From contig NZ_VIKR01000007.1 in the NCBI RefSeq assembly GCF_007004765.1, positions 62,001-126,000 of the forward strand: a stretch of DNA of 64,000 bases, written 5' to 3'. This DNA is from Aliikangiella marina (GTDB lineage: Bacteria; Pseudomonadota; Gammaproteobacteria; Enterobacterales; Kangiellaceae). A program made the position numbers and the translations under genes. Below the pieces are notes generated by a model that saw only the letters and a list, made by a program, of their open reading frames with translations, did not search any database and was not told the DNA's origin. Below are positions 1 to 64,000 of the stretch, piece after piece. The first letter of the stretch is position 1; every line of letters starts with the position of its first letter.

Positions 1-323
1 GACACGGTTATTGCTTTTTCGGTCGGGTTTTCAATAACCCAATGACTTTTATTTTTACGTTGCCAGTTTAAATTTTTTCCGACTTTAGATGTCGCCTTAA
101 AATTCCTAATACCATTAGCTTGATTTATCAGTTTATAGTTTCCGGTACGCCAGGTTGGTAACAGTACATCGATTGATTCCATTCCAGCAGGAATAATCAT
201 CTTAACTTGTGCTGTGTGATGCGCGGGATCGTTAATGTCAATGAAATATTTAACGGAAGCAAATAGCGGTGTTGAGACACATAACACTAGAAAACCGAGA
301 AAATTTTTAGTCATCGAATGCAT
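1..323 (-). CDS. M61-family peptidase, N-terminal part (cut by window edge)
   Basis: This gene starts at 323 and runs leftward off the window, so only about 107 N-terminal residues are visible. They show a signal peptide (hydrophobic run ending near LFA-S) followed by a beta-rich segment containing Y-F-I-D-I-N-D-P-x-H-H and L-P-T-W-R-T-G-N-Y. That spacing matches the N-terminal domain of M61 (glycyl aminopeptidase-like) peptidases, which have a PDZ domain and a zinc HExxH site further on, outside this window. An in-frame ATG at 314 is an alternative start; neither has a strong ribosome-binding site. The gene is divergent from the methyltransferase at 460. The family call rests only on the N-terminal domain. 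Confidence 0.65.
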   Translation of the reverse strand, partial: MHSMTKNFLGFLVLCVSTPLFASVKYFIDINDPAHHTAQVKMIIPAGMESIDVLLPTWRTGNYKLINQANGIRNFKATSKVGKNLNWQRKNKSHWVIENPTEKAITV

Positions 324-459
324 TTTACTGTTCTTATAGGATAAATTGATTCGCAATATTCTAAATCAATACCTCAAGGGGTGATAGTTCGTAATGTAAC
401 ACTTAGTGATAATTCTGCTTATTCGCGTAGAATCTTGTTATATTTAGCATTCAGACAAA

Positions 460-1083
460 ATGAGTCAATTTATGAAACCTTTTTCAGAAGCCTGTGAAAG
501 AAATAAAGTTCCAATACTGGATGTCATTACCCCTCTCCTTAAGAGTTGCTCTGAACTACTCGAAATTGGTAGTGGAAGCGGCCAACATGCGGTTTACTTT
601 GCCGAAAAACTCCCCCATCTAATTTGGCAAACATCTGATCGAAGCGATAATCATTGGGCGATAAACCTGTGGATTGATGAAGCTAATTCTAAAAATATCA
701 AGCGGCCATTTGAGCTCGATGTTACTCAAAACCACTGGCCTGAGTCTAAATTTGATGCCGTTTTCACTGCAAATACCGCGCACATCATGCCGTGGGAAGC
801 TGTTGTAGCTATGATAAAAGGAGTCGGAAACCTGTTAGGAAAGAACGGATTATTTATAATTTACGGTCCTTTCAATTACCAAGGACAGTTTACCAGTGAA
901 AGCAACGCCCGGTTTGAAATGTGGTTAAAAGAGCAAGCACAACATCAAGGAATTAGAGACTTTGAAGCGTTTGAAGAGCAGGCAAATGAAGTTGGACTGG
1001 AATTGGTAAATGATATTGAAATGCCGGCTAATAATCGGGTATTGGTGTTTTCAAAATTGTGCGACGGTTCTAAAAAACCTTAA
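460..1083 (+). CDS. DUF938 class I SAM-dependent methyltransferase
   Basis: This 207-residue protein begins with the family hallmark K-P-F-S-E-A-C-E-R-N-K and carries the SAM-binding glycine loop LEIGSGSGQHAVYFA near residues 35-50. An acidic residue follows the next strand (TSDRSDNH). DUF938 proteins are full-length at about 200 residues and are predicted methyltransferases; the substrate is unknown. An internal ATG at 472 gives the usual family start (MKPF) and is equally plausible, since neither start has a clear Shine-Dalgarno sequence. The gene stands alone between a divergent M61-type peptidase and the secreted protease, so context does not suggest a substrate. Confidence 0.85.
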   Translation: MSQFMKPFSEACERNKVPILDVITPLLKSCSELLEIGSGSGQHAVYFAEKLPHLIWQTSDRSDNHWAINLWIDEANSKNIKRPFELDVTQNHWPESKFDAVFTANTAHIMPWEAVVAMIKGVGNLLGKNGLFIIYGPFNYQGQFTSESNARFEMWLKEQAQHQGIRDFEAFEEQANEVGLELVNDIEMPANNRVLVFSKLCDGSKKP

Positions 1084-1205
1084 ATTTAATACCTTTTCTG
1101 TACTTTCTCAGAAAATGTTTAGCTGTAAGGTGAATATTCACTGCCCATTCTGCTGTAGTGAACCTATACTTACCAATCAGTTTTAAATTAGTAAATGGTC
1201 ATCCT

Positions 1206-3941
1206 ATGAAGTTAAAACCATTATCCTTACTTGTAGCCAGTGCACTAACAATCGCTACACAAGTTCAAGCAAATTCTTTCAATACAATAGAGTCGCTTTC
1301 TGAAGACGATAAACCTATAAGCTTAGATTTAAAGTTAAGTAAACAGATTCCAATTGCCAAGGCTTCAAAATATGACTTAGACAAATTAGTTGCTCAAGAT
1401 GAAATACGGGAAAAGGAGGGGCTACCACTAAGATTCGCAGTCCCATTTGGAAATATAAAAAACCTAAAAGATAAAGGAATTTGGGAAAAAAATAAAAACT
1501 TCTCGACTTGGCGCCTTAAACTCTCATCGGAACAGGCTAAATCGATTAACATAGGGTTAAAAAATCTTTTTTTGCCGAAGGGAGCAAAGCTATATATATA
1601 TGATGGCGATTACGAAACAATACTGGGGCCATACACTCACAAGGATAACAAGAATCATAAGCAACTGTGGACGCCTGTAATCGAATCGAACCTTGTAACG
1701 ATTGAGTTCAATGTTCCTAATGAACTAAAGCATCTATTAAAATTCGATTTCGTTAGCGTTAACCAAGGATACCGAAGTATTCAGAAGAATGAGTTGAACA
1801 AATCAGGTAGTTGTAACAACGATGTTGTTTGCCCTGAGGCTGACGGATGGCGAGATGAAATTCGTTCAGTTGCAAGATACACACATAGCGGTGTTTTCCT
1901 TTGTACCGGCACCCTAATAAATAACGTACTTCAAAATAGAAAACCATACTTTTTAACAGCTAATCACTGTGGTGTAGACCAAGTAAATAGCCCATCAATG
2001 GTTTTTTATTGGAACTATGAAACCTCGACTTGTCAGGGAACGCCAGATGGAAGCCTAACCCAGTTTCAAAATGGAGCGGCATATCGTTCGGGATTTGAAC
2101 CGGCAGACTCGACGCTGGTTGAACTTGACACTGTCCCACCATCATCTTTCAATACTCATTGGGCAGGATGGGACAATAGTGCGGCCGTACCTGCTTCAGC
2201 AGTTGGAATACATCACCCCTCAGGCGACGAAAAGAGAATCAGTTTCGACAATGACCCTCTTACTGTTACTTTTTTTTCTCAGAGCAATGTCAGCCCAAAT
2301 GGAACACACTTCAGAGTTGGCAATTGGGAAGATGGAACCACAGAAGGCGGATCTTCTGGCTCGGGAATCTGGAATGCAGACAAAAGGCTGGTAGGCACAC
2401 TTCACGGTGGCAGCGCTTCATGCGATGCTCCAAATGCGCCTGATTGGTACGGTCGACTTCATATTCAGTGGACAGGAGATAATTCTCCTCAAACAGAACT
2501 AAAGCACTGGTTGGACCCCCAGAACTCAAATACAGTAACTTTAGATGGTATAGACGGTTGCGCGGCACCTATTGTAAGCATCACGAGTTCTCCTGCTTCA
2601 GCTCAACTAAATGAAACTGTAAATTTCACCTCCAGTGTTTCCGGCGGAACCGGCCCGTACACAGTTGAATGGGATTTTAATGATGATGGGTTAGTTGACT
2701 CTACAGAACAAAACCCATCTTTCTCGTATGGCTTTTTTCATCAAGGAAACGTCAGGTTAACTGCTATAGGTGCTAATAACTGTGCAGGTGTAGATACTGC
2801 GGCCATAACTATCAACAACGGCTCGAATGAAGCATTTCCTGCGAACGCTGAGGTTCCCCAGGGCTGGAGTAGACCTTCTGCAGCAAATGAGACCTGGGCA
2901 GTCTCAAGTGACGATGCATTTGAAGGAAGCTTAAATCTAAAAGCTGGAACTGTAACAGACAATCAAACGGCATCAATAGAAGTCACTGAAACTTTTGACC
3001 AAGCCAACAGCTTCGTCAGCTTTGCCCTCAAAGTCTCTTCTGAAGCTGGGTACGATTTCCTTAAGTTTTATATCGATGGTGAGGAAGTGGGTGAATGGAG
3101 TGGTGATGTAGATTGGTCTACTGTATATTACCCTTTAACTACAGGGACTCACACTTTACGTTGGAGCTATATTAAAGACGAGAATGTCGGGGAAGGCAGT
3201 GACACTGCTTGGATCGACGCTGTCACAGGTATTCCGTTCACTGCAGCTAACGAAGCACCTTCAGCGCAAGTAGCTGAATCAAGCATCAATACAGTTGAAG
3301 GAACCAACGTAACATTGGATGCTAGTAGTAGTACAGATCCTGAAGGTGACACCTTATCGTTCACTTGGACTCAAACCGCGGGTCCATCCGTCACCTTAAA
3401 CTCAAGCGATTCTGCTACGGCTAACTTTGACGCTCCAGCAGTTGTCCAATCGACTACTCTTGAATTCCGGGTAACTGTAACTGACACCAGTAACAACACG
3501 GATATCGAAACAGTCAGTGTCATCGTTGCTGATGAAGCAAATAACCAAGCGCCAACTGCATCTGTCGCTCAAATGATGATGAACGCAAACGAATCAACAA
3601 CTGTATCGCTTGATGCCTCTTCCAGTTCGGATCCAAATGGTGATGCCCTTACTTTCGAATGGACTCAAACTGGTGGAATTGGTGTTACTTTGACTGGTGC
3701 GGACTCTGCAACAGCAACTTTCAGTGCTCCCGAAGTTTCAAGTAATACAACCCTGAATTTCACTGTCACTGTATCAGATGCAGTGGGAGCTAGCGACACT
3801 GCTCAAGTTACTGTAACAATCGTTGATACGACAGAACCACCACCTCAGGACAACAATAACAGTAGCAGTGGCGGCGGAGCATTGTCTCTATTATTACTAC
3901 TTGGCCTTCTCCCGCTTACACGCAGAAGTAGGTTAAAATAA
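1206..3941 (+). CDS. Secreted trypsin-like serine protease with PKD-type domains and GlyGly-CTERM tail
   Basis: This exported protease is 911 residues from the ATG at 1206, which directly precedes a signal peptide ending near QVQA-N. A GTG at 1158 would add 16 residues before the signal and is less likely. The peptidase domain (about 210-450) resembles lysyl-endopeptidase-like trypsins: catalytic His about 254 (TANHCG), Asp about 301 (ADSTLVELD), Ser about 384 (GGSSGSG). A PKD domain (about 455-535), a jelly-roll-like segment and two further Ig/PKD-like repeats follow. The C-terminus has a Ser/Gly-rich linker, a Leu-rich membrane segment and an RRSR basic end, the GlyGly-CTERM pattern processed by rhombosortase before surface release. 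Substrate specificity cannot be read from the sequence. Confidence 0.88.
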   Translation: MKLKPLSLLVASALTIATQVQANSFNTIESLSEDDKPISLDLKLSKQIPIAKASKYDLDKLVAQDEIREKEGLPLRFAVPFGNIKNLKDKGIWEKNKNFSTWRLKLSSEQAKSINIGLKNLFLPKGAKLYIYDGDYETILGPYTHKDNKNHKQLWTPVIESNLVTIEFNVPNELKHLLKFDFVSVNQGYRSIQKNELNKSGSCNNDVVCPEADGWRDEIRSVARYTHSGVFLCTGTLINNVLQNRKPYFLTANHCGVDQVNSPSMVFYWNYETSTCQGTPDGSLTQFQNGAAYRSGFEPADSTLVELDTVPPSSFNTHWAGWDNSAAVPASAVGIHHPSGDEKRISFDNDPLTVTFFSQSNVSPNGTHFRVGNWEDGTTEGGSSGSGIWNADKRLVGTLHGGSASCDAPNAPDWYGRLHIQWTGDNSPQTELKHWLDPQNSNTVTLDGIDGCAAPIVSITSSPASAQLNETVNFTSSVSGGTGPYTVEWDFNDDGLVDSTEQNPSFSYGFFHQGNVRLTAIGANNCAGVDTAAITINNGSNEAFPANAEVPQGWSRPSAANETWAVSSDDAFEGSLNLKAGTVTDNQTASIEVTETFDQANSFVSFALKVSSEAGYDFLKFYIDGEEVGEWSGDVDWSTVYYPLTTGTHTLRWSYIKDENVGEGSDTAWIDAVTGIPFTAANEAPSAQVAESSINTVEGTNVTLDASSSTDPEGDTLSFTWTQTAGPSVTLNSSDSATANFDAPAVVQSTTLEFRVTVTDTSNNTDIETVSVIVADEANNQAPTASVAQMMMNANESTTVSLDASSSSDPNGDALTFEWTQTGGIGVTLTGADSATATFSAPEVSSNTTLNFTVTVSDAVGASDTAQVTVTIVDTTEPPPQDNNNSSSGGGALSLLLLLGLLPLTRRSRLK

Positions 3942-3945
3942 AATT

Positions 3946-3965
3946 AGGGGCGGTTTACCGCCCCT
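3946..3965 (+). terminator. Hairpin after the secreted protease
   Basis: AGGGGCGG and CCGCCCCT form a perfect 8-bp stem around a TTTA loop, five bases after the protease stop codon, followed by a pyrimidine-rich CTTTCC. The short T-run makes it a moderate intrinsic terminator; the next gene starts 20 bases later. Confidence 0.65.
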
Positions 3966-3985
3966 CTTTCCTAAAGGAATATCTT

Positions 3986-4348
3986 GTGGTTAAAAATATA
4001 GTACTACTTGGATTAATTCTGATTGCAACACTTTTGACTAATGGTTGCAGTAACAACAATACTGCGCCTACTCAACCGGCTGCTATCGCAAAGCTATTAG
4101 ATAAACAGGGAGAGATCGTTGGAACAACCACTGATGAAAAAAGAATTCAAAAGATTGTTCATATATTGAATGAACGAAAAGAGTTGAAAGAAAAACTGCT
4201 ACCTATTTTCGAATATGAAGTCCAAGTTAAGGAACAAAAGTGGCTACTAACAACAAACGGATATATCCGTGATAATAGTAAAAATAATGGAAAGATTTAT
4301 AAGCTTAAGAACACAAAGAAAATTATCGAACTAATTAGTGTTAAATAA
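3986..4348 (+). CDS. Small lipoprotein of unknown function
   Basis: This 120-residue protein starts at a GTG, with an AAAGGA ribosome-binding site about 9 bases upstream. It has a lipoprotein signal peptide with lipobox LTNGC (Cys about 21). The mature part is short, charged and lysine-rich, with no motif I recognise. The pattern 'GEIVGTTTDEKRIQKIVHILNERKE' suggests a small alpha/beta fold. It lies just after the protease gene, separated by a hairpin. Its stop codon directly abuts the stop codon of the convergent YibQ-like gene, with no bases between. Confidence 0.7.
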   Translation: MVKNIVLLGLILIATLLTNGCSNNNTAPTQPAAIAKLLDKQGEIVGTTTDEKRIQKIVHILNERKELKEKLLPIFEYEVQVKEQKWLLTTNGYIRDNSKNNGKIYKLKNTKKIIELISVK

Positions 4349-5170
4349 CTACTTTGTATCCATAGCCTGGGATTGATGAGCCATAGTTGATTGAGTTTCT
4401 TCGTCTTTGATTAATTTACTTAATCTTACAAAGCGAAACTTTTCTTTGAACAACGGCATTTGCTCTCTCAAAAACGCCAAAGTCTCAGGATAAGGGTGGC
4501 ATATCACAACCACCTCACCACGGCGTTTGGCGATACGCATCGCTTGGGTCATTCGCTGCTCGATAAGCTCACTTAGATTATCCTTTTGTCCCAGTGAGTG
4601 ATGATCTAAAAAAACATCCCTACCTATCGTTGGTAATCCAATATCGGAAGCTACATCCTGTGCAACAGAGGAAACTGTTGTCTTCGAGTCCAAGAAATAC
4701 CAACCATTTTGCTTGGCACTTTCCATCACCCAGCGCATTCTCTCTTCATCCACCGTTAACAGACTCCCCATGTGATTATTAAACCCCACAATATTCGGTA
4801 TCGATGATGCGCTATCAAGAAAAGTATCGAGCAATTGCTGTTTCTCCATATCCGCGAACAATGCGCCAGGGCCGAGTAAGTCAGGTCGGGTGGTTGCTTC
4901 CATTGGCAAATGCATAATCACCTCATGGCCATTAGCCCGGGCAAACTCAGCAATTGGTTTTGCGTGAGGCGTATGCGGCAAAATCGCAGCCGTAAACTCT
5001 CCAGATAGTGATAACAGCTGACGAGCAATCACTGAATTATCACCCAAGTCATCAATGACAATTGATAGCTTAGGCTTGGTTTGAGCCTTAGCAGTAGCAT
5101 CAAGACTTTTCGCAATTGATTGAAAAGCAAACGAAAATAGCAGCGATATCAGAACAAATTTAAACTTCAT
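4349..5170 (-). CDS. Divergent polysaccharide deacetylase family protein (YibQ-like)
   Basis: From the ATG at 5170 this is a 273-residue secreted protein with a signal peptide (MKFKFVLISLLFSFAFQSIA). An upstream in-frame start at 5230 would overlap the preceding gene and precede the signal, so it is disfavoured. The catalytic-type core is visible: LSIVIDDLGDN, HEVIMHLPMEA, NHMGS, FLDSKT and ICHPYPETL. These match the divergent polysaccharide deacetylase family (DUF610, E. coli YibQ). Activity is not well established for this family; a role in peptidoglycan or envelope polysaccharide is inferred. It follows the S41 peptidase gene by 13 bases, the conserved ctpA-yibQ order, and is probably cotranscribed. 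Confidence 0.88.
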   Translation of the reverse strand: MKFKFVLISLLFSFAFQSIAKSLDATAKAQTKPKLSIVIDDLGDNSVIARQLLSLSGEFTAAILPHTPHAKPIAEFARANGHEVIMHLPMEATTRPDLLGPGALFADMEKQQLLDTFLDSASSIPNIVGFNNHMGSLLTVDEERMRWVMESAKQNGWYFLDSKTTVSSVAQDVASDIGLPTIGRDVFLDHHSLGQKDNLSELIEQRMTQAMRIAKRRGEVVVICHPYPETLAFLREQMPLFKEKFRFVRLSKLIKDEETQSTMAHQSQAMDTK

Positions 5171-5183
5171 TAGGGCGCAATTG

Positions 5184-6371
5184 TTATTGTTTAAGCAGAA
5201 TATTATAGGCTTGAAGCAGCTGTGGGTCATCGAGCAAGCTCACATTATATGAATTGACGCGCTTTTGCTGATCAAACTTTATATCGGGTTTTATGCCAAC
5301 ATCTTGAATTCGGTTACCCAGTGGCGAGTAGTATTCTGCGGTCGTTATCTTCATTCCTGACTCGTAATTGAGGGGTATTAAGGTTTGAATTGAACCTTTT
5401 CCATAGGATGTTTCACCGAGTACCACCGCTTTTCCGTGGTCTTTCAAGGCGGCGGCTAAAATTTCGCTGGCCGATGCCGATCCTTTATTTATTACTACGA
5501 CAACCTTTAGATCACTGAATGGTGCGGCTTGTTTCGCATAGAATATTTCATTCGCATCATCCGTTCTGCCTGAAGATATCAGCAAGGTTCCCTCTGGGAT
5601 GAATAAGTCGGACAATTCTACCGCGACGTCCATTACGCCTCCTGGATTGTCTCGCAAATCAAGAATTAAGTTAGCAATTGCGTTTTCTTCTGACAAAGAT
5701 GTAATGGCATTTTTAAATTCTTCGACACTGTGCATGGTGAAAGAGGATAGGCCCACATACGCGGTGCGGTTAGGTAAGCTTTGGCTGGCTACACTTGCAA
5801 TAACAATCACTTCACGTTGCAAAGCGATGTCTTTCGGCTTGGCAAATTTTGCAGCAGCGACGGTCAGTATAACCGTGGAATCGATCGGACCTTTTAGTTT
5901 AGTCAGCGCTTCCGAAACCGGTAGATATTGGATTGCTTCTTTATCAATATGGGTAACAATCATTCCCGGTTCAATACCCGCCTTGTCAGCCGGACCTCCA
6001 GAAACAACTTCGACTACCTCTATGCCATACTTATGATCATTAAAACTTAAACCCACCCCTTCGTACTCGCCAACATTATCAGTATTGAACTGTCTGAGGT
6101 CGTCAGGAGAAAGGTAACGAGAATGTACATCTAGGCTGCTGACCATGCCACTAATTGCCGCGCGAATAAGGTCGACATCCTCAACATCATCTACGTAGGA
6201 AGATTTGATCTGGAAGTAAGCTTCACTGAAAGCCTTGAGCTCGCTAAGCGGTAGTTCTTGTTTTACTTGCTCACTATTTTTTGCTGAAGTAGATGTAACA
6301 TAAAACGCCAACGCCATGACAAGCAGAGAAAAAAGACAGTTTCTTGATTGTTGCCAATGATTTATTCGCAT
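5184..6371 (-). CDS. ctpA: S41-family C-terminal processing peptidase (CtpA type)
   Basis: This periplasmic peptidase is 395 residues from the ATG at 6371, which precedes the signal or anchor segment and has GGGCGG just upstream. An earlier in-frame start at 6425 adds an implausible basic leader. Domains in order are signal (about 1-30), a helical segment (SYVDDVEDVDLIRAAISGMV), PDZ (about 95-180) and the S41 catalytic core. The core contains INKGSASASEI (nucleophile Ser) and GETSYGKGSIQT (general-base Lys). These enzymes cleave envelope proteins from the C-terminal side and often tune murein hydrolases. The YibQ-like gene follows 13 bases later. Expected neighbours gpmI and envC are not upstream here. 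Confidence 0.92.
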   Translation of the reverse strand: MRINHWQQSRNCLFSLLVMALAFYVTSTSAKNSEQVKQELPLSELKAFSEAYFQIKSSYVDDVEDVDLIRAAISGMVSSLDVHSRYLSPDDLRQFNTDNVGEYEGVGLSFNDHKYGIEVVEVVSGGPADKAGIEPGMIVTHIDKEAIQYLPVSEALTKLKGPIDSTVILTVAAAKFAKPKDIALQREVIVIASVASQSLPNRTAYVGLSSFTMHSVEEFKNAITSLSEENAIANLILDLRDNPGGVMDVAVELSDLFIPEGTLLISSGRTDDANEIFYAKQAAPFSDLKVVVVINKGSASASEILAAALKDHGKAVVLGETSYGKGSIQTLIPLNYESGMKITTAEYYSPLGNRIQDVGIKPDIKFDQQKRVNSYNVSLLDDPQLLQAYNILLKQ

Positions 6372-6458
6372 TACGCCGCCCTTGTTGAATCGCCTCAATA
6401 ACAGCGCTCGATCAATAATCACCAATGCGCTCTGTTTAAATATAGCGGAGCTAGCGAT

Positions 6459-7055
6459 TTACTCCAAAGGATTTTTGGTAAAACACGCTCTTGCCTGGTT
6501 TAACTCAAAAAATGCACGAAGCCCCGGATACTCCTCTCGCCAGTGAATATCACTATGTCTAAAATCAATATACATAAGCGCACTCATGAGATTGATATGT
6601 AAAATCGTAAATTCTTCGGGAATTAAGTCTAACTTCGACTCAACATAGCCAAGTGTGCGATTAACCGCTTCGGTTTGCCGGCGCCACCAGAACTCACTCT
6701 TAATGCCCTCAGATTCGCGCATGAACTCCATCCGTCTATCGACGAGCGTATCTATCAAGCCAGAGCAAACTGAATACAGACTTTTTAACCGCCAGTCTGC
6801 ATAAATAGGATTAAATAACGCGCCCTCGGCAAAATTGCCATCTAGGTAATCACAAATGACTTCGCTATCAAGAATATGCTCTCCATGTTCAATCAAGCAG
6901 GGGACTTTTCCCAATGGGTTCGCTGCTATGAACGCTGCGTCATTGTCAAACGGGTGGCTCTCTATTAATTGAACAGCAGACTCAATACCTAATTCGGAGA
7001 TGACCATACGCACACAATTTGCGTAGGGTGAAGACTTAGTGTAAAACAGTTCCAT
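6459..7055 (-). CDS. Glutathione S-transferase family protein
   Basis: This is a 198-residue cytosolic GST-fold protein. The thioredoxin-like N-terminal half (1-80) has the glutathione-site pattern SSPYANCVRM, the cis-Pro motif NPLGKVPCLI and the DSEVICDYL signature; an all-helical C-terminal half follows. Length and motifs fit the YibF-like branch better than maleylacetoacetate isomerase, so I do not assign it to tyrosine breakdown despite hppD and hmgA nearby. AGGGGACACT precedes the start. It is divergent from the membrane protein at 7141. Confidence 0.85.
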   Translation of the reverse strand: MELFYTKSSPYANCVRMVISELGIESAVQLIESHPFDNDAAFIAANPLGKVPCLIEHGEHILDSEVICDYLDGNFAEGALFNPIYADWRLKSLYSVCSGLIDTLVDRRMEFMRESEGIKSEFWWRRQTEAVNRTLGYVESKLDLIPEEFTILHINLMSALMYIDFRHSDIHWREEYPGLRAFFELNQARACFTKNPLE

Positions 7056-7140
7056 AGTGTCCCCTTGATGAAGTCTCTAAATAAATTCGATTAGCGGCAC
7101 AACAATAACAGAATAGAGAGCGATTGTAGTAGTTACGCCT

Positions 7141-7635
7141 ATGCAAACACAAGAAGAAAACTTGCCTGACAATCCGTATGAGTCACCAAAATCTCAGGTT
7201 AGTAACGCCAGTGAAGACCCAGCAATTTATCAAGGTAAAGTTTACAATGGTTTTGCCGTTGCCATAGCTACATTATTTGGTTCTGTTTTGGCGGCTGGAC
7301 TCGTTCTCCATAGTAATTTTACCCACTTCAATAAAAACCTGCAGGCCGGTATCACTGTCGTATTCACTATCATTGCTACCATTGTATTTTTGTTCGCGAG
7401 CCTGTTTGTTAAATACCCCTCGTCCTTAATGTACTTGACCTTTAATTTTGTCTTGGCAATTATCGTATTTCCTTTAACGATAATCTTGCAGGGCGCAGAA
7501 CTTGACGAACACGAAGAAGCCGACTTACCCTTTCACTCGGTTTTTCGGGCTGCGATGATTGGAATTGCCTGTTTATTTGCGATGGGTATGATGCTCGTTT
7601 TTGCTTATACGATGTTTATTATGTCTCAACCTTAA
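7141..7635 (+). CDS. Multi-pass membrane protein of unknown function
   Basis: This 164-residue protein has a soluble N-terminus containing the short motif NPYESP, seen at the N-termini of many uncharacterised bacterial membrane proteins. About four hydrophobic segments follow (about 37-55, 63-83, 90-108 and 135-160). No catalytic motif is visible. The radical SAM gene begins 23 bases after it and may be cotranscribed. Confidence 0.7.
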   Translation: MQTQEENLPDNPYESPKSQVSNASEDPAIYQGKVYNGFAVAIATLFGSVLAAGLVLHSNFTHFNKNLQAGITVVFTIIATIVFLFASLFVKYPSSLMYLTFNFVLAIIVFPLTIILQGAELDEHEEADLPFHSVFRAAMIGIACLFAMGMMLVFAYTMFIMSQP

Positions 7636-7658
7636 AACCCCTCTGTTGAACATCACCT

Positions 7659-8537
7659 ATGAATTACATCGAACCTGTTTTTAGACCACCCAGTGAATGG
7701 AAATCTTACATCTTCCAAATTACCAATGGTTGTTCATGGAACCAATGTACTTTTTGCGAAATGTATACCGCCCCGCAAAAGCGATTTAATTTCAAACCCA
7801 GAGATGCGTATTTGAAAGAGCTCGAAAATGTCAGTCAATTGACCGAACAGCCTCGACGGATATTTTTGGCGGATGGTGATGCTATGACACTTTCAACAAG
7901 AAGACTAAAGCAAGTATTAATTGATATCAGAGAGTTTTTACCGTCGATTAATCGAGTTACCAGCTATTGCCTTCCACGAAATATCATCCATAAATCTGTA
8001 AAAGAATTATTAGAATTGAGGGATCTAGGACTTAAGATGGTCTATGTTGGCTGTGAGTCCGGTGACGACGAGGTGTTGACTAAAGTATCCAAGGGTGAAA
8101 CTTTCAGTTCAACATTAGAAGCATTACAGAAACTTAAAGCCGCCGGAATTAAGTCATCTGTGATGATACTTAATGGTTTAGGGGGCCAATCTTTAAGTCA
8201 TCAGCATGCAGTCAATTCAGCCCGTTTAATGAACGCAGCACAGCCTGAGTACTTATCAACCCTTGTCGTTAGCTTTCCGACAGGAAAAGCTCGATTCCAA
8301 TCGAGTTTTCCTGAATTTAAACCGTTGACACAAAACCAATTATTCCAAGAAATGGAATGGTTACTCAGCGAGCTTGATTTAAAGAAAACAATTTTTCGTT
8401 CAGATCATGCCTCCAACTATCTGGTTCTCAAAGGTGTGTTAGGACAGGACAAAGAAAAATTACTCAATAAAGTCAGAAGCGCTCTTACGTTACCCGGTAC
8501 GATTCCTATACGACAAGAGTGGCAACGAGGTTTATAG
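7659..8537 (+). CDS. Radical SAM protein
   Basis: This 292-residue protein carries the radical SAM cluster motif CSWNQCTFCEMY near residues 25-36 (CxxxxCxxC spacing; Cys 25, 30 and 33 are the apparent ligands). The radical SAM consensus is CxxxCxxC, so the first spacing is one residue longer. Further family features are the LADGDAM strand, GCESGDDEVL and the SVMILNGLGG strand. These match small B12-independent radical SAM proteins annotated only as 'radical SAM protein'. The substrate is unknown and no accessory cluster domain is seen. It follows the membrane protein gene closely. Confidence 0.88.
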   Translation: MNYIEPVFRPPSEWKSYIFQITNGCSWNQCTFCEMYTAPQKRFNFKPRDAYLKELENVSQLTEQPRRIFLADGDAMTLSTRRLKQVLIDIREFLPSINRVTSYCLPRNIIHKSVKELLELRDLGLKMVYVGCESGDDEVLTKVSKGETFSSTLEALQKLKAAGIKSSVMILNGLGGQSLSHQHAVNSARLMNAAQPEYLSTLVVSFPTGKARFQSSFPEFKPLTQNQLFQEMEWLLSELDLKKTIFRSDHASNYLVLKGVLGQDKEKLLNKVRSALTLPGTIPIRQEWQRGL

Positions 8538-8570
8538 CAACCGGATATTTCGAGTGGTCAAACAAAACAA

Positions 8571-8927
8571 TTATTCAAAATAAACAATGGAAAATTGTTT
8601 TTTCACAGTGTCCTTTTTTATCGATTGAAAGCGCCACTTTTTGAAAGCACTTTTTGCCTCTGGTATAAATAGTCCTTTGGGATGTGAGTCTACGACTTTG
8701 ATGTTTACCGGTTCGCCAATCTCGCCAACATTAAATTCAAACATTACCCAACCATTGAGCCCATTCTCTTTTGCCTTTTGGGGATAATACGGGCGAACCT
8801 TGAGGACAGGTTCTAGAATTACACCGCCGAGTTTTTCAGCATCAGGTGGTTCCTGATAAGCAACCTTTTCATAACTAGCGCATGCGCATAAACTCAACAA
8901 ACACAGAGAAAAAAAATATTTAGTCAT
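8571..8927 (-). CDS. TonB C-terminal-domain lipoprotein
   Basis: This 118-residue protein has a lipoprotein signal (LSLCAC lipobox) and then a nearly bare TonB C-terminal domain: PVLKVRPYYPQKAKENGLNGWVMFEF, SHPKGLFIPEAKSAFKKWRF. It lacks the N-terminal membrane anchor and proline-rich spanner of true TonB, so it is unlikely to energise receptors the usual way. Its start overlaps the stop of the TPR gene by one base (TAATG), implying translational coupling within the SRPBCC-TPR-TonB operon. Confidence 0.82.
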   Translation of the reverse strand: MTKYFFSLCLLSLCACASYEKVAYQEPPDAEKLGGVILEPVLKVRPYYPQKAKENGLNGWVMFEFNVGEIGEPVNIKVVDSHPKGLFIPEAKSAFKKWRFQSIKKDTVKKQFSIVYFE

Positions 8928-9463
8928 TATTCTTGAAGTTGCTCAATTTTACCTTTTGCTTCATTAATACCCGATTGAATGTTGTACTTTTCATATATGG
9001 ATAAAATAGTTGACCACTTTTTTTTAGCTGCTTCATTTTCATTTTGTTTTTCCAATACTAAAGCGTAACCTTTCAGAGTATTGGCAATATCGACATCATT
9101 AGTGTCAGCTTGTGTATTGTACATTTTAATCGCACTTTCGTATTGCGCCCGTGCTTTTTCTATCTCATTTAAAGAATAAAAAGTATCCGCGACATGGCGA
9201 ATTGAGTGGGCCACTTTATCCTGTAGCTCAGTTTTTTCGTAAAAAGCCTGTGATTGCTGATAATAATTAAGCGCATTTTTAAACTCATTTTGATCGGCTT
9301 CAAATTGCGCAAGAATATGAAACGCTCGACCTCGATTCGCGTAGTCATCTTCAGATGATAGTTGAATCGCTTGATCAACTAGCGTTCCAGCAGTTTGATA
9401 ATCACCTTCGCGACGATACTTCCATGCTGAGATGAGTAGTTTTTCAACCGATGAGTGATTCAC
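8927..9463 (-). CDS. Tetratricopeptide repeat protein
   Basis: This 178-residue, almost entirely helical protein has about four TPR units (for example ADQNEFKNALNYYQQSQAFYEK and NEIEKARAQYESAIKMYN, each near 34-40 residues). No signal peptide is visible, so it is probably cytoplasmic. TPR arrays bind proteins; the partner is not identifiable. It is the middle gene of a three-gene operon, starting 9 bases after the SRPBCC stop and overlapping the TonB-domain lipoprotein by one base. Confidence 0.8.
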   Translation of the reverse strand: MNHSSVEKLLISAWKYRREGDYQTAGTLVDQAIQLSSEDDYANRGRAFHILAQFEADQNEFKNALNYYQQSQAFYEKTELQDKVAHSIRHVADTFYSLNEIEKARAQYESAIKMYNTQADTNDVDIANTLKGYALVLEKQNENEAAKKKWSTILSIYEKYNIQSGINEAKGKIEQLQE

Positions 9464-9472
9464 TTTCCCTCC

Positions 9473-9934
9473 CTATGAGAATGACTCTCTCATTGCTTTT
9501 AATAAAGTTTGATACATGGAATTACAGAAACTTATTACGGCTTCATCATTCTCAGATTCAAAAGTTGCGGTCCAGTTAACTTGAGTCTTATCTTCGAGTG
9601 CTAAAAGTTTTATCGTTCCAATGAAATTTTTGATATTGCTTGGTTTTAATGGGCCGGGACCCTTATCTACTCGATAAGAAATAGTCCAATCCTGAGGCGC
9701 ATACTTTAGCAGTGTCTCAAAAAACACGTCATTAACAATACGCTGAGCCCCTACTTCAAATCCAGACTTATCACCCTCTTTAATAACAGATGTCGCTACT
9801 TTCGAAGCCCAACTCATATCATGAAAATCTTCAATCCTTTGCCAAAGCTTTTTAATCGAAGAATCGATGATAATCTGTTGCGATACTTGTCCCAATAAAC
9901 ACTCCTTTTCTACGCAATCCTTTTCATTCATCAT
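9473..9934 (-). CDS. SRPBCC (START-like) family protein
   Basis: From the ATG at 9934 this is 153 residues. AAGGAAT lies directly upstream, so this start is preferred to the GTG at 9949. The helix-grip pattern is visible: IIIDSSIKKLWQRIEDFHDMSWA, GAQRIVNDVFFETLLKY, WTISYRVDKGPGP and a long C-terminal helix. It fits polyketide cyclase/START-like proteins, which bind small hydrophobic ligands. The ligand is unknown. It is the first gene of the TPR/TonB-domain operon. Confidence 0.78.
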   Translation of the reverse strand: MMNEKDCVEKECLLGQVSQQIIIDSSIKKLWQRIEDFHDMSWASKVATSVIKEGDKSGFEVGAQRIVNDVFFETLLKYAPQDWTISYRVDKGPGPLKPSNIKNFIGTIKLLALEDKTQVNWTATFESENDEAVISFCNSMYQTLLKAMRESFS

Positions 9935-10048
9935 ATTCCTTTTGAACACACTCTATTCAACAGGGATAAGCGATAATTACCAAATGAATGACGATTAGTT
10001 TAAATTAAGTATAGACCTTAACGGTTGGGAGTAAAAGAAAGTGAATAA

Positions 10049-10072
10049 AAAAGGGAGCCTTTGCTCCCTTTT
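10049..10072 (-). terminator. Intrinsic terminator of hmgA-hppD
   Basis: A perfect 10-bp stem (AAAAGGGAGC / GCTCCCTTTT) with a CTTT loop lies 22 bases past the hppD stop. A/T tracts on both sides let it work in either direction; on the minus strand the stem ends in TTTT followed by TTATTC. Confidence 0.85.
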
Positions 10073-10094
10073 CTAGAATAAACCTGCAATAAAT

Positions 10095-11138
10095 TTAGAT
10101 AACGCCACGTCTCTCTTGGTCACGTTCAATCGACTCAAATAGTGCTTGGAAATTTCCTTCTCCAAATCCGCGATCGCCTTCTCTTTGAATCATCTCAATA
10201 AAAATCGGACCAAAAAGGTTTTTGGTGAAAATTTGCAATAAGTATGTGTTGTCCGCTTGACTATCCACAAGAATTTGATGGTGTTTGATACGTTCCTTGT
10301 CTTCCTTAACCCATGGCACGCGATCCCAAATAGTGTCGTAATACTCTGGGATAATGTCCAATGTTTCGATGTAAGATCCCTTTAATGAATCACAAGAAGC
10401 GACCAAGTCTTTGGTTCTGAAAGCAAGATGCTGCACACCTGGACCGTCATACATATCTAAGTATTCGTCGATTTGGTTGTTGTTGTCATCTTTACCTTCA
10501 TTAATTGGAATACAGAAAGTCCCACACGGACTTGCGAGGGCATAAGACAATAACGCTGTTTTAACACCCTTGATATCAAAATATCGAACTTCCTCAAAAC
10601 CAAATACATCTTTGTAGAAATTCGCCCATTTTTCCATAGTGCCTTTGTAGACGTTATTCGTTAAATGATCGATTTCGATAAAACCTTTCTCTTCTTGAAT
10701 CTCTGGCTCAGCTAGGGCTTCAAAATCAGTATTGAAAATACTGTCACCGCCTTCGTAGCGATCAACAAAATAAATCAAACTATTGCCAATGCCATATATC
10801 GCAGGATAAGGAAAGTCTTTTTCCTCCGCGGGTTTTGCACCGCGCTTTACCGCTTCTTCAAATGCATATTGTGCATCATCAACCTTCCACCCCATTGATG
10901 ATATCGCCGGTCCGTGCGCTTTAGTGAACTCAGCTGAGAACCCATTTTTTTCACCATTGAGTAAAAAATGGATTTGGTTTTGGTTGTAATAGGTAATATC
11001 TTTACCGGTATATTTCTTAGTTTTGGAAAAGCCAAAATCCATAAAAACATCGTGCATAAACTTGGTGTCAGCACTACAGAATTCTGTGAATAAAATTCCG
11101 CGTAAATTAAGTGGATTATTTTGAGTTGCTTGTGACAT
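10095..11138 (-). CDS. hppD: 4-hydroxyphenylpyruvate dioxygenase
   Basis: This 347-residue Fe(II) enzyme converts 4-hydroxyphenylpyruvate to homogentisate in tyrosine breakdown. Two vicinal-oxygen-chelate halves are present. The metal triad appears as His in FIEIDHLTNNV (about 180), His in GVQHLAFRT (about 235) and Glu in IFIEMIQREGDRGFGEGNF (about 315). The C-terminal helix region GEGNFQALFESIE is typical. Length is normal, and GGAGAAAATTA before the ATG supports the start. It follows hmgA by 18 bases and ends at a strong terminator, so the two form an operon. Confidence 0.96.
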   Translation of the reverse strand: MSQATQNNPLNLRGILFTEFCSADTKFMHDVFMDFGFSKTKKYTGKDITYYNQNQIHFLLNGEKNGFSAEFTKAHGPAISSMGWKVDDAQYAFEEAVKRGAKPAEEKDFPYPAIYGIGNSLIYFVDRYEGGDSIFNTDFEALAEPEIQEEKGFIEIDHLTNNVYKGTMEKWANFYKDVFGFEEVRYFDIKGVKTALLSYALASPCGTFCIPINEGKDDNNNQIDEYLDMYDGPGVQHLAFRTKDLVASCDSLKGSYIETLDIIPEYYDTIWDRVPWVKEDKERIKHHQILVDSQADNTYLLQIFTKNLFGPIFIEMIQREGDRGFGEGNFQALFESIERDQERRGVI

Positions 11139-11156
11139 TAATTTTCTCCAACAATA

Positions 11157-12317
11157 TTAATCTTCCAACCAGCTTTGGTTGTAATCCTGTTCCATGCAGT
11201 CTTTAAAATGATTAGTTGTTTTTAATGGATTAAAAGTATCCACCATGACGGCATATTCGTAAGTTTCTTTTTTACCGACCGACGCTTCCGTCTTACCCGG
11301 TTGTGGCCCATGCGGAACACCTTTCTTGTGCAAAGTGATGGAGCCATGTTCAATACCAGTTCGGCTCATAAAATCACCGTCCACATAGTATAAGATTTCA
11401 TCACTATCGATATTAGTGTGGTAGTAAGGTGCAGGGATGGCTTCAGGGTGAAAGTCATACAACCGCGGGACAAAATTACAAACAACATAATTGTTTGCAG
11501 TAAATACAAGATGATCACTTGGCGGCAAATGAATTTTGCCTACTTTTGGCGCGTATTCTTGGATGTTAAACGCCCATGGATAACACGCTCCGTCCCAACC
11601 GACTAGGTCATAAGGATGCCATTCCAGTACGCTTTTTTGGTAACGATCACCATATTTGATAAAAAGCGAGAACTCGCCTTTTTCCACTTTCGCTTCTTGT
11701 AACTCAGGCGTGCGGATATCTCTTTCGCAATAAGGAGCGTTTTCAAGCATTTGTCCGGTCGGCGTCCTAAAATGCTTGGGAATAGTTACCATTGTTGGCG
11801 ATTCGATCACAAACAGGCGAACGTTTTCCAAGCTATCAAACTTCATTTGGTAGGTAGTACCTTTAGGGATCACCAAGTAGTCCCATTTATGAATTTCAAT
11901 GTTGCCGTATTCTGAAGTTAACGTACCGCTACCCTCGTGAACAAAGATGACTTCATCGGCATACGCATTTCGATAGAAATCTTCACAGTCCTCTGTCACA
12001 TGCGCCGTATATAAAGCAACGTCGTTATTGAACACTTGGCGTCTGCGTGCGGTAAAGAAATTGCCACTGCTCTCGCCACGAAAAGTATGAACCTTATAAT
12101 TTTGCAGCATTGCATCATGCCACTCTTCCCCGTGATTTACCTCGTATGGCTCTACTCGTAATACTTTGGTCGGCATGTTGTAGTGATATTTATTGGAATA
12201 AATATTAGAAAAGCCATGCGTTGAAAAAAGCTCTTCTCGATACAACTCGCCGTCGTCTCGATAAAACGTTATGTGACGTTTCGCGGGAATTTTTCCCTGT
12301 TTAATATAAAACGGCAT
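11157..12317 (-). CDS. hmgA: Homogentisate 1,2-dioxygenase
   Basis: This 386-residue cupin enzyme opens the homogentisate ring to maleylacetoacetate. It belongs to the shorter bacterial branch (about 380 residues, starting MPFYIKQGKIP) rather than the roughly 440-residue form. Cupin motifs are visible: VIFVHEGSGTLTSEYG (N-terminal jelly roll), and PAPYYHTNIDSDEILYYV with LHKKGVPHGPQPG, which supply the His/Glu iron ligands. The ATG at 12317 is preferred over a TTG one codon upstream. It is the first gene of the pair with hppD. The next pathway enzymes (isomerase, fumarylacetoacetase) are not in this window. Confidence 0.94.
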   Translation of the reverse strand: MPFYIKQGKIPAKRHITFYRDDGELYREELFSTHGFSNIYSNKYHYNMPTKVLRVEPYEVNHGEEWHDAMLQNYKVHTFRGESSGNFFTARRRQVFNNDVALYTAHVTEDCEDFYRNAYADEVIFVHEGSGTLTSEYGNIEIHKWDYLVIPKGTTYQMKFDSLENVRLFVIESPTMVTIPKHFRTPTGQMLENAPYCERDIRTPELQEAKVEKGEFSLFIKYGDRYQKSVLEWHPYDLVGWDGACYPWAFNIQEYAPKVGKIHLPPSDHLVFTANNYVVCNFVPRLYDFHPEAIPAPYYHTNIDSDEILYYVDGDFMSRTGIEHGSITLHKKGVPHGPQPGKTEASVGKKETYEYAVMVDTFNPLKTTNHFKDCMEQDYNQSWLED

Positions 12318-12594
12318 CAAACTGGCCCTAAGTTATTGTTTTTAATACAAGTCATTTCGACAAATGGGCACTTAGCTTAACGATTCGAACAAACAATAAA
12401 AAGGATAATCTTTTTACCATTTCAATCGATTATTTAGATATAGATAAATGAAACCGATGTGATATCCGATCCTTCCTCTTCATTCGTCAGAAATCGTCGG
12501 CTCACACTCAGATTAAACGTCTCGGGCGGTGTGTTTAGCAGTGATAAATGTTAGGATCACGCCAGTTTCGAAAACACACTAGTGAAGTGACTCC

Positions 12595-13848
12595 ATGTCA
12601 GATAAAGACACACCCAAACGCCGGTTGTTTGGCTGGTTCAGCGGAAATAAATCAAAGCAAGAGAATGAGATTGACTCGGAGAATAATCAGGTCGACTCAA
12701 ATGACGATATTTCCCAGACAGAAGACAACATTCATTCAGAAGAAAATAGCGCTACAGCACCCAAAGCGGTAGTCACCGACAAAGAAGCCTTAACTCAAGA
12801 GTCGCCTTCGCAAGAGTCGCCTTCGCATGAGTTGCCCAACGACTCAGTAACGCGGCCAGCTAAGTCACAAGAAGAAGCTTCGTCCCCTTTGGACTCAGGA
12901 GAATTGGACGCGGCCGAAAACGAGCCAAAAACATCATTCTTTCAGCGCTTAAAAAGAGGACTATCGAAAACAAGAACTCAATTTTCGCAAGGCCTTGCTA
13001 ACTTAGTACTCGGCCAAAAAGAAATTGATGAAGATGTTCTCGAAGAAGTTGAAACGCTCTTGCTAATGGCTGATGTTGGCGTCGATACGACCAGTAGAAT
13101 TATTGATGATTTAACAGAAAAAGCCGATCGTAAGGAGTTAAAAGATACCGAGGCTTTAATGGCGCGACTTAAAACATTACTGACAGAAATCGTAGAGCCA
13201 GTACAAGCGCCACTCGAAGTGCCCAACCAAGACAACCCGTTCGTTATTTTAATGGTCGGGGTGAATGGCGTCGGTAAGACAACCACTATTGGCAAACTCG
13301 CCCATAAATTCCTCGCCGAGGGCAAATCGGTAATGCTCGCGGCAGGAGATACTTTCCGAGCGGCAGCTGTGGAACAGTTATCAGCCTGGGGAGAGCGCAA
13401 TAACGTACCGGTGATCGCACAGCACACCGGCGCTGACAGTGCATCAGTTATTTTTGATGCCGTTGAAGCCGCCAAAGCTCGTAATGTCGATATTGTTATC
13501 GCCGATACTGCTGGCCGTCTTCACAATAAAAGCAACTTGATGGAAGAGCTCAGTAAAGTAAAAAGAGTAATGGCGAAGGTTGATGCCGATGCCCCACATG
13601 AAGTAATGTTAGTCGTTGATGCGGGAACCGGCCAAAACGCACTCATTCAAGCTGTTGAGTTTGATAAGGCTGTAGCTTTGAATAGCGTCACAGTCACCAA
13701 GTTAGACGGAACTGCAAAAGGTGGCGTAGTGTTTGCGCTTGCGGACAAAATGAAACTACCAATCCGATTTATCGGTGTAGGGGAGAGCAAGCAAGACTTG
13801 CGAACTTTTGACGCAGGGGAGTTTATCGATGCATTATTTGATCAATAA
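12595..13848 (+). CDS. ftsY: Signal recognition particle receptor FtsY
   Basis: This 417-residue SRP-receptor GTPase docks translating ribosomes at the inner membrane. It has an acidic, low-complexity A domain (about 1-105, containing repeats of Q-E-S-P-S), an N domain (KTRTQFSQGLANLVLG onward) and a G domain. The GTPase motifs are GVNGVGKTTTIGKLAHKF, DTFRAAAVEQL, DTAGRLHNKSNLMEEL and TKLDGTAKGG. The A domain is of moderate length, as in E. coli. The gene heads the conserved ftsY-ftsE-ftsX-rpoH order and has 75 bases before ftsE. Confidence 0.97.
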   Translation: MSDKDTPKRRLFGWFSGNKSKQENEIDSENNQVDSNDDISQTEDNIHSEENSATAPKAVVTDKEALTQESPSQESPSHELPNDSVTRPAKSQEEASSPLDSGELDAAENEPKTSFFQRLKRGLSKTRTQFSQGLANLVLGQKEIDEDVLEEVETLLLMADVGVDTTSRIIDDLTEKADRKELKDTEALMARLKTLLTEIVEPVQAPLEVPNQDNPFVILMVGVNGVGKTTTIGKLAHKFLAEGKSVMLAAGDTFRAAAVEQLSAWGERNNVPVIAQHTGADSASVIFDAVEAAKARNVDIVIADTAGRLHNKSNLMEELSKVKRVMAKVDADAPHEVMLVVDAGTGQNALIQAVEFDKAVALNSVTVTKLDGTAKGGVVFALADKMKLPIRFIGVGESKQDLRTFDAGEFIDALFDQ

Positions 13849-13923
13849 ATGATCATCTAAAACGTTTAATCGATTCTTATCCCGCTGTTAATAATTATAA
13901 GATAACAATAATCAGGTAAGCCG

Positions 13924-14625
13924 ATGATTGAGTTTGCTGAAGTTTCCAAGCGTTATCCTAACGGTCAGGAAGCACTCAAAAAAGTCAGTTTTGAAATCGC
14001 TGACGGTGAAATGGCCTTTTTAACTGGTCACTCTGGTGCCGGTAAAAGTACACTATTAAAGCTCATCTGCTTGATGGAACGCGCAACCTCTGGCCAAGTT
14101 GTGGTCAACAATAAAAATTTAAATCGCACTAGCCGCCGGAAGATCCCTAGTGTTAGACGTAATATTGGAATGATTTTCCAAGATCATCGATTATTATTCG
14201 ACCGTTCGGTTTTTGATAATGTTGCCCTACCACTGATGATCGCAGGGTATCCACACCGCGAAATTGGTCGACGGGTGCGGGCTTCACTCGATAAAGTCGG
14301 TCTGCTCTCCAAAGAAAAGTACTCCCCCATCATGCTGTCTGGTGGTGAGCAACAACGCGTTGGTATCGCAAGGGCTGTTGTTAACAAGCCACCATTATTA
14401 CTCGCCGATGAGCCTACCGGAAACTTAGATCCTGAACTTTCTGCAGAAATTATGCATCTATTTGAGCAATTTAATCAGGTCGGCGTGAGTTTACTCATCG
14501 CTTCGCATGACTTGAGCTTGATCGCTCAAATGCACTACCGGACGCTCGTGATGAAAGAGGGTCGTCTCGTTCAAGACCAAGTTGATACCATCACTTCATC
14601 AGAGGAGGGAAGTGATGAGTCATGA
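13924..14625 (+). CDS. ftsE: Cell division ATP-binding protein FtsE
   Basis: This 233-residue ABC ATPase works with FtsX at the divisome to activate septal murein hydrolases. Walker A (GHSGAGKSTLLK), ABC signature (LSGGEQQRVGIARA), Walker B (LLLADEPTGNLDPE) and the switch His (ASHDLSL) are all intact. Length is normal. The last 11 bases overlap the start of ftsX, implying translational coupling. AGGTAAGCCG precedes the ATG. Confidence 0.97.
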   Translation: MIEFAEVSKRYPNGQEALKKVSFEIADGEMAFLTGHSGAGKSTLLKLICLMERATSGQVVVNNKNLNRTSRRKIPSVRRNIGMIFQDHRLLFDRSVFDNVALPLMIAGYPHREIGRRVRASLDKVGLLSKEKYSPIMLSGGEQQRVGIARAVVNKPPLLLADEPTGNLDPELSAEIMHLFEQFNQVGVSLLIASHDLSLIAQMHYRTLVMKEGRLVQDQVDTITSSEEGSDES

Positions 14626-15589
14626 GCAAATGAGCGGAGCCAGCATGTCACAGGGCGCAACGCTTAGTGCCCGTCTAAAGATGTTGAGTCGTCTCCACAA
14701 GATAGAAGCCAAACGCGGTGTCATCGATATAGTGAGTAATCCGGTTTCCAATTTTATGACTATTTTGGTTATCGCGATTGCACTTGCCTTGCCAACTGGA
14801 CTCCAAATACTGCTAGAAACCGGTAAAACTCTGTCAGAAAGCTGGGATGGTGCGAGTCGCATATCACTCTATCTGCAAAGCGATGTTACGGAAAGCCGAT
14901 TAACCGAAATCGCTGCTAGAGTGAGCGAAACCAGCGGCGTCGACAGTGTAGATACCATTTCTCAAGAACAAGCACTGGAAGATTTTAAGGAGCGCTCTGG
15001 ATTTGCCGAAGCCATTGACCAGCTGGATAGCAACCCTCTGCCGCCGGTTTTAGTGGTTCAACCAAAACCAACCCACACTTCCCCGCAAGCCTCCGAAGAA
15101 TTACTGGCAGAGTTTAATACAATTCGCGAGGTAGAGTTAGCGCAGTTAGATTTAGACTGGGTGCGCAAACTATATGCTTTAATTCAACTGGCAGAAAAAG
15201 CCGCTTCGGCATTGGGTATTGCCTTAGCACTTGCTGTTTTACTTATTGTCGGCAATACCATTCGACTCTCGGTTCAAAATCGGCGTGAAGAAATTGAGGT
15301 GGTTAAACTGGTAGGCGCTACCGACGCTTTTATACGACGCCCCTTCCTTTATACCGGGCTTTGGTACGGCCTATTTGCAGGAGTCACCTGTTGGGTTATT
15401 GTAACCTTCTCGCTTTATTGGCTTAAAGATCCAGTTGCTAACCTCGCTGGCCTTTATCAAAGCCAATTTCAAATCCAAGGCCTGTCGATAGGCCAAAGTC
15501 TGAAGCTTATCGGTATAAGTTGTGGCTTAGGGTTATTGGGTTCCTGGTTAAGTGTTGGACGCCATATCCGTCAAATAGAGCCCCACTAA
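14615..15589 (+). CDS. ftsX: Cell division protein FtsX
   Basis: This 324-residue membrane partner of FtsE starts at the ATG at 14615, which has AGAGGAGG 5-12 bases upstream, inside the ftsE coding end. Topology fits the family: a cytoplasmic N-terminus, TM1 (FMTILVIAIALALPTGLQIL), a periplasmic loop of about 120 residues that recruits the hydrolase activator, then three TMs with the conserved NTIRLSVQNRREEIEVVKLVGATDAFIRRPFLYTG segment between TM2 and TM3. The next gene is rpoH, about 300 bases on. Confidence 0.95.
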   Translation: MSHEQMSGASMSQGATLSARLKMLSRLHKIEAKRGVIDIVSNPVSNFMTILVIAIALALPTGLQILLETGKTLSESWDGASRISLYLQSDVTESRLTEIAARVSETSGVDSVDTISQEQALEDFKERSGFAEAIDQLDSNPLPPVLVVQPKPTHTSPQASEELLAEFNTIREVELAQLDLDWVRKLYALIQLAEKAASALGIALALAVLLIVGNTIRLSVQNRREEIEVVKLVGATDAFIRRPFLYTGLWYGLFAGVTCWVIVTFSLYWLKDPVANLAGLYQSQFQIQGLSIGQSLKLIGISCGLGLLGSWLSVGRHIRQIEPH

Positions 15590-15699
15590 ATTGCCTCAGG
15601 AACCATCGCTTGGACGGCAAAACCGCGGCTATAAAGTTCTCTTTCTGCGATAAGAATGTAGCTGTAACAATTTGTTTCTTAAGGAAACTTTTCCGATTT

Positions 15700-15726
15700 T
15701 TAGCACTCTTATAGTGAAAGTGCTAA
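15700..15726 (+). promoter_or_regulatory. CIRCE operator 1 upstream of rpoH
   Basis: TTAGCACTC-N9-AAGTGCTAA matches the CIRCE consensus TTAGCACTC-N9-GAGTGCTAA at 17 of 18 conserved positions, with the correct 9-base spacer. CIRCE is the operator of the heat-shock repressor HrcA. A TATAGT hexamer in the spacer (15710-15715) could be a -10 element, in which case a bound repressor would cover the promoter; that placement is inference. Confidence 0.88.
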
Positions 15727-15730
15727 AAAA

Positions 15731-15757
15731 TTAGCACTCTTTGTCTGAGAGTGCTAG
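15731..15757 (+). promoter_or_regulatory. CIRCE operator 2 upstream of rpoH
   Basis: TTAGCACTC-N9-GAGTGCTAG matches the CIRCE consensus at 17 of 18 positions. It starts 31 bases after the first copy, about three helical turns, so both could be occupied on one DNA face. It ends 135 bases before the rpoH ATG. Confidence 0.9.
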
Positions 15758-15892
15758 ACTAGTAGTTAATAAGCAGAGCCTCCGCTGTCTTTTACCGACA
15801 AGTCAGAAGCTTCTGCGGTCGAAATTTCAAGTAAATCAACAACTTGTTTCGATAATGCTAGTAAAAGCCCAGAAACAAGAGGAAGAGTCAGA
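15758..15892 (+). other. rpoH 5' untranslated region candidate
   Basis: These 135 bases between the second CIRCE copy and the rpoH start contain no open reading frame of note. In E. coli rpoH translation is held back by mRNA structure over the start region; whether that applies here cannot be judged by eye. AAGAGGAAGAG just before the ATG supplies the ribosome-binding site. Confidence 0.4.
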
Positions 15893-16741
15893 ATGAACAA
15901 TGCATTAGCAACAGTCTCAATGTCAGTACCACAAGGTAACATTGAGTCTTATATTACCGCTATCCACTCGGTACCCGTATTGTCGCCTGAACAAGAATAC
16001 GAGTTGGCTAGCCGTTACAAGAATGATGGTGATTTGGACGCTGTTCGCGAACTTATTCTATCTCACCTACGATTTGTGGCCCATATCGCACGTAGTTACA
16101 ATGGCTATGGCTTGCCACAAGCCGATTTAATTCAAGAAGGTAATGTCGGTCTAATGAAAGCGGTCAAGCGCTTCGATCCGGAAGTCGGTGTTAGATTGAT
16201 TTCATTCGCAGTCCATTGGATCAAGGCTGAAATCCACGAATTCGTCCTTAAAAACTGGCGAATTGTTAAAGTCGCGACCACTAAAGCTCAACGCAAGTTG
16301 TTTTTTAATCTTCGCGGCGCGAAAAAGAGCTTAAATTGGTTAAACAACGACGAAATAAAAGCCGTTGCCGAAGACTTAGGCGTTTCTGAAATTGAAGTTC
16401 GGCGTATGGAAAGTCGCTTAAATTCTCGAGACACAGCGTTTGATTTACCCAATGACGCGGATGATGAAACCAGCTTTGCGCCTGCAGCGTACTTAGAGTC
16501 TGAAAATAGTGACCCTGCAGAAACGCTTGAAAATCAAGACTGGCAAGATCACAACCAACAGCGCTTGATGAATGCGATGCAAGCATTGGATGAACGCAGC
16601 CAAGCCATTCTTGCTGCTCGTTGGCTTAGCGACGACAAAGCAACGTTACAAGAGCTTGCTGATAAATATCAGGTGTCTGCTGAGCGAATTCGCCAGCTTG
16701 AAAAAAATGCGATGAACAAGCTAAAAGCAAGTATGAGCTAA
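15893..16741 (+). CDS. rpoH: RNA polymerase sigma factor RpoH (sigma-32)
   Basis: This 282-residue sigma-70-family factor directs transcription of heat-shock genes. It lacks region 1.1 and has region 2 ([38 protein letters not shown], then [21 protein letters not shown]), the diagnostic RpoH box ([13 protein letters not shown]), region 3 and region 4 with its helix-turn-helix ([29 protein letters not shown]). Length matches E. coli RpoH. It follows ftsX as usual, but two CIRCE operators lie upstream, suggesting HrcA repression in addition to any sigma-32-specific controls. Confidence 0.97.
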
Positions 16742-16760
16742 TCCATCATCTAAACTATCA

Positions 16761-16797
16761 AAAGACCCGTCTGGCTAGCCAAGCGGGTCTTTTTTTT
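16761..16797 (+). terminator. Intrinsic terminator after rpoH
   Basis: AAAGACCCG pairs with CGGGTCTTT; the intervening bases contain a second perfect palindrome, TGGCTAGCCA. A run of eight T follows. It lies 20 bases after the rpoH stop and may also serve the convergent AraC gene. Confidence 0.92.
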
Positions 16798-16823
16798 GTC
16801 TCACCGATTTTATCTGCTCAAAC

Positions 16824-17846
16824 CTACTGCGTTTTTCGATATTGACTTGGACTAATACCGTACCATTGCTTAAATGCTCGACAGAAATTAGCACTTTCGC
16901 TGTAGCCTAATATTTGAGCAATATCTAAAATGCTGTACTTCGGTTGCATCAATAAGCTTTCAGCAAATCGTCGTCGCTCCGCTTCTAAAATTTGTTTATA
17001 GGTCGTATCCAGCTGTTTGAGTTTTCGAATGAGTGTTCTTTCCGAACAAAAAATCATGTTAGATAAAACCGTTTGAGTTGGGGCAGGGAGAGGGGAAGAA
17101 GAGACCAAAGCTTGCTCAAAGTGTTTTCTTATCACTTGTCTTATCCTCAGATCTAAGCGACTATCATGCCCGCGTTCTTCCATAATTTGCTGACATTTCG
17201 CTAAATTAAACTCAAAAGAGTCTCGGTCAAATAAGGGCGAAACGCTAAACCAAATATCTTTCGGTATACACAATTTATTTTGCTGTGTTTTAAAGTAAAG
17301 TAATGAATCAAACGCGTCTTCTAACCAAACTTTTCGACCGCTGTCGCTCATTTCAAAATAAATCGATGTTTTGTTTGTTGGCGCTTGACCCAAAATAAAA
17401 GTCATCAGGATTTCCAGGGCCCTTGCGAAGGCTTCAAAGAAAAAGCCCTTAAAATCATCATCACCAGTGTTATCCTGAATAATCAGCTCAAAACTATCCG
17501 TGGTCTCATTCACTCTTGACGTATAAACATCAGCTCGAATAGGAAACCATTCTAAAAAAGTCGATAACGCCTTACCGACCGAAGGTGCGCTTAATGCCGC
17601 ATAGCCCACAGGACCGTGACTGGCAGCACCAAGGTGCGTGCCGAAAATCGTTGCAAAATTAGGTTCATCACCGTAATTAATGAGGTTTCGGACTAATTGT
17701 ATGGCTTCACCAACTTCAACAAAGCTTGAACCGTCAATATCAGTCAGGTCTATTGCGGTGTTCTTAAAAAGCAATTCGGATGGTGCTAGCTCAAGATTTT
17801 GCGCTATCACTAAGTAAGCTTTATTTATCAGGGGCGTATGTGCCAT
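16824..17846 (-). CDS. AraC-family transcriptional regulator
   Basis: This 340-residue regulator has an N-terminal domain of the AraC-binding-like type (about 1-200), as in regulators of the OruR/ArgR-like group that sense small molecules. A C-terminal double helix-turn-helix follows, with SNMIFCSERTLIRKLKQL and ILDIAQILGYSESANFCRAFKQWYGISPSQYR, the latter being the AraC signature. The ATG at 17846 is preferred to a GTG one codon upstream. It is divergent from the desaturase-reductase gene across 98 bases holding two direct repeats, so it probably controls that gene. The effector is unknown. Confidence 0.9.
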   Translation of the reverse strand: MAHTPLINKAYLVIAQNLELAPSELLFKNTAIDLTDIDGSSFVEVGEAIQLVRNLINYGDEPNFATIFGTHLGAASHGPVGYAALSAPSVGKALSTFLEWFPIRADVYTSRVNETTDSFELIIQDNTGDDDFKGFFFEAFARALEILMTFILGQAPTNKTSIYFEMSDSGRKVWLEDAFDSLLYFKTQQNKLCIPKDIWFSVSPLFDRDSFEFNLAKCQQIMEERGHDSRLDLRIRQVIRKHFEQALVSSSPLPAPTQTVLSNMIFCSERTLIRKLKQLDTTYKQILEAERRRFAESLLMQPKYSILDIAQILGYSESANFCRAFKQWYGISPSQYRKTQ

Positions 17847-17870
17847 CACTCAATCTCTGTACTTAACCGA

Positions 17871-17907
17871 AATGTCAGTTATTGATAATAATAATGTCAA
17901 TTAATGA
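17871..17907. promoter_or_regulatory. Direct-repeat operator between AraC regulator and desaturase
   Basis: AATGTCAGTTATTGA (17871-17885) and AATGTCAATTAATGA (17893-17907) agree at 13 of 15 bases and are offset by 22 bases, about two helical turns. Directly repeated half-sites two turns apart are the usual AraC-family arrangement. They sit in the short divergent gap. Confidence 0.6.
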
Positions 17908-17944
17908 AAATAGGAATCGACTCAATTTGATTTAGAGTAGTCGA

Positions 17945-19879
17945 ATGAAAACTACGCATACACCAATTAATCCTTACCATTCTCTTTGGCAAAATGCTGT
18001 GCCGGATATCGCCTGGGGCACTGTCGCACTTTTTATCGGATATGTATCAGGTTATACGCTGGTAATCATTGGCATAGTGAGTGGCCACTTACCATACGAG
18101 CTTGCGACTATTTTTTGTGCCTATCTCGCCTACGTTGGGTTCACCATTGCCCATGATGCTGGTCACGGCAGCATCATCGCGTCAGGTTCACGATTTAAAT
18201 TTGTTGAATCCTTACTGGGCTGGATTACTGCAATTCCACTGTTACTTGTACCCTTCCCGCTATTCAAACGAATTCACGATAGACATCACGCTTTTACGAA
18301 CGATCCTGATCGAGACCCAGACCATTTTTCTTTTGGTAACCGCTGGTATCAAGTTCTCTTAAATTGCTTTTATATTCCGATCCAATACCACCATTTAGCG
18401 TTCACTAAGCTTAAAAATATCAAAACTATTCGAGACACTTATCCAACCACATTCATTTATTTCGTTTTGGTTTTAAGTGGTATTGTTGGGTTGATTATTC
18501 ATGGCTATTCTCAGGCGCTGCTTTACGTAATTATCATTCCAAATGCCATTGCTATTTTGGCTCTAGCGCTATTCTTTGATTATATTCCTCACCACCCCCA
18601 TAAATCCTTAGACCGCTACCATGACTCAAGGATCTACCCAAGTAAGATTCTTAATGGGCTTTTGTTGGGTCAAAACTATCACTTGGTACATCACATGTAT
18701 CCAAAAGTCCCTTGGTACCGATATAAAACAGTATACGAACAGATCTTACCGGATTTAGAGCGAAATCAATCGCCAATTGAAGACTTGTCTGGAATCAACA
18801 AGCCCGGTTTCATGAAATCCATTAACGGTAACCGCTTAATCAAAGGTAATAAATTTATGAACATGTTATTACCGGTATCAGATATAAAGCCTTTAACGGA
18901 TGATTCGGTTTTGATTGAGTTTGAGTTACCTCACGAACAATCTCTTGATTTCAATGCAGGGCAATACATCACGCTGAGTAAATGGCTGAACGGAGAACAA
19001 CACACTCGATGCTATTCACTTTGTGTAAGACCACCGGCTAATTTATTGCAAATTGCTGTTCGCAAACAGCAACAAGGCGTGTTTTCTGAATTTCTAAACA
19101 GCCAGTTGGCAATAGGGGACCAACTCATCGTCAAAGGACCTTTCGGTGAATTTAAATACCCACCGGCTCATCGACAGGCAACCGAGCAGCTCACTCTGAT
19201 TGCCGGTGGTAGTGGTATTACGCCTATCATTTCAATTCTAACAGCAGCCCTAACACAATCCGCTAGCGTCAAAATCCATTTGATTTACACATGTCGAAAT
19301 GCTCAACAGATTATGTTTATTGACGATCTCGAAGCGCTTCAAAGCGCTCATTCGGACCGCTTTACCGTCTCACTAATCATTACTGAAAAAGGATTGGGTG
19401 GGAGTCGATTAACTTCAGATAGATTAAATCAACTGATTGATCTTAAAGCAAATAGGGGCTGTCACGATTTTTACATTTGTGGTCCGCAAGGTCTCAATCA
19501 AATAGCCACCAAAGTTTTGATCGATAGAGACGTTGCACCTAAAAACATTCATTTAGAGTCTTTTTCACAACAAGCGGAACAGCCCGTCGGCGACTTACAT
19601 CAAGTCGTAATATGCCTCGATGATGGTCTTAACTGTCAACTTGAAGTGGCGTCCAACCAAACGGTGTTAGGTGTTGCGTTACAATCTGGAGTAGCCATTC
19701 CACATGCTTGCGCGCAAGGCACCTGCGGTGTTTGCAAACTCAAACTAGAATCAGGCTCGCAGGTTCCCATTGCCGATTCATTACCTGGCTTAACCCAACA
19801 GGAAAGATTAGCCGGTTATACGCTAGCTTGCCAATGCAAACCATCAAGCGACTTAGTTTTGAAAGAGTCTAATGAATAA
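17945..19879 (+). CDS. Fatty acid desaturase fused to a ferredoxin-NAD(P)H reductase module
   Basis: This 644-residue fusion has two parts. Residues about 1-300 form a membrane di-iron desaturase/hydroxylase with four hydrophobic segments and three histidine boxes: HDAGHG (about 70), HDRHH (about 111) and HLVHH (about 246). An extra HHPH motif lies near 218. Residues about 305-545 form an FAD/NAD(P)H reductase (RCYSLC flavin motif, GGSGITPIISIL, YICGPQG). Residues about 550-644 form a plant-type 2Fe-2S ferredoxin with CAQGTCGVC (Cys about 589) and a distal C in LACQC. The polypeptide could carry electrons from NAD(P)H to its own active site. Fatty-acyl substrates are most likely, but hydrocarbon or carotenoid hydroxylation is not excluded. 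Confidence 0.88.
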   Translation: MKTTHTPINPYHSLWQNAVPDIAWGTVALFIGYVSGYTLVIIGIVSGHLPYELATIFCAYLAYVGFTIAHDAGHGSIIASGSRFKFVESLLGWITAIPLLLVPFPLFKRIHDRHHAFTNDPDRDPDHFSFGNRWYQVLLNCFYIPIQYHHLAFTKLKNIKTIRDTYPTTFIYFVLVLSGIVGLIIHGYSQALLYVIIIPNAIAILALALFFDYIPHHPHKSLDRYHDSRIYPSKILNGLLLGQNYHLVHHMYPKVPWYRYKTVYEQILPDLERNQSPIEDLSGINKPGFMKSINGNRLIKGNKFMNMLLPVSDIKPLTDDSVLIEFELPHEQSLDFNAGQYITLSKWLNGEQHTRCYSLCVRPPANLLQIAVRKQQQGVFSEFLNSQLAIGDQLIVKGPFGEFKYPPAHRQATEQLTLIAGGSGITPIISILTAALTQSASVKIHLIYTCRNAQQIMFIDDLEALQSAHSDRFTVSLIITEKGLGGSRLTSDRLNQLIDLKANRGCHDFYICGPQGLNQIATKVLIDRDVAPKNIHLESFSQQAEQPVGDLHQVVICLDDGLNCQLEVASNQTVLGVALQSGVAIPHACAQGTCGVCKLKLESGSQVPIADSLPGLTQQERLAGYTLACQCKPSSDLVLKESNE

Positions 19880-20121
19880 TAATTTTGTTAACCGGCGCCA
19901 AACTTGAGTTACCTAAAACCGTTTGTAAACCTACTTTTTGTGGCGCTATTAGCGACCTGTTATGGCACCGCAAGATATTTTGTTAAATTCTCCTAAAACC
20001 CAATAAATCAATCACTTGAGATGTTTTGTCTAATTATTGATCAAAAGCAAGGTAAAAAGTTTGAGGTGAACTACACTTAACTATGAGGTACCAACAACAT
20101 TAATTGATAACGGAGAAAGCG

Positions 20122-20961
20122 ATGAAGAGATTTTACTCGGTCGGCTTAATTAGTTGTCTTGTATTTGTGTTGGCAAGCTGCAGCGATAGCTCTGACCCTA
20201 AACAACCAGAGCCGCAACAAGTCGCAGAAAAAGCGACGCCAAAACAACAAGAAACCAAACCCACCTGTCAGTTAAATATGGGCTGGGATCCTTGGGCCCC
20301 CTATCAATATCTGACACCCGAAAATGAAGTCAAAGGATTGGAAATCGAGTTAGTAAGTGCGATGGCAAAGGAAGCAGGCTGCGAACTAAAGTTTGTTCAA
20401 AAAAGTTGGATGAACTTATTAAACGGCATTCGAAATGGCAGCATTGACCTTCTTGGTGGCGCTTCCAAAACGAGTGCAAGAGAGCGATTCGCTCGCTTTT
20501 CTGATGAATATCGCAATGAATCATTTATCTTATATGTGCGACGTGGCGAGGCGGATAAATTTAAAGGAGAATCACTAAAAGACCTTTTAGCCAGCGGTTT
20601 CAAGCTTGGTGTTACAGAGGATTATATTTATGGTGATGAAGTCTCAATGCTCCAGGATGACCCAGCGACTGCAGAGAAATTCGTTTCTGTGCCAACAACA
20701 GAGGTTAATTACTATAACTTGATCCAGAATCGAATCGATGGCTTCTTGGAAGATCCTTTCGTCGCGGCTTACACGATAAGGCGCAAGGGATTAGGCGATG
20801 AAATAGAAGCACACCCTATCAGAGTGCATAGTGGCAATGTCGCGCTCATGTTTAGTAAGAAAAGCGTCAATGAGGACACTGTAATTGCGTTTAACGAGGC
20901 GCTGACTAGACTGATGGAAAACGGCGAATACAAACGGATTTTAGATAAATACAGCTTTTAA
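20122..20961 (+). CDS. Lipoprotein solute-binding protein (SBP_bac_3 family)
   Basis: This 279-residue protein starts at the ATG at 20122, which has CGGAGAAAGCG upstream; a TTG at 20104 is less likely. A signal peptide with lipobox LASC precedes a low-complexity linker rich in Gln, Glu and Pro. The family-3 periplasmic binding fold follows: MGWDPWAPYQYLTPENEVKGLEIELVSAMAKEAGCEL, then SIDLLGGASKTSARERFARFSDEY. These proteins bind amino acids or related ligands for ABC importers or sensors. No permease or ATPase gene is adjacent, so the ligand and partner are unknown. Confidence 0.88.
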   Translation: MKRFYSVGLISCLVFVLASCSDSSDPKQPEPQQVAEKATPKQQETKPTCQLNMGWDPWAPYQYLTPENEVKGLEIELVSAMAKEAGCELKFVQKSWMNLLNGIRNGSIDLLGGASKTSARERFARFSDEYRNESFILYVRRGEADKFKGESLKDLLASGFKLGVTEDYIYGDEVSMLQDDPATAEKFVSVPTTEVNYYNLIQNRIDGFLEDPFVAAYTIRRKGLGDEIEAHPIRVHSGNVALMFSKKSVNEDTVIAFNEALTRLMENGEYKRILDKYSF

Positions 20962-20976
20962 TCATTCGCAATACCC

Positions 20977-21004
20977 AAAAAACCGGCTTACTGGCCGGTT
21001 TTTT
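20977..21004. terminator. Bidirectional terminator between solute-binding protein and fre
   Basis: ACCGGC and GCCGGT form a stem around TTACTG, extended by an A-tract on the left and a matching T-tract on the right. It lies 15 bases from one stop and 5 bases from the other, so it probably ends both convergent genes. Confidence 0.92.
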
Positions 21005-21008
21005 ATGT

Positions 21009-21734
21009 TTAGAGAACTTCTCCTGACTCTCTTTTAATATCGAGGATATCAGAATAAACGGATTTTGGTGGAACACCATAATCGAGTAGCGCCTGATAGA
21101 CATTCATAACCATCGCTTCAGAGCCCCCAACATAAAACTCACACGACTTCGCTTTTTCACCCAAGCTGTTCAAAGCAACTTCATGTGGAAATCCACACTT
21201 GCCTTGCCACGAAGTTTCCGGATCGTTAACAACGGGAATATATTCAAAGTTGCTATTTTGTTCAGCGAGTTGATTCAGCAAGTCCCCTTGATAGAGCTCA
21301 CTCGATTTCTGGGTTCCCAAAAACAGTTTAAATTCTCGCTGGTCGCCACAGGCGAACGCACTTTCGAGCATACTTTTCATGGGAGATAGACCGGTACCCC
21401 CAGCGATGATAATCACCGGCGCTTCACCGGCTTTAAGAAAACAGTTGCCGTAAGGTCCATCAATTTCAAAGGGAGCTTCGGAACGGAACAGGTTCAACAT
21501 ATCTTCAACGATACCGCCACCTGCAACCAATCGAATGTGTAACTCAATAAATTGTGTTTCCTCAGGAGAACTGGCAATTGACAATGGAATTCGTTTTCCA
21601 TCGGGCAATAACAAAAACAAATACTGTCCACCACGAAAATCAAACAGTGTTCCCGCGTATGCCGCTAAGCGAACGCGATAAATTTGATCCGTCAATTGTG
21701 TTATATCTTGCGTGACTACTTTGATTGTACTCAT
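21009..21734 (-). CDS. fre: NAD(P)H-flavin reductase
   Basis: This 241-residue reductase passes electrons from NAD(P)H to free flavins. It has the FAD-site pattern RIPLSIASSPEE, the G-G-T-G-L-S-P-M-K-S motif of the NAD(P)H domain, and YVGGSEAMV near the C-terminus. No 2Fe-2S domain is present, as expected for Fre. It follows ubiD by 8 bases. In E. coli fre also sits beside ubiD; reduced flavin could support the prenyl-FMN cofactor of UbiD. Confidence 0.93.
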   Translation of the reverse strand: MSTIKVVTQDITQLTDQIYRVRLAAYAGTLFDFRGGQYLFLLLPDGKRIPLSIASSPEETQFIELHIRLVAGGGIVEDMLNLFRSEAPFEIDGPYGNCFLKAGEAPVIIIAGGTGLSPMKSMLESAFACGDQREFKLFLGTQKSSELYQGDLLNQLAEQNSNFEYIPVVNDPETSWQGKCGFPHEVALNSLGEKAKSCEFYVGGSEAMVMNVYQALLDYGVPPKSVYSDILDIKRESGEVL

Positions 21735-21742
21735 AACTTTAT

Positions 21743-23224
21743 TTATATCTTTAAATCGTCCCAGATTTCATCAATCCGTTGTTTTACTGTTTCATCCATC
21801 GAAATCGCGACACCCCATTCGCGATCCGTTTCGCCTTGCCACTTGTTAGTCGCGTCAATGCCCATCTTTGATCCAAGGCCAGACACTGGTGATGCAAAAT
21901 CTAAATAATCGATTGGCGTATTATCAATCATGGTCGTATCACGCGAAGGATCAACTCGAGTCGTTATGGCCCAAATCACATCATTCCAGTCGCGCGCATT
22001 CACATCATCGTCGGTTACTATCACAAATTTGGTGTACATAAACTGACGTAAGAAACTCCATACTCCCATCATTACTCTTTTTGCATGTCCCGGATACTGC
22101 TTTTTCATCGTCACCACAGCCATACGATAAGAACAGCCTTCGGGTGGTAAATAAAAGTCGACAATTTCAGGGAATTGTTTTTGGAGTAATGGGACAAAAA
22201 CTTCGTTTAAAGCGACGCCCAAAATCGCCGGCTCATCCGGCGGCCTTCCCGTATAGGTCGAATGATAAATGGGGGACTGTCGGTGAGTAATTTTCTCTAT
22301 GGTGAACACCGGAAAATTGTCCACTTCATTGTAATAACCTGTGTGATCTCCAAATGGCCCCTCAGGTGCCATTTCGTCAGGATAGATATAACCCTCCAAA
22401 ACAAACTCGGCACTTGCAGGGACTTGTAAATTATTGCTCAAACAATCCGTTACTCGAGTTTTACTACCGCGCAAAAGTCCAGCAAATGCATACTCCGAGA
22501 GCGTATCGGGAACCGGAGTCACGGCGCCCAAGATTGTTGCTGGATCAGCGCCTAAGGCGACGCTTACTGGAAAAGGCTCACCCGGATTTTCGTTTTGCCA
22601 TGCTTGTAAATCGAGAGCGCCACCCCGATGAGACAACCAGCGCATAATGACTTTATTTTTACCAATCACTTGCTGACGATAAATACCTAGGTTCTGTCGC
22701 TTTTTATTAGGTCCTCGGGTAACCACCAATCCCCAAGTAATCAAAGGGCCGGCATCACCCGGCCAACATGTTTGCACGGGAATTTTTGTCAGGTCAACGT
22801 CATCTTTTTCGATAACCACTTGCTGACATTCAGCTTTACTGACTACTTTTGGACTCATGTTGAGGACTTGTTTAAAGATCGGTGCTTTGCTCCATGCGTC
22901 CTTTAAACTCTCAGGCGGTTCGGGCTCTTTAAGAAAAGCCAATAACTTGCCCACATCGCGTAGCTGTTCGACATTTTCACACCCCATTGCTGCGGCAACT
23001 CTTCTAGTCGAACCAAATAAATTCGCTAATACCGGAACGTCTGAGCCCTTGGGATTTTCAAACAACAACGCTGGACCGTCCGCGCGCAAGACCCGGTCGG
23101 CTATTTCGGTCATTTCCAAGTTAGGATCGATAGGTTGGCTGATACGCCGAAGATCACCTTGGGTCTCAAGGTGATCAATAAAGTCTCTTAAGTCTTTATA
23201 CTTAACGGATTGGGAAAGTAACAT
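21743..23224 (-). CDS. ubiD: 4-hydroxy-3-polyprenylbenzoate decarboxylase UbiD
   Basis: This 493-residue enzyme removes the carboxylate in ubiquinone synthesis using prenylated FMN supplied by UbiX. Family blocks are clear: [21 protein letters not shown] at the N-terminus, [45 protein letters not shown] with the catalytic-region Glu, and [20 protein letters not shown]. Length is normal. It lies 12 bases after rho and 8 before fre, so rho, ubiD and fre are probably cotranscribed. Confidence 0.96.
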
Positions 23225-23236
23225 AAGGGAAGCACA

Positions 23237-24496
23237 CTAATTGCGCTTCATCGAATTAAAGAACTCTTCGTTGGTTTTGGTCAAAGCTAATTTATCCACC
23301 AAAAACTCCATTGCTTCTATCTCTTGCATTGGGTGAATAATCTTTCGCAAAATCCACATTTTTTGCAGTTCTTCCGATGAAGTTAATAAATCTTCTTTGC
23401 GAGTGCCAGAGCGATTGAAGTTAATAGCAGGAAAAACTCTCTTTTCAGCAATTTTGCGATCCAAATGCAGCTCCATGTTACCAGTGCCTTTAAATTCCTC
23501 GTAAATGACTTCATCCATTTTAGACCCAGTATCAACGAGCGCTGTTGCAATGATTGTTAAACTGCCGCCTTCTTCAATGTTTCTTGCAGCACCAAAAAAT
23601 CGTTTCGGTCGCTGCAGCGCGTTGGCATCCACACCACCGGTGAGGACTTTACCAGAAGAAGGTACAACAGTGTTATAGGCGCGCGCCAATCGAGTGATAG
23701 AGTCTAACAAAATGACAACATCTTTTTTGTGTTCGACTAATCTTTTGGCTTTCTCGATAACCATTTCTGCTACTTGTACGTGACGACTCGCCGGCTCATC
23801 AAAAGTTGAAGCAACAACTTCTCCACGCACGGAGCGTTCCATTTCGGTGACTTCCTCGGGGCGTTCGTCAATAAGTAAAACAATCAAAACACATTCAGGA
23901 TGATTTGCGGTAATCGACTGAGCAATATTCTGCATCATCATTGTTTTACCAGCTTTAGGTGGCGAAACCACCAGTGCTCGTTGCCCTTTCCCAACAGGGG
24001 AGGCTAAGTCTATCACTCTGGCAGTGATATCCTCACTTGAGCCGTTACCTCGCTGCATGACCATTCGCTGGTCTGGATGAAGAGGCGTTAAATTTTCGAA
24101 CAATATTTTGTTCTTGGCATTTTCAGGCGAGTCAAAGTTAATCTCATTGATCTTTAATAAGGCGAAATATCTCTCGCCATGTTTCGGGGGCCGAATCTTT
24201 CCGGAAATGGTATCTCCGGTTCGTAAACTAAAGCGACGTATTTGACTGGGTGAAACATAGATGTCGTCTGGTCCCGCCAAATAAGATGAGCCAGCATTTC
24301 TAAGGAATCCGAATCCATCAGGGAGAATCTCTAATACGCCATCCCCAAAAATATCTTCACCACTCTTCGCATGATTTTTTAAAATTGCAAAAATGATGTC
24401 TTGTTTACGCATACGGGCAGCATCATCAAGCCCTGCTTCTTTTGCCATTTCACTAAGTTGAGTGGCAGAAAGTTGTTTGATTTCGGTTAGATTCAT
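23237..24496 (-). CDS. rho: Transcription termination factor Rho
   Basis: This 419-residue hexameric RNA helicase has an N-terminal helix bundle ([22 protein letters not shown]), an RNA-binding cold-shock fold ([21 protein letters not shown]) and an ATPase core with Walker [15 protein letters not shown]. Also present are the Q-loop/R-loop region [21 protein letters not shown] and a C-terminal [16 protein letters not shown]. It is the compact form without the inserted low-complexity domain of some phyla. A leader of about 430 bases, which could allow autogenous control as in E. coli, separates it from trxA. Confidence 0.98.
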
Positions 24497-24930
24497 AGGA
24501 TTACTTTTTATTTAGGATGGATATGTTGGTTTTTGGTTGTTAGTTAATCTCTCGGTAACAACGAGCAAGTACTATTTTATTTATCGTTAATCTATTGCTA
24601 GTTCTTGTTGTTACTCGCCGCATTTGAAATTCGCTCTCTAAACGCTCAAGTCGTCTGTAAGTTCAAATCTATCTGTAATGCCGATTCTATTGGTAAAGCT
24701 TCGTCGACAGCGGTAGCGCATAAAGTAAAGCCCTTGTGATCGGTTTATAGTCGGATCACTTAATATTCGTTTGGTTACAGAGATTTAGTGGCTTAACAAA
24801 GTTATTGTGTTTAGAAATATCATTTTCGGCCAGGAGGCCTTGAAATGAGTTGTCAGATGAAAATTAGCACTAAAACAATAATTTGTCCAATTTTTTGACA
24901 AATGCCGGATTTTAACGCTTAAACGACAAA
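24497..24930 (-). other. rho leader / trxA-rho intergenic region
   Basis: These 434 bases carry no long gene. On the minus strand they hold an inverted repeat (GTAACAACAAG with CTCGTTGTTAC, 10 of 11 paired; plus-strand 24554-24613) close before rho. They also hold a possible 27-codon Arg-rich reading frame (24721 to 24638) starting M-R-Y-R-C-R-R-S, in the place where E. coli encodes the rhoL leader peptide. It has no clear ribosome-binding site and no sequence likeness I can claim. Confidence 0.35.
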
Positions 24931-24960
24931 GCGCACCAATTTGGATATCAAAAGGTGCGC
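24931..24960 (-). terminator. Terminator of trxA
   Basis: GCGCACC and GGTGCGC pair around 16 bases that contain a near-palindrome (TTTTGATATCCAAA on the minus strand). On the minus strand the stem is followed by TTTGTCGTTT. It lies about 56 bases past the trxA stop. Confidence 0.7.
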
Positions 24961-25016
24961 TCAGATTCTATCGGGTATACACCGACCGATTAAGTGGCAG
25001 ATACCGAGGCAAACGC

Positions 25017-25343
25017 TTAGATATTGCTGTCTAGGAATGCCGCCAGCTGAGACTTGCTCACCGCACCAACTTGTTGCGCTTCAACCGCACCGTTTTTCAC
25101 TAAGATCAAAGTGGGGATACCTCTAACACCGTACTGTGGGGCAGTAGCTTGGTTTTCATCGATATTTAACTTACCGATTTTTACGCGACCATCATATTCG
25201 TCAGCCAACTCATCGAGGATTGGGGCAATCATTTTACAAGGACCACACCATTCTGCCCAAAAATCTACCAAGACGGGTAAATCAGATTTTAAAACTTCAG
25301 CTTCGAATGAATCATCAGTCAACTGAACTATTTTATCGCTCAT
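25017..25343 (-). CDS. trxA: Thioredoxin 1
   Basis: This 108-residue cytosolic disulfide reductase carries the classic active site [14 protein letters not shown] (Cys 33 and Cys 36 approximately) and the cis-Pro loop [11 protein letters not shown]. Length and sequence are typical of gammaproteobacterial TrxA. AGGAGAA precedes the ATG. It is divergent from rhlB and lies before rho, the order also found in E. coli. Confidence 0.97.
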
Positions 25344-25551
25344 GAAATTTCTTCTCCTAAAAATTGCCGTGTTCGCTCAGTCTATACTGACTTTATAACG
25401 CCGAATCTCCGGTATAGCCCGTGTTCTGCGGATTTGCTATCATGCGGCCTTTGCTGTGTTATGCTTAATGGGGTCTATTCTGCTATCTGTTGATACAAGT
25501 TGCAACCTGAGATCGCAAAAAGCCTGCTAATTAACTAGGAATTTTCGCTTT

Positions 25552-26883
25552 ATGGTTACCCATCTCTCTTCGACCCGTTTTCGCAATATGGGGCTTCACC
25601 CAAAGCTTTTAAAGGCTCTGGACAAATTAGGTTACGAATATGCAACGCCGATTCAAGCGCAAGCAATTCCCCTGCTGCTGAATTCGCAAGATGTCGCAGG
25701 CCAAGCTCAAACCGGCACCGGTAAGACTAACGCCTTTCTTTTGGCTGTTCTCAATGAGCTACTAACGCTACCAGCGCAAGAGGGCCGAGAAATCAACGAG
25801 CCAAGAGCTTTCATTATTGCGCCGACTCGCGAGCTGGTTATCCAAATCTATGAAGATGCAAAAACACTGGCTCAATTCACAGATCTTAAAATGTGTGTTG
25901 CTTTTGGTGGCGCGGACTACGAAAAGCAGCGCCAAGCCATTGAATCGGGTTGCGATGTGCTAATTGGTACCGCTGGTCGACTCATCGACTACTTCAAGCA
26001 GCGAGTTTACAACTTCTATTCACTCGACTGTGTTGTTCTGGACGAAGCGGACCGCATGTTTGATCTCGGCTTCATTAACGATATTCGTTACCTTTTCCGT
26101 AAAATGCCGAAACCCACAGAGAGACTAAACATGCTTTTCTCCGCGACTTTGTCGCACCGAGTCAAAGAGCTCGCTTATGAGCACATGAATCACCCAACTC
26201 ACATCCACGTCGAGGCGGAACAGGTCACTGCCGATAGGGTGCGACAATTGCTCTATTATCCAGCCAACCATGAAAAATTGCCGCTGTTAGTTGGTTTAAT
26301 CCAAAAACATCAGCCAGAAAAGGCAATGTTGTTTACCAACACCCGTCGACAAGCTGAAAAAGTCTGGTTGACTCTCAAGGGTAACGATATCAAATCTGGC
26401 TTGTTAACTGGGGACGTCCCGCAAAAGAAGCGTATTAGACTTCTTGATGAATTGAAGTCTGGGAAAATTGATATTTTAATCGCCACTGACGTTGCCGCAA
26501 GAGGACTTCATATTGATGGTGTTACCCACGTATTTAATTATGATTTACCAGACGATAAAGAAGACTACGTACATCGTATAGGACGCACTGCTAGAGCCGG
26601 TGCTGAAGGAGATGCAATCTCGTTTGCCGGAGAGGATAACGCGTTTAATTTACCGGCCATTGAAGAATATATCGGTCATGCGATTGAAACCGCTGATGTT
26701 GATCCTTCACTACTCGTCGATATTAAACCTCCAGCAAGGATGGAGCGTAGACCTCGTCAAGGCGGCCAAAGAGGACGCAATCAAGGCGGTCGGCCGCAGA
26801 ATCGCGGGCGACACGCTCAAAACCGCTCCAAGAACAATAATCAAACCGCTGACCAAAGTACAAGCCCAGAGGGCAACGAGTAA
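25552..26883 (+). CDS. rhlB: ATP-dependent RNA helicase RhlB
   Basis: This 443-residue DEAD-box helicase is a partner of the RNA degradosome in E. coli. Motifs in order: Q motif ([10 protein letters not shown]), Walker [22 protein letters not shown] in [16 protein letters not shown] in FSATLSHRV, and the motif VI block [13 protein letters not shown]. The C-terminus (about 395-443) is a basic, Gly/Arg/Asn-rich low-complexity tail, as in other RhlB proteins, suited to RNA contact. Its position divergent from trxA-rho supports the RhlB assignment over paralogues. Confidence 0.94.
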
Positions 26884-26887
26884 CCTT

Positions 26888-27130
26888 GTGAATAAGCAAT
26901 CAATTAGTGTCGATCTGACCCTTGATGCCAAGGGCTTACGCTGTCCGGAACCAGTGATGATGATTCGCAAATCCATTCGCTCGCTAAATAGCGGGCAGGT
27001 ATTGCTCATTATCGCTGACGATCCAGCAACTAAACGCGATGTTCCAAGTTTTTGCGAGTTTATGGATCACGAGTTACTTGCAGCCGAGAATGAATCAACA
27101 CCGTTTCAATATTGGATAAAGAAAGGCTAG
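26888..27130 (+). CDS. tusA: Sulfurtransferase TusA family protein
   Basis: This 80-residue protein starts at a GTG 4 bases after the rhlB stop. The TusA signature is present: [22 protein letters not shown], where the Cys of CPEP carries the persulfide. [21 protein letters not shown] and a short C-terminal strand follow. TusA relays sulfur for 2-thiouridine in tRNA. No ATG occurs in frame before the CPEP motif, so the GTG is the only reasonable start; its ribosome-binding site is weak, suggesting coupling to rhlB translation. Confidence 0.93.
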
Positions 27131-27136
27131 TCAGCT

Positions 27137-27697
27137 ATGGTCTCAAGTGAGTCACTTCTTAAAGCTGCTGATTCAGAATCGTTGCCACCGGTAGAAAGTT
27201 GGAATCCTGATTTTTGTGGGGAAATTGATCTTCGCATCGACCGTGACGGTAGTTGGTTTTATGAGGGTACACCGATCGGCAGACGCAAAATGCAGATCTT
27301 ATTTTCTCGTATCATAAAAAAAGAAAACCACGATTACTTTCTTGTGACTCCCGTAGAGAAGGTCAAAATTCAAGTCGATTGGATGCCATTTACTATCGTC
27401 GACTTTGAACAAGTTACTCCAACAAAGGGTAAAGGAGAACTTCCTTATTACCGCTTTACTGACAATTGCGATAACCAATTCGATTTGAAAAAATCTAGTC
27501 AATGGCAAATCGATCGCGCGGAAGGACACCCATTGCCGATTATCAATGTCAGACGAAATTTATTCGCGAGTTTCAGTCGAAGTTGTTACTACCGACTGGT
27601 CGAACTTGCAGAAATCATTGAAGAAGGTGAACAAAGTCATATTCAACTCATATCGAATGGGTTAACCTTCGATCTCGGCACGATAAACCAAGAATAA
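27137..27697 (+). CDS. DUF1285 domain protein
   Basis: This 186-residue protein matches DUF1285 by its blocks WNPDFCGEIDLRIDRDGSWFYEGTPIGR, the IKKENHDYFLVTPVEKVKIQVDW core and PLPIINVRRNLFASFSRSCYYRLVELAE near the C-terminus. The family has a known fold but no established function. It begins 6 bases after tusA and ends 7 bases before the small membrane protein, so it lies within a compact operon. Confidence 0.88.
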   Translation: MVSSESLLKAADSESLPPVESWNPDFCGEIDLRIDRDGSWFYEGTPIGRRKMQILFSRIIKKENHDYFLVTPVEKVKIQVDWMPFTIVDFEQVTPTKGKGELPYYRFTDNCDNQFDLKKSSQWQIDRAEGHPLPIINVRRNLFASFSRSCYYRLVELAEIIEEGEQSHIQLISNGLTFDLGTINQE

Positions 27698-27704
27698 GCA
27701 AGGA

Positions 27705-27953
27705 ATGCCAGTGAATATTGTCTTCAACAAAATTCCAAAGCTGGCGAAATTACTGTACGGTGTCGGTTTTGTTGTTATCATCATTTCGATGGTAATGTAT
27801 TTTTACTACCCCAATTTGATTGACGCGATAAAATTACAACAAGCGTTTATCGGTGGCGCTATCATCGTCGCGATTGGCTCGGTGATAAACACATTACATC
27901 AATTTAAACGTCCAAAAAGGGATAAAAGGACTGATCATGCTAAGCGACTCTGA
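27705..27953 (+). CDS. Small two-TM membrane protein
   Basis: This 82-residue protein has two hydrophobic segments (about 16-34 and 46-62) separated by a short loop, plus a basic tail. AAGGA precedes the ATG. I do not recognise a family. Its last 17 bases overlap the start of fhs, so translation is probably coupled. Confidence 0.75.
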   Translation: MPVNIVFNKIPKLAKLLYGVGFVVIIISMVMYFYYPNLIDAIKLQQAFIGGAIIVAIGSVINTLHQFKRPKRDKRTDHAKRL

Positions 27954-29604
27954 AATAGCCAAACAATCTCAACCTCAGCCAATCTCGGAGATAGCAAAAA
28001 GCCTTAATATTGACGAGCAATATTTAATTCCGTTTGGCAACGAAATTACCAAAATTAATATCAGCGCATTAACTGCACCGTCTCAACAGAAAGACAGCAA
28101 ACTTATTCTTGTCTCTGCGACAACACCCACTCGTGCGGGTGAAGGGAAAACGACGACGACGATTGGTCTGGGTCAGGCTTTTACTCAACTCGGCGACTCT
28201 GTTTGTTTAGCACTACGCGAGCCCTCTCTCGGCCCCTGTATGGGGATGAAAGGTGGTGCGACCGGTGGTGGTTATTCGCAAGTCATCCCTGCCGATCGAA
28301 TCAACTTACATTTTACCGGCGATTTTCACGCAATTACCGCGGCCAATAACTTTATTTCGGCTACAATCGATAACCATATCTTTCATGGCAATGCCTTAAA
28401 TATCGATCCGAGGCAAATAGTCTGGCGACGGGTGATGGATATGAACGATCGCAGCTTGCGAAAAATCGTCCTAGGTCTCGGTGGGAAAATGCAAGGCATT
28501 CCAAGGGAGGGTGGTTTTGATATAACGGCAGCTTCTGAAATTATGGCCATTTTGTGTCTTGCCAATGATTTCAACGATCTTAAACGCCGTCTCAACAACA
28601 CGTTAATCGGCTATAGCTACGCTGACCAACCTATTTTTGTTAAATCCCTGGGCATTACCGGCGCTTTATTGGCCTTGCTAAGAGATGCCCTCCATCCAAA
28701 TTTAGTACAATCATTAGAGGGAACACCGGCTTTTATTCACGGTGGTCCATTTGCCAATATCGCTCATGGTTGTAATAGTGTACTGGCGACAAAAATGGCC
28801 ATGCACCACGCTGAGTGGGCGATTACCGAGGCCGGCTTTGGATTTGACTTGGGCGCAGAAAAATTCTTCGATATCAAATGTCGAATGGCGGAAATTGATC
28901 CTGCGGCAGTCGTTTTAGTGACCACAGTGAGAGCACTAAAAATGCATGGCGGTATGGATAAAAATCATTTAACGACGGCGAATACCGAATTTGTTACTCA
29001 AGGCTTGGAAAATCTCGATAAACATATTGAGAACGTGCAACTTTTCAATAAAAACTTAGTTGTTGCTTGTAACCGATTTGCCGATGACACTGATGAAGAA
29101 ATCGCGATTATTCGACAACATGTTGAAGACAAAGGCCTCTTGTTTGCTGAAAGTAATCATTATGCTGAAGGTGGCAAAGGAGCCATCGAGCTTGCTGAGA
29201 AAGTCAAACTGGCGGCAGAAGATTCAAAACCCTTCGAACCAGTTTATTACTTGCAAGATAGTGTTATAGAGAAAATCAGAAAAATCTGTACCGCAATGTA
29301 TGGAGCCGCTGATGTAGCTTTTACGAAAGAAGCTGAGAAAGACTTGCGCCACGTTGAGAAACTAAAACTCACGATGTTGCCCGTTTGCATTGCAAAAGCG
29401 CCAAGTTCACTTTCGGATGACCCAATGCTTCACGGGAGACCTAGGGACTTCCAAGTCACCGTGAGAAACATTCAAGTGAATGCGGGTGCGGGATTTTTAG
29501 TGGTGCTAACCGGAGACATCATGCGTATGCCTGGATTGCCTAAAGAGCCTGCGGCAATGAATATCGAGCTGCTACCTAATGGAGACATCACCGGAGTGGG
29601 TTAG
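27937..29604 (+). CDS. fhs: Formate-tetrahydrofolate ligase
   Basis: This 555-residue enzyme makes 10-formyl-tetrahydrofolate from formate, ATP and tetrahydrofolate. The ATP-binding block ATTPTRAGEGKTTTTIGLGQA (about 62-82) and later family motifs are intact: REPSLGPCMGMKGGATGGGYSQV, LHFTGDFHAITAANNF, HGGPFANIAHGCNSV and GTGDIMRMPGLP-like VLTGDIMRMPGLPKEP. Length is normal. Many gammaproteobacteria use FolD alone, so Fhs indicates assimilation of formate into one-carbon metabolism. AAGGA precedes the ATG. Confidence 0.96.
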   Translation: MLSDSEIAKQSQPQPISEIAKSLNIDEQYLIPFGNEITKINISALTAPSQQKDSKLILVSATTPTRAGEGKTTTTIGLGQAFTQLGDSVCLALREPSLGPCMGMKGGATGGGYSQVIPADRINLHFTGDFHAITAANNFISATIDNHIFHGNALNIDPRQIVWRRVMDMNDRSLRKIVLGLGGKMQGIPREGGFDITAASEIMAILCLANDFNDLKRRLNNTLIGYSYADQPIFVKSLGITGALLALLRDALHPNLVQSLEGTPAFIHGGPFANIAHGCNSVLATKMAMHHAEWAITEAGFGFDLGAEKFFDIKCRMAEIDPAAVVLVTTVRALKMHGGMDKNHLTTANTEFVTQGLENLDKHIENVQLFNKNLVVACNRFADDTDEEIAIIRQHVEDKGLLFAESNHYAEGGKGAIELAEKVKLAAEDSKPFEPVYYLQDSVIEKIRKICTAMYGAADVAFTKEAEKDLRHVEKLKLTMLPVCIAKAPSSLSDDPMLHGRPRDFQVTVRNIQVNAGAGFLVVLTGDIMRMPGLPKEPAAMNIELLPNGDITGVG

Positions 29605-30344
29605 TGAAAGAAACGCTTAACTCAACAAACTGTCTTAATTGTGGGGCCGAACTTACTGGCCCTATTTGTGCTCAGTGCGGCCAAAAAAAAGCACTTCCAA
29701 TATCAGTTAAGCAACTGTTTAAGAATTTCTGGACACAACTGCTGGAGTTAGACTTTAGAGTCTTTCACACGATTAAGATGCTTGCGATTTCCCCTGGTTT
29801 ATTACCCAAGAATTATATCGAGGGAAGACGACAACCTTATACTAATCCTTTTAAACTCTTATTCTTTGTTTCGACATTTTATTTTCTAGTGCTAACATTT
29901 TTTGATGTCTCCGCCTCTTTCTCACCGGAAGATAAAGAAACCAGTAAAGCCGTCGGTGCATTTCTTAATTATTTAATTTATTTATTTCTCGCACCTACCG
30001 CACTATTTCTTTCTTGGATATTTAAGAGCGAAAAATATAACTGGTCGGAGTGTTATGTGACCGTATGCTATTGGTGGAGTGGTTATCTTTTAATCGGCTC
30101 GATTCTCGCTATTGCTCTCCAGTTTTATGATCAGTATTTCGCAATGACAAGAGTTGTGGTAGGGCTGCTCTATATTCTTTTCGCTATTAACCAAATGTTC
30201 TCTTTAAACATCATTGCGCTAATCTTGAAGACGCTTGTCTTTTATATTAGTTACTATCTCTCAACATTTTTAGTCATGGGTATCGTTATCACACTCGCTT
30301 ATCTCATCCAATTTAAGCCTTTGATGATTGCAATGCCGAAATAG
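29604..30344 (+). CDS. DUF3667 membrane protein with N-terminal zinc ribbon
   Basis: This 246-residue protein starts at a GTG that shares its first base with the fhs stop. A zinc-ribbon knuckle (CLNCGAELTGPICAQCGQKK) opens the protein, followed by LPKNYIEGRRQPYTNPFKLLFFVSTFYFLV, typical of DUF3667, and about five membrane segments. Function is unknown. The coupled start places it in the same transcript as fhs. Confidence 0.85.
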   Translation: MKETLNSTNCLNCGAELTGPICAQCGQKKALPISVKQLFKNFWTQLLELDFRVFHTIKMLAISPGLLPKNYIEGRRQPYTNPFKLLFFVSTFYFLVLTFFDVSASFSPEDKETSKAVGAFLNYLIYLFLAPTALFLSWIFKSEKYNWSECYVTVCYWWSGYLLIGSILAIALQFYDQYFAMTRVVVGLLYILFAINQMFSLNIIALILKTLVFYISYYLSTFLVMGIVITLAYLIQFKPLMIAMPK

Positions 30345-30347
30345 CTC

Positions 30348-30953
30348 ATGCTAATTACGCCAAGAAACCTAACCAAAGCCTATAAAGTTTTACTAAACTG
30401 TGAGTACTTAGGCAACACCGTAAAAGCGCACGGTAAGCCAAAACTCGATCCTCCAAGTCGCGATCCTTTTGATACCTTAATCCAATCAATCATATCGCAA
30501 CAGCTTTCTGTCAAAGCTGCAGAAACGATAGAAAACCGAGTCCGTGATTTGGTCGGGAAACAATTCAGACCAGGTAAGTTACTCGCTGTATCTCATCAAG
30601 ATTTGCGAGGGTGCGGTTTGTCAAACCGAAAAGCAGAATATGTTCAGGGCATTGCTGACGCAGTCAAACGCCGAAAGATAAGTTTCAATAAACTCGCAAA
30701 CGCATCAAACGAAGAAGTGATTGCAAAGCTAGTCGAACTTCGCGGTATAGGTCAATGGACAGCGGAGATGTTTATGATTTTTTCTCTTGGTCGTATGGAT
30801 ATCTTTTCGCCACTTGACGTAGGATTACAAAGAGGTATGCGGTCTTTGTTTGGGGAGGAAGCCATCGATTTGAGCACAATGGAAAAATTAGCTGAACGAT
30901 GGTCTCCCTACCGGAGTGTCGCTAGCTGGTACTTATGGAAAATTGTTGACTAA
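30348..30953 (+). CDS. DNA-3-methyladenine glycosylase II family (AlkA type)
   Basis: This 201-residue base-excision enzyme has the HhH-GPD fold: QSIISQQLSVKAAETIENRV, the helix-hairpin-helix LVELRGIGQWTAEMFMIFSLGRMD and the catalytic Asp in FSPLDVGLQRGM. Substrate is probably alkylated purines. It is shorter than E. coli AlkA (no N-terminal beta domain), as in compact homologues. It starts 4 bases after the DUF3667 gene. Confidence 0.9.
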   Translation: MLITPRNLTKAYKVLLNCEYLGNTVKAHGKPKLDPPSRDPFDTLIQSIISQQLSVKAAETIENRVRDLVGKQFRPGKLLAVSHQDLRGCGLSNRKAEYVQGIADAVKRRKISFNKLANASNEEVIAKLVELRGIGQWTAEMFMIFSLGRMDIFSPLDVGLQRGMRSLFGEEAIDLSTMEKLAERWSPYRSVASWYLWKIVD

Positions 30954-30975
30954 TTTCTAAATTCTAAGATAAATG

Positions 30976-31677
30976 CTAAGAATAGTATTTATCTTTAATT
31001 CTTTCGCAATATTTAACCAATACAGGATATTCGCGCGCTATCTGATTAAAACTGTTGTCCAAATCAGACAAAATAAATTCAGCTAAAAACGCATATACTG
31101 TCGCGTCCAAAGAGCAAGGAGCATCACCAAATGTGAAATTTTTATCACCAATTAAGTCGGAGAGTGCTTGAAATGACTTTCGACAAATGGATTTAATTTC
31201 AGTTTCTGAATGACGTAACGTTCCTTGCTTATAAATCGAGTCTTTTGCCTTTTTCCTTGCAATATTCGGAACAATTAAGCGCAGTGGGAAAGGAAATTTA
31301 CTGAAGAATGCTTGCTTAATGACTGGCCACGATTCTTCGCTTACCCAGCGTGAATAGATTAACGGAAAGTATAAGTTCTCATCGAGTGACTTGGTAATTA
31401 AATAAGCAATAGCTTTTTGCTCAGCAGTCAAGCGCTCATCTAAAGTATCACCAAACTCTTGATTACAATAGTCGATGATAAACTGAGAGTCAGCAATTAC
31501 TTTATCGTTATGAGTGATAAAGGGCAGCTTTCCTTTTGGTGCTTTCCTAATATTTCCTAATCCTGGTTTCGATTGGTATTCAATTCCAGACATTCGCAAA
31601 AAGGTATGCACTTTTAGAACAAATGGACTTGGATCAGGCATGCCTAGATTAGGTCCGAACGTATGTAACGTAAGCAT
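30976..31677 (-). CDS. Glutathione S-transferase family protein (metaxin-like)
   Basis: This 233-residue GST-fold protein has an N-terminal thioredoxin-like domain (MLTLHTFGPNLGMPDPSPFVLKVHTFLRMSG, APKGKLPFIT, ADSQFIIDYC) and a helical C-terminal domain with CSLDATVYAFLAEFIL. The pattern P-D-P-S-P-F resembles the metaxin/FAXC branch more than classical GSTs. Substrate is unknown. It ends convergent with the AlkA-type gene. Confidence 0.83.
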   Translation of the reverse strand: MLTLHTFGPNLGMPDPSPFVLKVHTFLRMSGIEYQSKPGLGNIRKAPKGKLPFITHNDKVIADSQFIIDYCNQEFGDTLDERLTAEQKAIAYLITKSLDENLYFPLIYSRWVSEESWPVIKQAFFSKFPFPLRLIVPNIARKKAKDSIYKQGTLRHSETEIKSICRKSFQALSDLIGDKNFTFGDAPCSLDATVYAFLAEFILSDLDNSFNQIAREYPVLVKYCERIKDKYYS

Positions 31678-31843
31678 TGAGTAGACTCAGTTTTTAGTGG
31701 TGAACTCAACACTAAATGACTTCACTAACTTTGTCTAGGTGAGCTTTAAAGAATATAGCCAAAATGAAAGAATGTTGTTTACTTCTCAGTTCCGCTTAGT
31801 ACCCGATTCGTGACTTTTAATGCTTAGTTCTTAGTTCTTCGAG

Positions 31844-31861
31844 TTAGGGTCCCCTCCCTAA
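31844..31861 (-). terminator. Possible terminator after the response regulator
   Basis: TTAGGG and CCCTAA form a 6-bp stem with a 6-base loop, 15 bases past the regulator stop. No T-run follows on the minus strand, so this is weak. Confidence 0.3.
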
Positions 31862-31875
31862 TGCACCGGCTCAAT

Positions 31876-32526
31876 CTAGTTTTTAAGAATACCTTTCTCA
31901 ATCGCAATTAATACGGCTCGAGTTCGGTCTCGAACACCTAGTTTTGCTAAGACACTAGACACATGATTTTTAATGGTACCTTCAGATTTATGAAGTGCTT
32001 GCGAAATTTCTTTATTAGAACAGCCACTCGCCATTAACCCCAGTACCTCTCGTTCTTTGGGTGATAGCGCTTCGATAACCTCCGGTGCCTCAAAGGTTGA
32101 TTGATGTGACTGCAAGCCTTTCAATAGTCTTTCGGTCAAGGCAGGCTGCATTAAGGTTTCACCATTAAAAACAGTTTCGATTCCGTCGATTAAAGTATCT
32201 AGTGAGACATCTTTAAGCAAGTAGCCTTTTGCCCCAGCACGAATGCCTTTTAATATAAATTCATGATCGTCAAAAGTGGTTAAGATGATCACCGGTATAT
32301 TAATCGTCTTTTCTGCAAGCAATTTAAGCGTTTCAATACCATCTAAAACAGGCATCGATAAATCACATAAAATGACATCTGGCTGAGCCTTATCTATCGC
32401 CTCTAGAATTTGCGATCCATCTTCAGCTTCACCGACCACTTTTACTTTATCAGAAAGATTCAAAAGGCTTTTGATACCTTCCCGTACCAACATCTGGTCA
32501 TCGACGAGTAATACTTTAATTGTCAT
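31876..32526 (-). CDS. NarL/LuxR-type response regulator
   Basis: This 216-residue regulator starts at the ATG at 32526, with GGGGAGAAAG upstream. The receiver domain has the acidic pair (VDDQ), phospho-acceptor Asp in VILCDLSMPVLDG (about 54) and Lys in LLKDVS. The C-terminal LuxR helix-turn-helix reads LSPKEREVLGLMASGCSNKEISQALHKSEGTIKNHVSSVLAKLGV. Its start lies inside the histidine kinase coding end, overlapping by 11 bases, so the pair is translationally coupled. Confidence 0.94.
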   Translation of the reverse strand: MTIKVLLVDDQMLVREGIKSLLNLSDKVKVVGEAEDGSQILEAIDKAQPDVILCDLSMPVLDGIETLKLLAEKTINIPVIILTTFDDHEFILKGIRAGAKGYLLKDVSLDTLIDGIETVFNGETLMQPALTERLLKGLQSHQSTFEAPEVIEALSPKEREVLGLMASGCSNKEISQALHKSEGTIKNHVSSVLAKLGVRDRTRAVLIAIEKGILKN

Positions 32527-33673
32527 GAACTTTCTCCCCATGAGGTTGGAGGGGGACGGCTATTGTTATCGTTAGACCTTTTTCACTCTGCTGCAAATCA
32601 AATTGACCATCAAATTGTGAAACACGTTCTCTCATACCACGTATTCCATTACCTTCTCGAAGATTACTCTTAGTTTTACCATTATCACGAAGTGTTAAGT
32701 TTAATTGGTTTTTGGATTGAATTAATTTAATCCAAAAATTATCTGCGCCACTGTGCCTTAAACTGTTAGTAATCGACTCTTGAATGATACTCAATAAGCT
32801 CTTTGCTAGGGACAAATCCTCAAGTTGAATTTGTGCGTCAATTTCACTATGTACTTTCAACTGGGGCGTATTTTTCGCAAGTAAATCAATCATTACATGA
32901 AAATCGAGAGTGTCATTTTCTCTGAGCGCTGATACGGCTTCACGCACATCACTCAACAGCAGCTTAGCCAAGGAGTGACACTGCTCAACCTTTTGTTTGG
33001 CTTCGCCTTCGGTTAAGTGCGTTGCAACTTGTAAGTTAATAATTAGCGCAGTCAAGTGATGGCCTAGTAAATCATGAAGATCTCTGGCAATTCGTGTCCG
33101 TTCACTTTGTCTCGAAGCTTCGGCAAGTAATTGCTGAGTCGCTTGAAGCTCTTTATTCAAACGTTGAGATTCTTCACTCGCCATCTCGGCCATTTGGGTT
33201 TGATGACTCATCATTATGGCAAAGAAATGAAAGGTTAAAAATAGAAGTCCTTGAATGTACACCGATGGTTTATCCCAAACCCAAGCGAACACGGTAAACC
33301 AGCTCAATACCACTAGCAGCATGATGACGATTGACTTTTTCAGGGAGAAAAAATGCGGTAAGACAGATACCCAAATAATGGACAAGATTGAGTAAAACTC
33401 AAAAGGTGCGGTGAATACTAGTGCAAAAACGATGACAATTTTGAGTAGAATAAGACCTTCGATCACACCTCGCTTTTGAGAAAAAGCATTGTCTCTGGTG
33501 ATCAAGAAAAAGCAGCCGATGTAAAGGATAAAGAGCCCAACAATCCAGGGTGCATTTGCCTGAATAGCGTCTCCCAGCCGAGTAATAAAATACAAACTCA
33601 CCCCTAAGACGACTGCCCAGGTACCAACAGCGCCTACATCGGAAATTGAAATGGTCGGTTGTTTTATTTTCAT
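32516..33673 (-). CDS. Sensor histidine kinase (HisKA_3, DesK type)
   Basis: This 385-residue kinase has five to six N-terminal membrane segments (about 15-160) with almost no periplasmic loops, as in DesK-type sensors of the membrane itself. A coiled linker, the phospho-acceptor His in ARDLHDLLGHHLTALIINL (about 195) and a HATPase domain follow (SITNSLRHSGADNF N-box, LRDNGK, GNGIRGMRERV). The signal is unknown; thermosensing or membrane state is possible from the topology only. It is divergent from the membrane protein at 33811. Confidence 0.93.
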   Translation of the reverse strand: MKIKQPTISISDVGAVGTWAVVLGVSLYFITRLGDAIQANAPWIVGLFILYIGCFFLITRDNAFSQKRGVIEGLILLKIVIVFALVFTAPFEFYSILSIIWVSVLPHFFSLKKSIVIMLLVVLSWFTVFAWVWDKPSVYIQGLLFLTFHFFAIMMSHQTQMAEMASEESQRLNKELQATQQLLAEASRQSERTRIARDLHDLLGHHLTALIINLQVATHLTEGEAKQKVEQCHSLAKLLLSDVREAVSALRENDTLDFHVMIDLLAKNTPQLKVHSEIDAQIQLEDLSLAKSLLSIIQESITNSLRHSGADNFWIKLIQSKNQLNLTLRDNGKTKSNLREGNGIRGMRERVSQFDGQFDLQQSEKGLTITIAVPLQPHGEKVHDN

Positions 33674-33709
33674 CTGGCCATTATGTCAAATAACCCGTTA
33701 TCGAGAAAT

Positions 33710-33741
33710 AGGTCAAAAGTCATGGTTTTAATTGATGACCT
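33710..33741. promoter_or_regulatory. Inverted repeat between kinase and membrane-protein gene
   Basis: AGGTCA (33710-33715) pairs with TGACCT (33736-33741), and an inner GTCAT/ATGAC pair is nested inside. This could be the site of the adjacent NarL-type regulator in the divergent promoter region; no direct evidence. Confidence 0.3.
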
Positions 33742-33810
33742 TTGGCACTGACCGAGAACCCACTCAATCAATAAAATAGCCATACACTTACCATTACTGA
33801 TGAGGGCGAC

Positions 33811-34557
33811 ATGGCTCACTTAACACATCAAGCACTACTTTATTTACATATTATCGCCGGAGCAGTTGCATTAGTCGTGTTCTGGATTCCGGTTATCGCC
33901 AAAAAAGGTAGTTCCATTCATACTCGTTTCGGTTTCTATTTCACCAGTCTGATGTATACCATTTCTCTGAGCGGGCTAGTTATGTCAATCATGGTATTAA
34001 CCGACCCGATCGCTGTAAGACTCCCGGCTAATGAGATGTCACCAGAGCAATTAAGTCGATATATCGAGATCAATCGTAACTCCTCGATCTTCTTGTTAAT
34101 GCTATCGCTTCTCGTATTAACCAATGTGCGTCAGTCTATTCTGGTACTTAAAGCCAAAAGCGATAGAGCCATGCTAAAAAAACCCGCAGAACTCTCATTA
34201 GTATTACTATTGGGGTTTGCCGGAGTCATCGTAGGGTATATCGGGATTTCGAAAGGTAACGTTCTCTTCCAAATATTTGCGGGCGTTTCGATATTAAATT
34301 CTATCGGTTCTCTTCATTATATATACAAGCCTAACTTTCAACAGCGAGAGTGGTTGATCGCACACTTAGGTAATATCATTGGCGCAGGTATCGGTGCTTA
34401 CACAGCATTCTTTGCCTTCGGCGGCCGCCGCTTTTTCGCTGAGTTGCTTCCAGGTATTTGGCAGATTGTTCCATGGATCATTCCAGCAGTAGTTGGCATC
34501 ATAGCGACTCAATTATTAAATCGGAAATATCGCAAACAATACAAAATTGCGCAGTAA
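33811..34557 (+). CDS. Multi-pass membrane protein (DUF2306-like)
   Basis: This 248-residue protein has about seven hydrophobic segments. It begins LYLHIIAGAVALVVFWIP, with the His in the first segment typical of DUF2306-like proteins, then HTRFGFYFTSLMYTISLSGL; a second conserved His lies in SLHYIY. GAGGGCGAC precedes the ATG. Divergence from the two-component pair suggests it is regulated by that pair. Function is unknown. Confidence 0.65.
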   Translation: MAHLTHQALLYLHIIAGAVALVVFWIPVIAKKGSSIHTRFGFYFTSLMYTISLSGLVMSIMVLTDPIAVRLPANEMSPEQLSRYIEINRNSSIFLLMLSLLVLTNVRQSILVLKAKSDRAMLKKPAELSLVLLLGFAGVIVGYIGISKGNVLFQIFAGVSILNSIGSLHYIYKPNFQQREWLIAHLGNIIGAGIGAYTAFFAFGGRRFFAELLPGIWQIVPWIIPAVVGIIATQLLNRKYRKQYKIAQ

Positions 34558-34594
34558 AAATATGACGCGGACTGGAAACTGCTACGAGACACTA

Positions 34595-36388
34595 TCAATA
34601 AATTTGTACCGAACCAGTCCCGTCGCTTAAGACAGAAAATAGTCCCTGAGATTCACTTGCTTCACTTAAATAAACGTAAAAAAGTCGGCTGCCGTCAAGA
34701 CTCCACCTAGGTAATGAGACAGTGCCCACGGTTCGAATGTTAATGCGATTACCACCATCAATATTGGCTATCTGAAGCGTGATATTATTGGTCGCATCGC
34801 TCAGCTGATAGGCTACCTGAATATCATTAGGTGATAATTGAAAATTGGTTAACATCGACTGACCGGCTTGGATACTTTCATTTATTCTTGCTTGGTCACC
34901 GCCATTAGCAAGCACTGAATACAGACCCGATGCTTCTCCACTGGGGTCTGCCACTTGATAGATGATACGCTCGCCATTGTTAGTCCATTGACTATTGGTC
35001 GTCACAAGCGAAGCAGTATTGGTGAGAGCGGCGTTGGCCTGGATTCGCGCAGAACCATCCGCAGCCGAAACATAGAGTTCATCATCAATTTGATTGGTTT
35101 CAATATTTCCGTGGAAGGCAATATTTGCACTGTCGGGAGACCACTGCCAATTGGTTTGGATAGAATCCAAAGCTGACATCGGCGGATTCATTTTACGATG
35201 AAACTGTCCATCTGGAGCCACGGTAAACAACTCATTAACGCCTGTTAGATTTTGATCGGCACGAAAAGCAACTCTTGTGGCGTCCGGCGCCCAAGCCCAT
35301 TCAAAAAGATTCGGCGTCTGTACCAATGAAGAATCAAGTAATTCGTGTCGATCGGTCCCATCTGGCAACAGGGTATAGAGACTCAAGTTTCCCGCAACGG
35401 CAGCATCTTCACTAAATGCAATTCTGGAATCATCCGGTGCCCAAGCAAATTCGGTCACCCCGGTTTGCAAGCCGCTATTGCTCAAGGTCAACACACTAAA
35501 AGTGTTCGGATCGACTAACGCCAAGTTCGCTGGCGAGCCAGCTTCTTGGTGAATAAAGGCAATCTGCGAACCATCACCAGACCATTGCCAATCAATCAAC
35601 CGTGTGTCAGATGCGGTACTTTGATTTAGCTGAGTAAGGCCGCTACTATCACTGAGAACTCGATAAAGGTTTTGTTCGACTTCAGAGTTTTGGTTTATCG
35701 ACTCAACCATAAAAGTGATTACACTGCCCTGATTAGCCGTCTTCCAACAGTTTTGGGCGAGGCATTTTACAGAGAGATCAGCGCTAACCGTTATTAGACT
35801 CCCGCCATCGAATGCAACGGTTTGGATTTCAAAAATGCCATCCGCATCGGGATCGCTGCGAAATATCAAACTACTGCTAGCAAACAACCACTGCCAGTTG
35901 TAGTGGAGAGTTGTCCCCGAATTATCCGTCGTCGAAGTACCTATCGTATCCGTGACTTGAAATTCAGCGGTGCCATCAACCAGATTGGTGTAGAGCTCAT
36001 CGGTTCCATCGAGATCTTTATCAGCGCGATAGGCGATACGGGAACCATCAGAGTTCAACCCAAATGGCCGCAAACCATTATTCGCTGAATAAAAGTCAGA
36101 TATTGCCGAATTTTGTCCAGTAGTCAGATTATGACTGTATAACTCAAAACGTCCTTCCGCGACTTCGACTGAAAAGATTAAATGAGTGGGTGTTTGGTCC
36201 AATATGACAACTTTTTGCGGATAGTCTTCGGACACGGGGGGAGGCGGTGGTAAATCGTCGTCATCACTGCTGCCGCTGCATGCCAAAAAGCTACTTAACA
36301 CCAAAACCACGGTAATATTGATTACCCATTTCGGTAATGATTGTTCTTTGTTAACTTTCGAATGATTTCGCGGGAACTGTTTTGTCAT
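34595..36388 (-). CDS. Lipoprotein with WD40-like (PD40) beta-propeller repeats
   Basis: This 597-residue protein has a lipoprotein signal with lipobox FLAC and a short D/P-rich linker. It then has at least eight repeats of about 55 residues ending in forms of W-x-W-x-P/S-D-x-x-R-I-A-F, as in TolB-like PD40 propellers. Trp-Gln/Ala-Trp-Ser motifs recur regularly. It lacks the TolB N-terminal domain and is not next to tol genes, so it is a propeller lipoprotein of unknown role, not TolB. A second propeller-type lipoprotein lies at 40838. Confidence 0.85.
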   Translation of the reverse strand: MTKQFPRNHSKVNKEQSLPKWVINITVVLVLSSFLACSGSSDDDDLPPPPPVSEDYPQKVVILDQTPTHLIFSVEVAEGRFELYSHNLTTGQNSAISDFYSANNGLRPFGLNSDGSRIAYRADKDLDGTDELYTNLVDGTAEFQVTDTIGTSTTDNSGTTLHYNWQWLFASSSLIFRSDPDADGIFEIQTVAFDGGSLITVSADLSVKCLAQNCWKTANQGSVITFMVESINQNSEVEQNLYRVLSDSSGLTQLNQSTASDTRLIDWQWSGDGSQIAFIHQEAGSPANLALVDPNTFSVLTLSNSGLQTGVTEFAWAPDDSRIAFSEDAAVAGNLSLYTLLPDGTDRHELLDSSLVQTPNLFEWAWAPDATRVAFRADQNLTGVNELFTVAPDGQFHRKMNPPMSALDSIQTNWQWSPDSANIAFHGNIETNQIDDELYVSAADGSARIQANAALTNTASLVTTNSQWTNNGERIIYQVADPSGEASGLYSVLANGGDQARINESIQAGQSMLTNFQLSPNDIQVAYQLSDATNNITLQIANIDGGNRINIRTVGTVSLPRWSLDGSRLFYVYLSEASESQGLFSVLSDGTGSVQIY

Positions 36389-36517
36389 TACTGCACATTA
36401 GCGACCTAAGCGTATCTCCTAAGTGTATGACAAATTGGCTTTTTTGCCAGAAAGGCTGGATTAACCGTAAAAGATAAAGCACCCTACTGTTAAAAAAGTA
36501 GGGTGAGCAAATATCAC

Positions 36518-38074
36518 TTATTCTGATAAATAGCGAGCAGCCATGGCAATCAAAGGCGATCCGGTTGGTTTACCATGTTGCCAATCACTGTTTTCTATAC
36601 CACTGCCTGCGATATCAATGTGGGTATAAGCAAGCGGTTGTTCTGATTGACTGCCGTGTTTATCCAATCCAGCAGCTAAAGCGAGAAAAGCCATTGGAAA
36701 TTGATGCCCTCGAGCAACGCTAACCGAAGGACCATTGTTGGATGATAAGACATCGTCCGCTTTGGTCCGCGGTCGAATGATGTGCCAATCTTCTCGGCGT
36801 GAACGCCCCACCTCAACACCATCTCCCCAAGCTTCACCAGCGGCTTCAAGTTTATTAGCGACTTGTTGATCTCGCGCGGGTCCGTTTTCGATCATAATGG
36901 TATAGGGGCCGGCAGCTAGCGCAGCGTGTCCTGTGAGGGTTGCCACTGTCATCAACTCTGGAGCCACCGCAGATTTTGCTTTTTCTCGGCCATGAGATAA
37001 CAAATCTGCCATGACCAAACGCCCTTCAGCATCAGTGTTACCAATTCTCACTCTGACCCCAGAATGAGCTTGAATGATCTCATCAGCCACAAAGCACTCG
37101 GCACCGATACTATTTCGCACCATGCCAAGTGTTGCAATGACTTTTAATCCTTTGGGTTGGCACATGGCTACAGTCTTCATAAAGCCTGCAACTGCAGCTG
37201 CGCCACCTTTGTCACGGCTCATGCCTGCCATATGACCACCGACTTTTAAATCTGCGCCGCCTGTATCAAAAGTGACTCCCTTACCAATGAGTATTAGCGT
37301 TTTCTCAATCGGGCCCTCACCGGTATATTCGAGGTTAATCACCCGAGCTTGATGACGAGGTACTTGCCGAGAGGAGCGAGCAACGGCAGCCAGTAGCGGA
37401 AACTTGTCAACAATCTCATCTTGATCGTCAATCACACTAACTTCAAGCCCACTGTCTTCAAACGCCTCGACGCAATAATCTGCAAACGCGGGCGGTGCAA
37501 ACCGCTCTGGATTCGTTCCACAGAGATCGCGCGCTAAACGACGACCAGATTCAACGGCATCCAAAAACTCAGCATTGACCTCACTTCTGATATCCAATAA
37601 GCCAATTGTTTCAATCGGTTCGATTTCACTTTCATTCAACGCCTCGCGCGCCTCAAGAGGCTGCCAAAGCTTCTGGCAGATACTTAAATAAGCAACTGAA
37701 GTCGCCCTTTGGAAAGCTTCATGTCCTGGAACACCTTCTACCAGCAGTAACGGATTTTTAGCGCCCGACTCCTTCGCCAGCTCAATCCCCTTAGCCGCGG
37801 CATCACCGAAGTTCCTAACATCGTCGTAATCTCGATCAATGGGGCCCGTTGCACAATGAATTAATCGACCCCCACAGAGAGAAGGTGCGTGAATTAACAT
37901 CACCTCTGCGCCCAAGCGTTTATCAACACCAGCAACCGCTTCCAAAACACCATTGACAATTGGGCTCGTCTCACAGGTTGTTGTTGGAGTCACTAAAATA
38001 ACTGCATCATTATTACTATTTTCCGCTAGCAAACTTTGCGGATCTTTCGTCAGGATTAAACGCGGGTAAGCCAT
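36518..38074 (-). CDS. M17-family leucyl aminopeptidase
   Basis: This 518-residue peptidase carries the M17 metal site: GKGVTFDTGGADLKVG (Lys and Asp ligands), MSRDKGGAAAVAGFM and the signature NTDAEGRLVMADLL. The C-terminal IDIAGSG block is also present. It is somewhat divergent from PepA, with an N-terminal domain rich in Asp/Glu, so it may be a separate M17 branch. AAGGAG precedes the ATG. It is cytosolic and releases N-terminal residues from peptides. Confidence 0.92.
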   Translation of the reverse strand: MAYPRLILTKDPQSLLAENSNNDAVILVTPTTTCETSPIVNGVLEAVAGVDKRLGAEVMLIHAPSLCGGRLIHCATGPIDRDYDDVRNFGDAAAKGIELAKESGAKNPLLLVEGVPGHEAFQRATSVAYLSICQKLWQPLEAREALNESEIEPIETIGLLDIRSEVNAEFLDAVESGRRLARDLCGTNPERFAPPAFADYCVEAFEDSGLEVSVIDDQDEIVDKFPLLAAVARSSRQVPRHQARVINLEYTGEGPIEKTLILIGKGVTFDTGGADLKVGGHMAGMSRDKGGAAAVAGFMKTVAMCQPKGLKVIATLGMVRNSIGAECFVADEIIQAHSGVRVRIGNTDAEGRLVMADLLSHGREKAKSAVAPELMTVATLTGHAALAAGPYTIMIENGPARDQQVANKLEAAGEAWGDGVEVGRSRREDWHIIRPRTKADDVLSSNNGPSVSVARGHQFPMAFLALAAGLDKHGSQSEQPLAYTHIDIAGSGIENSDWQHGKPTGSPLIAMAARYLSE

Positions 38075-38199
38075 GAAATCTCCTTGTCGAGGGCGTGTCT
38101 TCTGCCGTCACAATCTATTATTTGTTGATTAGACTTGAACATCATTAAGTGGGTCGATTATCAAATCCATTGGTTGCTTCCAACTATACACCATTTTAG

Positions 38200-38412
38200 T
38201 CTAAAACGAGTGTTCGCTCTGTCGTCGAGAATGATTTAGATTGGATCTTAATCAAACAACCGCTCAATCGCACTGATAACTCTGTCTTAATGGGCCTGCC
38301 AACGGAACAACACTAGATCATCAAAGAGGTATCGCGTCAACTCAACGATTGGCCAATTGAATTAAATTGGGTCGCTTTTGCGGAGATTAAAAGTGGTGGA
38401 GAATTGAAATAG
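38200..38412 (+). pseudogene. Probable decayed gene fragment
   Basis: A plus-strand frame reads coherently as protein: VVENDLDWILIKQPLNRTDN, then SVLMGLPTEQH, an in-frame TAG at 38314-38316, and then IIKEVSRQLNDWPIELNWVA with FAEIKSGGELK and a stop at 38412. It has amphipathic, protein-like composition but no start codon or ribosome-binding site, and another stop lies upstream. This suggests a remnant of a lost gene; chance coding is possible. I do not recognise the family. Confidence 0.4.
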
Positions 38413-38419
38413 GTCTATT

Positions 38420-38445
38420 GGTGAGCTTTTGAGATTAAGCTCACC
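38420..38445. other. Hairpin in the aminopeptidase-DUF6491 gap
   Basis: GGTGAGCTT and AAGCTCACC form a perfect 9-bp stem with an 8-base loop. No T-run follows on either strand, so a terminator role for the fragment or for the DUF6491 gene is uncertain. Confidence 0.4.
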
Positions 38446-38485
38446 CAGTTATTGAAAAATGCATAGCCGAGCGCTTTTTTGCGCG

Positions 38486-38923
38486 TTAAGAAGTTTTCTT
38501 ATCGGTTTTGTCAGACGTTTTCCCTAACTTAACAATTTCATCGGCCTGTTCCTTTGTCAGTGGATGAATCGTTTTAATAAAACACTTTTGTTGTGGATAG
38601 TTGGGAACCGTTATCGAGTCGCTTCGAGTATACAAAGAGCTCGTGCCTCGCGAATTTATTGCAATTGCATGAGAAAACCGCAAGTCAAAGCAAGGAGAGG
38701 TTAAGGTTATCAAATAAGGTTTGTTGTGAGATGCATTAATAATCAGATGCTCATTATCAAGCGAACGCCAGCCGCGATAGTTAAACGCAGATATCCGTTT
38801 TAACGATTCCAACTTGTTCTTGGTAATGTAATTTTGATAAAGCGCGCCGTAATCTGGCGGCGGAGTGCTTGCGCATGCTGCCAATACGCTTACCAACATC
38901 ATTGAAATCGCGAGTTTTTTCAT
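38486..38923 (-). CDS. DUF6491-type lipoprotein
   Basis: This 145-residue protein has a lipoprotein signal (lipobox LAAC, Cys about 17). It then shows the pattern ISAFNYRGWRSLDNEHLIINASHNKPYLITLTSPCFDLRFSHAIAI, with a later Cys in QQKCFIKTIHPLT, which fits DUF6491 small lipoproteins. The two mature Cys could form a disulfide. It stands alone; function is unknown. Confidence 0.78.
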   Translation of the reverse strand: MKKLAISMMLVSVLAACASTPPPDYGALYQNYITKNKLESLKRISAFNYRGWRSLDNEHLIINASHNKPYLITLTSPCFDLRFSHAIAINSRGTSSLYTRSDSITVPNYPQQKCFIKTIHPLTKEQADEIVKLGKTSDKTDKKTS

Positions 38924-39215
38924 TTTGCTGCACCTTATTGTGAAATCTGGGAAGGAAACTTCTCTCAGACTCTAATATACCAAGCTAAACCTGACTCCAT
39001 TCTGAACAGACTCACATTTTTGTTAGGAGTTTCATCAAAAACATTGAATTCTCAAGGTTTACCAAGAATAGTCACATTATTCGACCAAAAATGTTGTTAA
39101 TAAACATGTAGTTAGAAAAAAACACTCATCTTTGAAAGATTTCAGACTATTTAACGGTCTTTGATTGCAGGACTACTAGTGGCCTAATTTAAATTATTTA
39201 ATGAGGATATATCCA

Positions 39216-39572
39216 ATGAAACAACTAAAACGAATTTCAGCGGTGGTAATGACTTTACTATTTTCCGCACTTTACATGAATACCGCAGCGGCAGACGCAA
39301 ATCCATTTGCTCAAGCAGATCAACAACAAGTGATGCATGTCGCTGGCGATGGCAAATGCGGCGAGGGTAAGTGTGGCGACAAAAAAGGCAAAGATAGCAA
39401 ATGCGGCGAAGGTAAGTGTGGCGACAAAAAAGGTAAAGATAGCAAGTGTGGCGAAGGCAAATGTGGCGACAAAAAAGGTAAAAAAGAAGGCAAATGCGGC
39501 GAAGGCAAGTGTGGCGACAAAAAAGGTAAAAAAGAGGGTAAATGCGGCGAAGGTAAGTGCGGCAAGAAATAA
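39216..39572 (+). CDS. Secreted Cys-rich repeat peptide with EGKCG motifs (HvfA-like)
   Basis: From the ATG at 39216, which has GAGGA 8-12 bases upstream, this is a 118-residue protein. A signal peptide of about 30 residues (ending near TAAADA) and a short linker are followed by five tandem K-C-G-E-G-K-C-G-[DKKGK...] units. They contain 10 Cys, none elsewhere in the mature part, and 7 E-G-K-C-G motifs. EGKCG is the motif of HvfA-type precursors, whose Cys residues are converted to oxazolone-thioamide pairs by an MNIO (DUF692) enzyme with a DUF2063-type partner and then bind copper. The match of signal peptide plus EGKCG repeats is direct; modification is inferred. Neither partner gene is in this window. 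A strong terminator follows. Confidence 0.8.
   Translation: MKQLKRISAVVMTLLFSALYMNTAAADANPFAQADQQQVMHVAGDGKCGEGKCGDKKGKDSKCGEGKCGDKKGKDSKCGEGKCGDKKGKKEGKCGEGKCGDKKGKKEGKCGEGKCGKK
39354..39569 (+). repeat. Tandem repeat encoding KCGEGKCG units
   Basis: The array has two units of 45 bases (39354-39398, 39399-39443), two of 48 bases (39444-39491, 39492-39539) and a partial 30-base unit. The length difference comes from the linker changing from DKKGKDS to DKKGKKEG. Units differ mainly at synonymous third positions (ggc/ggt, tgc/tgt), suggesting repeat expansion with purifying selection on the protein. Confidence 0.92.
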
Positions 39573-39634
39573 ACACTTTACTTTGATTATTGAGTTTCCA
39601 GTCTCTAAATCAAGTTTAGCTTCCCTTCTAGCTC

Positions 39635-39662
39635 GGCCTGCTATTAAGCAGGCCTTTTTTTT
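39635..39662 (+). terminator. Intrinsic terminator after the Cys-rich peptide gene
   Basis: GGCCTGC and GCAGGCC pair around TATTAA, followed directly by eight T. This is a textbook Rho-independent terminator 63 bases after the stop, separating the peptide gene from the CvpA-like gene. Confidence 0.95.
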
Positions 39663-39725
39663 ATTTTAATTATTTATGGTATGGTTTCCGTCTGTATTTA
39701 TCGTACTGCATAAAAAGCTGTTAAC

Positions 39726-40775
39726 ATGGATTTCTCTTTTATCATATTTCTAGTCATCGTCTGTTACTTTGCCTACAGTGGTTATAAAAGCGGCTTTTTC
39801 TCTGTACTCAGTAATGTAATCAGTATACCTGCAGCCTATCTAATCACCTTGTTTTATACACAAGACTTTGCTCTCTGGCTAAAAAACTTTTCCCTATTTG
39901 AAGGCTTGATTGCTTATCTTGCTGCTGGCGCCATTCTGTTTACATTAACACTGGTCAGTTTTTTCATTCTATTTAACGTTATTCGTAAGCTCGTTTTAAA
40001 TCCTGAACACAAAGATAGTCAGCTTGCTGCTGTGACCGGCGGCATCTTGGGGGCGGGTGTCGGAGTATTTATCGGAATATTAGCCGTTTGGTTTTCAAGT
40101 ACTGTGACGGAACTCCTTTCCGAAAAAATGGCCCAGTCTAATTCGGGTTCTAGTAGCTTTACCGATAAAGTCCAAACAATGGCAAGCAGCACGATTAGTA
40201 AAGTTACTACTGAACTTAGCGACGATAATGCGGTATCCGATCTAACGTCTAATTTGTTAGCTAATCCTGGCGAGCAAATTAAGCGTTTCAATCAAGTCCT
40301 TGATAAAGGTTATTTTCAAGAATTGTTTTATAGTAATCAAGCTCGCGAAGCGCTCGATTCTAAAAATGCAGGGCAACTATTCCAAACACCTGCGTTTAAA
40401 AAACTGGTCAACGACCCGGATTTTCGCTCCTTAGCGACAGCACTAAAAGTTGCCGATACGTCAGAAGAACTGGACAAGCAAGTGGCGATAAAAATTACTC
40501 AAGTTTGGGCGCAAATCGACAGCGTAAAAAGTGATCCGCGTTTTCAACAATTAACTCAAGATCCAGAAGTTACCCAAATGATCAATCAACGCAATGTTTT
40601 TAAAATTATGAATAGCGCCAAGATTGAAGAACTGCTTAGTGTAATAGTATCGGTGGAAACTCCCGAAATTATTTTTGAACCCAGTAACCAATTAGACTCA
40701 AAGAAAGTCGAAGTATATCGATGGGTCGATGACAAAGGTAGGGTGCACTACTCGGATAAAAAACAAGGCAACTAG
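39726..40775 (+). CDS. CvpA-family membrane protein with DUF4124-like C-terminus
   Basis: This 349-residue protein has four N-terminal membrane segments of the CvpA type (MDFSFIIFLVIVCYFAYSGYKSGFFSVLSNVISIPAAYLI...), ending near residue 135. A long hydrophilic region rich in Ser, Asp and Gln follows. The last 20 residues read EVYRWVDDKGRVHYSDKK, the core of DUF4124 (Y-x-W-x-D-x-G-x-H-Y-S-D). DUF4124 normally lies near the N-terminus of periplasmic proteins, so this tail fusion is unusual. CvpA is tied to colicin V export and envelope stress in E. coli. Confidence 0.82.
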   Translation: MDFSFIIFLVIVCYFAYSGYKSGFFSVLSNVISIPAAYLITLFYTQDFALWLKNFSLFEGLIAYLAAGAILFTLTLVSFFILFNVIRKLVLNPEHKDSQLAAVTGGILGAGVGVFIGILAVWFSSTVTELLSEKMAQSNSGSSSFTDKVQTMASSTISKVTTELSDDNAVSDLTSNLLANPGEQIKRFNQVLDKGYFQELFYSNQAREALDSKNAGQLFQTPAFKKLVNDPDFRSLATALKVADTSEELDKQVAIKITQVWAQIDSVKSDPRFQQLTQDPEVTQMINQRNVFKIMNSAKIEELLSVIVSVETPEIIFEPSNQLDSKKVEVYRWVDDKGRVHYSDKKQGN

Positions 40776-40837
40776 CAACGTTGATATGGAAAGCTGGTGA
40801 CGTTAAAAAGCGTCACACTCTAAGCGATGGGGCCTAC

Positions 40838-42049
40838 CTAGTTGGCTAAATACAAACGATCTTGTGACCCTCTGTTACAATAATACAGATCAATTTTGGT
40901 ATCACCATTAAAGTCCGCAGCGACGATATCAAATAGGTTTCCGCTGCCAGTGAAACCACCACCACTAAAACTACCCGAACCGTTATTTTCAAGCGCTTGG
41001 TTATTACCTTCACCACCGGCAATATTCGTAGTCCCGGTGATAATATCCAAATCTCCATCTCGATCTAAATCAACAAAGTCAGAGTCGACGTGATTACCAC
41101 CTAAACTAAAATTATTATCTTGCGTGAAAATACCCGTTCCATCGTTGATCAACAATTGATTCACATCGGGTGTTGAACTAAAAAAGGTAACATTCGATAC
41201 CAACAGATCTAAATCACCATCACCATCAATATCTCCTAATTCAAGGTCACGCGTTTCAGCCAATAAATCAGGCAAGCGAACCGTTGATTCATTGTTAAAC
41301 GTACCATCGTTATTATTAATAAAGATCTCATTACGGGTTTCATTACCCACAATGAGATCAAAATCACCATCATTATCAATATCGGCTAGTTCCAAGTCTT
41401 GAGTAACATCAGCACCTAAAAAAGTATTACTCGTGTCATCAGTAAAATTTGCCGAGCCATCATTAAGCAAAACGTTATTTGGCCCATTATTACCGATGAC
41501 CACATCTAATGAACCATCACCGTTAATATCAAATGCAACCACCGCATTCGAAGTACTGGAAACAGGAATTCTTGAACTAACATCGGTAAAGCTGCCATCG
41601 CCATTATTGAGATAAAACTCATCGATAAGATCATCTTCGCTGACAAATAAAATATCTAAATCACCGTCATCATCAAAGTCGGCAACCGTTAAATCTTCAC
41701 TATCTCGAGCAATATTTGAGAAAGGCATCAATGTTGAAAAATTACCTGAACCATCATTCTCTAAAATTAGGTTCTCTGTAAATTCAAAGGCTAATACCAG
41801 ATCAAGATCCCCATCATTATCAAAATCCATTGCTTCACCATCCATGCAGGCACCGGTGAGCCCACCTGGAAGCGAATTGGTTGAATCGGTATAAAGAGAG
41901 CCTAAAGTGTCGGCTACTGGAGGTTGAGTTGGCGGCGCTGGAGACTCGGAACTACCGCTACCACCACAGGCAAGCAAGCTCAAGATAACTGAACTTGATA
42001 GAATCGAAGGTACTCGCTTGCCAACTGGAATAAGTTTGAAAAAACTCAT
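40838..42049 (-). CDS. FG-GAP/VCBS-repeat lipoprotein
   Basis: This 403-residue protein has a signal peptide with lipobox LLAC and a short Ser/Pro linker. At least seven repeats of about 48 residues follow, each containing an Asp-rich calcium-type loop such as DFDNDGDLDLVLA, DFDDDGDLDILFV and DINGDGSLDVVIG. These are FG-GAP (integrin-alpha-like) propeller blades. It probably acts at the cell surface or periplasm; the partner is unknown. Confidence 0.88.
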   Translation of the reverse strand: MSFFKLIPVGKRVPSILSSSVILSLLACGGSGSSESPAPPTQPPVADTLGSLYTDSTNSLPGGLTGACMDGEAMDFDNDGDLDLVLAFEFTENLILENDGSGNFSTLMPFSNIARDSEDLTVADFDDDGDLDILFVSEDDLIDEFYLNNGDGSFTDVSSRIPVSSTSNAVVAFDINGDGSLDVVIGNNGPNNVLLNDGSANFTDDTSNTFLGADVTQDLELADIDNDGDFDLIVGNETRNEIFINNNDGTFNNESTVRLPDLLAETRDLELGDIDGDGDLDLLVSNVTFFSSTPDVNQLLINDGTGIFTQDNNFSLGGNHVDSDFVDLDRDGDLDIITGTTNIAGGEGNNQALENNGSGSFSGGGFTGSGNLFDIVAADFNGDTKIDLYYCNRGSQDRLYLAN

Positions 42050-42156
42050 CGAACTGGCCTCTCATGTATTAGGAAAGTCCGGTTAAAATTTGCTCAATTA
42101 TCACACAAAATACACTTAATTCGTATAGTCTCCCATATTGAATTTTCACTCATCAA

Positions 42157-42552
42157 CTACTGATTATCTTTCGCTTCGTTGGTTAAAGGCGGGAAATATT
42201 CATAACCATACTTTCCGACTAGGATGGCTCTTTGTGCTTTGGTTAACTGACTGGGTTCTTTAAATTCTTCAATAACTGTATTACTAATCGGTAATTGCAT
42301 GTAGGCCGTTTTACCATCTTTAGTTCTTACCCGCGTATGGTAGTAACCTTTACTGGGCTCAGAGGTCACCTTTCCAGACTTAACCATCCAAACATCAACC
42401 CCAGAATAACCATGATAGGTAATCACATAGTCACCATCAAAGTAAGAAACGCCCAGTCGGGCAACTCGATTTTCTGTATCACCGGAGATAAAGATGTATC
42501 CGATACCTAAAATTGCGATTATCACGACCGCTATAATGATTCTATTGACCAT
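42157..42552 (-). CDS. Membrane-anchored protein of unknown function
   Basis: This 131-residue protein has one N-terminal hydrophobic segment (IIIAVVIIAILGIGYIFISG) and then a compact beta-rich domain with YFDGDYVITYHGYSGVDVWMVKSGKVTSEPSKGYYH. I do not recognise a family. It lies downstream of pgm on the same strand (69-base gap) but its promoter is unclear. Confidence 0.65.
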   Translation of the reverse strand: MVNRIIIAVVIIAILGIGYIFISGDTENRVARLGVSYFDGDYVITYHGYSGVDVWMVKSGKVTSEPSKGYYHTRVRTKDGKTAYMQLPISNTVIEEFKEPSQLTKAQRAILVGKYGYEYFPPLTNEAKDNQ

Positions 42553-42620
42553 AATTCACTCTTTTTAACTTTAAGTTTCTTTAAGCTTTGTTTCTTTAAC
42601 AATGATTCTGCTTCACTATT

Positions 42621-44255
42621 TCAAATCGACTCAAATGTCTTTGCAACGATACTTTGAGCTTCTTCACAGATCCTATTTAAGTGCGACTCGCCCAAAAAGC
42701 TTTCAGCATAAATTTTATAAATTTCTTCCGTACCTGATGGGCGTGCCGCAAACCAGCCGTTCTCAGTAACGACTTTTAAACCACCAATCGCTGCATCGTT
42801 ACCAGGCGCATGGGTGAGTTTTGCCAGTATTTTTTCTCCCGCTAGTTCGTTAGCAACAACTGAATCTGCAGAAAGATTCTTGAGTACCTCTTTTTGCTCT
42901 TTGCTAGCGGGCGCATCGATTCTGGTATATATTGGCGAGCCAAATTGATCAACTAAATCGAGATAATGTTGTGATGGATCTTTGCCAGTGACCGCCATTA
43001 TTTCTGCGGCCAGCAAGCCCAAAATAATTCCATCTTTATCAGTACTCCATACGCTACCATCTTTTCTTAAAAATGAAGCGCCAGCACTTTCTTCACCGCC
43101 AAATCCATAACTTCCATTATATAGACCATCGACAAACCACTTAAAGCCAACTGGAACCTCCGCTAAATTTTTACCTAAGGATTGAGCAACTCTATCAATC
43201 ATGCTGGAGGATACTAACGTTTTACCAATTGCTAACTCGGAGGACCATTCACTTCGATTGGTATACAGATAGTTGATCGCAACCGCTAAATAATGATTTG
43301 GATTCATTAATCCACCGGTTTTCGTGACGATCCCATGACGGTCGTAATCAGGATCATTACCAATCGCAATATCGAACTGATCTTTCAGATCTATCAAACT
43401 AGCCATTGCATAAGGCGACGAGCAGTCCATTCGAATTTGACCATCCTTATCTAAGGTCATAAATGAAAAACTTGGATCAACTCTTTCATTGACTAAAGTG
43501 ATATCGAGGCCATAGACGTCTGCAATTACCTCCCAATAGGCGATACCCGATCCACCCAGTGGGTCAACCCCGATTTTAATTTTAGCGTCGCCAATCGCAC
43601 GCATATCAATGACATTTTCGAGATCCTTGACGTAGGGAAAAATAAAGTCTTTTTCAGTGACAAAATCTGATGACAGTGCATTGGGAAAATCGACCTTTTG
43701 AACCGCTTTATTACCTTCCGCCATAATTTGATTCGCGCGATTTTGGATAACAGTTGTAATATCACCATCCGCAGGACCACCGTTGGGTGGATTGTATTTA
43801 AAACCACCGTCTTGAGGTGGATTATGGGAAGGGGTAATCACGACACCATCGGCAAGGTGAGACGGATTTGACTGATTGTAAGTGAGAATCGCGTGTGAAA
43901 TAACCGGAGTAGGGGTATAGCCTCGTCCTTGTTGGATGACAAGATCAACTTTATTGGCGACTAAAACCTCAACTGCGGTCGCAAAAGCACACTCAGAAAG
44001 TGCGTGGGTATCGATCCCGATAAATAATGGCCCGTTAATCCCCTGCTGAACTCGAAATTCAGCCAAAGCTTGGGATATGGCAGCAATATGAACTTCATTA
44101 AAGCTTCCTTTGCCAGACGACCCTCGATGCCCTGAAGTCCCAAAACTTACTGGTGCCAGATTATTAGTTTGTAAGTAATAGTCACTGACTAGACGCGGGA
44201 TGTTAATCAGATCGTGAGGTTGAGCAGGTTCGCCAGCTCTTTTATGTAAAGCCAT
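42621..44255 (-). CDS. pgm: Phosphoglucomutase (alpha-D-glucose specific)
   Basis: This 544-residue enzyme interconverts glucose-1-phosphate and glucose-6-phosphate. The hallmark segments are all present: [17 protein letters not shown], the phospho-serine loop [15 protein letters not shown], the metal loop [12 protein letters not shown], the sugar loop [13 protein letters not shown] and the phosphate-binding [17 protein letters not shown]. Length matches E. coli Pgm. The preceding PPK2 gene is 77 bases upstream, on the same strand. Confidence 0.97.
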
Positions 44256-44332
44256 GAAATTTTCCCTATTTCGAGATGATAATGATCTCGACTATTTTAC
44301 ATGGTTAAACAGTAAAAAGAATGACTGAATTG

Positions 44333-45148
44333 TTATTTACTCTGGATTCCATCGCAATCGATCCCAAGCTTTTTACGCGCGGCTTTGATGATTGTTTTAT
44401 CTAATGGTGGCATCGTTACATCAACCTGATATTCAAGGCTTTCAACTATCGTCCTAAGTACTTGAACACGCGCATACCATTTTTTATTACCCGGAATAAC
44501 AGTCCATGGTGCTATCTCTGTTGACGTGTTGAAGAACATCTCGTTAATGGCATTCTCATACTTGTGCCATTTATCCCTATTTCGTATGTCTTCATGGGTG
44601 AGTTTCCAGCGCTTCAATGGATTTTTTAAACGCTCTTCAAATCGCTCGAGTTGCTCCTCTGGAGTAATATGTATGAAAAGTTTTACGATGCGCACGCCAT
44701 CATCTATCAGCGCTCTTTCCCACTCATTGATCTCTTGAAAGGCACGCTTCCACTCACTTTTTTTTGCAAATTTTTCGACACGCTCGACTAAAACACGACC
44801 ATAGTAGGAGCGATCAAAAATAGCGATAGTCCCCGGAACCGGTAACTTTTGTACAAATCGATATAAATAATGCCGGCCCTGTTCCGCAGCCGTCGGCGCA
44901 CCAATCGGGTACACATCGAAGCCCCTAGGATCTAGCTTTTCAGTAATGCGCCTTATAGCACCGCCTTTACCTGCTGCATCCCAACCTTCAAATACAATTA
45001 AGGCTCTTCGTTGCTGATGATAATACGCAAGTTGTACTTGTTTCATTCGCAACTGCCATTTTTTCAGTTCGGACAGATAAGCTTGTTTGCTCGGAAACTG
45101 TAATGTCTGATCGACATCGTTAAGAGAAGGCATTTTGTTGTTGTTCAT
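44333..45148 (-). CDS. ppk2: Polyphosphate kinase 2
   Basis: This 271-residue PPK2-family enzyme transfers phosphate between polyphosphate and nucleotides. Walker A-like FEGWDAAGKGGAIRRITEKLDPRGF, the lid region PTAAEQGRHYLYRF and the Walker B region IAIFDRSYYGRVLVERVEKF are visible. It is a single-domain form; subclass (ADP- or GDP-preferring) cannot be set by eye. It lies between pgm and the PspB-like gene on the same strand. Confidence 0.94.
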   Translation of the reverse strand: MNNNKMPSLNDVDQTLQFPSKQAYLSELKKWQLRMKQVQLAYYHQQRRALIVFEGWDAAGKGGAIRRITEKLDPRGFDVYPIGAPTAAEQGRHYLYRFVQKLPVPGTIAIFDRSYYGRVLVERVEKFAKKSEWKRAFQEINEWERALIDDGVRIVKLFIHITPEEQLERFEERLKNPLKRWKLTHEDIRNRDKWHKYENAINEMFFNTSTEIAPWTVIPGNKKWYARVQVLRTIVESLEYQVDVTMPPLDKTIIKAARKKLGIDCDGIQSK

Positions 45149-45241
45149 CTTTTGCCAAACCTCTTTAGGGTCGCTAATGTTCAGGTAATCTCTGTTGTTC
45201 TCAGTTACTATACTAATAGCAAGCGCAAATTCAAACGATTA

Positions 45242-45472
45242 TTATAATCTATCGATTTTAGCGCTAAGTTGGGAGCCTGAATCAGTTACAATCCTTTCTA
45301 ATACGGCGACTCTCTCCTTTAACCTTTCAATTTCTTTCTTTTGGGAAGATTCCAGGTTAGCAATATCGCCTAACAACTCACTACCAAGTTCTAAGTTGAG
45401 GCGTTTGTTTAACCAATAGATAAAAATAATTGCTGCAACGATAAGAAAAACTAAGAATACCTTCTCAAACAT
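45242..45472 (-). CDS. PspB-like small membrane protein
   Basis: From the ATG at 45472, which has GGGAGAG upstream, this is 76 residues. One N-terminal membrane helix (FLVFLIVAAIIFIYWLNKR) is followed by a coiled coil ending RLKERVAVLERIVTDSGSQL. The L-E-R-I-x-T-D pattern and layout match PspB, the membrane component of the phage-shock response. No pspA or pspC lies beside it; the window's PspA homologue is about 13 kb away. The family call is good for architecture but not certain. Confidence 0.65.
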   Translation of the reverse strand: MFEKVFLVFLIVAAIIFIYWLNKRLNLELGSELLGDIANLESSQKKEIERLKERVAVLERIVTDSGSQLSAKIDRL

Positions 45473-45955
45473 AGCGCTCTCCCGATAAGTTCTCAATTTA
45501 AGCTTTAATCATTTAGTCTGCGTCTAACTCGATTTATTACAAATATACGCGATTAGGCAGATTCGCTACCAACCTTTTGTTGTATGCGAATACTAAAAGA
45601 GGAGGAACAGGACTCGGCCACTAAGATTTCAAAACTGGCATTCTTTATGTTCTACTACGCAACGACCCGATGAATAAAAGTGAAAAATAAAAAAAACACG
45701 GCGGGGCTTTAAACTGCCGCTGAAAACGACCAATTTCGATATCTTGTCTAAATATTACAAATAGTTGGCGTAAATTTGAAAGTCGAATGTTCTATTTTTT
45801 AGTATTCTCTAGGTCTTCACTTTATTAACAAATAAATTAAGAAAATATCTCAAAATTTAAACCAAACTCTGCGACCGAAAAAGCCTTCGTCGAGTCTTTC
45901 AAAAAAACAAAAATGGGCAATAACTAATATAAACAAAAAGCCGAGGAGACATTGA
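45473..45955. other. Intergenic region before the TonB receptor
   Basis: This region of 483 bases holds no gene I can support. It is A/T-rich towards the receptor. A GAGGAG ribosome-binding site sits 9-14 bases before the ATG at 45956. A 29-codon plus-strand frame at 45584-45673 has no ribosome-binding site. No Fur-box-like or riboswitch-like structure stood out. Confidence 0.5.
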
Positions 45956-48853
45956 ATGTTGTTTTTCAACCGAAGTTTAACCGCTAAAGCGATTCAATCA
46001 GCGCTACTTATACCTTCACTTTTTGCTATCTATTCAACTGAACTGCAGGCGTCAGAAGAAGCGACAGAGGAAGAAGCAAAACGAATTACGGTCACCGGTT
46101 CGCGAATAAAAAGAACTGCGATTGAAGGTGCTAATCCAATTACCGTCATCAGCCAAGACGATATTTTGCGTTCGGGGATGACTAACGTAGGCGAATTACT
46201 GCAGCGACTGCCTGAAATAACCGGCTCTCCACTCAGTACGACGGTCAATAACGGTGGCAATGGCTCTGTCGGAATCGATATTAGAGGACTAAATCGAACC
46301 TTAGTGTTAGTCAATGGACGCCGAGCTCCAGACGGTGGAGACTTCCAAACTATCCCAGCAGCGATGATCGAGCGCATCGATATTCTAAAAGACGGCGCTT
46401 CTGCAGTTTATGGTTCCGATGCAATAGCAGGCGTAGTTAATATCGTGACTCGAAAAGATTTTACCGGTATGGAGCTGACAGCGCAGACTTCCAACTACAG
46501 CAATACAGATGCTGGTAAGCAAGATCAAATCAGTTTAGTCGTTGGCTCTGACTCAGATAAAGGACATTATTTAATCGGTATTGATTGGAGCAAGCAAGAG
46601 GGTATATATCAATCGGAAACGCCCTGGGATTTTATGCAGAATAGCTTCTTCTTTATTGATGATGTATCACTCGCGCAATTCGGGCCGTTACTTCAGTCTC
46701 AAGATCCAATTAATTTTAACTTATCTCCTTTTGGATCATCGCGCATCACGCAAGGGAACTTCGATTTACAAGCCAATACGGCGTTTAGTAGTTTGGCGGG
46801 TTGCGGTTCAGTCACTACTAATCGAGGTGCCGATGGCAGTAACAGTACTAATTATCGCTGTTATAACGGTAATTTTACTGACCCGAATAACGACTCCTAT
46901 AACTATGCGCCGGTGAACTATCTACAAACCCCTTATGAAAGAACTAACTTATTTTTTGAAGCTGACTATGAAATCAGTGATAACCACTCGTTTTTCAGCG
47001 AAATGCGAGTCAGTCAGCGCCTTTCAACACAGCAGCTCGCACCAGTCCCTTATGACACGCGTTTCGATCCAGGGTATGAAGTAGAGATATTAGATATCGT
47101 TGGTGCGCCGACAGGGATAACCGCCAATGGTATTTCAGGGCAAAATTATTACAACCCGTTTGACGAGGATATCATTCGCTCCCGACGCCGCATGGCAGAG
47201 AGCGCAAGGGTTTTCAAACAAGATGTCACTCAGTTTCAGTATGTGGTTGGCTTACAAGGTTATCTTACAGAAACCTGGGAGTACGAGCTCAGCTACAACT
47301 ACGGGTATCGTCATCGAACCGACCAAGATTCAGGTCAATATTCAGGCGAAAGACTTTCTTTAGCATTAGGTCCATCATTCCTCGATACAACATCCAACCA
47401 GGTTGTTTGCGGGACTCCGGCCGCACCAATTGCTAATTGTGTTTCATTGAATTTGTTTGGTGATACCGGCACAGTGACCCAAGAAATGCTCGACTATATT
47501 CAAGTCACACTCGTGGACCAGTACACGACTGAGCTCGAAGTCTATAATGGTTTTGTTACTGGCGACATTTTTGAATTACCTGGCGGTACCGCCAGTATGG
47601 TGCTGGGATATGAGCACCAGAAGAATTCATTCGACTTTGAGCCAGATTCGGGTAAGGAAACCGAAGCTGTTACGGGCAATACAGGCGCAGGCGTTGGCGG
47701 ATCATTTACCAATACATCCTATTTTGCAGAAATACTGCTACCGATAGTCGATACGCTTGAAGCCAGCATCGGCTTACGTAGTGATGATTATTCAACCGGT
47801 TCAGATAAAGTATCCACACAGGTCGGTCTTCAATTCCGCCCGAACGACGAATGGCTAATCCGAGGCACGGTTGGAGAATCATTTAGAGCACCAAACACGG
47901 TCGAGCTATTTAGTCCCTTAACCGATGCCTTTCCTGCGGTTACCGATCCTTGCAATACTGCCAACTGGGCTGGTTTAACCCCGCAACAACAATCCGCTTG
48001 TATCGCCCAAGGCGTTCCTGATGGCGGCGCAGTTCAATCAGATTCGCAGTTATTAGTTAAAGTCGGTGGTAACCCCGATCTCGGACCTGAAGATGGCGAA
48101 AGCCTCACCTTTGGAATCGTTTGGTCACCCGATTTTCTGGAAGGATTCAGAATGACCGTCGATTACTGGGATATTTCTGTCGACAACATCATCTCTCAAG
48201 TTTCCGCAAACAGTATTTTAAATAGTTGTATAAACACTGGTAGCAACTGTGATGCGATCAACCGCTTTGCTAATGGCTCCATCGATTTCATTCAAGCGAA
48301 TAACTTAAACCTCGCCAAAAGAGAAGCGAACGGGATTGACTGGAATTTAGTATATAGCATGAACACTGACATAGGCGCCTGGAAATTTAATTTACTGTTC
48401 ACCCAGTTAAAGGATCGTACCGAAATTGAATTTGCTGGCGCAGAGCCCTGGGAACTCGCCGGAGTTTATGACGATCTCACTTTGGGCGGTGCATTTCCTG
48501 AAAATAAGTTTCAGCTGACAACGGAGTGGACTCACGGCGATTTTGCAGTAAGTTACAACCTGAATTTCATTGATAGTGTTTATCAGAATTTATCTTTCTT
48601 TGGCACCGGTGTTCCTTGTGCTAATGGAAGAGATGAAATTGCGACTTGCTACAAAGTTGACAGCCAGATGTACCACGATATCGTGGGTACCTATACGGTA
48701 CCTGATTTGGGGACTAGGATGACATTGGGAGTGACTAATCTAACGGATGAAGCACCTCCATTTATTGACTCAGGCTTCAATGCCAGTACCGACCCGTCTA
48801 CTTATCGATTATTTGGTCAAGGCTGGTTCTTTAGAGTATCCCATGACTTTTAA
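45956..48853 (+). CDS. TonB-dependent outer-membrane receptor
   Basis: This 965-residue receptor has a signal peptide of about 32 residues and a short acidic linker. The plug domain begins RITVTGSRIKRTAIEGANPITVI and contains ELLQRLPEI, GIDIRGLNRTLVLVNGRRAPDGG and GSDAIAGVVNIVTRKDF. A 22-strand barrel ends in YRLFGQGWFFRVSHDF, the Phe-terminated signature for outer-membrane insertion. The RIKRT-type plug start is typical of receptors of Shewanella, Alteromonas and related marine bacteria for peptide, sugar or siderophore uptake. The ligand is unknown; neighbours give no clue. Confidence 0.93.
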   Translation: MLFFNRSLTAKAIQSALLIPSLFAIYSTELQASEEATEEEAKRITVTGSRIKRTAIEGANPITVISQDDILRSGMTNVGELLQRLPEITGSPLSTTVNNGGNGSVGIDIRGLNRTLVLVNGRRAPDGGDFQTIPAAMIERIDILKDGASAVYGSDAIAGVVNIVTRKDFTGMELTAQTSNYSNTDAGKQDQISLVVGSDSDKGHYLIGIDWSKQEGIYQSETPWDFMQNSFFFIDDVSLAQFGPLLQSQDPINFNLSPFGSSRITQGNFDLQANTAFSSLAGCGSVTTNRGADGSNSTNYRCYNGNFTDPNNDSYNYAPVNYLQTPYERTNLFFEADYEISDNHSFFSEMRVSQRLSTQQLAPVPYDTRFDPGYEVEILDIVGAPTGITANGISGQNYYNPFDEDIIRSRRRMAESARVFKQDVTQFQYVVGLQGYLTETWEYELSYNYGYRHRTDQDSGQYSGERLSLALGPSFLDTTSNQVVCGTPAAPIANCVSLNLFGDTGTVTQEMLDYIQVTLVDQYTTELEVYNGFVTGDIFELPGGTASMVLGYEHQKNSFDFEPDSGKETEAVTGNTGAGVGGSFTNTSYFAEILLPIVDTLEASIGLRSDDYSTGSDKVSTQVGLQFRPNDEWLIRGTVGESFRAPNTVELFSPLTDAFPAVTDPCNTANWAGLTPQQQSACIAQGVPDGGAVQSDSQLLVKVGGNPDLGPEDGESLTFGIVWSPDFLEGFRMTVDYWDISVDNIISQVSANSILNSCINTGSNCDAINRFANGSIDFIQANNLNLAKREANGIDWNLVYSMNTDIGAWKFNLLFTQLKDRTEIEFAGAEPWELAGVYDDLTLGGAFPENKFQLTTEWTHGDFAVSYNLNFIDSVYQNLSFFGTGVPCANGRDEIATCYKVDSQMYHDIVGTYTVPDLGTRMTLGVTNLTDEAPPFIDSGFNASTDPSTYRLFGQGWFFRVSHDF

Positions 48854-48887
48854 CGGTCACTCGTAAAACCAACACATACCGAAAAAT

Positions 48888-48911
48888 AAAAAGGGGCTAA
48901 CGCCCCTTTTT
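48888..48911. terminator. Bidirectional terminator between TonB receptor and peroxiredoxin
   Basis: GGGGC and GCCCC pair around TAAC, with AAAAA before and TTTTT after forming a 10-bp extended stem. It lies 35 bases after the receptor stop and 84 past the peroxiredoxin stop. Confidence 0.92.
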
Positions 48912-48995
48912 ACAATGATTTTAGTTAAGAATAATTTTAATTTAAAATAACCCTAGTCGTTTTAAGACTGCACGGTTGGTGTTTTGAAGTCGGAA

Positions 48996-49475
48996 TTAAA
49001 GTTGTTCTAAAACATATTCTGCTTTTGATACTTCAAATTCGCCCGGACCTTCAATAAATACGCCAGTGGCCTTACCATCTTCGATAATCATCGCGAAACG
49101 TTTACAGCGTAACCCCATACCAAAACCACCGGCATCTAATTCAATACCCAACGCCTCAGTAAAGTCTGCGTTACCGTCGGCTAGCATAACGATCTCAGAC
49201 GCATTACTCGCTTCTCCCCACGCTTTCATCACAAACGCATCATTGACTGACATACATACAATTCGATCGACACCTTTGTCTTTTATCGCGTCTGCATGTA
49301 CGACAAATCCGGGTAAGTGAGCTTGAGAGCAAGTTGGAGTAAAGGCGCCTGGAACGCCAAATAAAACCGTTTTACCACTAGCAAACAACTCCCCAGTGTT
49401 AGCATCCGCCATTTCATCTTTTACTACGGTTTTTACATCTACTGCTGGGACTGCATCATTTACTTGAATAGTCAT
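48996..49475 (-). CDS. Peroxiredoxin (Prx5 type)
   Basis: This 159-residue peroxidase has the peroxidatic Cys in VPGAFTPTCSQAHLPGF (about 48) and the Arg in KRFAMIIEDGKA. No resolving Cys in the usual 2-Cys position is seen, but another Cys occurs in RIVCMSVND. It belongs to the Prx5 group, which reduces H2O2 and alkyl peroxides in the cytosol. AAGGATCTC precedes the ATG. It lies after the stress-cluster genes on the same strand, with a 78-base gap. Confidence 0.94.
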   Translation of the reverse strand: MTIQVNDAVPAVDVKTVVKDEMADANTGELFASGKTVLFGVPGAFTPTCSQAHLPGFVVHADAIKDKGVDRIVCMSVNDAFVMKAWGEASNASEIVMLADGNADFTEALGIELDAGGFGMGLRCKRFAMIIEDGKATGVFIEGPGEFEVSKAEYVLEQL

Positions 49476-49553
49476 TTTGAGATCCTTTTAATTAATATCG
49501 TTTCTAGTGTAATCGAGGTCAGATAAATAAGGTAATTTATTTCGCTGAAAATC

Positions 49554-49832
49554 TCATTTGAGAAATTTGTCCAATACAGCATGGATTTCGGTTTCAATTG
49601 GCTTCTTTAGCGCTCGCAGCATCATCCCAAGACGTAACGTTAACTCCAAGGTCGTCTCATCAAACTCAATTTCTCCTTTGGCCCCTTTACGCTGAAAGAC
49701 TAAGGTATTATCAGATTGCCATTCGCTACGAACTTGCAATTTATGTTGAAGCTTGACAATGAGCTCTTCAACTTTCACCCGAACTTCATCTATCGACTTA
49801 CCATGATTACGCTTTACTTGAATGACAGCCAT
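49554..49832 (-). CDS. Polyhydroxyalkanoic acid system family protein (PHA_gran_rgn)
   Basis: This 92-residue protein matches the PHA_gran_rgn family: MAVIQVKRNHGKSIDEVRVKVEELI, and then WQSDNTLVFQRKGAKGEIEF and a C-terminal amphipathic helix. The family was named for a gene near PHA-granule genes in pseudomonads, but its function is unproven and here no PHA synthase is near. It starts 6 bases after the giant ATPase stop, so it is the last gene of that operon. Confidence 0.85.
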   Translation of the reverse strand: MAVIQVKRNHGKSIDEVRVKVEELIVKLQHKLQVRSEWQSDNTLVFQRKGAKGEIEFDETTLELTLRLGMMLRALKKPIETEIHAVLDKFLK

Positions 49833-49838
49833 ATGAAA

Positions 49839-52800
49839 TTACTCTTTTTTATCTGATTTGTTGGTACTTTTTCGAGTACTAGGTATTTTTTTACGCGTTT
49901 TTTTCTCGATCGGATCCAATGGTTGAGAATCACCAAATAATCCTCTATCGCGTTTTACTTGGCCACCAGAACGCTTTGCTATCATTTCTAACTTTTGATT
50001 AATCTCCGACATTTTGTGATGAGTACCTAGATCTAAATCCAGCTTACCGTCCATAATTCGCAATAATGGTTGAAATGTCGTTGTTAAAGAATCAGCTAGC
50101 TTTTCCAATCCGCTATTATCTATTGTGTCCGTAGTTTTTGTACTTTCTTGTTTCGCTAATACTTGTTTAATTTGTTCGCCCAAACTCTCAATCGCTTTGA
50201 CCATTCCGCTTTCTACAATCGGGTTGCTCGCCGCGGCTTGATTGTCTTGTATTGTATTAGCACGCCAATCATTGATACTTGATACCAGATCATTGAGCTG
50301 GACAACAATCTTGGCACCGGTGTCCGCATCATCTCCACCCATTGCCTTATTACGCATAAAATCTGATTTAATTTGTTGCCAGCGTTCTTGCTGCTCTTCC
50401 GTCATAGAGTTACGAATTTCAGCGAGCTTTAATAGATTGGCTTCGGTTCCTGTTGTCAACAATTGCGACTCACCTTGGTAGTGGTCGTCTACCAACCGAA
50501 TCAGCTCCTCATCGGTCATTATCGCAGAAACTTTTTCCGCCATTTTATTCATATTACGGTAAGAGCCCTGCAGTTTAAAAGTCGGTTCGGTCCGATATTT
50601 ATCATCCTGCGCGCTGGCCGCAATATATTGACGGTTAACCGCCCACACGACTTCTTGAACTTGAAGCATTTTTTGCAACACGCTAACAATCTCTTTAATC
50701 TCGGCACCTGAGTACTGGTGACTTAAGTCGGTAGTTGCAACATTAACGCCCTTAGCCATTTCAATAAACTTGTAAACATCTTGCATGTCTCGATTGGCAA
50801 TAGGCGCTAGTACCGGGTTTGATGTGAGTGAGTTTTCGATGTAGCTCAACGCAAAGACTTCTTCTTTACCACTTAGAACATCACCTAAATTATAAATATC
50901 AGCACGGTTTGCTAACATGTCTGGAATTTGGAAAGCTTCACCGGACTCAGTGTAGGGATTTCCAGCCATTACCACGCAAAATTTCTTACCGCGCATGTCA
51001 TAGGTTTTAGTTCTACCTTGCCACACGCCTTCAATTCGACGAGTACCATCACATAACGAAATAAATTTTTGTAAAAATTCACTATTAGTATGCTGAATAT
51101 CGTCTAAATACAGCATGACATTATTACCCATTTCCAAAGCTAAATTGAGTTTCTCTAACTCTTGAGCCGCTGCACTATTGTCTGCTTGTTTCGGATCAAC
51201 TGAAGTTACGCTATGACCTATCACCGGACAATTAATTTTCATAAAAATTAAACCTAGGCGATCAGCGACGTATTCCATTAGTGTCGTTTTACCGTAACCA
51301 GGTGGGGAAATCATTAACAAGAGCCCCATTAAGTCGGTCCGCTTTTTATCACCAACGGTACCAATTTGTTTGGCTAAGTTATCTCCAATAATTGATAAAT
51401 AAACATCATTAATTAGCTTGTTGCGCACAAATGATGATAAAGGCTTGGCTTTAAATTCATCTAATCGTAGAAATTCTCGCTGTTCTTCGATTACCTTATG
51501 GCGAGTTTCTAAAAAAGCTTCGTAGCTTGGAATAACCACTTGTTGATGGTGTTCATTAATATTTAAAAACTCATCCAATTGTATTGATAACTTTCTATCA
51601 TTAATTTTTTCATGAGTGCCCAAAAATCCTGTCACTTCAAATTGGATATCTGCCTCTCGATCGCTTCGGCTAATACGTTGCTCAGCGTTCAAGATACCAA
51701 TTGCCTCACCGATAAAACTTCGATATTCAATCTTGTTCTGCGACTCAACAAAAGCCGTTAACCATTTATTCGCTATATTCCAGCGCTGTCCCACTTGACC
51801 GCGCAGCTCGTCTAAGACCTTTTGATAATCGCGCCACACATTGTGTGTCTCCAAATGTGTTTTAAATTCATCGCACAGCCTTCGCGCATACTTTGTCGTT
51901 GCGAAACTCACTTTTTCTTGACCCAATTCTTCAACAAGATATTCAGCTGAAGACTTCAGGGTAAATTCATCGATGTTAATTTGATTGTGTTTTTTAAAAT
52001 CATCCAGAACGGTACTAATCGCTTCCACAAGCAACTTTCTGGCACCACTGTCAGTAAAAATCGCCTCCATTTTTAATGCATTTTTAGCTTGTTGAAGCCA
52101 TAACTGCTGCTGTTCACCTTGCTGATTATTCGCCCAATAAATTGCTGCAAACCCTCTCGCCAAGGGCGAATACTTGAATACATCGGCCAGCTCATAAGCC
52201 GGTACCAATTTTTCGAGTATCAATGCCGCATCATGGTCATGAATACCTTTTTCATAGCCATCACGATATCGAGGTGAAGCGAAGTCAGTGACCAGTTGAT
52301 TGAGGACTTTTTTATCTGCTGCGGCTGAAGTGAGTTTGTGCCAATCGAGATCCGATTGTTTTTGTTTTGCTGCGGTTAGAACTAAGTACGCAAGATATTC
52401 CGAGCGATAGAGAACTTTTGACTCTGATGGTACTAGCATGTGCCAGTAATCTTTTAGTTCGTTAAGTGCAGCGCTATTTAAAGGTTCGCTATAATCAGTG
52501 CCCGTCAAACGAACATATAATTGTTCATCGCGAGGCAAAATTGTAAGATCCAGTTCTTGAGTGTTTACCGAGAATTTATGTCTAGGTCCCAACTTGATGA
52601 CATTGCCACCATCTTCAAACAAATCACTTTTATCTCGTAAAGCCCTTAGCGATTGATCTTTTATCCCTTTTAAGCGAGCACCTAAATCCTCTGCTTTTAC
52701 CGTATCATCGAGCTCAGTTAATTGTTCAATAATATCGCGAATTTTGTTTACTAAACCGTCGGCTGCGAAGAACGCATTGAGTTCATCTTGTTCGGTAAAG

Positions 52801-55175
52801 CGTTTAACGCGTTTATCTACGCTTTTGAGGATTCGACTAGCAGCATCTGATAATGATTGCGCTTTACGTTGTCTTGCCTCAATTAAAGATTGTTTATGCT
52901 CTTCAAAAGTTTCAAAAATTTCTTCACGTTTACTAACTATATCAGCAATAAACTCATCATACTCACTGAATTCGCCTTCCAACTCTTCGAGTTGCACTAG
53001 TAATCGAGATACTTGCTCATCACATTTATCTGGCGTTGATGCCAAACCTAAGGCATTATGGATTGATTGATTGAGCAGCTTTAATCGAGCCGCAAATTGA
53101 GCCGTTGCCTCAGCACTACCAAAACTTTTTCGTTGATGATCTAAGTGTGCGCGTTGTTGATTGAGTTTGCCATAGAGTTCTGATACCGCATCAACAATTT
53201 TTGTTTGTAGCGTCGCATCATCTACTTTTAGGCTAGCCATCATTTCAGATATCAAATCCAATCCTTGGGACATCGAAGACAAGGACTCTAACAAAGGCTT
53301 TAGTTCATTATTGGTTTTACATTTTGTACTTTCACTGGCAACTTTATCGAGTTGTTTGTAGTAACTGGTCAGTGCATCATCAGAGGCTAGAAACTCTACT
53401 GTTTTTAAATTGAGTGTTTCTTCAACTTGATTGATTTCAGATTCAAGCGAGTCAATTTTATCAATATCAATGTAGCGGTAATCTCGAACAGTCAGTAAGT
53501 GACCTCGATGTTGTCGGATGGCGTGTAATGCATCAACAAACTCTTGCGGTGAATGCCAACTATCTGGTTCTACACGCCGAATAATTTCTTGTTGTTGTGC
53601 AACTGAATCATTCAATGCCTTACTAGATTGTTTACGAATACTTTCTACTTTTTCATATTCATCAATTACCGATTCAGCCGTTTCTCCGATGGCTTTTATT
53701 AATTTTGCAACGTCGGCAAGCTCCTCAGAATCTAACCAGAAATAACTATCGAAGACTTTGCTGGTTTGCTTAGAAAGCTCATGATAGTGCTCCGCTGAAA
53801 CATCATCGACCATGATTGACTTACTGATACTAAAAAGTTCAGATATTCCTCGGACTAATTCTGAGTTACCGATCTTGCCGTAAAATGTTGTTGACGTTGG
53901 TTGGGCACTTGCAAAGACTTCCGAGAAGAAGGGTGTCTGCCACACTTGAAGCGGATGCACTCGGGTCGGCTCGTCTTCAGCATAAAAGATAATCATGCGC
54001 CCATCTTCGTAAAAGCCATATCCATGGCCAAAGATAGGATTTTGCAATGATTTTTCAATAAGATTATAAGGATAAAGGGCGATAATGTTAGTCGTTGGTT
54101 GATAGAAGATATACAGTACGTCCTCCCCATTAGGTGAGCGTAAAACGCGCTTGAATACCAAGTTATCTAGGTTGTCTTCAAACGTTTTGTATTCGCCTGT
54201 CGTAAGAAAATAACCGCCAGGAAATATAATTCCATGGTCTTCCGGTAATCTTTGACAAGCATCTCCGATCGCATCAATTCGAGTAATTGATTGGTTATTT
54301 CGGTTATAAACTAAGTAGCGAAAGCTTTCTTCTTGGTAAGGCTTTACCTTAATTAGAATGATCTGGTTTAAATCTGCATAGTAAAACTCAGCGTCGTCTA
54401 ATGATTGGTTCAATTCCTCTACCGGCTCAGAATAGATCCCTTTGCCACTATTCGTGTTATTTTCCACCTTGATAGTAATATCGCCGCGAAGACAATCAAC
54501 AAACAGTGTGTCTAGTATGTTAATATGAGAATAACGGCCGTCAATAACATCATCTCGACGACACTCTACCCACTCAAAATCATGAGTAGAGGGCAATCTC
54601 AAATCACGCTCACCACGATTATCAATATAGTCAATTCGATTTCCGTCGGCAGAAACTTCCCAACGAAAGACGCGAATATCAGTCAGTTTATCGCCGATCT
54701 GAAAAGACGCTAACAATTTTCCTTCTTTGAATACTAGTTGTGAAAGAAAGGTGTCTTTGTAATACGCATAGAGCTCTTGAAATTCACTCTGAAATCGCGC
54801 GTCCGATAGGAAAGAATCCTTCACTGCAACGGGTTTTAATTCGTACTGACCATCTTGTTCATTCATGGTGTACAAAGAAAAGACATCTTCTACGCGAGTT
54901 TCTTTCTTTAAGCCAATAAAAACATTGTAGCCAAATAGTACCTGATCACCAACAATGACCAAGTCTTTTGCTTGACAGTTATTTTCAGTTCTCAATCTTA
55001 ATCGACCCAACACCTTCATCTCTGTTGAGCCGAATTCATCTTGACGCGCAGTGTTAATCTCGGACGTTAGTGTTTTTAAACTACGACCTTGTTCAGTCAA
55101 GCGCTGACGGATAACTTCATATGCACCCCCTTCAGCAACTGCTTGTTCTACTACATTTTGATTCTGATCAATCAC
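49839..55175 (-). CDS. Giant AAA+ ATPase with DUF3686-like N-terminus ('DNA repair ATPase' family)
   Basis: This 1778-residue protein starts at a GTG preceded by AGGG. The N-terminal third (about 1-480) is beta-rich and resembles the domain called DUF3686. The middle (about 480-1240) is mostly coiled coil and helical repeat. An AAA+ core follows, with Walker A SPPGYGKTTL (about 1288-1297), Walker B VMLYLDDIQ (about 1355) and a downstream VVMAGNPYTESGEAF sensor-like segment, plus a C-terminal helical tail ending in basic residues (DKKE). These proteins are often labelled 'DNA repair ATPase' but no experimental role is known to me. Its place in a PspA-flotillin operon suggests membrane remodelling or quality control. 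A missing second AAA+ module argues for a large ring-forming single-ATPase machine. Confidence 0.8.
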   Translation of the reverse strand: MIDQNQNVVEQAVAEGGAYEVIRQRLTEQGRSLKTLTSEINTARQDEFGSTEMKVLGRLRLRTENNCQAKDLVIVGDQVLFGYNVFIGLKKETRVEDVFSLYTMNEQDGQYELKPVAVKDSFLSDARFQSEFQELYAYYKDTFLSQLVFKEGKLLASFQIGDKLTDIRVFRWEVSADGNRIDYIDNRGERDLRLPSTHDFEWVECRRDDVIDGRYSHINILDTLFVDCLRGDITIKVENNTNSGKGIYSEPVEELNQSLDDAEFYYADLNQIILIKVKPYQEESFRYLVYNRNNQSITRIDAIGDACQRLPEDHGIIFPGGYFLTTGEYKTFEDNLDNLVFKRVLRSPNGEDVLYIFYQPTTNIIALYPYNLIEKSLQNPIFGHGYGFYEDGRMIIFYAEDEPTRVHPLQVWQTPFFSEVFASAQPTSTTFYGKIGNSELVRGISELFSISKSIMVDDVSAEHYHELSKQTSKVFDSYFWLDSEELADVAKLIKAIGETAESVIDEYEKVESIRKQSSKALNDSVAQQQEIIRRVEPDSWHSPQEFVDALHAIRQHRGHLLTVRDYRYIDIDKIDSLESEINQVEETLNLKTVEFLASDDALTSYYKQLDKVASESTKCKTNNELKPLLESLSSMSQGLDLISEMMASLKVDDATLQTKIVDAVSELYGKLNQQRAHLDHQRKSFGSAEATAQFAARLKLLNQSIHNALGLASTPDKCDEQVSRLLVQLEELEGEFSEYDEFIADIVSKREEIFETFEEHKQSLIEARQRKAQSLSDAASRILKSVDKRVKRFTEQDELNAFFAADGLVNKIRDIIEQLTELDDTVKAEDLGARLKGIKDQSLRALRDKSDLFEDGGNVIKLGPRHKFSVNTQELDLTILPRDEQLYVRLTGTDYSEPLNSAALNELKDYWHMLVPSESKVLYRSEYLAYLVLTAAKQKQSDLDWHKLTSAAADKKVLNQLVTDFASPRYRDGYEKGIHDHDAALILEKLVPAYELADVFKYSPLARGFAAIYWANNQQGEQQQLWLQQAKNALKMEAIFTDSGARKLLVEAISTVLDDFKKHNQINIDEFTLKSSAEYLVEELGQEKVSFATTKYARRLCDEFKTHLETHNVWRDYQKVLDELRGQVGQRWNIANKWLTAFVESQNKIEYRSFIGEAIGILNAEQRISRSDREADIQFEVTGFLGTHEKINDRKLSIQLDEFLNINEHHQQVVIPSYEAFLETRHKVIEEQREFLRLDEFKAKPLSSFVRNKLINDVYLSIIGDNLAKQIGTVGDKKRTDLMGLLLMISPPGYGKTTLMEYVADRLGLIFMKINCPVIGHSVTSVDPKQADNSAAAQELEKLNLALEMGNNVMLYLDDIQHTNSEFLQKFISLCDGTRRIEGVWQGRTKTYDMRGKKFCVVMAGNPYTESGEAFQIPDMLANRADIYNLGDVLSGKEEVFALSYIENSLTSNPVLAPIANRDMQDVYKFIEMAKGVNVATTDLSHQYSGAEIKEIVSVLQKMLQVQEVVWAVNRQYIAASAQDDKYRTEPTFKLQGSYRNMNKMAEKVSAIMTDEELIRLVDDHYQGESQLLTTGTEANLLKLAEIRNSMTEEQQERWQQIKSDFMRNKAMGGDDADTGAKIVVQLNDLVSSINDWRANTIQDNQAAASNPIVESGMVKAIESLGEQIKQVLAKQESTKTTDTIDNSGLEKLADSLTTTFQPLLRIMDGKLDLDLGTHHKMSEINQKLEMIAKRSGGQVKRDRGLFGDSQPLDPIEKKTRKKIPSTRKSTNKSDKKE

Positions 55176-55294
55176 TCGTAATTCCCTATAAATTGCAGCG
55201 TTACTTGGTAACTCGATTAATTACTCATTTTTAGTAAATTACGCCTTAAGAAACTCAGTTCAAAAAGGCGCTAATTTCAAATCGAGTTTATCGA

Positions 55295-57259
55295 TTATGC
55301 ATCGTCTTTATCATTTGACGCGGGAATCGATTTAGGGATACTAGCGCCACCTAACAGTTTTTCCATTAATGCTTGAACAATCGGGCTTTTTTCGATAAAG
55401 CCGTTTACTGCATTTCCAGCGCCCATTCCTTTGGCTAATTTATCGAAGTAGTCTCCTTGACCACCAACAATATCGATATTGGCGTTTTTCAAAGCAGACG
55501 CGAGTACTTCAGCTTGATCACTAGAGATTTCTTTGTTTGCTTCGATCGACGCTAATACTTCTTTCAATTGGTACTCGAGGTTCAAACGGAACTCTTCAAA
55601 TGCTCGCGAATCCGGGTCCATGTTGTTCATCGCTGCAAACTTCTCAACTAACGCATCGGCCTCGGCTTTACCTTTCTCACGAAGTACTTCAGCTTGACTT
55701 AAACCAATTTCTTTTTCAGCTATTGCCTCGGCTTTACCTAACTGCTCGTTACCGCGAGCTTCAGAGGTCAGCTTCTCTTCCATAACATGTGCTTCTGCTA
55801 AGCCTTGTTTCTCTAGAGAGACAGCTTTGGCTTCCTGTACTCTGGCCTGTGCAAACCCTTCTTTCTCAAAGGCATCCGCTTTAGCTTCCATTACTTTCGC
55901 TTGCGCTAATCCACTCGCCGCTTGAGTTGCTTGTGCCCCTTCAGCAATTTTCTTTTCTGCTTCGGCTTTTTTCGCCGCAGCTTCAAGCTCTGCTTGAGCA
56001 ATTAAATTTATTTCTCTCGCTTTAAATTGTGCTTTTTGCTCTTCCGCTTCGGCTTTCTTAACTGTGTGTACTAAATCTTGTTGAGCGCTTGCTTCTGCCG
56101 CCAAAATTGTTACTTGTTTTTGTCGTTCTGCTTCAGATACTTCTTGAACTTCTTTGATATTTTCTTGTTCTTCAGCAACTTTTTTCTCTACCGCAATTCG
56201 TTCACTAATCGTATTGGCAATAATTTTCTTTTCTTCTTCCAGCGCTTTGTCTTTGTCGATAATTGACAGTTCTACTTCGCGTTGACGGTTGACCTCTTCC
56301 ATTTCTTGTGCACGAATGACTTTTTCTTTTTCGATTACTACAGCGCGTTCTCGATTTTGTTCAGCCACTTCAACCTGACGCTGTTTCACTTGATTACGAA
56401 TTTCAATCTGCTCTTCAGTTTCAATTCGAGCTTGCTCCGCTTTTAAGCGCTCTTCTTCTTGAACTTTTTTTGTTTCAGCTTCTTCTCGTGCTCTTACTGT
56501 CTCAATCTCACGTTTTTGTTTCGACTCGGCATCCACTTCTTGACGCTCTAGCGCCAACAAGGCTTCTTTCGTTTCAACGTTCTTTTTAGTGATTGCTAAA
56601 GACTCATCTTTTTCTAGACGATTGGTTTCGATATTTTGAGTCGCAGTAACTTCAGTGATACGGCGAATACCGACTGAATCAAGAATATTATTTGGATCGA
56701 GTTGATTTTTTGGTGTTTGCTCTAAGTAATCAATCGCAACATCTTCTAAAACGTACCCATTTAAATCATCACCGATAACTTCAATAATTTTTTCTCGGAA
56801 TTGAATGCGGTTTTCAAATAGATCAAGAAAATCCATTTGTTTACCAACGGTTTTAAGCGCTTCTGAGAATTTAGCATTAAAGAGCTCATTAACCGCCGCT
56901 TTGTCTGAAGCACGGTCAACACCAATGGATTTAGCCACTCTTAATACGTCATCACGAGTCTCATTAACTCTTAGATAAAAGGCGACCGTTATATCGGCTC
57001 TTAAATTATCTTTACAAATCAATCCATCGTTAGCACGTCGGTCAATCTCTAAAGTAATTAAAGAGATTTTCATAATTTCCATTTTATGAATAACAGGAAT
57101 AACGGTTGATCCCGTAAAACTAACTTTGGGTTGTGCTCGCAAATTGTTAACGATTAAAGCGTACCCTTGGGGTACTTTCTTATAAACTGACGAGATAAAA
57201 ATTGCCAAAATAATAATTAAGGCAATAGCACCGCCGACGATAAACATGATGAGTTCCAT
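55295..57259 (-). CDS. Flotillin family protein (YqiK-like)
   Basis: This 654-residue protein has one N-terminal membrane segment, then an SPFH domain (about 30-200: KKVPQGYALIVNNLRAQPKVSF, DRRANDGLICKDNLRADITVAFYLRV). A long coiled coil rich in Glu, Lys and Ala with repeats such as A-E-A-x-K/E-A runs to about 600 before the tail. Flotillins scaffold membrane microdomains. GAGGGAAATCA precedes the ATG. In E. coli yqiJ lies before yqiK; the same order occurs here, 20 bases apart. Confidence 0.93.
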   Translation of the reverse strand: MELIMFIVGGAIALIIILAIFISSVYKKVPQGYALIVNNLRAQPKVSFTGSTVIPVIHKMEIMKISLITLEIDRRANDGLICKDNLRADITVAFYLRVNETRDDVLRVAKSIGVDRASDKAAVNELFNAKFSEALKTVGKQMDFLDLFENRIQFREKIIEVIGDDLNGYVLEDVAIDYLEQTPKNQLDPNNILDSVGIRRITEVTATQNIETNRLEKDESLAITKKNVETKEALLALERQEVDAESKQKREIETVRAREEAETKKVQEEERLKAEQARIETEEQIEIRNQVKQRQVEVAEQNRERAVVIEKEKVIRAQEMEEVNRQREVELSIIDKDKALEEEKKIIANTISERIAVEKKVAEEQENIKEVQEVSEAERQKQVTILAAEASAQQDLVHTVKKAEAEEQKAQFKAREINLIAQAELEAAAKKAEAEKKIAEGAQATQAASGLAQAKVMEAKADAFEKEGFAQARVQEAKAVSLEKQGLAEAHVMEEKLTSEARGNEQLGKAEAIAEKEIGLSQAEVLREKGKAEADALVEKFAAMNNMDPDSRAFEEFRLNLEYQLKEVLASIEANKEISSDQAEVLASALKNANIDIVGGQGDYFDKLAKGMGAGNAVNGFIEKSPIVQALMEKLLGGASIPKSIPASNDKDDA

Positions 57260-57279
57260 TGATTTCCCTCTTTAATTAA

Positions 57280-57948
57280 CTAAATATTATTTATTCCAAA
57301 TTCATCCTCAGGAATTACCTGAAAAACTGATTGTTCTTTATCAACATCGATGATTCTTACCAAATCACCTTTTGACAGCTGGTACTTTTCATCAGCCCGT
57401 ATTTTTAAGATAAGGCTAGCACCTTCATTATTACATTCACCTTCTCCAAAGCTTGGAGTCACTTTAGATGTTCTAACTTTACACTGTTTGCCCATCATAT
57501 CGGTTGCGGTAGCACCAGCGTGATTAAGCTTTGTGAATAGTTTTCGCAGTGGCCGAATCAGTCGAGCGGTAATAGGAATAGAGACTAAGAAGCTCACAAC
57601 TAAAATACCAGAACCCAATATATAACGTAGAGACTCGAAATTATTCCAAAATAATAAGTACTTAACACTGAAGTAAGTAATTAGCCAACTCACAAAAAAG
57701 ATAATGGTTAAAACAATGAAAAATGGCACACCTTGTAAACCCAAAGTGCTTAAAAAAGTTGTCCCGCCAGTAATATCAGCATCCGGTGCATCGACATCAA
57801 TATCGATATCTGTATCAATATCGAAATCAAATATCTCAATATCTAACAAACCTAAAGCCATGATCAACCAGATACCCACGATAATCAGGTTAATCGTAGT
57901 AAAAACTGACGTTGGATAAGCTGTCACTAAATCTAAAAACGCATCCAT
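57280..57948 (-). CDS. OB-fold membrane protein (YqiJ/NfeD-like)
   Basis: This 222-residue protein has about four membrane segments (about 13-37, 68-88, 95-115 and 120-140). An Asp-rich short repeat (FDIDTDIDIDVDAPDADI, about 43-60) lies between the first two. A C-terminal OB-fold domain (MGKQCKVRTSKVTPSFGEGECN...LSKGDLVRIIDVDKEQSVFQVIP) follows. This matches YqiJ (DUF1449), the NfeD-type partner of flotillin YqiK. GGAGG precedes the ATG. Confidence 0.88.
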   Translation of the reverse strand: MDAFLDLVTAYPTSVFTTINLIIVGIWLIMALGLLDIEIFDFDIDTDIDIDVDAPDADITGGTTFLSTLGLQGVPFFIVLTIIFFVSWLITYFSVKYLLFWNNFESLRYILGSGILVVSFLVSIPITARLIRPLRKLFTKLNHAGATATDMMGKQCKVRTSKVTPSFGEGECNNEGASLILKIRADEKYQLSKGDLVRIIDVDKEQSVFQVIPEDEFGINNI

Positions 57949-57974
57949 TGTTATAACCTCCAGCTCATTTATTC

Positions 57975-58553
57975 TTATGTATTACTATTTCTGTGACCAT
58001 ACGAACTGGTCTTTATTTTCTTTTGCCAAATTTTGGCACTGGCAATGCCCGAAATAAAACCGAAGATATGACCTTCAAAACTAATATACTGTCGGAAATC
58101 TATTAATGTAAAAATCAAACCGCCATACAAAAACACCGTTAGCAACATCAGTAGTATGTTCTTGAAACTTCCTTCGAAAAATGCCGAGCTGACCAAAAAA
58201 CCGAAGTATCCCATCACTAACCCAGAGGCGCCGACATGCTGACCATTTCGGGCAGCGGCCCATACCAAGCAGCCAGTAATGATCGCAATAGTACCGGTCA
58301 CCGGTAATCCTTTATGCGTGGCACTCACCAAAAAGCCGAGAACCAATAAAGGCAGAGTATTGGCTATTAAATGTGTCATTCCCGAGTGCAAAAAATGCAT
58401 GGTCACAACGCCATATAATCGGTCGAAGTTCCTCGGCACGAGCCCATATTGATTGAGACTATGACCGAGGTAGATATTAATAAATTCAATTAGCCAAATA
58501 ATGGCAACAAAAAACAACAGGTACTGATAATCTTTAATTGTCTTAGTATCCAA
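57975..58553 (-). CDS. Rhomboid family intramembrane serine protease
   Basis: This 192-residue protein starts at a TTG with AAGGA 10 bases upstream; no ATG occurs before the first helix. Six membrane segments include the rhomboid signatures HFLHSGMTHLIANTLPLLVLG (loop 1 and TM2), GASGLVMGYFGFL with the catalytic Ser, and the catalytic His in FEGHIFGFISGIAS. It cleaves substrates inside the membrane. It is 26 bases upstream of the YqiJ-like gene. A link to the GlyGly-CTERM protease is possible but its sequence looks like a general rhomboid rather than a rhombosortase. Confidence 0.9.
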   Translation of the reverse strand: MDTKTIKDYQYLLFFVAIIWLIEFINIYLGHSLNQYGLVPRNFDRLYGVVTMHFLHSGMTHLIANTLPLLVLGFLVSATHKGLPVTGTIAIITGCLVWAAARNGQHVGASGLVMGYFGFLVSSAFFEGSFKNILLMLLTVFLYGGLIFTLIDFRQYISFEGHIFGFISGIASAKIWQKKIKTSSYGHRNSNT

Positions 58554-58723
58554 CGGCTGCTAGTCCTTTTAATCCCTAAAATCGTTATTCAGTCTATTTA
58601 CAATGCTGTTGAGATGAATCCAAATACAGCATTCAAGAATACCACGGAAGTAAAGATTGCACCGCTGTTATGTTCACCATTTGTAGTTTTACAAACAAAA
58701 ATTAAAAAAGTTTAGGCTTGTCC

Positions 58724-59422
58724 CTATGAGGCGACTTGAGTTTTAGCTTTTAATCTGGCTAAAACTTGATCAGCACTGTGAGCATCCTGTTTAATTCCAG
58801 CCGCTTTAAGCTTTGTATCCAAATCATCTCCTTCCAGCTCTTTGCGCAAAGCGATACCTGCGTCAATTTTGTCTTGTTCCAGTTGTTGTTTATCTTTGAT
58901 TTGTTGGAGAGTTTCCTTCGCGCTCCCGATTGATGACTGATCGAAAGTTACCGTTTGAGTGACAGAATGACTGGCCTGTTGCACCGATTCTTTCACTTTA
59001 ACCACAGAAAGCTCTCTTTCATGTTCGGCAATAACCTTTTGTGCCGTCTTAATCTGAACTTTTAACGCTTCTACGTTCTGACTATAGCTTTCGAGTTCTG
59101 CGACAGTTTGGTCCTTTTCGATTTCTAATTGAGCGATTTTCGCGGCGATTTCAAGTGCCAATGAATCATCGCCTTGCTCAATGGCTTTTAGCGCAAATTC
59201 TTCATTTTCTTTAATGCGACTGCCACATGAGGTCAGCTTCCTCTCTGTCGCAATCTTCCTCGCCATTAATTCGGTCAGTCCTTCTTTGGCGCGTTCTAGG
59301 TTTTCCTTTGAGTCCACAATTTCTTGTTCAAATACTCTAATCGATTGAGCGTCAACGACAGCTTCACCCAACTCCCTTGCACCGCCACGAATTGCAGTTA
59401 ACATTTTATTGATAATATCCAT
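58724..59422 (-). CDS. PspA/IM30 family protein (YjfJ-like)
   Basis: From the ATG at 59422, preceded by AGAGGAC, this is 232 residues; an earlier in-frame start at 59479 would lie in the operator zone. It is an almost continuous coiled coil: an N-terminal amphipathic region (MDIINKMLTAIRGGARELGEAVVDAQSIRVFEQEIVDSKENLERAKEG...), then helical hairpin regions to about 180, with a final helix ending near LARLKAK. The V-x-D-A-Q-x-x-R-x-x-E-Q-E-I segment marks the YjfJ branch, which binds and repairs membranes. It is the first gene after paired palindromes and probably heads the operon down to the giant ATPase. Confidence 0.92.
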   Translation of the reverse strand: MDIINKMLTAIRGGARELGEAVVDAQSIRVFEQEIVDSKENLERAKEGLTELMARKIATERKLTSCGSRIKENEEFALKAIEQGDDSLALEIAAKIAQLEIEKDQTVAELESYSQNVEALKVQIKTAQKVIAEHERELSVVKVKESVQQASHSVTQTVTFDQSSIGSAKETLQQIKDKQQLEQDKIDAGIALRKELEGDDLDTKLKAAGIKQDAHSADQVLARLKAKTQVAS

Positions 59423-59485
59423 AATTCTGTCCTCTTTGCTAAAGCGACTTCCAAGAACAGAAATACTATCTTTCCGCACTCAGAA

Positions 59486-59498
59486 GACATAATATGTC
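59486..59498. promoter_or_regulatory. Palindromic site 1 upstream of pspA homologue
   Basis: GACATAATATGTC is a perfect 13-base inverted repeat (6-bp arms around a central A). It lies 64 bases upstream of the pspA ATG. Confidence 0.7.
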
Positions 59499-59515
59499 AA
59501 AGCTTAACAAATATA

Positions 59516-59528
59516 GACATATTATGTC
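59516..59528. promoter_or_regulatory. Palindromic site 2 upstream of pspA homologue
   Basis: GACATATTATGTC has the same arms as site 1 and differs only at the centre. Centres are 30 bases apart, about three helical turns. Two such copies in one short gap are unlikely by chance and point to a dimeric regulator that I cannot name. Confidence 0.72.
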
Positions 59529-59581
59529 AATTGGATTTCTATGAAGAGCCAGGATAACGACGCTGAGTCATTAATATTCAA

Positions 59582-60547
59582 TCATTTATGGTAAATGATT
59601 TGCTGCCTCGCTGAGTCCCATCTCAAACGGTTTTGTGGAGTCACCTGACACCCCCCGATCCATTTACACATTTGGTTGTCATCAAACCAATTCCCTTTGG
59701 ATTTAAGCACCAATTGGGCGTAATCAGTCGCAATGATTCTCACCTCGCTAGCGATAGGAGGCTCAATTTTCTGTGATGGGTCGATGATCAGCAATGGTTT
59801 GGACCCTTCGGCCATTTGTTCAATTTTGGCAAAAAAGGTCATGTCCCCAAGAAACTGATCACGCTCTTTCTCACTATATTTTCTAAATAACTGGCCAGGG
59901 TGGACGGGATCACGGCTCAGACAGTCGAGGATCATTTTCTCTGTTAACGGAAGACCCGAATCGACTGAAGGATATTCTCGAGCCATCCTCAACAGCGCAT
60001 CGCTCAAATAAGGTAATACGCTCAAGTCCGAATTGAGTAATTGATTAAATCGCTCTGGCGTATCAGCGGTAAAAGCCAACCAGGCCTGTTGCGCTGTCTT
60101 GTATTGATTGTTTGAAACAATTTTTCTGGTAGAGAATAAACCAGGAACTTCCTCTGGCGAGTGATAGCCCAGGTGACGGTTAGGGTTAATTAAGTAGATT
60201 TCTGATGTTTTTAAGGCGTGTCGATTAAACCAATCTAATAACTGGATCAGCTGCAATTGGTCATAGAGATCATGCTCAAACCAGAGAATTATCTCTTGAT
60301 AATCAAGTGAGCGTTGCAATTGCAAGTCGCGTTCAACGAATTGAGCTAAAATCTCTTGGTTGCCGTCAAATCCTAAAGAAGCGATGTATTTGGCACGAAC
60401 CTCACTCAACCGGGATAAGCCCAGTCCATTAGGCACGGGCCCTTCATGTAAAATATCATCCCAGCTGAATGCTGGATCGTCAATGCCTGCAGCCCTTAGT
60501 AGCGAGACGGTGGAGCTGCCATTAGTAATGTGTAATCGGTTTGTCAT
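59582..60547 (-). CDS. DUF1835 domain protein
   Basis: This 321-residue protein has the DUF1835 N-terminal block LHITNGSSTVSLLRAAGIDD with WDDILHEGPVPNG. An EIILWFEHDLYDQLQLIQLLDWF segment follows, then a mainly helical C-terminal half. The family has no proven function. It is upstream of pspA on the same strand, with a 159-base gap holding the palindromes, so it is probably outside that operon. Confidence 0.85.
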   Translation of the reverse strand: MTNRLHITNGSSTVSLLRAAGIDDPAFSWDDILHEGPVPNGLGLSRLSEVRAKYIASLGFDGNQEILAQFVERDLQLQRSLDYQEIILWFEHDLYDQLQLIQLLDWFNRHALKTSEIYLINPNRHLGYHSPEEVPGLFSTRKIVSNNQYKTAQQAWLAFTADTPERFNQLLNSDLSVLPYLSDALLRMAREYPSVDSGLPLTEKMILDCLSRDPVHPGQLFRKYSEKERDQFLGDMTFFAKIEQMAEGSKPLLIIDPSQKIEPPIASEVRIIATDYAQLVLKSKGNWFDDNQMCKWIGGCQVTPQNRLRWDSARQQIIYHK

Positions 60548-60774
60548 AGACCTGCGTATAGTCGGTATGTCGTCCTAATTGGCTAATCTCAAAAACCAAT
60601 ATTTAGAACGGCTTGGTAATGTCGCTTTGCGGATAACTTGTAGCTGTTTGTTTTCAATGATAGTGTCACAGTTACACCATAAAGTGTCAGTGCCAAAGTA
60701 GCATGATAAGAAGGTCACAACAATAAGAGCTCTAACCTCTGGCTATCTAATAACGAATAGGAAGAAACCAACCC

Positions 60775-61671
60775 ATGAATAAAATTACAAAATACCTGGT
60801 GTTATCCAGTCTACTTTCAATGTCTTTTGGCGCTATTGCCGAAGATAAACCAAAACTAAAATTTAAAGCCACTGAACTCACTAAAGGCATTTATATGCTC
60901 GAAGGCGAGAATGGATTCGCTGGAGGCAATATTGGACTTTCAATTGGTGAAGATGGCGTCGTGATGATTGATGATGCGATGCCCAGTACCTTAAATATTA
61001 TGCAAGAAGCAATTAGTGGAGTAACTAAAAAACCTATCGACTTTTTGATTAATACTCACGTGCATGGTGATCATATCGGTAACAACGAAGTGATGGCCAA
61101 AAATGGCGCTCACATTGTCGCTCATGAAAATTTAAGGACTCACCTCTTAACCAAAGGGATCCGTGGCCAAGAGGGCACTAAACCCGCCCCAAAAGGCATG
61201 TTACCCGTAATCACCTTTTCTCATGAAATGAGCTTTCATTTAAATGGGGAAGATGCACAACTCATTCACGTTGCTGACGCACATACTGATGGTGACGCTG
61301 TTATCGTATTCAAAAATGCCAATATCATCCATATGGGCGATACGTTCTTTAATGGGCGCTTCCCTTTTATCGACTTAGATAGTGGTGGAACAATCGATGG
61401 TTATATCAAGGCGCAAGAAAGGGTTTTATCGTTATCCAATGAAAAAACCAAGATCATTCCTGGTCATGGTCCACTTGCCTCTAAGCAGGATTTAGAACAA
61501 TCAATTGCTATGTTGAAAGATGTAAAATCTATTATTGGTAAACTGATTGCCGACGGAAAAAGCGAAGATGATGTGGTAAAAATGAATCCTCTCAATAAAT
61601 ATGCTAAACAAAACTGGGGTTTCATCACAACTGAAAGGATGACTCGTCAAGTCTATAAAGGTTTAAAGTAA
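60775..61671 (+). CDS. Secreted MBL-fold metallo-hydrolase
   Basis: This 298-residue protein has a signal peptide ending near AIA-E and the metallo-beta-lactamase motif NTHVHGDHIGNN (about 92-103). Further zinc ligands appear as His in VADAHTDGDAV, in HMGDTFF and in PGHGPLA. This matches the QPSD-type 'MBL fold hydrolase' group. It is not a recognised beta-lactamase class by itself. AGGAAG precedes the ATG. Confidence 0.9.
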   Translation: MNKITKYLVLSSLLSMSFGAIAEDKPKLKFKATELTKGIYMLEGENGFAGGNIGLSIGEDGVVMIDDAMPSTLNIMQEAISGVTKKPIDFLINTHVHGDHIGNNEVMAKNGAHIVAHENLRTHLLTKGIRGQEGTKPAPKGMLPVITFSHEMSFHLNGEDAQLIHVADAHTDGDAVIVFKNANIIHMGDTFFNGRFPFIDLDSGGTIDGYIKAQERVLSLSNEKTKIIPGHGPLASKQDLEQSIAMLKDVKSIIGKLIADGKSEDDVVKMNPLNKYAKQNWGFITTERMTRQVYKGLK

Positions 61672-61682
61672 TTCGCATCAAA

Positions 61683-61712
61683 AACAGCCTTCTAGATTCA
61701 TAGAAGGTTGTT
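61683..61712 (+). terminator. Terminator after the MBL-fold gene
   Basis: AACAGCCTTCTA pairs with TAGAAGGTTGTT (12 pairs with one G-T wobble) around GATTCA, 12 bases past the stop. A modest T-rich tail follows. It may also serve the convergent diguanylate cyclase gene. Confidence 0.75.
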
Positions 61713-61766
61713 TAATTCTTGCCGATTTTTCAACTTTTTTATCAGTAGTATTTAAAAGTAACTTCT

Positions 61767-62471
61767 TTATCCACTCACAACTTTGTTTCGTCCAGTCTGT
61801 TTTGCTTGATACAAAAATCCGTCCGCTCTTTTGTAAAACGCATCAACATCTTCACCTACAACCCATTCCGTCACTCCACAGGACAAAGTGACTTGAACCG
61901 TTTTTCCGTCATTTATCTGGATAGTTAAATTCTCGATCGCGTCTCGGATCATTTCAGCGCTTTTTTTAGAATCTTCAATTCCACAAGTTGGTTGGAGAAT
62001 GGCAAACTCCTCTCCACCGACTCGCGCAAAAATGTCATAGGATCTCACGAGATCTTTCACAGTCTTAGCAACTTCAATCAAGACTTTATCACCGACTGGA
62101 TGGCCATAAGTGTCATTTACTTTTTTAAAATGATCCAAGTCGAAATAGATTAAAGACACCGGCGTCTCATAACGGCGCGCTCGATCGGTTTCTTGTTGCA
62201 TTCGTTCTATAAAGTAACGCAAATTATAAATATTAGTCAGTGCGTCTCGAGAGGCAATTTGCGTCATATGGGTTTCCTTTCGCGCCACATAAATAGCAAA
62301 CAAGACAAACACTGTCATGGTTCCAAACAACATATAGGTATAGAGATCCCAGTTATTGAGGATCTCTTGCGCCAGATCAACTCCCTTCAAAAACTGAATA
62401 AACAACCAACCTAAGGGAGCACCTGCCGCAAAGAGGGCAGCCTGAATGGAACGGAGAATGACTTTGTTCAT
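61767..62471 (-). CDS. Diguanylate cyclase (GGDEF domain) membrane protein
   Basis: This 234-residue protein has two N-terminal membrane segments (about 10-30 and 45-65), then a GGDEF domain with active-site GGEEF (about 150) and a preceding inhibitory I-site RSYD five residues upstream. Substrate-binding D-A-L-T-N-I-Y-N-L-R and F-D-L-D-H-F-K-K-V-N-D are intact, so c-di-GMP synthesis with product inhibition is expected. No sensor domain besides the short membrane part is present. Confidence 0.94.
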   Translation of the reverse strand: MNKVILRSIQAALFAAGAPLGWLFIQFLKGVDLAQEILNNWDLYTYMLFGTMTVFVLFAIYVARKETHMTQIASRDALTNIYNLRYFIERMQQETDRARRYETPVSLIYFDLDHFKKVNDTYGHPVGDKVLIEVAKTVKDLVRSYDIFARVGGEEFAILQPTCGIEDSKKSAEMIRDAIENLTIQINDGKTVQVTLSCGVTEWVVGEDVDAFYKRADGFLYQAKQTGRNKVVSG

Positions 62472-62675
62472 ATCGATAAGTCTAGACCTAAACCCACCAA
62501 AAACCCAATGATTTAAGTCAAATTCAGCTTAACATCTTTAATAAACTCAGTAAGTTACCGATGATTTTACGGTTACCTTGAGTGTTGTCAGCGCATGTGT
62601 ATACTGGCAAGTTGGTAAATAAAAATAATACTGATCGTTTTACCGATTCGATCGGCGAATAAGGAGAAATCATTA

Positions 62676-64000
62676 ATGAGCAGTAAAACTGAAACTAACG
62701 CGACTTTATCGTTAGTGGAAAAAATCGGCAAAAGTATTCCCGATCCCGTAATCATTTTTATGTTTTTATTAGCTTTTTGCTTAGTTTTAACATCGCTTAT
62801 CGGTGATTTAACCTTTCATACTAAAAGCATGGATGGCGGCTTAACCACTCATGTTATTAAGGATATGACCGACACAGAAAACGTTCGCTGGCTTTTTGAT
62901 AACGCATTAGTTAAAAATTGGCTGGCCTTTGGAAACGGGGTTCTAGGTGTCATTTTGATCGTAATGTTAGGTGTAGGAGTCGCGGAAAACTCAGGATTGT
63001 TAACGGCAATTATTAAAAAACTCGGGACTCACTTAAGCGATAAGTTCTTACCACCAGCGATTGTATTTCTCGGCATAATGAGTTCCATTGCCACAGACGC
63101 TGGCTACTTGGTATTAATTCCGCTCGCAGGTTTACTCTATGCTGGTCTCGGTAAAAATCCGTTAATCGGCATGGCTGCCGCTTTCGCGGGCGTCTCAGCC
63201 GGGTTCAGTGCTAACTTAATTCCGGCCACGCCAGTGGACGTCATTATCGGATTGAATGCAAAGGTTTTTGCTGAAGCACAGAGTGTTCCCTTTACCCGAG
63301 CAGATGGCAGTGAGTTAACGCCAGCAACCATGCATTATTATTTCATTTTCGTCTCCACTTTTTTACTTGCTGGGCTGGGAGCATGGGTAACAACAAAGTT
63401 TGTCGCTCCAAGGCTTGAAAAAGTCGACTATCAACTACCGGCGGAAGTTAGTTTTTCCGACTTTGAAGTTACCGAGGACGAAAAGCGCGGTTTGAAAGCT
63501 TCAATATGGGGATTGTTGATCGCCATTGGTATCCTAGTGTTTTTAGCCATGGGACCACTCGCCAGTTATACCGACGAAGCGGGTAAAACCGTTTCACCTT
63601 TTCTTAATAATATTATATTGATGATTGCACTGGTGTTTACTATTGTAGGTGCGGCATTTGGTTACGCTTCAAAAAAATTCTCCAGCCTGATGGATGTTGT
63701 CCAAGCGATGGTCGCGCAAATGAATACGATGGGCTACATTCTGGTGCTAACATTTTTCTGTTACAACTTTCTTGGTTTGCTCGGCTATTCTGGGCTTGGA
63801 ACTTACGTCACTTTTCTTGGTGCTAGCTTTCTTGAGTGGTTAGGTTTACAGCAGTTCCCAATTCTATTAATTATCGGTTTTATTTTAACCACCGCATTAA
63901 TAAATTTATTTGTCGGCGGGCTCACCTCGAAATGGATGTTACTCGGTCCAATCTTTATTCCAATGCTCTATCAGGTTAATCCTCAAATGACACCTGATTT
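62676..64000 (+). CDS. AbgT-family transporter (cut by window edge)
   Basis: The first 441 residues are visible. The gene starts at an ATG with AAGGAG upstream. About nine membrane segments are seen, with AbgT blocks IPDPVIIFMFLLAFCLV, AFGNGVLGVILIVMLGVGVAE, IVFLGIMSSIATDAGYLVLIPLAG and SANLIPATPVDVIIG. AbgT members take up p-aminobenzoyl-glutamate or export sulfonamides and related compounds; the substrate here is unknown. The C-terminal part lies outside the window. Confidence 0.93.
   Translation, partial: MSSKTETNATLSLVEKIGKSIPDPVIIFMFLLAFCLVLTSLIGDLTFHTKSMDGGLTTHVIKDMTDTENVRWLFDNALVKNWLAFGNGVLGVILIVMLGVGVAENSGLLTAIIKKLGTHLSDKFLPPAIVFLGIMSSIATDAGYLVLIPLAGLLYAGLGKNPLIGMAAAFAGVSAGFSANLIPATPVDVIIGLNAKVFAEAQSVPFTRADGSELTPATMHYYFIFVSTFLLAGLGAWVTTKFVAPRLEKVDYQLPAEVSFSDFEVTEDEKRGLKASIWGLLIAIGILVFLAMGPLASYTDEAGKTVSPFLNNIILMIALVFTIVGAAFGYASKKFSSLMDVVQAMVAQMNTMGYILVLTFFCYNFLGLLGYSGLGTYVTFLGASFLEWLGLQQFPILLIIGFILTTALINLFVGGLTSKWMLLGPIFIPMLYQVNPQMTPD

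Follow-up and report, generated by a model that had tools for sequence, protein, structure and literature searches.

The class I heat-shock regulon of Bacillus subtilis is controlled by the repressor HrcA acting at CIRCE operators, with groESL as a target, and the sigma-E-dependent rpoH promoter of E. coli is named P3. A 2003 survey by Permina and Gelfand that covers gammaproteobacteria may already list CIRCE sites at rpoH. In Geobacter sulfurreducens, a delta-proteobacterium, CIRCE was predicted upstream of rpoH in 2004 (Rodionov et al., PMC545781, Table 8; accessible part of the paper). As for HrcA itself, the accessible text of PMC8533110 relates that a titration model was first proposed for B. 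subtilis and that binding is enhanced by GroE in Campylobacter jejuni, and the accessible text of PMC4577112 lists Salmonella rpoH among genes with sigma-E-dependent promoters. A full-text search, which missed most subscription papers, returned no second visible report of a CIRCE–rpoH link: the accessible text on CIRCE and HrcA in PMC3989490 does not report it, HrcA is not mentioned in a proteobacterial regulon paper (PMC5343134) or in PromoterAtlas (PMC13377108), no paper was found on HrcA in Kangiella, and HrcA and rpoH combined with Pseudoalteromonas gave only an unrelated match.

We analyzed a 64-kb stretch of the Aliikangiella marina genome (Kangiellaceae, Gammaproteobacteria), referred to below as the window. 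Scanned with the CIRCE consensus, the inverted repeat TTAGCACTC-N9-GAGTGCTAA, at up to three mismatches, the window contained two matches only, both of which lie between ftsX and rpoH:

15700–15726, plus strand: CIRCE operator 1, TTAGCACTC-N9-AAGTGCTAA, 1 mismatch in 18 against the consensus
15731–15757, plus strand: CIRCE operator 2, TTAGCACTC-N9-GAGTGCTAG, 1 mismatch in 18 against the consensus
15893–16741, plus strand: rpoH, heat-shock sigma factor sigma-32, the proposed target gene (TIGR02392, 412 bits, cut-off 323.1)
14582–15589, plus strand: ftsX, the upstream gene, at the end of an ftsY-ftsE-ftsX cluster (TIGR00439, 357 bits)

Each operator has a spacer of exactly 9 bases, and their starts are 31 bp apart; in coordinates and matches this agrees with the preliminary description of this DNA, which had reported two tandem CIRCE elements, each one base off consensus, with the same spacer and offset. 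Shuffled versions of the window averaged 0.01 matches, with none of 100 shuffles reaching two, and no CIRCE at up to three mismatches occurred in first-order Markov versions of rpoH upstream regions (0/9400), controls that rule out a chance match as the origin of the pair. The gap from the end of ftsX (15589) to operator 1 is 110 bases. Service to another gene was also rejected, since ftsX and rpoH are read in the same direction and no open reading frame of at least 80 amino acids separates them, in line with the earlier statement that no other target is available on this strand. Elsewhere in the window, an AraC-type regulator (16824–17849, minus) is divergent from a gene at 17945–19879 (plus) whose product, named by eye, is fatty-acid desaturase-like with a reductase/ferredoxin-like C-terminal part.

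The preliminary description had made its reading depend on an hrcA gene, and the genome (5.3 Mb in 8 contigs) encodes a single full-length copy (TIGR00331, 312.6 bits, cut-off 197.2), which grpE, dnaK and dnaJ, the last assigned by eye, adjoin on the same strand. Genome-wide, five CIRCE-like sites were present at up to three mismatches, against two for a reversed control pattern. The one before groES is perfect, and the others are the rpoH pair and two sites elsewhere with three mismatches. Upstream of hrcA, grpE and dnaK there was none, even at up to six mismatches. Of the usual CIRCE targets that had been named earlier, groESL thus carries its site and dnaK/grpE do not, having sigma-32-type promoters instead; scanned with the pattern CTTGAAA-N11-16-CCCCAT, grpE matched at 12/13 and dnaK at 11/13 consensus positions. 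The sigma-32-type promoter of groES (10/13) has its −35 element in the right arm of CIRCE. No such promoter at 10/13 or better was found before hrcA, dnaJ or rpoH, and sigma-32 autoregulation of rpoH was rejected because none lies between ftsX and rpoH. RpoE is also encoded (TIGR02939, 316.8 bits, cut-off 236.15).

At groESL, CIRCE overlaps the sigma-32 promoter in all 21 loci compared (that of A. marina plus 20 from the family), with the −35 starting at CIRCE +15 and CCCCAT following after N13 in every one (21/21); groES is the gene downstream of this CIRCE in the 20/20 fetched family loci, as in A. marina. The spacer of the groESL CIRCE is itself conserved, mostly as GGGGTT or CCCCTT before GAGTG (L008:7005–7031, L197–L216), which is probably explained by the part of the sigma-32 −35 element that its end contains.

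Compared with the accessible account of G. sulfurreducens, the A. marina arrangement is alike in having a predicted CIRCE before rpoH and groESL also in the HrcA regulon, but in that species one copy is listed and hrcA-grpE-dnaK-dnaJ is also preceded by CIRCE (PMC545781). The same account, as far as its accessible text goes, mentions no sigma-E-type promoter overlapping the site and no gammaproteobacterial pattern across the class (PMC545781). With the class I regulon of B. subtilis the locus shares the operator, the repressor family and the groESL target (see also the accessible part of PMC8533110), whereas in A. marina the predicted target is the gene for the heat-shock sigma factor, and dnaK and hrcA are without CIRCE.

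The nearest named records by RpoH identity were an uncultured Kangiellaceae bacterium (82%) and Pleionea sediminis (69%), and these two share their rpoH upstream sites exactly with G012 and G019 of the same family. Our family sample comprised 37 genomes, three of which were dropped for want of an RpoH match at 1e-80. CIRCE with up to two mismatches was present upstream of rpoH in all of the remaining 34 (34/34), so that the conservation in close relatives on which the earlier reading had also been staked is found throughout. Two copies (up to four mismatches each) occurred in 27 of the 34, at a spacing of 31 bp in 23, 30 bp in three and 33 bp in one; L039 and L040, whose upstream sites repeat L016 and L026, were left out of this count and kept in the count of arm pairs given below. 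One family genome contains a further rpoH-like region interrupted by seven in-frame stop codons (G015:C30:5496–6320, minus), and a perfect CIRCE is still present upstream of it at G015:C30:6454–6480.

Two family genomes, G002 and G013, lack hrcA despite high completeness (98 and 100%, respectively). In both, copy 1 is unrecognizable (six or more mismatches) and copy 2 has two mismatches; this is the only CIRCE genome-wide at up to two mismatches (its placement at rpoH in G013 follows from the count), so groESL is without CIRCE at that cut. Both retain GAAACTT-N16 and a TCTNA-like −10 (sigma-E motif 10/11 and 9/11). In G021, hrcA was not found, yet a perfect CIRCE stands at groESL (L202); an RpoH match is also absent there, and given this the assembly may be incomplete. 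The sites could conceivably be relics of an older operator and without present function, with rpoH depending, like its E. coli counterpart, chiefly on sigma-E, sigma-70 and post-transcriptional control. In that case one would point to G006 (L010), an hrcA-bearing relative in which copy 1 has decayed and copy 2 is perfect, and to the sampled enterobacteria (L108, L110, L117), which do without HrcA. The example of G006 indicates that decay of copy 1 alone needs no loss of hrcA. Against a relic, the 18 bases are near-perfect across families and have decayed in the two hrcA-less family members, which points to continuing selection in hrcA-bearing lineages and makes such an explanation very unlikely indeed.

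Beyond the family, we compared the distributions of hrcA and of CIRCE at rpoH in two sets. The named set consists of the best-scoring 80 rpoH loci and is unevenly sampled, with many Pseudomonas and with completeness not given. CIRCE (up to three mismatches) precedes rpoH in 17 of these 80 loci, including four Pseudoalteromonas, Ketobacter, Haliea, two Halioglobus, two Woeseiaceae and a Chromatiaceae MAG. Sixteen of the 17 genomes have hrcA, as do 0/63 of the others, and the one miss (L099) is a 1.7-Mb MAG; counted the other way, CIRCE is present at rpoH in 16/16 genomes with hrcA vs. 1/64 without. The four Pseudoalteromonas (L056, L070, L074, L098; genomes G066, G068, G071, G073) carry a perfect CIRCE at rpoH, and their HrcA matches have E values of 1e-7 to 1e-11 vs. 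∼1e-60 in other matches; HrcA in these genomes may be fast-evolving or replaced, with the operator unchanged.

An even draw of gammaproteobacterial genomes had hrcA in 277 of 370. For the class set, 80 genomes were taken, one per family (G049, G141–G219), and 500 bp upstream of rpoH were scanned, one region being shortened by a contig end; RpoH was found in 73, and seven genomes without a match at E ≤ 1e-60 were dropped. CIRCE precedes rpoH in 49 of the 53 genomes with hrcA vs. 2 of the 20 without (Fisher p 2e-11, a value that ignores shared ancestry). For both hrcA-less exceptions, G205 and G154, another genome of the same family has hrcA (G408 and G287), and the four hrcA-bearing genomes G202, G164, G174 and G151 have no full CIRCE at rpoH, relaxed scans included. 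One genome (G170) carries two rpoH genes, G170:C289 (L151) and G170:C325 (L129), with CIRCE at only one; the second copy, without CIRCE, was dropped from the counts, and the first has CIRCE. A quickly built phylogeny of 120 RpoH proteins required 11 changes in hrcA and nine in CIRCE, and wherever CIRCE differs the change goes the same way as that in hrcA. The tree gave two independent pairs on well-supported branches, which is underpowered, and 11 on all branches, and this test is consistent with the association but not strong.

Outside the class and within the phylum, 21 of 53 genomes were used, one per family and probably Alphaproteobacteria. Sixteen of the 21 have hrcA, and CIRCE at rpoH was found in 0/34 upstream regions at up to three mismatches, with one at four (L220). 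The proposition that hrcA always brings CIRCE to rpoH is therefore false outside the class, and the absence of the site from rpoH in these hrcA-bearing genomes marks it as a property of a lineage rather than a by-product of hrcA. With the four exceptions in the class, these genomes mean that the link cannot be expected wherever hrcA is present. The preliminary description had placed rpoH under HrcA "in this organism"; the link itself is supported, but given its presence in most hrcA-bearing class families and the G. sulfurreducens prediction it is not peculiar to A. marina.

The distribution of the sites also bears on the idea that the repeats act in the rpoH mRNA, as hairpins formed by each CIRCE or between the copies, in termination, transcript stability or temperature sensing. 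A leader starting at 15716 folds better than its shuffles (z −2.92; 0/200 as good), and a terminator-like stem at 15719–15738 joins the right arm of CIRCE 1 to the left arm of CIRCE 2 around a 4-base loop, a hairpin that could form in any RNA reading through the two copies. When all copies were scanned for changed arm pairs, however, 52 of 85 were broken, 30 were one-sided G-U, one was two-sided G-U and two were two-sided Watson–Crick; because the changes mostly break pairing, a protein operator fits better than an RNA helix. Moreover, the arm letters themselves are conserved and track the presence of hrcA, and two copies at up to three mismatches occur in only 2 of the 51 CIRCE-bearing class genomes (L130, L174). 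We regard a role in the RNA as improbable, and favor operators bound by HrcA.

In the window, both operators overlap candidate promoter elements. The consensus for sigma-E promoters is GGAACTT-N15-17-TCTNA, and TTAGCA was scored against the sigma-70 consensus:

15684–15690, plus strand: GAAACTT, sigma-E-type −35 (6/7 matches to GGAACTT), its start 16 bp ahead of CIRCE 1
15707–15711, plus strand: TCTTA, sigma-E-type −10 (TCTNA), in the end of the CIRCE 1 left arm and the spacer, N16 from the −35
15731–15736, plus strand: TTAGCA, weak sigma-70-type −35 (4 of 6), within operator 2
15752–15760, plus strand: TGCTAGACT, extended −10-like element that shares bases with the operator 2 right arm, its last T (+29) conserved

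The earlier account of the operators, right as far as it went, had missed this overlap. The sigma-E-type promoter GAAACTT-N16-TCTTA matches its consensus at 10/11 positions; the second, putative sigma-70-type promoter (TTAGCA, TAGACT) is weak by consensus in the window, and a simple sigma-70 scan of 15560–15900 found no promoter. At rpoH, then, the inverted repeat, hrcA in the genome, CIRCE at groESL and the overlap with promoter elements, features by which a CIRCE regulon is recognized, are all found at the level of sequence. A. marina resembles enterobacteria in that rpoH would be read from a sigma-E promoter (PMC4577112, accessible part; the A. marina promoter is predicted from sequence only), but its −10 element lies inside a CIRCE operator.

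The overlap recurs across the class. In 64 class and named upstream regions aligned on CIRCE, GGAACTT stands at −16 to −10 (53–60% per position) and T-N-A at spacer positions 9–11, which yields TCTNA with 16 bp spacing. Counted by locus, GGAACTT (at least 5/7) begins at −17 to −15 before CIRCE in 42 of 66 CIRCE-bearing loci (32/51 class, 10/15 named), against a background mean per offset of 0.9 (class) and 0.08 (named) loci, and the sigma-E −35 is missing from this fixed place in 24/66. The full sigma-E motif at 10/11 or better was found in 33/66 CIRCE-bearing upstream regions (shuffles 0.2), with the −10 inside CIRCE in 29 and elsewhere in four; it was also found in 20/86 class and named upstream regions without CIRCE (shuffles 0.15). 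In the CIRCE-bearing loci, the −10 takes its TC from CIRCE, so these two bases are not independent evidence. A T at +29 follows the right arm in 63 of the 66 loci and gives TGCTAAAAT or close variants, an extended −10. Four loci without CIRCE (L166, L058, L042, L120) have sigma-E-like elements, and their −10 region resembles by eye a remnant of the CIRCE left arm, such as TTGGCACTC in L166.

Among the 27 two-copy family members the elements divide between the copies: a sigma-E −35 precedes copy 1 in 20 and copy 2 in none, with seven lacking it at the fixed place, and the T at +29 follows copy 1 in five and copy 2 in all 27. At some loci of genus group g5, which has small genomes and which we take to be perhaps Kangiella, GAAACTT and a TCTTA-like −10 lie by eye further upstream with both operators downstream, where HrcA may act as a roadblock. 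It is possible that there is a single HrcA-controlled promoter and that the extra copy is simply redundant, with no division of labor between the two, as might be expected from the one copy in most CIRCE-bearing gammaproteobacterial families sampled and from the 7/34 Kangiellaceae that do not show two. Against this, promoter elements are distributed reciprocally between copies 1 and 2 in 27 genomes, even though shared history inflates the number of independent events, and we find a merely redundant second copy rather doubtful.

We consider it highly probable that the two sites are HrcA operators built into the promoter region of rpoH, with the regulatory loop that would ensue. Operator 1 would cover the −10 and start region of the sigma-E-type promoter GAAACTT-N16-TCTTA, while operator 2 would cover the sigma-70-type extended −10 and fall within the leader of the transcript begun at the sigma-E promoter. 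At normal temperature, GroE-activated HrcA on both operators would hold rpoH low; once GroE is occupied by misfolded protein, or HrcA is inactivated by heat, HrcA would leave and rpoH would be transcribed, further raised when envelope stress lifts sigma-E. Sigma-32 would then switch on grpE, dnaK and groESL, the last with HrcA also occupying its sigma-32 promoter, and fresh GroE would restore HrcA and close the loop. Acting on the gene for sigma-32 and also on a gene that sigma-32 switches on, HrcA may thus form a coherent feed-forward loop closed through GroE. What we infer for this genome is that HrcA binds and represses at these sites, that the promoters are used, and that GroE acts as reported for HrcA of Bacillus, Chlamydia and Campylobacter. 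The proposal made earlier, that rpoH under HrcA joins two heat-shock systems, is supported by the presence of hrcA, by the sites throughout the family and by the co-distribution.

As to its history, we lean slightly toward a composite of operator and sigma-E promoter that came from the gammaproteobacterial ancestor or arose early in the class, with losses elsewhere and with duplication and division of the promoters in Kangiellaceae. In the ancestral state, a single site would, ahead of sigma-32 synthesis, weigh envelope stress, signaled by sigma-E, against the free chaperonin GroE, signaled by HrcA. Lineages including Enterobacteria and Pseudomonas would later have lost HrcA, with the sigma-E promoter retained in part.

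The interpretation that HrcA controls rpoH finds good support in the genomes compared, and the predicted link is widespread in Gammaproteobacteria keeping hrcA. We claim no priority for the CIRCE–rpoH link, predicted earlier in G. sulfurreducens; relative to the sources compared, what looks new is that it nearly matches hrcA in extent across the class, that CIRCE overlies a sigma-E-type promoter, and that Kangiellaceae have it in a duplicated, divided form. HrcA/CIRCE and sigma-32 are usually described as alternative or parallel strategies, and CIRCE at rpoH suggests that they are wired together. In E. coli, control of sigma-32 is largely post-transcriptional; should HrcA govern rpoH in most hrcA-bearing gammaproteobacterial families, this scheme would be a derived one, reached when a layer of transcriptional repression was lost. 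Because CIRCE overlaps a sigma-E-type promoter, there is also a direct and testable prediction on how one stretch of DNA would integrate cytoplasmic and envelope stress.
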